This document shows, piece by piece, positions 1-21,630 of a stretch of DNA of 21,630 nt (position 1 is its first letter; each line of letters starts with the position of its first letter). The stretch comes from a virus, in the IMG/VR virus record IMGVR_UViG_3300017605_000677, positions 1 through 21,630 of that record; one strand, 5' to 3'. A program made the translations under genes and the position numbers. Under the pieces are notes generated by a model. The model made no database searches. It was not told the DNA's origin and worked only from the letters and a program-made list of their open reading frames with translations.

Positions 1-230
1 CGTTTACACGCGAGTGCGTACCTTCGGAGTCGTGCGTGCGCCTCTTCGTGGAGGCGTCGGTGGAGATCGGGGTCTTCGAAGTCCTCGGGCACGGTGAAAT
101 CCCCAATTTCGAGAGGATTCCACCCATGGACGACGGCCCTAACCCCTCGAATCGAGCTATCGACCGCCTCAACGACGGTTGGAACGCCCTTTCTTGCTGT
201 TTTTGGTCGGATTCGGAAGCGGCAGCCCAC
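1..230 (-). CDS. partial hypothetical phage protein, cut by window edge
   Basis: An open frame on the minus strand begins at a GTG (228-230) and runs off the left edge without a stop, giving about 76 residues. The early part is basic (RFRIRPKTARKG). It is followed by VVEAVDSSIRGVRAVVHGW and then an acidic, helical stretch containing GDFTVPEDFEDPDLHRRLHEEAHARL, which reads like a real phage protein and not like a shadow frame. The gene would overlap the end of the preceding minus-strand gene by 62 bases, as is common in compact phage operons. No clear ribosome binding site lies before the GTG, so the start is uncertain. I do not recognise the family. It would be the third gene of the leftward operon that begins at 735. 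Confidence 0.42.
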   Translation of the reverse strand, partial: MGCRFRIRPKTARKGVPTVVEAVDSSIRGVRAVVHGWNPLEIGDFTVPEDFEDPDLHRRLHEEAHARLRRYALACK

Positions 231-495
231 CGCCGTGCCCGATCCCGGCCCGTAGCGCACGAGCAGCAGCGAGGATGATCCGCTCCTGGTCCTCCCTTAA
301 CCACTCCGCTGCCGCGGCATCGCAGACAGAGGTAGGAGAAAGCGAGTCCGTGACCTCGGTGAGCCTCACGATCCCGTCGAGTTCGCTGGCGATGCGCTTG
401 GCCCACTTCGCCAACTCTCGCATCCGCCCCAGCCCGGCGAGCTTCGCGTAGGGAATCGAGGATGGAGCGGAAATGGGCTTCCTGCTCGGCTTCAA
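169..495 (-). CDS. small hypothetical phage protein, possible frame-shifted 5' end
   Basis: The convincing part of this frame starts near the ATG at 421-423 and reads MRELAKWAKRIASELDGI, then a helical region with AAAAEWLREDQERIILAAARAL, ending in a basic Lys/Arg tail. That looks like a small helical phage protein of unknown role. The upstream part, from the TTG at 493-495, is rich in Pro and Ser and less convincing. A different frame, starting at the ATG at 515-517, gives MAHGVGTLEAEQEAHF followed by RSILDSLREA, which looks more coding-like over the same bases and would join this frame by a +1 shift. So the true gene may be 169-517 with an indel or frameshift, or the short 169-423 version. 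It lies directly downstream of the 502-735 gene, in the same operon. Confidence 0.48.
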   Translation of the reverse strand: MKPSRKPISAPSSIPYAKLAGLGRMRELAKWAKRIASELDGIVRLTEVTDSLSPTSVCDAAAAEWLREDQERIILAAARALRAGIGHGGGLPLPNPTKNSKKGRSNRR

Positions 496-501
496 GGGTG
501 C

Positions 502-735
502 CTACTCCGTGCGCCATAGCCGGACCCCGTTCTTCACCTGCCGGATGGTGAACTTCATCTTCAAGCGCTTCCCCGCCTGCGTGGCGCTCGTCCGCACGGC
601 CTTGTCGCCGCTCTTCGGAAGTTCGTCCAGGCGGATGAAGAAGCTCTGCCCGACCTGCATCTGGTCGAAGGGGTACTTCTTCGCCCCACCCGTCGGAGGC
701 GGCAGGGGAACGTCGGAGTCGATCTTGATGGTCAT
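502..735 (-). CDS. conserved-type small phage protein (YPF..M.VGQSFF motif)
   Basis: This gene encodes a 77-residue protein. It begins MTIKIDSDVPLPPPTGG and continues KKYPFDQMQVGQSFFIRLDELP. The pattern 'x-x-PLPP...YP...M.VG.SFF', followed by a basic segment and a short C-terminal strand (KMKFTIRQVKNGVRLWRTE), recurs in small uncharacterised proteins of many phages. That is general family knowledge; its function is not established. The start is well supported: AAGGA lies 7 bases before the ATG on the minus strand. It is the first gene of a leftward group and is preceded by a plausible sigma70-type promoter at 763-791. No membrane segment or signal peptide is visible. Confidence 0.75.
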   Translation of the reverse strand: MTIKIDSDVPLPPPTGGAKKYPFDQMQVGQSFFIRLDELPKSGDKAVRTSATQAGKRLKMKFTIRQVKNGVRLWRTE

Positions 736-762
736 GGAGGAGTCCTTGAGGGAAGGACACCC

Positions 763-791
763 AGGCTAAGAGGTCAGGGAAGGCAGGTCAA
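763..791 (-). promoter_or_regulatory. candidate sigma70-like promoter for leftward genes
   Basis: Read on the minus strand, TTGACC (786-791) is followed after exactly 17 bases by TAGCCT (763-768). The -35 box matches the bacterial consensus at 5 of 6 positions and the -10 box at 3 of 6, including the important first two and last bases. It lies 28 bases upstream of the ATG at 735 and in the right direction. This is a pattern match only. Confidence 0.35.
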
Positions 792-1030
792 GCAGAAAGA
801 AGCGGGGAAGCCGGCCCCATGCATGCACCCCCTCCTCTCCCCCGTAGGACGGGAGTGCGCGCCTCGGGCTCGAACTTCGACGCGCTCGCGAGGAGGGTCC
901 CCCCCAGGGCCTTTCGCGCCGCCCTGGCCCGATCTCCTGGTGTTTCCGGCCTTCCGCGGGTGCGGCTACCCCCCGCCGTAGGGGACAACTCACCGTGACG
1001 TGGGAGTTGGGGAGGCCCGGTCTAGACCTT

Positions 1031-1063
1031 GACCGGGGGGCGAAGTACCCTTGCGACCCGGTC
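1031..1063. repeat. inverted repeat, 7-bp arms
   Basis: GACCGGG at 1031-1037 is the exact reverse complement of CCCGGTC at 1057-1063, with a 19-base loop. Just upstream, GGTCTAGACC (1019-1028) is a perfect 10-bp palindrome. Both lie in the gene-free region directly before the larger nested hairpin at 1086-1136. Confidence 0.6.
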
Positions 1064-1085
1064 GAAGTGTGACGACTACGATCGT

Positions 1086-1143
1086 GCCGACGGGCGGGAA
1101 GCGCGTCAAGCGCTGTTTTCCATCCCGCCCGTCGGCGGCTTTT
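1086..1143 (+). terminator. nested stem-loop with T-run, terminator-like
   Basis: GCCGACGGGCGGGA (1086-1099) pairs perfectly with TCCCGCCCGTCGGC (1123-1136), a 14-bp GC-rich stem. Inside the loop a second hairpin forms: AGCGC (1100-1104), a 5-base loop, then GCGCT (1110-1114), itself followed by GTTTT. After the outer stem comes GGCTTTT (1137-1143). On the plus strand this resembles a rho-independent terminator or attenuator just before the rightward gene at 1155. It could instead be a structured leader or small RNA. Confidence 0.55.
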
Positions 1144-1154
1144 GCGGGGGAAGA

Positions 1155-1499
1155 TTGAACCGCCGTGATTCGCGCACCGACTACACGATGCTCGGCGTTC
1201 TTGTCGCCGGCCTGACCGTCGGGTTCACCCTCTACCTGCTGCTCGCCACGTCCTGCGGTCCAATTACTAGTGACCGCGCCGACCCTCGAGACGAAGCGCG
1301 CGTCGAGCACTACCGTCAAGTCGCTGAAGACGCTTCGCGCGTGGCCCGCGCTTCTGCTCCGTTCCTTCCAACTCCGCTGAATTACTTCGCGGAGGGAGTT
1401 GGTCTACTGGGTGCCTACTTCGGAGGGCACCATGTCGTCCGACGAGTTCGCAAGCGCCGTCGAGCGCAACGCTCTTCACATGCGCCGCCCCCGCGCTAA
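1155..1499 (+). CDS. small membrane protein or lipoprotein, lysis-type candidate
   Basis: This encodes a 114-residue protein if it starts at the TTG at 1155, which follows a GGGGGAAG purine run. An ATG at 1188 is the alternative but has no ribosome binding site. The N-terminus has basic residues (NRRDSR), then one hydrophobic segment at about 12-32 that ends in LLLATSC, with a Cys at 34. This fits the relaxed bacterial lipobox, so lipid attachment is possible. A soluble helical stretch follows, then a short Gly/aromatic hydrophobic segment at 75-91 and a very basic tail (RRVRKRRR). The last 68 bases overlap the next membrane-protein gene in another frame. Small overlapping membrane proteins beside the terminase genes are typical of phage lysis cassettes (holin or spanin), but no family motif proves it here. 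Confidence 0.55.
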   Translation: MNRRDSRTDYTMLGVLVAGLTVGFTLYLLLATSCGPITSDRADPRDEARVEHYRQVAEDASRVARASAPFLPTPLNYFAEGVGLLGAYFGGHHVVRRVRKRRRAQRSSHAPPPR

Positions 1500-1803
1500 G
1501 GTTTCTCCTGCCGGCGGGCTGGGGAGCTTCGCGTTGGAAGGTGAGCGCAGGCCGATCTTCGCCCAAAACGCCGTTCTGCCGATTACCGCCGTCGGAGCCA
1601 TGTTCGTCCTGCTCGGCGGCTTCATCTGGTGGATGAGCGCGCAGAACGCGAAGCTCGAGACCGTCGTGGTCGACGTGAAGCAGATCAAGGAATCCCTGGC
1701 CGCCAGGGACAAGGACGGGGTCACCGACGAGCGAATGCGGGCCTACGTCCGCCTGCTCCGGGACAGCAACCCGACGCTCAAGATTCCGGAGTGGCTGCGC
1801 TAG
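1432..1803 (+). CDS. single-pass membrane protein with coiled coil, lysis-type candidate
   Basis: This encodes a 123-residue protein. The start is well supported: GGAGGG lies 4 bases before the ATG, inside the end of the upstream gene. Residues 1-45 are polar and basic. Residues 47-69 form one transmembrane helix (AVLPITAVGAMFVLLGGFIW). Residues 71-91 form a short helix that may coil (KLETVVVDVKQIKESLA), followed by an alpha-helical end finishing KIPEWLR. The layout of anchor then coiled coil resembles inner-membrane spanins or small holin-associated proteins. The partner gene in an overlapping frame with a possible lipobox strengthens this, but the N-terminal tail is long for a spanin and the order is reversed relative to lambda Rz/Rz1. 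The stop codon lies within a CTAG shared with the opposing gene. Confidence 0.7.
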   Translation: MSSDEFASAVERNALHMRRPRAKVSPAGGLGSFALEGERRPIFAQNAVLPITAVGAMFVLLGGFIWWMSAQNAKLETVVVDVKQIKESLAARDKDGVTDERMRAYVRLLRDSNPTLKIPEWLR

Positions 1804-2033
1804 TGGATGACGACGCGCGGCACCTTGACGCCGCGCTCCGCGAGCCGCATCTGCGCGAACTCCTTGGGGTGGGCCTTCTCGAGATAGGCCCGAAACGCGG
1901 TGTTGATCGCGTCTCCCCGGAGCTTCCGGTGAAGTTCCCGGTCCTCGAAGGCCCAGGCGACGTACGCCTCGCAGAGCGCGAGGGCCTTGCGGACGATCTC
2001 CTCCGCCTCGTCCGGGGTGCGCCCAGCCTCCAT
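1800..2033 (-). CDS. small helical hypothetical protein
   Basis: This encodes a 77-residue protein of unknown function, mostly alpha-helical by composition (DEAEEIVRKALALCEAYVAW, then RAYLEKAHPKEFAQMRLAE). No signal, membrane segment or known motif is visible. It starts at the ATG at 2031-2033, 13 bases after the end of the preceding minus-strand gene. There is no clear ribosome binding site, so translation is probably coupled to that gene. It converges on the membrane protein from the left, and the two genes end on the same CTAG (1800-1803). Codon use matches the rest of the window. The coding quality of the translation and the absence of a good competing plus-strand frame support it. Confidence 0.72.
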   Translation of the reverse strand: MEAGRTPDEAEEIVRKALALCEAYVAWAFEDRELHRKLRGDAINTAFRAYLEKAHPKEFAQMRLAERGVKVPRVVIH

Positions 2034-2046
2034 CCGGTGGAGCGGG

Positions 2047-2373
2047 TCAGGTTCCTGCGGGGATTCGCTGGAGGCCGAGTTTTCTAAGGTAGAAATCGTT
2101 GTCTCCCTGGAAGCTCTCGAGCGCTTGGTCTCGGTCGAAGAATAGACACTTCACGGCGCAGGTCTCCGCGTCCATCTTGATCGCCCGGCAGGCGATGCCG
2201 AACTCGACCGACGTGCGCAGGTAGGGCAGCTGGATCAGCGCTAGAGATCCGCGCTGGTGGATGTCGAACTTGACCGCGATTCGCCCGTCCGGTGGCACCG
2301 TGGTCGTCTTCGCGAAGTGCTCCTCCAGTTCCTTCGCGGCCATTTCGAGGGTGCGGTTCTTCTCTCTTGGCAT
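2047..2373 (-). CDS. hypothetical protein, first gene of an opposite-strand pair
   Basis: This encodes a 108-residue protein that begins MPREKNRTLEMAAKELEEHF. The start is chosen because GGAGG lies 6 bases before this ATG on the minus strand; a longer frame back to 2424 would have no such site. After the helical N-terminus comes a mixed region with beta character (GRIAVKFDIHQRGSLALIQL), a segment with two Cys (METDAE..CAVKC in outline, DAETCAVKCLFFDRD), and a short C-terminal end. I recognise no family. With the 1800-2033 gene it forms a two-gene leftward islet inside an otherwise rightward region, divergent from the TerS-like gene. Such islets in phages often hold regulatory or accessory genes, but nothing visible proves that here. 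Confidence 0.72.
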   Translation of the reverse strand: MPREKNRTLEMAAKELEEHFAKTTTVPPDGRIAVKFDIHQRGSLALIQLPYLRTSVEFGIACRAIKMDAETCAVKCLFFDRDQALESFQGDNDFYLRKLGLQRIPAGT

Positions 2374-2426
2374 TGGAGCCTCCTTGACCGGAGGTATATC
2401 CTCGAAGCGTCTAAACGGAGCCACGG
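2374..2426. promoter_or_regulatory. short divergent intergenic region with small inverted repeats
   Basis: These 53 bases separate the leftward pair from the rightward packaging and structural genes. CCTCC (2379-2383) and GGAGG (2390-2394) can form a 5-bp stem that would cover the ribosome binding site of the leftward gene. GAGG-TATAT-CCTC (2391-2403) is a second small inverted repeat. CGGAG (2416-2420) serves as the ribosome binding site of the TerS-like gene. The TATAT core is the only AT-rich spot. No convincing -35/-10 pair could be fixed for either direction. Confidence 0.35.
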
Positions 2427-2849
2427 ATGCTTGACCCGACCCAGAAGGCCGCCGCGGACCAGATGGTGGCCGTGCTCGGCGCGGTCCCGAAACACATCCG
2501 CGAAGCGATCATTGCGCAGAGCGGCAAGGAACAGTCGCTCGCCCGCATTGACCGGGAAATGGCGGACCTCTACGCCAGTGCCGAGGACTGCCGCCCGCAC
2601 GACGTGGCGGACCTGCGCGACCCGGTGAAGTACGCCTCGCTCGGCCTCCTGATGATGCGGCAGGCGAGGAGCCCGCGGTCGAAGGAGAAGATGTTCATGC
2701 ACTTGGGCAAGGTCTTCGGCCACGACAGCAAGAACATCAACATCGACGACAAGCGCTCCTTCAAGGACGTTCTGACCGCGCTCCAAAGCGAGTTCAAAAA
2801 GGCCGTCCCCGCGCAGGTCACGGTGAAGGATGTCACTAACAGCCACTGA
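2427..2849 (+). CDS. terS: probable terminase small subunit
   Basis: This encodes a 140-residue, mostly helical protein directly upstream of the terminase large subunit and overlapping it by 20 bases. In tailed phages the small subunit recognises the packaging site on viral DNA and hands it to the large-subunit motor. Sequence support is modest: the protein has a helical N-terminus (QKAAADQMVAVLGAVPKHI), then VKYASLGLLMMRQARSP and KEKMFMHLGKVFGHDSKNIN, a pattern I associate with TerS proteins that have a helical oligomerisation region. No clear helix-turn-helix can be drawn by eye. GGAG lies 7 bases before the ATG. It is the first gene of the rightward structural operon. Position is the main reason for the call. 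Confidence 0.62.
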   Translation: MLDPTQKAAADQMVAVLGAVPKHIREAIIAQSGKEQSLARIDREMADLYASAEDCRPHDVADLRDPVKYASLGLLMMRQARSPRSKEKMFMHLGKVFGHDSKNINIDDKRSFKDVLTALQSEFKKAVPAQVTVKDVTNSH

Positions 2850-3576
2850 ACGGCGCCCGCTGACCGAGATCCTGGCCGACGTGGCCTCGGCGCAGGAGCG
2901 CCTGCTCGAGTCCGACCCCGACGACAAGGTGGTGGGGCGGCTGCTCTCGTGGTACGCGGCGCTGTGCGAGGAGGCTTCCGAGCAAGACCGCTGGTCCTTC
3001 TGCCGCCTCCTGGTCAAGACGCAAGATGAACACAACAAGAAGGCACCGTTCCAGCGGGTGCCGGACATGCCCTACCTGCAACGGCTGGCTGAGGTGTGGG
3101 CCGAGGTCGATACGCGCGACGGGGATCGGGTGCTGTTCATCAAGAAGTCGCGCCAGATGATGGTGTCCTGGTTCGCGATCTCGATGGTGCTCTGGTCCTG
3201 TTTGTTCGAAGAGGGTCGCACCATCGGCTGGCAGAGCAAGAAGGCCGAGGACGCCAACTGGATGCTCGAGCGCATCTACGGCGTATGGGAGCGCCTGCCC
3301 GACGAGGTTCGCGCGCGCCACCCCTGCGAGCGCAAGGAAGGCCAACTCACCTTCCCCGACCGCAAGAACATCGTCATGGCGATCCCGGAAGGGCCGGAGA
3401 AGCCGCGCCAGTTCACGTGGTCGCTGTTCATTTCCGACGAGGCCGCGTTCCAGGCGATGTCGAAGGAAACCTACGTCGCGGTGCAGCCCGCGATTGCCGG
3501 TGGCGGGATGTACGTGATGATCTCGTCCGCGGCGCCGTCCTTCTTCATCACCATGTTCGACGACATCCCCGAATGA
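2830..3576 (+). CDS. terL: terminase large subunit, ATPase half (split gene)
   Basis: This encodes 248 residues carrying only the N-terminal ATPase (motor) domain of a TerL. This domain hydrolyses ATP to drive DNA into the prohead through the portal. Visible motifs are an adenine-binding-type N-terminal region, a deviant Walker A segment KKSRQMMVSW (about 105-114), a Walker B segment LFISDEAAF (D203, E204 as the metal/catalytic pair) and a motif-III-like VMISSAAPS (229-236). Complete TerL proteins are usually 450-600 residues and continue into a nuclease. Here a TGA stops the frame right after motif III and the nuclease continues in the -1 frame through an ATGA overlap. The start at 2830 has GAAGG directly before it, which is unusually close. 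Family assignment is secure; the split is discussed in the findings. Confidence 0.88.
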   Translation: MSLTATERRPLTEILADVASAQERLLESDPDDKVVGRLLSWYAALCEEASEQDRWSFCRLLVKTQDEHNKKAPFQRVPDMPYLQRLAEVWAEVDTRDGDRVLFIKKSRQMMVSWFAISMVLWSCLFEEGRTIGWQSKKAEDANWMLERIYGVWERLPDEVRARHPCERKEGQLTFPDRKNIVMAIPEGPEKPRQFTWSLFISDEAAFQAMSKETYVAVQPAIAGGGMYVMISSAAPSFFITMFDDIPE

Positions 3577-4514
3577 TCCAGGGCACGAAGAAGGTTTTGG
3601 TCGACTCGTGGTTCCGCGACCACGGCATGACGCGCCACGAGAACCGAAATGGCGCGACCTGCATCTGGATCCACCACTCCGCCGACCCCGCGAAGGACGA
3701 CGAGTGGGCGAAGAAGGACAGCCGCCGCTTCCCGGGTGGCCGCGAGGGCGGCCCGTGGCGCTGCGAAATGGACGGCGAGTCCGACGCCTACGGCGGCAAG
3801 CGCATCTTCCCCGACTTCTTCGAGCAGAGCCACGTGATTGCACCGCTCGAGGAGATCCCGCCGGAGTGGAAGAAGTACCGGGTGATTGACCCCGGCCTCG
3901 ACCACGCGCTCGCCTGCTGCTGGTACGTGCTCGACCCGTTCAACGAAATGCTGATTCAGTTCGACGAGCACATCCAGGAGGGTTGGCCGGAGGTTGCCCG
4001 CCACGCCTCGGTCATCAAAGGGAAGAGCCTCAAGTACGAGTTCGAGTACACGCTGCTCGACTCGTCGGCCTTCGCGAAGACGCTCGCGGGCGAGGGGCGC
4101 TCCGTCGCGACGCTCTTCCTCGACAACGGCATCACGGTCACGCCGGCCTCTCGGATCGACAAGATCGCGCAGATCGCGGCACTCGCCGACCTGATGATGA
4201 TTCGTGGCGCCGAGCCGCGCTTCAAGGTCACGAGCAACTGCACGGTCTCGATCGACCAGCTGAAGAAGTACAAGTGGATGCCGGCGCTGCACGACGACAA
4301 GGAGTCGCCGCAGAAGCCCATGAAAATCTACGACGACGCGGTCGACTGCTCGCTCTACATGGCGGTGTCGCTCGACGTGAAGCGCAAGTCCGCCGAGGTG
4401 CGCCGGTCCGACCCGTTGGCGCCGTGGTACAGTGGAAAGGACTACCGGCGCAGTCGCGCCGACGAAGCCCGCATTCGCGGGGTGCTTAGGGATTGGTCGG
4501 AGATGGAACCATGA
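3573..4514 (+). CDS. terL: terminase large subunit, nuclease half (split gene)
   Basis: This encodes 313 residues with the RNase H-like nuclease domain of TerL, which cuts concatemeric DNA at the start and end of packaging. It opens with the linker region that normally follows the ATPase (NGATCIWIHHSADPAKDDEW, about 26-45) and GGKRIFPDFF (74-83). The nuclease acidic residues appear as D106 in RVIDPG, D163 in LLDSSA and the D254/D255/D258 cluster in YDDAVDCS, the expected three-site metal-binding arrangement. Its ATG overlaps the stop of the ATPase frame as ATGA, so it is likely made by translational coupling, or fused by a -1 frameshift. Nothing in the domain appears to be missing. Its own stop overlaps the next ATG in the same ATGA way. 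Confidence 0.88.
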   Translation: MIQGTKKVLVDSWFRDHGMTRHENRNGATCIWIHHSADPAKDDEWAKKDSRRFPGGREGGPWRCEMDGESDAYGGKRIFPDFFEQSHVIAPLEEIPPEWKKYRVIDPGLDHALACCWYVLDPFNEMLIQFDEHIQEGWPEVARHASVIKGKSLKYEFEYTLLDSSAFAKTLAGEGRSVATLFLDNGITVTPASRIDKIAQIAALADLMMIRGAEPRFKVTSNCTVSIDQLKKYKWMPALHDDKESPQKPMKIYDDAVDCSLYMAVSLDVKRKSAEVRRSDPLAPWYSGKDYRRSRADEARIRGVLRDWSEMEP

Positions 4515-4867
4515 GCGACATGATGGTGTTGGCCTGCGTCTCCGTGGTTGCCGTCGTGGCAATCGCCCTGCTCGCGGTATTCATGCTGCGAGCCTTCTCC
4601 CGCGAGACCATGCGGATGATTGCCCAGGCCGACGAGCGGGTGCTCGCCACCTACTCGTTCGCCGAGCGGGCGATGTCCCGGATCACGGCGATCCACTTCC
4701 CCAACGGCCACGCGCTGTTCCGCAACTCCTCGGGCGGGCTCACCGACGGCGCCCAGCTGCGCCCGAAGAAGCACTACGTTGAGGAACTGGACGAGAACAT
4801 GACGCACGTGGCCCAGGTGAACGGCGTGCTTCCGGTCACCGTCCCGCAGGAACCCTCGGAGGGCTAG
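4511..4867 (+). CDS. small single-pass membrane protein
   Basis: This encodes a 118-residue protein. The ATG at 4511 overlaps the terminase stop (ATGA) and is preceded by GGAG at a spacing of 8, so this start is preferred over a TTG at 4493. Residues 5-26 form one strong transmembrane helix (MVLACVSVVAVVAIALLAVF), followed by basic residues (RAFSRET), which suggests the helix is anchored with the C-terminal part on the basic, cytoplasmic side. The remainder is soluble and mixed, with FPNGHALFRNSSGG and an acidic stretch EELDEN. I do not recognise a family. Its place between terminase and portal allows roles in virion assembly, membrane contact or lysis; none is shown. Confidence 0.75.
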   Translation: MSDMMVLACVSVVAVVAIALLAVFMLRAFSRETMRMIAQADERVLATYSFAERAMSRITAIHFPNGHALFRNSSGGLTDGAQLRPKKHYVEELDENMTHVAQVNGVLPVTVPQEPSEG

Positions 4868-4869
4868 GC

Positions 4870-5568
4870 ATGCTGCCGAACCCGTTCCTCCAGCAGATTG
4901 GCCCGCAGGGGCTGAACCCGGAGGCGCCGAACTACCCGCAGGTCGACCCCGAGGCCGCGAACTACAACGCGGCACTCCGCGCGCGCGAACTCAGCTATCG
5001 CATGGGGATCTCGCGCATGGTCCGCGGCCAGCAGCAGGGCAATGCTGGACTGGCGAGCATGCTGGCGGCCCGCGAGGGCGGCAAGCTGCTCGGCACTACG
5101 CTGTCAACCACGACAGCGGCAGCGCTCGAGGCCGGCTCATCGCTCCCGGCGGAGGCCGCCGGGTCGGCCATTCCGGCGGCAACGACAGCGGCCCAGGGCG
5201 CTTCCATTGCCGGCGCGGCGGCCCAGGGATTGGGCGTCGCGGCGACTGCCTACGGCACCTACGAGTCGAATCGGGCCGCATCCAACAGCATTCGCGACCT
5301 CCAGGACGCCATTGCCGGCGGCAACATGAGCCCCGAGGAAGAGGCGGCGGCGCGCGCGAAGGTCTTCCGCGCCGGCATTACGAGCCAGAATCTCGGCGGC
5401 ATTGGCGGTGGGCTCGCTGGCTGGGCAGTGGGTGGACCGGCCGGGGCGGTCATTGGTGCCGTGGCCGGCGGTTCCGGCGGCGCGCGTCAGGCGTGGGACA
5501 GCTACGACAACAATTCCGACCGACTGCGGGCTGCCTGGAAGATGCAAACGAACCCATTCAAGCACTAA
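4870..5568 (+). CDS. Gly/Ala-rich probable virion protein
   Basis: This encodes a 232-residue protein with GGAGGG 7 bases before the ATG. The N-terminus is Pro/Asn-rich (PNPFLQQIGPQGLNPEAPNY), residues 30-60 form a basic helix, and residues 70-130 are strongly Ala/Ser/Thr-rich. The C-terminal third has a glycine-zipper-like hydrophobic stretch (GGIGGGLAGWAVGGPAGAVI, about 175-194, continuing to 203). Such segments can pack tightly or insert into membranes. Small Ala/Gly-rich proteins of this kind in short-tailed phages are often internal virion (ejection) proteins, but it lies before the portal rather than with the downstream internal proteins. I recognise no specific family. Codon use is like its neighbours. 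Confidence 0.72.
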   Translation: MLPNPFLQQIGPQGLNPEAPNYPQVDPEAANYNAALRARELSYRMGISRMVRGQQQGNAGLASMLAAREGGKLLGTTLSTTTAAALEAGSSLPAEAAGSAIPAATTAAQGASIAGAAAQGLGVAATAYGTYESNRAASNSIRDLQDAIAGGNMSPEEEAAARAKVFRAGITSQNLGGIGGGLAGWAVGGPAGAVIGAVAGGSGGARQAWDSYDNNSDRLRAAWKMQTNPFKH

Positions 5569-5605
5569 TGGAAATCACCTAGACAACTACTGTTGCTTCC
5601 CTATT

Positions 5606-5630
5606 GCGGGATGTGCCTGTACCATCCCGC
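5606..5630 (+). promoter_or_regulatory. 8-bp perfect hairpin before the portal gene
   Basis: GCGGGATG (5606-5613) is the exact reverse complement of CATCCCGC (5623-5630), with a 9-base loop. It sits in the 80-base gap between the Gly/Ala-rich gene and the portal start, one of the few gaps in this operon. There is no T-run after it, so a simple terminator is unlikely. It may control portal translation, stabilise the downstream mRNA or mark a processing site. Confidence 0.45.
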
Positions 5631-5648
5631 CCCGTGGCGATCAGTGAG

Positions 5649-7670
5649 ATGACGCTTCGGGAAGCCCGCCGGTCTCGCGCGGGCTCATATACGCCGAGCG
5701 AGGAAGAGAAAGAGGGCCTGCGCGCATTGGAGTCGCGCTGGCACCCCTTCGAGCCATTGCGTCTCTCCTACGAGCGGCAATGGTCCATTAACCTCGCATT
5801 CCTGATCGGAATGCAGTACGTCCGGTGGGACGCCGCCACCCGGCAGGTGCTCTACCAACAGACCCCGTCGCTGCGCTGGCGGGCGCGCGCGGTCCACAAC
5901 TTCTGCCGCCCCTACGTCGAGAACGAGGTCGCGAGTTCCGGGGCGTTTAACCCGACCTTCAAGGTCCGCCCGAAGAACTCCGACCCCGAGAACTTCAACA
6001 AGGCCGAGTCGAACCAGGACGTGCTGTTGCACTACTGGGACAAGCTCGGCATGCGCTCGAAGCGCTACGACCTGCTCTACCTCGTGAAGACGATGGGCAC
6101 CGGCTGGCTCTACGCCGGCTGGGACCGCGAGGGCGGGAACTCGATGACCTCGGAGCCCGAGATCATCAACGTCCGCGGCAAGCCGACGCAGGTGGCGCAC
6201 ACCGAGTACGAAGGCGACATCGACTCCTACGCGGTTTCCCCGTTCCACATCTACTACGACCTCGCCGCGTCCCGCCCCGAAGACCTGCGCTGGCTGATCC
6301 ACGCGCGCGCCGTCCCGATCGAATGGGTGGAGCAGCACTACCCCGAAATGGCCGACCACGTGCCGCTCGGGCTCGAGCGCGAGATCATCCAGCGCCAGCG
6401 CTGGGTCGTCGACCTTGCAGGGCCGACCGGCGCGCTCTCGATGCAGGCACCAGCGGAGACCCGCAAGGATTGGGTGCTGGTCCGCGAACTGTACGAAATG
6501 CCGTCGCTCGACTTCCCCAACGGTCGCTACTTGGTCGACGGCAACGGCGTGCTCCTCGAGCAGCCGAAGGACAACCCGACCCCGAAGGGCCGCCTGCCCT
6601 TCATCCTCTTCCGCGACATGCTCGTCCCAGGACGCATCGCCGGGCAGTGCAACCTCGACAACCTGATCGAGATGCAGCGGTCCTACAACCGCAAGGCGAG
6701 CAAGAAGGAAGAGCACATCGTCCTGACGGCCAACGCCAAGATCCTCCTGCACGGGCAGTCCGACATTCCGCAGTCGGCCTTCTCGACCGAGGTGGGAGAG
6801 ATCGTGCCGTGGCACGGGACGGCGCCGCCGGCCTACCTCCAGCCGCCGTCGATGCCGCCCGAGACCGACACCGAACTCAACCGCGACCGCTCGGACATGG
6901 ACTTCATCACCCGCGCCTTCGGGCCGGGTCGCGGGCAGTACCCGGGCAAGGTCTCCGGGAAGATGGTGTCCCACCTGATCGAGCAGGAGGACCGGAACAA
7001 GGCCCCGATGGTGGACCGGCTGTCCGAGGGGCTTTGCTCCTGGGGCTCGCTGATCCTCCAGCTGGCGCAGAAGTACGTGATCGAACCGCGCCTGATCCAC
7101 GTGATCGGACGCAACAAGCAGTTCTCCGCGAAGGAGTTCATCGGCCAGGACGTGGACGGGAACTACGAGTGCTCGATCGAAGTCGAGTCGATGTTCCCGA
7201 AGTCCCGCACCATGGCGATGGAGTTGATCGTCCCGCTGACCCAGCTGGGTTGGCTCTCGCCGCAGAACAAGCAGGACCGGGCGCGGGTCTTCAAGTCGCT
7301 CTCAATGGAGGACGACGCGCCGCTGGTCGAGGACGCGATGCTCGACATGCGCTGCGCGCGCAACGAGAACCGCCTCCTGATGATGGGCCAGATGGTCCCC
7401 AAGGCCGAGTACTGGGAGGACCAGGACATCCACATGCTCATTCACGCGGAGTGCGCGAAGAGCGACGAGTTCAAGAAGGCGCACCCGATCATCCAGGACT
7501 TCCTGCGCGCCCACATGCAGACCCACATCGACTTGGCGATGCCGCGGGCGGGCGTCACGGTCCCGACCGAAGAGTCCTCCGCCGAGCCGGCTCCGCAGAT
7601 CGACGCTGGCTCTCCGCCGCCCGCGCCGATGGCGCAGGGTCCGCAGCTGTCCATGAACGCCTACACGTAG
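5649..7670 (+). CDS. portal protein
   Basis: This encodes 673 residues from the ATG at 5649. The portal forms the dodecameric ring at one capsid vertex, through which DNA enters and leaves and on which terminase and tail proteins dock. The length is close to P22-type portals (about 725). Characteristic core sequence is visible: YERQWSINLAFLIGMQYVRW near the start, then RARAVHNFCRPYVENEVASS, a region with MGTGWLYAGWD, and a helical stem region with LIEMQRSYNRKASKKEEHI. The C-terminus is Pro/Ala-rich. The start is uncertain: a GTG at 5634 and a TTG at 5604 are in frame upstream, and neither has a good ribosome binding site. Position between terminase and scaffold agrees with the call. Confidence 0.88.
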   Translation: MTLREARRSRAGSYTPSEEEKEGLRALESRWHPFEPLRLSYERQWSINLAFLIGMQYVRWDAATRQVLYQQTPSLRWRARAVHNFCRPYVENEVASSGAFNPTFKVRPKNSDPENFNKAESNQDVLLHYWDKLGMRSKRYDLLYLVKTMGTGWLYAGWDREGGNSMTSEPEIINVRGKPTQVAHTEYEGDIDSYAVSPFHIYYDLAASRPEDLRWLIHARAVPIEWVEQHYPEMADHVPLGLEREIIQRQRWVVDLAGPTGALSMQAPAETRKDWVLVRELYEMPSLDFPNGRYLVDGNGVLLEQPKDNPTPKGRLPFILFRDMLVPGRIAGQCNLDNLIEMQRSYNRKASKKEEHIVLTANAKILLHGQSDIPQSAFSTEVGEIVPWHGTAPPAYLQPPSMPPETDTELNRDRSDMDFITRAFGPGRGQYPGKVSGKMVSHLIEQEDRNKAPMVDRLSEGLCSWGSLILQLAQKYVIEPRLIHVIGRNKQFSAKEFIGQDVDGNYECSIEVESMFPKSRTMAMELIVPLTQLGWLSPQNKQDRARVFKSLSMEDDAPLVEDAMLDMRCARNENRLLMMGQMVPKAEYWEDQDIHMLIHAECAKSDEFKKAHPIIQDFLRAHMQTHIDLAMPRAGVTVPTEESSAEPAPQIDAGSPPPAPMAQGPQLSMNAYT

Positions 7671-7679
7671 GAACCGAAC

Positions 7680-8096
7680 ATGGCCGTCGTCAACATCACT
7701 GTCACGCCGATCAGCACCTCGGAGAACTTCTCGCTCGTCGTCACCTCCGACGACGGCGACCTGATGGCTCCGGTGAAGCTCTCGATCGCGACGGGGCAGA
7801 CCTACTCGACGACCGACCGCTGCGCGCTGGTGCATACCGCAGGGTCCGACTTCTACGAGCACTTCGGTCGGCGGATCATCCGCAACGTCGTGGCCGAGCC
7901 CATGGCGTGCAACAACGTGAGCTACGGCGTGCTGAAGCTCACCTGGGACTTCGCCTCCCAGAAGATGAAGCTGTTTGTCCAGGGAGACGGCGGGACGACC
8001 GCCCCCGCTGGCCCGCGTGACGAGGCGGAGGTCGCCAACGCGACCGCGCTCGGCACCGGGACGATGTCCTGCAAGGCGTGGATCTTTTTCCAGTAG
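7680..8096 (+). CDS. small beta-rich virion protein candidate
   Basis: This encodes a 138-residue protein with AGGA, built on the portal stop codon, before its ATG. The sequence alternates short beta-type stretches and Gly/Asp/Ser turns (VVNITVTPISTSENFSLVVT, SYGVLKLTWDF), with a few Cys (CALVH, ACNNV, CKAW). No signal peptide or membrane helix is present. Its place between portal and scaffold suggests a minor capsid, decoration or assembly protein. It is the first of three consecutive small proteins of similar size and composition. I recognise no specific family. Confidence 0.72.
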   Translation: MAVVNITVTPISTSENFSLVVTSDDGDLMAPVKLSIATGQTYSTTDRCALVHTAGSDFYEHFGRRIIRNVVAEPMACNNVSYGVLKLTWDFASQKMKLFVQGDGGTTAPAGPRDEAEVANATALGTGTMSCKAWIFFQ

Positions 8097-8107
8097 GAAC
8101 CCAACCC

Positions 8108-8563
8108 ATGATGAATTGGGCTGCCGCAGATTCCCCGGTCCACGTCACCAAGATGGGCGAGTATTTCGCCGCCCACCTGATCCTGACGTTCGACAACACC
8201 GCCGCAGGTCCGGCGGGGTCGACCGTGCTGGGCCAGACGTACGACCCGACGAACCACTACACGACCAACCCCGCGTTCTCGGACGTGGCTGGCAAGAACC
8301 TGCTCGATGTCTGCGGCTTCCGCTACATCGTCCAGGTGATGGACCCGGACGGCTCGTCCAGTTCCACGGCCAAGGGCACGGCGCAGTCGGCGTCGGGTTC
8401 GATCAAGGCGATCTGGTCCTCGGCCATCAACGCCTTCATCCTCGCGCAAGAGGGCAACGGCGGCGCCGCGGATGCGCTGACGAAGCAGAACGAACTCGAA
8501 CTCGACACGACCGCCGGAGCGCTCTCGCCCCTGTCGTTCAGTGTTGTGGTCATCGGGAGGTAA
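8108..8563 (+). CDS. small beta-rich virion protein candidate (possible decoration protein)
   Basis: This encodes a 151-residue protein. It starts at the first of two adjacent ATGs (8108, 8111), preceded by TAGGAA built on the upstream stop. The middle reads AAHLILTFDNT, then DPTNHYTTNPAFSDVAGKN, then LLDVCGFRYIVQVMDPDGSS. This is a strand-turn pattern like the short beta-sandwich proteins that decorate or cement many phage capsids (general knowledge; no specific match can be made by eye). It continues with an Ala/Ser-rich helix and a final strand (SPLSFSVVVIGR). With its neighbours on both sides it forms a run of three small proteins just before the scaffold and capsid genes. Confidence 0.7.
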   Translation: MMNWAAADSPVHVTKMGEYFAAHLILTFDNTAAGPAGSTVLGQTYDPTNHYTTNPAFSDVAGKNLLDVCGFRYIVQVMDPDGSSSSTAKGTAQSASGSIKAIWSSAINAFILAQEGNGGAADALTKQNELELDTTAGALSPLSFSVVVIGR

Positions 8564-8565
8564 TC

Positions 8566-9030
8566 GTGGCGCTCACCCCACTCGTCACCGTCCTGAACGC
8601 CGTCAACAAGATCCCGATGGGCGGGTTCAAGCTCTGCTTCTTCACGATGAGCTTCACGGCGAGCGACGTGTACACCGCCGGAGGCTTCGACATTCGCGCG
8701 AACCTCCGCAAGCTCTTCGGCACGCGCGACGTGCTCGACATCCTCTTCCTCGGGAGTTCGAGCAACGCGATCGGCACCACGACCTACGGCACCTCGCGCG
8801 CGGCGGCCCGCTACATCTTCACGCCCGGCAAGTTCGGGGCATCCGAAGCCGGAGTCGTGAAGCTCTTCGCGATGGGGCGCACCGCGGCAGCGACCGTGGT
8901 GGCCTCCGAAGTTGAACTCGCAACCAACGACAACGTGCGCGGAGCCACTGGCACCGGACTCACCTTCCAGGGCGTTGCGCTCTGCCGAGGCGAGGGTTCG
9001 ACCATCGACTCCGTCATGTCCAACAGCTGA
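8566..9030 (+). CDS. small virion protein candidate (possible decoration protein)
   Basis: This encodes a 154-residue protein that starts with GTG at 8566. GGGAGG lies 5 bases upstream, the clearest ribosome binding site in this region, and decides the start. The sequence has strand-turn character: GGFKLCFFTMSFTASDVYTA and then GGFDIRANLRKLFG, followed by DVLDILFLGSSS, a Gly/Thr-rich middle and a final GTGLTFQGVALCRGE. The arrangement 'F...Y..GGF.I...' resembles capsid cement-type proteins coded near the major capsid gene in other phages; this is inference. It is separated from the scaffold gene by a 56-base gap that holds a hairpin and a palindrome. Confidence 0.72.
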   Translation: MALTPLVTVLNAVNKIPMGGFKLCFFTMSFTASDVYTAGGFDIRANLRKLFGTRDVLDILFLGSSSNAIGTTTYGTSRAAARYIFTPGKFGASEAGVVKLFAMGRTAAATVVASEVELATNDNVRGATGTGLTFQGVALCRGEGSTIDSVMSNS

Positions 9031-9044
9031 ACCACCGGCCAACC

Positions 9045-9078
9045 GGGCCTCGCCATTCGGCGGGCCTAGGCGCCTAGG
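9045..9078 (+). promoter_or_regulatory. bulged hairpin and 14-bp palindrome before the scaffold gene
   Basis: GGCC-T-CGCC (9046-9054) can pair with GGCGGGCC (9059-9066) across a 4-base loop, giving 8 bp with one bulged T. Directly next to it, CCTAGGCGCCTAGG (9065-9078) is a perfect 14-bp palindrome. Its right end overlaps the AGGAG ribosome binding site of the scaffold gene. The two structures share bases and cannot both form in one RNA, so this may be a site of translational or transcriptional control. Confidence 0.45.
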
Positions 9079-9086
9079 AGTACGCC

Positions 9087-10130
9087 ATGAGTGTCAATGT
9101 GAAGCAAGAGGTCACGCAGGACCGCATCGACGCGATGATCGCCGCTGGCCGCGGAGACGGAGCAACGCCCGAGGCGCCTCCAGTCAACGCGCCGCAGCCC
9201 GATCCCGCCCTCGTCGCTCCTGCGGAGACCGTCGCTGACGACTTCGAGCAGGGGCAACAGCCGCAGGCTGACCCGATTGCCGAGGCCAAGGCGAAGTACG
9301 AAGCCGAACTCGAGGAGCTTCGGGAGGAACTGAAGAACACCAAGGCCCAGGTGTCGCAGTCGCATCGGCGCAACCAGGAATCTGCTCGTGATCGGCAGGC
9401 GGCTGAACAGGCCGCGCTCGCCGCGCAGGAGCGGGACCAGCGTGTCGAGGCGGCGCTGCGGCGCATGGATGGCATGGCGGCCGGGCTTGCGCAGCTTGCG
9501 AAGCTCGATCCGAGCGTGGCCGGGCAGGTGCTTCAGACCTGGGGCGCCGACGCGGCGAATGGCGGTGGGGGTCGGGACCAGTTCTCGATCCACGGCGCCG
9601 AACGCCGCGAGGATCCGCGCGTCGCCCAGCTGCAAAGCGAACTGGCGACGATGAAGCGGGACGTGAGCGGCTTCGCGTTCAACGTGAACTCCGGCGCGGT
9701 GCAGGCCACCATCGACCGAATGATGGCGGGCAACACGGCGTTCAAGGCCGCGGAGGAACTCGGCGAACTCGACGAGATCCGCGAGAAGGTGTTCACGAAG
9801 TTCCTTGAGCTTGACAAGGAAAACCCGGGTTCCATCAACCCGCACTCCCCCCGGCAGATCAACGAGGCCGTGAAGCGGCTCGTGGACGACGCCGCGAAGC
9901 GCGAACAGAAGCGCTCGAAGTGGGAGATCAAGTCCTACCGCGAGCAGCGCAAGGCGCTGAACTCGCAAGCCGGCGCCCCCACTCGAGGCCCCAACGCGCC
10001 CGTGCGCGCGGCCCCGACTCCTACCGGGCCGGCTCAAGGTGAATCCAAGAAGGCGCAGCAGGCGCGGTGGGAGAACGCTTTCACCAATGCCACGAAGGCG
10101 ACACCGAAGGGTCCGTCTTCGGAGGTTTGA
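9087..10130 (+). CDS. capsid scaffolding protein
   Basis: This encodes a 347-residue, highly charged and helical protein placed directly before the major capsid gene, as expected for a scaffold. Scaffolds template prohead assembly and leave before or during packaging. The N-terminal 60 residues are Pro/Ala/acid-rich and probably disordered. About 62-130 is a long coiled-coil-like helix (EAKAKYEAELEELREELKNT). The middle (190-260) is helical, and the C-terminal 80 residues are basic (KREQKRSKWEIKSYREQRKA), matching the basic helical ends with which scaffold proteins bind coat protein. AGGAG lies 7 bases before the ATG, within a palindrome. Confidence is high for role by position and composition, less so for family. 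Confidence 0.82.
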   Translation: MSVNVKQEVTQDRIDAMIAAGRGDGATPEAPPVNAPQPDPALVAPAETVADDFEQGQQPQADPIAEAKAKYEAELEELREELKNTKAQVSQSHRRNQESARDRQAAEQAALAAQERDQRVEAALRRMDGMAAGLAQLAKLDPSVAGQVLQTWGADAANGGGGRDQFSIHGAERREDPRVAQLQSELATMKRDVSGFAFNVNSGAVQATIDRMMAGNTAFKAAEELGELDEIREKVFTKFLELDKENPGSINPHSPRQINEAVKRLVDDAAKREQKRSKWEIKSYREQRKALNSQAGAPTRGPNAPVRAAPTPTGPAQGESKKAQQARWENAFTNATKATPKGPSSEV

Positions 10131-10144
10131 AATAGGAGCCGGGC

Positions 10145-11641
10145 ATGGCCGGCGACACCCTTACTACCTTCAGTCCCTCCCAAAAGGAGGTGTACTGCGG
10201 GATCATCAACGAAGTCCTCAACTCCAAGCAGCAGATCAACGGTTTCATCGACACCATCGACGCCCAGGGCGGCGGTGTCATCAACACGGCGCCGGGTACG
10301 ACTGCGACGCGCGGCCTGCACTTCGACGTGCATGTGACGCGCAACTCGACCGGCACCTACCAGAACCCGGAGATTGGTTTCCCGAGCGCGGGGAACCAGG
10401 GCTACCGGCAGGGCTACTTCCAGGGCCGCACGATCTACTGGCCGATGTCCGTCTCCCGCGCTGCGGTCGTCCGCACGAAGGGGAACGAGGCGGCCTACGC
10501 GCAGGTCATGGTCGAGGCCGCGGCGCGCACTGCGAAGGATCTCCAGAACGAGGAGGAGCGCGCGCTCCTCGGTGACGGTTCCGGCACGCTCGGGACCATC
10601 AACGGCGCGGTCGCCATGAGCGGTGGCAACACCATCATGACGATCACGCTGGACAACTACCAAGACCTCATCAAGTTCTACGAGGGGATGCTGATTGGCT
10701 TCTGGTCGGCCCGCACGACCGGCGCCACGCAGCACAAGTTCGCGCTGACCGGCACCGCCACGAACATCTGGCTCGCGGTCGTGTCGAGCATTGTGGCGTC
10801 GACCTCGACGCCGCAGATCGTGGTGGTGGCGTCCGACGGCGGCACGGCGGCGACCACGGAGGTTGCGTCGGGAGACGTAATCACCAAGGCGTCCGACGGT
10901 GTCAGCGGCGCCGTGGCGATCTCGCAGAGCCAGGGTCCGCGTACTTCGACGGTGCGGTTCGAGCCGAACGGGCTCGACAACATCATCAGCGACTGCGACT
11001 CCCCGATGGAGTCGGGTGCGAGCGCGGGCGGGTTCTGCGGAATCCTCGCGCCGGCCGCGTACGGCACCGCCAACCTCTCGGGTGGTGGCGGGTCGGCCAA
11101 CACGGGAGGTCTGCGCGCGTGGGCGAGCTACGTCGACCGCGCGTCGTCCGGCCGTGCGTTCTCTGACACGATCATGCAGAACATGCTCGACGCCTGCATG
11201 ATCAAGTACGGGGAGCGGCCGGACATCATCACCTGCTCCTACGGCGCTCGAACGGAGTTTGCCAACAGCAAGCTCGCGATCCGCCGCGTGGTCAACACGA
11301 CCGCGATCTCCGGCAGCACGGGTGGCGGCTTCAACGAGAACGAGGGCTCGGGTGACTTCGTCCAGTACGACGGCATCCGCATCGTTCCGAGCCGCTTCGC
11401 ACCGACCTCGGTGATCTCTTCGGCTCCGACGGCGACCTACCTCGCCTGGAACCAGGATCTCATCAAGCGCTACCAGTGGCACGGCGTCAAGTTCATTGAC
11501 GACGACGGCCTCACGTGGCGCATGTCGGGGCGGACCCCGGTGTTCGAGGCGTACCTCGAGCACACCTACGAGTTGGTGACGTTCAAGCGGAATGCACACG
11601 CGAAGGCGATTGCCGTCCTCGCGCAGTCCCCGCTGGCCTGA
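10145..11641 (+). CDS. major capsid protein
   Basis: This encodes 498 residues with GGAG before the ATG. The protein begins with a helical N-arm region (FSPSQKEVYCGIINEVLNSK), continues with a Gly/Thr-rich loop region and a helix (AYAQVMVEAAARTAKDLQNE, about 118-137), and has an inserted beta-rich, Val/Thr/Ala-rich segment near 205-275. The C-terminal third contains helix and strand patterns typical of the HK97-fold coat proteins, with RTPVFEAYLEHTYELVTFKR near the end. Length, position directly after the scaffold, and the strong terminator-like hairpin right behind it support the call. The beta-rich middle could be an insertion domain on the capsid surface. Fold assignment is inference, but the identity is well supported by context. 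Confidence 0.87.
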   Translation: MAGDTLTTFSPSQKEVYCGIINEVLNSKQQINGFIDTIDAQGGGVINTAPGTTATRGLHFDVHVTRNSTGTYQNPEIGFPSAGNQGYRQGYFQGRTIYWPMSVSRAAVVRTKGNEAAYAQVMVEAAARTAKDLQNEEERALLGDGSGTLGTINGAVAMSGGNTIMTITLDNYQDLIKFYEGMLIGFWSARTTGATQHKFALTGTATNIWLAVVSSIVASTSTPQIVVVASDGGTAATTEVASGDVITKASDGVSGAVAISQSQGPRTSTVRFEPNGLDNIISDCDSPMESGASAGGFCGILAPAAYGTANLSGGGGSANTGGLRAWASYVDRASSGRAFSDTIMQNMLDACMIKYGERPDIITCSYGARTEFANSKLAIRRVVNTTAISGSTGGGFNENEGSGDFVQYDGIRIVPSRFAPTSVISSAPTATYLAWNQDLIKRYQWHGVKFIDDDGLTWRMSGRTPVFEAYLEHTYELVTFKRNAHAKAIAVLAQSPLA

Positions 11642-11648
11642 CCTTTTT

Positions 11649-11708
11649 CTGATCCTGGGGGCCGTGGCGCACTTTGCCCCAACCGGACGCCACGGCCCCT
11701 GGGGTCAG
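11649..11708 (+). terminator. strong terminator-like hairpin after the capsid gene
   Basis: The arms are 11649-11669 and 11688-11708, with an 18-base loop. Twelve loop-proximal pairs are perfect (GGGGCCGTGGCG with its complement), and three mismatched or wobble positions follow nearer the base. A short T-run (TTTC) follows the stem on the plus strand. It directly follows the capsid stop codon, where many phages place a partial terminator to set high capsid expression against lower downstream expression. Confidence 0.7.
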
Positions 11709-11721
11709 TTTCGAGACCCCA
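11700..11721 (+). promoter_or_regulatory. alternative hairpin competing with the terminator
   Basis: TGGGGTC (11700-11706) can pair with GACCCCA (11715-11721), a 7-bp stem with an 8-base loop. Its left arm is the end of the terminator's right arm, so the two stems are mutually exclusive at their base. Its right arm reaches the A of the next gene's ATG and would block initiation there. It may act as an attenuator or simply damp translation. Confidence 0.4.
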
Positions 11722-12335
11722 TGAAGCCACCGCTCTGCTCCTACGAAATGCACTACACCTCCTACCGGAGCGCGTGGGGTGTGCTGCACGAAGAGGCGGT
11801 GGCGACGATCAAGCCGTGCCGGTGCGCCGGGCACAGCTACGTCGACTTCAACGAGCAGCTGGGGCGCCTTCACCCGGGGTTGCAGCTGGGCTTCGACCTG
11901 CGCAAGCACCGCTGGGTGATCTACAAGTTCGTGAACGAACTCGCGCGCACGGACATCGGCGGCGGGGACCACATCGTCTCCGTCTGCAAGATCATGGACA
12001 TCGTGTTCACGTGCGAGGTCGCCATCGAGTACCGCGGCAAGGACGGTGGCTGGCGCACGCGGACCGTCCCGCTGCCGTACGGCGACTGGGTGCTCCTGCG
12101 GATCGCCGCGAGCGCCACGGACCGCTTCACGCGCGGGAGCGGGTGGATCGAGCGCACCATGCTCGATCTCGAGAAGAAGAAGGAGGAGGCGCAGGCGAAG
12201 CGTGTCAAGGCGAACGCGGACGCCTGGGTGAATGACTGCATGTCCTCGGCAGATCGGGGCAACCCGTTCTTCCGCCGCCGGCAATTCCGGCAGCGCAAGG
12301 TGCGGCCCAACCACCCGGTCAAGGCGACTGCATGA
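11721..12335 (+). CDS. hypothetical protein after the capsid gene
   Basis: This encodes a 204-residue protein of unknown function that starts at the ATG at 11721, which abuts the post-capsid hairpins and has no clear ribosome binding site. The N-terminal part contains CRCAGHSYVDF, with two Cys near a His (a possible metal site, but without the rest of a zinc-finger pattern). A mixed alpha/beta middle has FVNELARTDIG, and the C-terminal part is a charged helix (LEKKKEEAQAKRVKANADAW) ending in a very basic tail with FFRRRQFRQRK. Its ATGA overlap with the next gene links it to the connector. Genes at this place in podovirus-like genomes are often unassigned. Nucleic-acid binding through the basic tail is only a guess. 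Confidence 0.75.
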   Translation: MKPPLCSYEMHYTSYRSAWGVLHEEAVATIKPCRCAGHSYVDFNEQLGRLHPGLQLGFDLRKHRWVIYKFVNELARTDIGGGDHIVSVCKIMDIVFTCEVAIEYRGKDGGWRTRTVPLPYGDWVLLRIAASATDRFTRGSGWIERTMLDLEKKKEEAQAKRVKANADAWVNDCMSSADRGNPFFRRRQFRQRKVRPNHPVKATA

Positions 12336-13069
12336 CCCAGCAAGACATCGAGAACTGGGTGCTGCGGTTCCTCCAGACCGACTACGCCAACGGCAACTGG
12401 ACGCAGGACGAGATCCGGCAGTACATCCGGGACGAGGAGCTTCGCCTCTTCGTCCACATCGTCGGGAAGGACGAGGACTTCTTCCAGGCGCCGCCGGCCT
12501 ACGTGTCGGAGGTTGCGAACCAGCAGCGCTACTCGCTGCCGCAGAATCTCTACAAGGTGCTGCGCGTCGAGCGCGTGGTCGGTGCCCTCGCCTCCGCGAC
12601 CTCACCGATCGTGATGAACCCGGTCGACCGGAACGCGGATTCGATCACCCTCGCGCGCGGCACCTATTGGCCGTTCATCGGCGGCGGGACGATGCCGTTC
12701 CCGATGAACTACCAGATCATCGGGCAGAGTCAGATGGACCTCTACCCGATCCCGAACAACACGCTCACCAACTCCATCAAGATCAACTACGCCGCGAAGC
12801 CGGCGGGGATGGTGAACCCGACCGACGTTCCGTTCCAGATCGCGAACGGTCCGGGCGGTCCGGGCCTCGACGACCTCTCGGAGTGGCATGACATCATCGC
12901 GATGGGTGCCACGCAGCGCGCGCTCGAGCACGAGGAGGCGTACCCGCAAGCGGATCGCATGGGGGCGCGCTACGCGCAGCGCCTCGCGGAACTGGTGGCC
13001 TACCTGCAACAGATCAACGTCCAGGCGCCTCGGTACGTCCGCGTCACCGAAGACACCTGGTACTCGTGA
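12332..13069 (+). CDS. probable head-tail connector (adaptor) protein
   Basis: This encodes a 245-residue protein whose ATG overlaps the previous stop as ATGA. It begins with a helical, acidic region (QQDIENWVLRFLQTDYANGN, then DEIRQYIRDEELRLF), has a central beta-rich region (YSLPQNLYKVLRVERVVGAL; DLYPIPNNTLTNSIKINY), and ends with a helical segment (ATQRALEHEEAYPQADRMGA; LAELVAYLQQINVQAPRY). The helix-beta-helix order, size and position after the capsid gene match adaptor proteins that form a ring under the portal and join it to the tail. I cannot place it in a named family by eye. Its TGA is followed 7 bases later by the next ATG. Confidence 0.6.
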   Translation: MTQQDIENWVLRFLQTDYANGNWTQDEIRQYIRDEELRLFVHIVGKDEDFFQAPPAYVSEVANQQRYSLPQNLYKVLRVERVVGALASATSPIVMNPVDRNADSITLARGTYWPFIGGGTMPFPMNYQIIGQSQMDLYPIPNNTLTNSIKINYAAKPAGMVNPTDVPFQIANGPGGPGLDDLSEWHDIIAMGATQRALEHEEAYPQADRMGARYAQRLAELVAYLQQINVQAPRYVRVTEDTWYS

Positions 13070-13076
13070 GGACGCG

Positions 13077-13658
13077 ATGCTCTACGTTCCCAAGATTCCC
13101 GAGACCCTGCTCCGCGTCACCGGCATCGTCGCCACCAATGGCGGGCTGGTCGCCACCAACGGAACGAACTCTTCGGGTTCGCAGGCGGGCACCAACCTCG
13201 TCACCGGCCAGAACTTCTCGAAGTGGTTCGAGGTGAAGGGGCGTGAACTCACGCTGCTCGTTGCCTACACGAAGGGGGGCGAGACCAGCTGCCAGTTCGC
13301 GTTCACCATCTTCGGGTCGGCCGGCGTCCCTTCGCGTGACATGGACGTGACGTTCGGTCCGGCAGGGACCGGCGTGACGGCAGTGAACACGGACCAGGTA
13401 ATCGGCGGGGTGTCCTACCCGCTCTGGGAATCGAGCATGGGCAACGTGCAGTGGGTGACCAACGCCTTCACTGCCACGGCCACCATGGCGATTCCAGTTC
13501 ACCTCGGCGTCAGCAACCGCACGACGCCGGCCACGATCCCGGTGGCGCTCACGCCGTCGGCGTTCCCTGGCCGCTACGCGCGCCTGGGCGTCGTGATCGC
13601 CGGCAACCCGAACTCTTCCACCGTCATCAACGTGGACCTCGCGTGGTCGGGGCACTGA
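13077..13658 (+). CDS. small beta-rich structural protein candidate
   Basis: This encodes a 193-residue protein with GAGG 5 bases before the ATG. It consists mainly of beta-strands and Gly/Thr/Ser/Asn turns (GIVATNGGLVATNGTNSSGS, VKGRELTLLVAYTKGGETSC, FTATATMAIPVHLG), with a final strand region ending in NSSTVINVDLAWSGH. No signal or membrane segment is visible. The composition suggests a tail or surface decoration protein. It ends at TGA, directly abutting the GTG start of the 1502-residue protein (TGAGTG), so the two are co-translated and probably assembled together. Family not recognised. Confidence 0.72.
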   Translation: MLYVPKIPETLLRVTGIVATNGGLVATNGTNSSGSQAGTNLVTGQNFSKWFEVKGRELTLLVAYTKGGETSCQFAFTIFGSAGVPSRDMDVTFGPAGTGVTAVNTDQVIGGVSYPLWESSMGNVQWVTNAFTATATMAIPVHLGVSNRTTPATIPVALTPSAFPGRYARLGVVIAGNPNSSTVINVDLAWSGH

Positions 13659-16600
13659 GTGGCGCAGTACGCGAAGCTGACCCTTCCGGCCCCCAAGGGA
13701 CTGAACCTCGCCCGGAAGGAAGACTCCCTCGACCCGGGTGAAACCTCGGTCGAGAACAACATCGACCACCACGAGAACGCGGTGGCGCGCAAGCGCAACG
13801 GCTACCGCAACGTGCTGCTCGGGAACTTCGACCGGGCACTGAAGGGCGGCCTTCCGTCGCAGTCGATCGGCGTCGTCGGCGAGGAGTGGTGGCTCGACGC
13901 GCAAACGCAGATGCAGGCCGCGGACTTCACCGAGGCCACGCCAGTTGTCTCCAACGGGCGGCGCGACTTCTTCAACCAGCGCCCGTCCATCATCGTCATC
14001 CCCGAAGGGAACATGGGGCCGGCGACGCGGCTCGACGTGAAGAACACGACAGCCCCCAGCTGGGCCTTCGAGTTGTGCCTGAGCGCGGACGAGATCCCGC
14101 TGTTCAACGGCAATACGATCGCCAACTCGCCGATCATGGTTCCGATCGTCGCGCAGAAGGGGCTTCAGGCCAACGGCCAGTGGGCCGTGCGACTCATCCA
14201 GGACGGCGCGTCCGACCGCTTCTACGCCGTGCTCACGCTCTACGAAGGCGCGGTGCTCGGCCAGGGCGCTGGCTTGGTCGGCAATCCGACGACACCCACG
14301 ACCAACGCAACCGACTTCTTCTACAACTCCGGCGCGAACCGGGCCTGGGTGGAGCCGGGCAAGCGTGTCTGGCTCGCCTGGAAGTACATCGCCGGCAACC
14401 CGGGCACGGTCACCTCCTACTACTGGCAGGAGGGGGACTCGTCGGTCGTCAACTCGGCGCAGCTGTCAACCTACGTGAACGCCTCGCTCGGAACGAACGG
14501 AGTCGGCACGACCCCATACCCCATCACGATTGGCCGGCGGCCGTGGCAGGCGGCCGGGCGCTCGGTCGGCGGCGGAATCCCTGCCGGCGTCAACAATGCC
14601 ATCGACGAGATCGGCTTCCTCGGCTCGGTCTCGGAGATGAGGTTCTGGCTGGACTCGGCGCAGGGAGTTGCCGGCACGCTCGAACTCCCGGCGAATTGGG
14701 GGATCATCAACCCATCCCCTCCTGGGGAAGACTGGTACGTCGACCGCGAGATCCCGGAGGAGCAGCTGACCACGGACTCCTCGATCGAGTCCGGCAACCT
14801 CGTTCAAACGAGCGACCTCGAGCTTTACTTCCAGTTCAAGCCGGAGCTTGTCGGCTACGCGCCCAACGGGGCCGCGATTGCTGGCGAGAACCACCGGATG
14901 ATCCGGCCGCGCTTCACGCGCGGGACAGCCAGCGACAACCGCGCCTGGATCACCGGGGCCGACGTGACGTGGCTACCTGGGACGGGTGCCCTTGGTTCGT
15001 CCTGCCTCGGCTTCGTCCCGATCGCTCCGGTGGCCGGGCAGCTGTACGTGTTCGCCGACACGATGCGCTCCGGGCTCACGAACTCGTACTTCGGCAAGCG
15101 CCTCTTCTGCGGCGGGATCCGCATTCCGAATGCGGCGTCCTACCTGCGCCGCGCCAGCACCGGAACGGTCACTGGTTGGGAATGGCCGGACGAGTTCTCG
15201 ATCCGCATGCCGCTGCGCTGCGACGCCTTGCCGTCCTCAACCGCGGCGACGTACTGGGAAACGCTCTCCGAGATCAACGTCGCCCGCCAGGGCACCGGCC
15301 CGAACTTCGACCGCTACGGCATCTCCACGATCTGGCGGACCTACATCATCTTCGACGGCGCGGGTGCCGCCGGGGCTGGCTGGTACTTCCGCTTCACCAT
15401 GGTCGACGCTGCGGGCGCCGCCACGTCGGTGCAATCGACGACCAAGGTGGTCGAAGGGACCGTTTACACGCTGCAATGCTCGGCGCGGTTCATCGGCGCG
15501 AACCGCGTCATGTCGCTCTACCTGAACGGGTTCCGCGAGGGCACGAGCAACATCGCGGCATCCAAGCCGATCATGTCCCAGGTGTCCGGCACGGATACGA
15601 CGGACCCGAACAAGGACGACGACGACGGGCGCGACACGTCCTTCCCGTTCTACCTGGGCGTGTCGGTTGCCACGCCCGTCAACATCGACAGCCACCCGGA
15701 TCCATTCGCCTTCCGCTATGGGGCATACAGCGGTGGCGGTGGAGGGATTGGCAACCTCGGATCGAACCGTACCTATTGGGGCTGGTCGACGAACGACACG
15801 CCGAAGACCGTCAACGACGGCATCGGCTATCGCGGCCACAACCCGCTCGTCGGCGTGATCGGGGAATGCCAGGTCTGGCAGGCATACCCGAGCGAGGCCG
15901 AAGTCCAGTCGATGCGCGACCACGGGCCGACCGGCGATCAGATCCAGGCGGCCGGCGCGCGCATGCTGTCGAACTGGCGCTTCGACGAGGGCTCTGGCGT
16001 CACCTGCTTCGACGTGGGCTACCTGAAGAACCACCTACGCATCAACCCATTCCCGACGGCACACATCCGACCCGCCGTTCTGGATCGCGTGGAGAAGCCG
16101 GCGCTGCTCGGCATCTGGCAGAAGCGCCAGCTGTCAATCTCCGGCCCGAGCGAGCAGGAGGTGTACGCGCTGGGTCCGGGCGCGATCTTCCAGGTGCTGA
16201 AGGACGGCAACGGCGCTGGCTACCTGAAGAACATCGGCTCTTGCGCGACGCCGGAAATGTGGAACGCGCGGACGGACTCCTACTCGCTGCCGACCGCCTT
16301 CCAGTTCTCCGGCGCGCTCTACGTCTGCACCGGACTTGGTCCCGTGAAGCGGATCTTCAAGGGCAAGGTCTCCGACGCCGGCCTAACCCCAGTGTTCGGC
16401 AGCATCGGCGACGACCAGACCAACCTCGGGTGGCGCGAGTTCGACCGGGACGGGACGTTCCGCGCCTACGCGGCTGCGCTGGCCGCCAGTCCGGCCGAGA
16501 CCATCTTCGTCAAGGGACGCCGATACGGATGGGCGCTCACCCACTACAACCCCGATGACGGGACGGAGTCGGTGCCGTCGCGCCTCATGTTCATCAACAC

Positions 16601-18167
16601 GGATGGCGTGACCGGCATCGGCGCCAACGGCGTCAAGTCGTTCTTTCTCACGTCGTTCCCGCACACGACGCAGCGGCAGAACGCGAAGATCCGGCTCTAC
16701 CGCACCACGTCGGACGGAGCGCTCTTCCTGCTCCTGGCGGAGTTGTCCTCGGACACCCGCTCCTTCATCGACGGCATTCCCGACCGCAAGCTCGAGAACG
16801 TGCTGGACTCCTGGCTCAACTTCCCGCCGCCGCAGAACGCGCGGATCGGGTTGGCCTTCGGCGCTCGAGCGCTTTACTTCGGCGTCTCCGACCGGCCGGA
16901 CACGCTCTTCTATTCACTGCTCGGGCAGCCCGGCGCCTGCCCTCCGCAATACCAGCTGTCGATCAGTTCCGGGCAATCCACCGAACTGACCGCTGGCGTG
17001 GTCATCAACGACCGCGCCTTCGTGTTCACGCGCACGAGCACCTTCGGCGTGTACGACCAGGGCGGCGACATCTCTGTCGACGCGCAGGACAACCCGCCGG
17101 TCAAGATGTACCAGCTGCGAGACGACCTGGGCTGCATCAGCCACCACGGCATCATCGTGATCGAGGGCTTCGGAGCGATCATCCCGACCGAGCGCGGCCT
17201 CTACCTCTTCGACGGCAGCCAGTTCGTGAACCTGGGCGGCTACGCCGAGGACCGCATCCAGCCGTTCTGGGACTCGCTCAATCTCACCAACTCGCGCAAC
17301 TTCGTGGCGGCGGCGCACCGCCGGAAGAAGCAGTACATTCTCTACTGCTCCACCGACTGCTCTCCGGGCAACTACAACGACCGCGCGCTCGTCTACGACT
17401 GGGGCCGCAAGACCTTCTCCATCCAGACGCAGAAGGATGTGCTCTGCGCGGCGACCATCGCCGACGAGGTGACGAGCCAGGAGCGCGTCTGGTGTGGGAC
17501 GCTGAACGGCAACATCTTCGAGTTCGACCCGCCCGAGGTTGAGCTTCACTCCGACGGCCCGGTCGCCGCGCCGTTCACCGGCTCGATCGTTTCCGCGAAG
17601 CTCGATCCGCTGGGGTCGGGGCGCTACTCGAGGATCCAGCTGGTCTCCGACAACTCGCTGCCGACGGCCGGGGACGGCCTGCGCGGCGTCAACCTCTACA
17701 CCACCAACAACGGCGTTCAGTGGCACACCGAGCCACTGAAGATCCTCTGGAACGACGCGAACTGGGTGCTCGTGCGCTGGAACGAGACCGGCACCGTGAC
17801 CCCCACCGACTTCGAGTGGCGCCTCGGTCCGATCGGCGCGGCGTGGCGCTACGGCAAGCAGAACTTCAGTTCGGACGTGCCGAACAAGCGAGTGCTGCGC
17901 GTGCAGTACAACCTGAACCCGCAGGCCGTCACCGGCAGCCAGTTCGTCACGCAGTGCGGCTACGACGAGCAGGTGCCGCAAGGCAAGTTCGCCAGTGCCA
18001 CCGGGCAGTTCGCCATCCACGCCGGCATCCTCGGACGCGGCAAGCGTGTCGTGCTCCAGGCCCACGACATCACGCTCTTCGGGGGGCAGCCCAACAACCC
18101 CTGGAGCATTTCCAAGGTGGAACTCGACTGGCAGGGACGTGGCCGGTCGACCTACGTGCCGTCGTGA
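13659..18167 (+). CDS. very large tail protein, nozzle-like with laminin-G domains
   Basis: This encodes a 1502-residue protein that starts with GTG immediately after the preceding stop. The first 60 residues (LNLARKEDSLDPGETSVENN... and KRNGY near 46-50) resemble the opening of large podovirus tail-tube or nozzle proteins, where a short N-terminal region precedes a beta-propeller. Two laminin-G/concanavalin-like lectin domains are apparent: about 135-345 (strand-rich, ending AIDEIGFLGSVSEMRFW) and about 510-780 (GECQVWQAYPSEAEVQS then LSNWRFDEGSG...FDVG). From about 805 to 1300 the sequence is propeller-like, with repeats of hydrophobic strands (RAFVFTRTSTFGVYDQGG; TERGLYLFDGSQFVNLGG). No proteolytic or hydrolase motif is visible. 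Host-cell or glycan binding by the lectin domains is inference. Confidence 0.72.
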   Translation: MAQYAKLTLPAPKGLNLARKEDSLDPGETSVENNIDHHENAVARKRNGYRNVLLGNFDRALKGGLPSQSIGVVGEEWWLDAQTQMQAADFTEATPVVSNGRRDFFNQRPSIIVIPEGNMGPATRLDVKNTTAPSWAFELCLSADEIPLFNGNTIANSPIMVPIVAQKGLQANGQWAVRLIQDGASDRFYAVLTLYEGAVLGQGAGLVGNPTTPTTNATDFFYNSGANRAWVEPGKRVWLAWKYIAGNPGTVTSYYWQEGDSSVVNSAQLSTYVNASLGTNGVGTTPYPITIGRRPWQAAGRSVGGGIPAGVNNAIDEIGFLGSVSEMRFWLDSAQGVAGTLELPANWGIINPSPPGEDWYVDREIPEEQLTTDSSIESGNLVQTSDLELYFQFKPELVGYAPNGAAIAGENHRMIRPRFTRGTASDNRAWITGADVTWLPGTGALGSSCLGFVPIAPVAGQLYVFADTMRSGLTNSYFGKRLFCGGIRIPNAASYLRRASTGTVTGWEWPDEFSIRMPLRCDALPSSTAATYWETLSEINVARQGTGPNFDRYGISTIWRTYIIFDGAGAAGAGWYFRFTMVDAAGAATSVQSTTKVVEGTVYTLQCSARFIGANRVMSLYLNGFREGTSNIAASKPIMSQVSGTDTTDPNKDDDDGRDTSFPFYLGVSVATPVNIDSHPDPFAFRYGAYSGGGGGIGNLGSNRTYWGWSTNDTPKTVNDGIGYRGHNPLVGVIGECQVWQAYPSEAEVQSMRDHGPTGDQIQAAGARMLSNWRFDEGSGVTCFDVGYLKNHLRINPFPTAHIRPAVLDRVEKPALLGIWQKRQLSISGPSEQEVYALGPGAIFQVLKDGNGAGYLKNIGSCATPEMWNARTDSYSLPTAFQFSGALYVCTGLGPVKRIFKGKVSDAGLTPVFGSIGDDQTNLGWREFDRDGTFRAYAAALAASPAETIFVKGRRYGWALTHYNPDDGTESVPSRLMFINTDGVTGIGANGVKSFFLTSFPHTTQRQNAKIRLYRTTSDGALFLLLAELSSDTRSFIDGIPDRKLENVLDSWLNFPPPQNARIGLAFGARALYFGVSDRPDTLFYSLLGQPGACPPQYQLSISSGQSTELTAGVVINDRAFVFTRTSTFGVYDQGGDISVDAQDNPPVKMYQLRDDLGCISHHGIIVIEGFGAIIPTERGLYLFDGSQFVNLGGYAEDRIQPFWDSLNLTNSRNFVAAAHRRKKQYILYCSTDCSPGNYNDRALVYDWGRKTFSIQTQKDVLCAATIADEVTSQERVWCGTLNGNIFEFDPPEVELHSDGPVAAPFTGSIVSAKLDPLGSGRYSRIQLVSDNSLPTAGDGLRGVNLYTTNNGVQWHTEPLKILWNDANWVLVRWNETGTVTPTDFEWRLGPIGAAWRYGKQNFSSDVPNKRVLRVQYNLNPQAVTGSQFVTQCGYDEQVPQGKFASATGQFAIHAGILGRGKRVVLQAHDITLFGGQPNNPWSISKVELDWQGRGRSTYVPS

Positions 18168-18763
18168 ACCTCGCAGAAATCGACGCCATGATCGGTCGGC
18201 TGCAACGGGTCGGGCAGGCCGGCGCGCTGCCGAAGGACATGACGCAGCCGCAGTTGATCGACGAGTTGCAACGTGAGTTGGGAGCCCTGGCCCAAGCGGC
18301 GACAGCATTGCTCGCAGAACTGCGGGCCTCGCCCCGATACGGTAAGGGCGCCCAACTCTTCCTGGTCGACTGCCGCACCGGCAGCAGCAACATCCTGTCA
18401 ACGACCCAGGCGACCAATGAGGGCCTGGGTGCGATCGACGGGCTCGCCATCTACCGGCATTCCCTGGGCTACCGGCTCGACCGATCGGAACAGGTCTACT
18501 TCGCCTACACCTCGACCGTCGGGGTGGTGAACGGGCAGGCCCAACGTGGCGGCACCTGCTGCCAATACGCCTTCGACGACGTACGAACGATCTTCCAGGT
18601 CGACCAGGACGCCGTGACGAATGGGGCGGTATTCGTCATGGCTTGCTACCCTTCGATTGCGCCAGCCTCCGCGCGGGTTAATCCACTGGCGAATACGAAG
18701 GTCGGCGCGTCCTCTCCGCAGTTGGGTCTCATTACCGCGGTTACTTCGACGCAGTTGCCGTAG
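18164..18763 (+). CDS. hypothetical tail-associated protein
   Basis: This encodes a 199-residue protein. Its GTG start overlaps the stop of the large protein as GTGA (18164-18167); an ATG at 18188 is the alternative. Residues 1-50 form charged helices (AEIDAMIGRLQRVGQ; LIDELQRELGALAQAATALL), which may coil. The rest is beta/turn-rich with several Cys (VDCRTGSS, GGTCCQYAF, ACYPS) and ends in a strand (LGLITAVTSTQLP). The helical stalk followed by a beta-rich head suggests a small tail fibre, tip or connector part, but no family is recognised. It shares translational coupling with the 1502-residue protein, which argues for working together in the tail. Confidence 0.7.
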   Translation: MNLAEIDAMIGRLQRVGQAGALPKDMTQPQLIDELQRELGALAQAATALLAELRASPRYGKGAQLFLVDCRTGSSNILSTTQATNEGLGAIDGLAIYRHSLGYRLDRSEQVYFAYTSTVGVVNGQAQRGGTCCQYAFDDVRTIFQVDQDAVTNGAVFVMACYPSIAPASARVNPLANTKVGASSPQLGLITAVTSTQLP

Positions 18764-18772
18764 GAGTAGGTC

Positions 18773-19510
18773 ATGGCGAGCTATCTCGAGCGTTACCAGC
18801 AGCAGCAGAACGCCGCGGTCAGCGGGCCACCGCCAGCCTACGCCCACGCTCCGTCCATGGGTCCGTGGGCCGGCTTTAATCCAGCCGACTTCTTCGGGTC
18901 GAACCAGACCCCTGATCTTCAGCAGAAGCTCGCGCAGCAAGGCCCGTTCAGCCGGCAGAACCAGTACGACCAATACGGGTCCGGCTTGTACGGAGTGCCG
19001 GACGCATTCATTGGCTGGTCGGGTCCGGCACGCTACGGGCTCGGCCCGGCGATGTCGTTCAGCAATCAGGCCCAGCCCGCGATCGACATGTACCGCAAGC
19101 AGATGTCGACTGACTGGACCTCGGAGTTGTACGGCCAGTCTGCCGACGTGATTAACGCGCAGAGCCAAGCGGCCCAGCGCACCGGCCAGCAGCGGCTGGC
19201 ACAGTCCGGCTACGGTGGCGGGGGGACGATCTCGCCGTTCGCCGGGCTCCAGGTCCAGCAAGAGAACCTGGCTCGCATGGGCCAGCTGGGCAGCGCCGCG
19301 CGCATGTCCGTGATGCAGGGCCAGCAGATGCAGGCCGAGTCGGGGCGCAACTACCTGAACTCGATCGCGCAGAACATGCAGGCGCTCATCACCCCGGCGC
19401 AGCTGGAAATCTCCAGGCAGGCGAAGGTTCCGACCTCGGGCGGGGTCTCCTACATCGGCCCGGCACTCAGCGCCGCGGCGGCCGGACTCGGGGCCTACGC
19501 GGGGGCTTAA
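18773..19510 (+). CDS. Gln/Gly-rich probable internal virion protein
   Basis: This encodes a 245-residue protein. AGGAG, formed partly by the previous stop codon, lies before the ATG. The first 110 residues are rich in Gln, Pro, Gly, Tyr and Asn (YLERYQQQQNAAVSGPPPAY) and probably disordered. About 115-215 is helical and Gln/Ala-rich (DVINAQSQAAQRTGQQRLAQ; RMSVMQGQQMQAESGRNYL). The last 20 residues form a short hydrophobic Ala/Gly segment. Gln- and Ala-rich helical proteins following the tail genes are a common feature of podovirus internal (ejection) proteins, which travel into the host cell with the DNA. The function here is inferred from composition and place. Confidence 0.68.
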   Translation: MASYLERYQQQQNAAVSGPPPAYAHAPSMGPWAGFNPADFFGSNQTPDLQQKLAQQGPFSRQNQYDQYGSGLYGVPDAFIGWSGPARYGLGPAMSFSNQAQPAIDMYRKQMSTDWTSELYGQSADVINAQSQAAQRTGQQRLAQSGYGGGGTISPFAGLQVQQENLARMGQLGSAARMSVMQGQQMQAESGRNYLNSIAQNMQALITPAQLEISRQAKVPTSGGVSYIGPALSAAAAGLGAYAGA

Positions 19511-19513
19511 ACG

Positions 19514-20602
19514 ATGCCGAACTACGCCTTCGGAACTGCGGGTCGCGACGAGTCCCTGGCTCGCGCCGATCTCAGCACTCAGACGCGACAGCGCAACATC
19601 TCCGACCTCCTAAACGGGGTCGGCGTGCTGGCGCAGTCGCTGGGCGCCATGCACCGCTACAAGCAGGAGCAGGCGAACAAGGACGTGCTGGCAGACTTCT
19701 ACGTCCGCTCGCTCGCCAGCCCCGGCGGAGAGCCTGGGGCGCCACTGCCCGAGGGCGTCGCTGGCCCAGTCCCGGAGAAGCCGTGGGACACCGCGATCGG
19801 GGAGCGGATGCAGGCGGACCGCAAGCCAGCCGGCGGCTTCCTCGAGGGGATCGGGAACTTCTTCAACCCGACCGGCAAGCTCGAGGCGGGCGACGCCATG
19901 AAGCTCGCCGACTCCATCCGCAACCGCAACGCCCAGCAGGCGCAGGCCGCGCTGGACGAGCGCAAGGTCAAGGTCGACGAGTTCAACGCGGCGGTCAACT
20001 TCAAGAAGGGGGAGTACGGGCGGATCAAGGACATGGTCGAGGCCGCCGCGGCGATGAAGAACGCGAACACTGCGGCCAGGAATGCCGGCAACACCGCGTT
20101 TCAACGCGACGCAACCGCGCTCCAGGGCGAGCAGGGCCGGGCCGACAAGCTCGAGGCCCGAGTGAGCACCCTGAACCAGCGAATGGCCGAGGCCGACAAG
20201 CTGCTCTTCAGCAAGGACATGAACGCCGCCGTCACGATGGCGTTCTTTTCCGTCATGTCCGGCGACAAGGACAACGCGCAGATGCAGCAGGTCGCCGAGA
20301 AGGCGCTCGGGATTGCCAGCCCGGAGGCGCAGCGCGAGGCGGTCAAGATGATCCGCAAGGGGCTGCAAGACGAGCGCGACCGCGTCTCCGGCCAGCTTGG
20401 AGGGATGCGGCAGGCCGGGCAGACCTACCAAGACCGCGTCATCAAGCCGGCCGCACAGCGGCTCGGCGGTCCGGCGGAGGCCCAGATGGATCCGATGGAG
20501 GTCGCCGGTCGCAAGTTCGCCAAGGACAACGGCTTCGACTACGACAACCCCACGTCCGAGCAGTTCGACGCCTTGATTAAGCACCTCTCCGGCGGGCAGT
20601 AA
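19514..20602 (+). CDS. helical probable internal virion protein
   Basis: This encodes a 362-residue protein that starts 3 bases after the previous stop (TAA then ACG ATG). It is mostly alpha-helical and charged: residues 20-65 (QTRQRNISDLLNGVGVLAQS), a linker with Pro/Gly, then long helices from about 110 to 230 (MKLADSIRNRNAQQAQAALD; KLEARVSTLNQRMAEADKLL), which suggest coiled coils. A further helical region runs 255-300 and a short end resembles FDYDNPTSEQFDALIKHL. No catalytic motif is seen. Composition and location fit an internal/ejection protein or a tail-tip spacer. It is joined head-to-tail with the next gene (TAA-ATG). Confidence 0.68.
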   Translation: MPNYAFGTAGRDESLARADLSTQTRQRNISDLLNGVGVLAQSLGAMHRYKQEQANKDVLADFYVRSLASPGGEPGAPLPEGVAGPVPEKPWDTAIGERMQADRKPAGGFLEGIGNFFNPTGKLEAGDAMKLADSIRNRNAQQAQAALDERKVKVDEFNAAVNFKKGEYGRIKDMVEAAAAMKNANTAARNAGNTAFQRDATALQGEQGRADKLEARVSTLNQRMAEADKLLFSKDMNAAVTMAFFSVMSGDKDNAQMQQVAEKALGIASPEAQREAVKMIRKGLQDERDRVSGQLGGMRQAGQTYQDRVIKPAAQRLGGPAEAQMDPMEVAGRKFAKDNGFDYDNPTSEQFDALIKHLSGGQ

Positions 20603-21630
20603 ATGGCCGATGGACAGTCGACCACCGAACGCCTCCAGGCGGCTCTACAGCAGGGCGGGTCGACGACGGACCGGCTGCGTAAGGCCATGGGCGGTGGCGG
20701 CACGACCGACCGCCTGCGCGCGGCGATGGGCGGCGCGAGCACCACGGACCGGCTTCGAGCGGCGGTCAATAACCCATCTCTAGTAGATACTCCGCAGGAA
20801 TTTAAACGGCCACCGGGCCTCGAGTGGTTGCCGCCGGAGAACCCGAACGACATCCTCGGCCAGACCGAGGAGGGCGCTAAGCCACTGCCCCAGGCTGGCA
20901 ACCTCGCGGCGACGCAGCCCGGGGAGTCGTACGCCAGGACCGCCGTGCGCGCCCTCCCGGAGACGGCGGCGCGCGGGTCGCAGCTGCTCTTCGAGTCGCT
21001 GGGGATGCAGCCAGGGGCTGGGCGAGCGGCGTGGCGCGTTGCCTCGGAGAACGAGTTCACCCCAGGCGGCGTCATGCAGCGCGCTGCCGGCCTCGCGTGG
21101 CCCTACGGCAAGAGCCTGCTCCAGCAGGTGTTGTCCAGTCGCCCGGGCGGCGTTTCCACGGGATTCTCGACGGCGAATCTGGTCGAGCAGCGCCCCACGC
21201 TGAAGGAGATCGAGGCGGTCGCTGAGCAGGAGCCAACGGTCCGCGCAATCCTGGCTGGCGTGCGCCACGCCCAGGCGGCGTCGATGGAGTTGGCGAAGGA
21301 CCGGGACGACGACGCGGCCTACGCCGCCCGCTACATGCTGACGAACGAGGTCCGCACCAAGGTCACCGAGCAGGTGCGGGCGGACTTCCAGCGCGCGTCC
21401 GCGATGTTTCAACGCAGCACGCTGAACCGCGTGGACGTGAATCCACGCTTCGGTCCAGGCCGGACGGCGGAGGGTCAGGCTGCGCCTCCGCAGTACCCGA
21501 GCAAGGAACAGATCGAGGCCGAGGTCCAGCGGCAGGTGGCGGCGCTCGAGATCCCGGGCGTCCACAAGCCGCCACTCTCCAACGAGGACGTGGCCGCGGA
21601 GACGTGGCGGATCTGGAAGAACGCCGAGGC
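20603..21630 (+). CDS. partial large internal virion protein candidate with N-terminal repeats
   Basis: The ATG at 20603 directly follows the previous TAA, and the frame stays open to the window edge (342 complete codons), so the gene is truncated here. Residues 6-55 contain four copies of a TT[DE]RL[RQ]xA repeat separated by Gly-rich linkers. After an AT-rich coding patch comes a Pro-rich linker (PPGLEWLPPENPNDILG), then Ala-rich helical sequence (ARTAVRALPETAARGSQLLF; MELAKDRDDDAAYAARYML). Following other Gln/Ala-rich helical genes, it may be the largest internal (ejection) protein, perhaps with a peptidoglycan-degrading domain further right, but none is seen in the window. No signal peptide or membrane segment is evident. 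Confidence 0.72.
   Translation, partial: MADGQSTTERLQAALQQGGSTTDRLRKAMGGGGTTDRLRAAMGGASTTDRLRAAVNNPSLVDTPQEFKRPPGLEWLPPENPNDILGQTEEGAKPLPQAGNLAATQPGESYARTAVRALPETAARGSQLLFESLGMQPGAGRAAWRVASENEFTPGGVMQRAAGLAWPYGKSLLQQVLSSRPGGVSTGFSTANLVEQRPTLKEIEAVAEQEPTVRAILAGVRHAQAASMELAKDRDDDAAYAARYMLTNEVRTKVTEQVRADFQRASAMFQRSTLNRVDVNPRFGPGRTAEGQAAPPQYPSKEQIEAEVQRQVAALEIPGVHKPPLSNEDVAAETWRIWKNAE
20618..20767 (+). repeat. four tandem 12-14-residue coding repeats (TTDRLR)
   Basis: In the protein of the partial last gene, STTERLQAAL, STTDRLRKAMG, TTDRLRAAMG and STTDRLRAAV follow each other (residues 6-55), three with a Gly-rich spacer. The underlying codons differ between copies (for instance ACGACG, ACGACC and ACCACG for the Thr pair), so the similarity is kept at the protein level rather than being a recent DNA duplication. 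Confidence 0.85.

What the first reader, a model, noticed from the sequence alone, without database searches (positions are those of the whole stretch)
2830..4514. Terminase large subunit split into separate ATPase and nuclease frames at an ATGA overlap
The sequence shows a full ATPase motif set (Walker A-like KKSRQMMVSW, Walker B with D203/E204, a motif-III-like segment) ending at TGA 3574-3576, and a complete nuclease motif set (D106, D163, D254-258) beginning at ATG 3573-3575 in the -1 frame. Most TerL proteins are one chain. Nothing appears to be lost at the junction, which falls in the natural linker between domains, and both halves keep coding-like sequence right up to it. This could be a natural two-polypeptide motor, a programmed -1 frameshift that makes both forms, or a single-base sequence error. 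The neat ATGA overlap, also used elsewhere in this operon, argues mildly for a real gene boundary.
Basis: partly seen in the sequence, partly recalled or inferred. Interest (0 to 1): 0.6.

Follow-up and report, generated by a model that had tools for sequence, protein, structure and literature searches.

The report
Two-gene DNA-packaging motor in uncultured phages
The phage protein that pumps DNA into the virus shell, normally one chain, is here made as two proteins from two overlapping genes; the same cut recurs in over ninety uncultured relatives, so it is a real natural design rather than a sequencing error, although cutting the phage T4 protein at a different point stops its pump.

Summary
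In detail: ORF1 (2830-3576) and ORF2 (3573-4514) encode consecutive parts of one terminase large subunit (TerL), joined by an ATGA overlap in the -1 frame. Sequencing error and programmed frameshifting are both rejected. Of 99 distinct family members recovered from environmental contigs, 92 have an ATPase gene ending at the same point; a separate nuclease gene was found in 88 of these; 7 members are fused. The halves overlap, abut, or lie up to 3.96 kb apart; in ten loci the nuclease gene precedes the ATPase gene. Between the window and its nearest relative both halves are under purifying selection; no slippery site exists. Across the family the halves diverge in step (r = 0.83; 0.905 for separated halves). 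One correction: the cut is not in the ATPase-nuclease linker. It lies just after ATPase motif III, so ORF2 carries the last part of the ATPase domain, the hinge and the nuclease. In phage T4, cutting TerL at the hinge kept both enzyme activities but abolished translocation. Best reading: an old, heritable TerL gene fission giving a heteromeric motor, with the junction a repeated insertion site (one locus holds an HNH endonuclease gene). Assembly and packaging are inferred, not shown.

The parts
2830..3576 (+). ORF1: TerL ATPase-core polypeptide (248 aa), from the N-terminus through motif III
   Evidence: phrog_2 and phrog_5989 hits; profile match to T4 gp17 106-295, probability 97.2%; purifying selection, dN/dS about 0.25 against L002
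3573..4514 (+). ORF2: polypeptide with the last part of the ATPase domain, the hinge and the RNase H-like nuclease (313 aa)
   Evidence: phrog_2 positions 446-625, E 1.6e-9; catalytic Asp conserved family-wide; dN/dS about 0.19 against L002
3573..3576 (+). ATGA overlap: ORF2 start and ORF1 stop
   Evidence: sequence; same overlap in L002, L004, L030 and 11 other loci
3145..3171 (+). Deviant Walker A, KSRQMMVSW (ORF1 residues 106-114)
   Evidence: K106 and R108 present in 92 of 93 non-fused rows of the alignment; the usual glycine position is mostly Met
3436..3441 (+). Walker B acidic pair D203-E204
   Evidence: invariant in 93 of 93 rows
3523..3534 (+). Motif III / coupling motif S232-S-A-A; ORF1 ends 13 residues later
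   Evidence: alignment with T4 gp17 TTTPNG
3888..3890 (+). Nuclease catalytic Asp D106
   Evidence: conserved in 85 of 85
4059..4061 (+). Nuclease catalytic Asp D163
   Evidence: conserved in 83 of 85
4344..4346 (+). Nuclease catalytic Asp D258
   Evidence: conserved in 81 of 85
2427..2849 (+). Upstream gene overlapping ORF1 by 20 bases; small-terminase candidate by position only
   Evidence: position; homologous ORF at L002 1029-1451; no PHROG match

Best explanation
This is an inherited TerL gene fission. ORF1 is the ATPase core, with Walker A, Walker B and motif III. ORF2 is everything downstream: the last part of the ATPase domain (the C-terminal part of the T4 'transmission' subdomain), the hinge and the RNase H-like nuclease/translocation domain. 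In the window, ORF2 is probably translated by termination-reinitiation at the ATGA overlap. The two chains most likely bind each other and rebuild one TerL unit, which then forms the usual motor ring on the portal. Because the cut lies upstream of the hinge, transmission, hinge and nuclease stay in one chain and the ATPase is coupled to them by protein-protein contact. Shown: two intact, selected, co-inherited genes cut at one conserved place. Inferred: reinitiation, assembly into one motor, and packaging activity.
For: The same cut with the ATGA overlap is present in L002 (79/84% identity) and L004 (55/57%). The cut is at the same place in 92 of 99 distinct family members, with a separate nuclease ORF found in 88. 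Spacing ranges from overlap to 3,956 nt and ten loci have the nuclease gene first, so the halves work as separate genes. Halves co-diverge: Mantel r 0.833 over 85 loci (which include some fused ones), and 0.905 over 40 loci with separated halves; best of 999 shuffles 0.15. Purifying selection on both. Frame switch at the overlap. Catalytic residues are conserved in both halves. Fused members of the same family contain both parts in one chain joined by 11-29 residues (L163 is an outlier at 78). Each of 15 contigs has one ATPase-half match, and the phrog_2 search found no second terminase outside the split locus in them. Other phage enzymes split this way keep function (PMC2988022).
Against: No biochemistry exists for any member, and nothing close is cultured. 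Cutting T4 gp17 at its hinge abolished translocation (PMC3012670, PMC9958956). The AlphaFold models were too poor to use (mean pLDDT 30.5 and 51.4). ORF2 could not be aligned significantly to gp17 directly. ORF2 in the window has no clear Shine-Dalgarno sequence, so reinitiation is inferred.
Confidence: 0.87

Rival explanations
1. Programmed -1 frameshifting near the end of ORF1 makes a fused TerL as well as, or instead of, two proteins.
For: ORF2's frame is -1 in the window and in 27 of 41 adjacent or overlapping loci; frame 3 is open upstream of the ORF2 start.
Against: No slippery heptamer in the last 30 codons of the window, L002 or L004. The frame relation is +1 in 11 loci and in-frame in 3. 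In 37 loci the halves lie more than 30 nt apart, and in ten the order is reversed. Synonymous sites after the junction are not unusually conserved between the window and L002.
Confidence: 0.05
2. A sequencing or assembly indel splits an ordinary TerL gene.
For: A single contig, and reads were not available.
Against: The same break is seen in contigs from independent metagenomes at 84% down to about 30% identity; an identical ATGA in L002, L004 and L030; separated and reversed gene orders.
Confidence: 0.01
3. The halves are joined after transcription or translation, by a spliced intron or by split-intein trans-splicing.
For: terL introns and TerL inteins are known in phages (PMC12363816, PMC7156551). 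Inteins occur inside some nuclease halves of this family.
Against: The window has no intervening DNA and no intein sequence at either end of the junction. Rfam finds no intron in the window or in ten loci that have gaps.
Confidence: 0.02
4. The two proteins are made but act apart: ORF1 is the motor and ORF2 acts only as a separate cutting enzyme, in a different amount or at a different stage.
For: Translational coupling often lowers the amount of the downstream product (PMC2988022). The genes are physically separable.
Against: In T4 the translocation groove and the transmission segment lie in the part corresponding to ORF2 (PMC3012670), so ORF1 alone lacks them. The halves co-diverge tightly.
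Confidence: 0.05

Closest known systems
Phage T4 gp17 and T4-like fused TerL (Rhodothermus phage RM378, Flavobacterium phage immuto)
   Same: ATPase core aligns (gp17 106-295, probability 97.2%); Walker B, motif III and RNase H-like nuclease order
   Different: One chain; Walker A with the usual glycine (KxRQxG in RM378 and immuto) rather than KSRQ[MIL][MLR]x[ST]W; an artificial cut of gp17 at the hinge, downstream of the cut here, abolished translocation (PMC3012670)
Parabacteroides phage PDS1 (MN929097), TerL annotated as two CDS
   Same: TerL reported as two CDS, which its authors ascribed to a possible codon table or assembly problem (PMC10773633)
   Different: 338 + 148 aa; neither product matches our profiles
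Phage enzymes split by homing endonuclease insertion (Aeh1 NrdA, T4 gene 60/39, phage 25 gene 43)
   Same: One enzyme from two genes; Aeh1 NrdA and phage 25 polymerase are reported functional (PMC2988022); an HNH gene sits at the junction in our L036
   Different: Here the enzyme is TerL, the split is old and shared by a whole lineage, and no endonuclease gene lies at the junction in the window
Jug phage terL interrupted by group I introns
   Same: terL in pieces on DNA
   Different: Exons rejoined by RNA splicing (PMC12363816); no intron here

Membership tests
TerL (tailed-phage terminase large subunit) | N-terminal ATPase with Walker A-like, Walker B and motif III | tested here: met
   phrog_2; T4 gp17 alignment; D203/E204 invariant. 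Walker A lacks the canonical Gly-Lys but keeps K106 and R108.
TerL (tailed-phage terminase large subunit) | C-terminal RNase H-like nuclease with three catalytic acids | tested here: met
   phrog_2 446-625; D106, D163 and D258 conserved in 85, 83 and 81 of 85.
TerL (tailed-phage terminase large subunit) | Located next to portal and head genes | tested here: met
   Portal at 5604-7670 (phrog_156, 1.1e-32) and major head protein at 10145-11641.
TerL (tailed-phage terminase large subunit) | Both domains on one polypeptide | tested here: not met
   Separate ORFs in 88 family members with both halves found. It works like a TerL; it is a two-gene variant.
TerL (tailed-phage terminase large subunit) | DNA translocation activity | not testable with these tools
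   Needs biochemistry.
Programmed -1 frameshift gene | Slippery heptamer X XXY YYZ before the upstream stop | tested here: not met
   None in the last 30 codons of the window, L002 or L004.
Programmed -1 frameshift gene | Conserved frame relation and adjacency | tested here: not met
   -1 in 27, +1 in 11, same frame in 3; many separated, ten reversed.
Intron-split gene | Intron between the coding parts | tested here: not met
   4-base overlap in the window; no Rfam match in 11 sources.

The most novel reading that the evidence does not exclude
A large uncultured phage lineage packages DNA with a heteromeric motor in which the ATPase engine and the transmission-hinge-nuclease are separate subunits that can differ in number or exchange during packaging, so that pumping and cutting could be regulated by subunit binding.
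Probability: 0.2. Interest if true: 0.82.

Novelty: new variant of a known kind. Interest (0 to 1): 0.64.

Why it matters
How ATP hydrolysis is passed from the ATPase to the DNA-gripping domain is a central question for viral packaging motors. In T4 a break at the hinge stops translocation (PMC3012670). Here a lineage appears to have kept a break at another place, just after the coupling motif, which gives a directly testable prediction: TerL can be cut there and still work in trans. It also offers ATPase and nuclease parts as separately expressible proteins for structure and single-molecule work. For annotation, TerL is a common phage marker gene, and split copies may be discarded as frameshifted or missed by full-length profiles.

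Tried and rejected
AlphaFold2 on each half with four-sequence alignments: confidence too low, so no fold search was run. Profile comparison of ORF2 with T4 gp17: not significant, so the ORF2 register relies on fused family members and on spacing (106 residues from gp17 295 to D401; D106 in ORF2). PDB search with the nuclease profile: no hit. Pfam on both ORFs: nothing meaningful. Rejected: sequencing error, programmed frameshift, intron, split intein. Checked and set aside as unrelated: phage PDS1 split TerL. The nuclease hits L006-L020 are fused TerLs of another family. Start codons were picked by script; L030 and L037 were misassigned and are really short overlaps. The ATPase scan had 304 confirmed hits but returned only 80, so the census is a sample; the seed profiles came from split members.

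Full report
What was checked. The window is a complete IMG/VR record of 21,630 bases classed as linear. ORF1 (2830-3576) and ORF2 (3573-4514) are as described, with a four-base ATGA overlap and ORF2 in the -1 frame. Against PHROGs they match consecutive parts of the same terminase large subunit profile, phrog_2 positions 272-414 and 446-625 of 807. Third-position GC is about 0.9 in both ORFs and moves from ORF1's frame to ORF2's frame at the junction, which is what two real genes look like.

Is it an error? No. A relative at 79/84% protein identity (L002) and one at 55/57% (L004), from other metagenomes, have the same break with the same ATGA. A Candidatus Omnitrophota MAG contig (L030, about 30%) also has it. 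Between the window and L002 both halves are under purifying selection: dS 0.64 and dN 0.158 for ORF1, dS 0.56 and dN 0.108 for ORF2.

How widespread? Scans with alignments of the ATPase half and the nuclease half gave 103 distinct ATPase sequences. Three are known phages with fused TerL (RM378, immuto, MW202803), added as references, and one is cut by a contig end (L024). Of the remaining 99, in 92 the ATPase ORF ends just after motif III, usually within ten residues of the end of the profile, and in 88 of these a separate nuclease ORF was found on the contig. Seven are fused. The ATPase scan itself had 304 confirmed hits, of which the best 80 were returned, so this is a sample.

Two genes, not one recoded gene. 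Of 78 loci with the nuclease gene downstream, 27 overlap, 14 are 0-30 nt apart, 31 are 31-1000 nt apart and 6 lie more than 1 kb apart, up to 3,956 nt. In ten loci (L054, L133-L141) the nuclease gene lies 1.3-2.1 kb upstream of the ATPase gene; these ten form one side of a branch with support 92. Among adjacent pairs the frame relation is -1 in 27, +1 in 11 and the same in 3. No slippery heptamer lies in the last 30 codons of the window, L002 or L004. No Rfam intron was found in the window or in ten loci with gaps, and no intein sequence lies at the window's junction.

One functional unit. Pairwise divergence of the ATPase and nuclease parts is tightly correlated: r 0.833 over 85 loci (this set includes some fused members), and r 0.905 over the 40 split loci whose halves are separated, against a maximum of 0.15 in 999 shuffles. 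Shared phage ancestry contributes to this, but it shows that the halves are inherited together. D106, D163 and D258 of the nuclease are kept in 85, 83 and 81 of 85 loci. In the ATPase, K106, R108 and D203-E204 are essentially invariant. In 15 contigs (the window among them) each has one ATPase-half match, and the phrog_2 search showed no second terminase outside the split locus; it missed three of these contigs altogether, so it is not exhaustive.

Where is the cut? The ATPase profile aligns to T4 gp17 residues 106-295 (probability 97.2%), and hmmsearch ends at gp17 297. The solved T4 ATPase-domain chain 2o0h is 385 residues long with an offset of 25 against 3ezk, which puts its end at about 360 (arithmetic). 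ORF2 itself could not be aligned significantly to gp17. Its register is inferred from fused family members, in which motif III is followed by a short connector of 11-29 residues and then the ORF2 sequence (L163 is an outlier at 78), and from spacing: 106 residues between gp17 295 and catalytic D401, and D106 in ORF2.

Why this is of interest. In T4 the coupling motif sits at the junction of the ATPase subdomains, subdomain II is described as the transmission, and the C-domain carries the translocation groove. Cutting gp17 at the hinge kept the ATPase and nuclease but abolished translocation (PMC3012670, PMC9958956). The natural cut instead leaves transmission, hinge and nuclease together. My inference is that this is why it is tolerated; nothing here proves it.

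Origin. The ATPase tree puts the family on one well-supported branch against the three fused T4-like references. Split versus fused needs at least five changes on it, so either one old split with some re-fusions or several splits at one place is possible; the tree is a quick one with long branches and no bootstrap. In L036 an HNH endonuclease gene (Pfam HNH, 3.3e-9) lies exactly between the halves with ATGA at both borders. Its last codons resemble the 3' end of the ATPase gene of uninterrupted relatives, while the ATPase gene has a replaced 3' end. This looks like homing-type insertion at the junction, and it resembles phage genes split by homing endonucleases whose products still work (PMC2988022). 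Whether such an insertion caused the original split is not shown.

Known or new? Searches of 50,697 phage records with halves from several branches gave only distant hits (below about 34% identity); those I opened were fused TerLs. In the literature held I found a two-CDS TerL in phage PDS1, which its authors thought might be an assembly or codon-table problem (PMC10773633) and which is a different family, introns in Jug phages (PMC12363816) and inteins in Mic1 (PMC7156551). From memory, actinophage annotation guidelines include separate names for the two TerL domains when they are encoded apart; I could not check this. I therefore call it a new variant of a known kind.

Limits. No structure model was usable, hosts are unknown, and no expression data exist.

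Noticed in passing
L036 1555-2157: HNH endonuclease gene inserted exactly at the TerL junction, ATGA at both borders; its last codons look like the old 3' end of the ATPase gene, which now has a substitute end.
   Followed up: partly
L067 1588-3612, L091 6822-8336, L104 2955-4937, L110 2930-4894, L129 3274-5205: Nuclease halves carry intein-like domains (Pfam Intein_splicing, three also HNH_3), in four of them where the nuclease profile breaks off near the third catalytic Asp; L129 is below the Pfam cut-off.
   Followed up: partly
L127 5875-7392: ATPase ORF of 505 aa with a long unidentified insertion but the same C-terminal end as other split members.
   Followed up: no
L039 7920-9955: FkbM-type methyltransferase and family 2 glycosyltransferase genes lie between the two TerL halves.
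   Followed up: partly
window 3145-3171 and family: Walker A of the family is mostly KSRQ[MIL][MLR]x[ST]W, lacking the usual Gly-Lys; also in the fused members, so it marks the family rather than the split.
   Followed up: partly
window 5604-18167: Podophage-like structural module: portal (phrog_156), weak scaffold hit (phrog_4080), major head protein (phrog_14242), internal virion protein (phrog_511).
   Followed up: partly
window 2427-2849: 140-aa gene overlapping ORF1 by 20 bases, in the position of a small terminase; no PHROG match.
   Followed up: no
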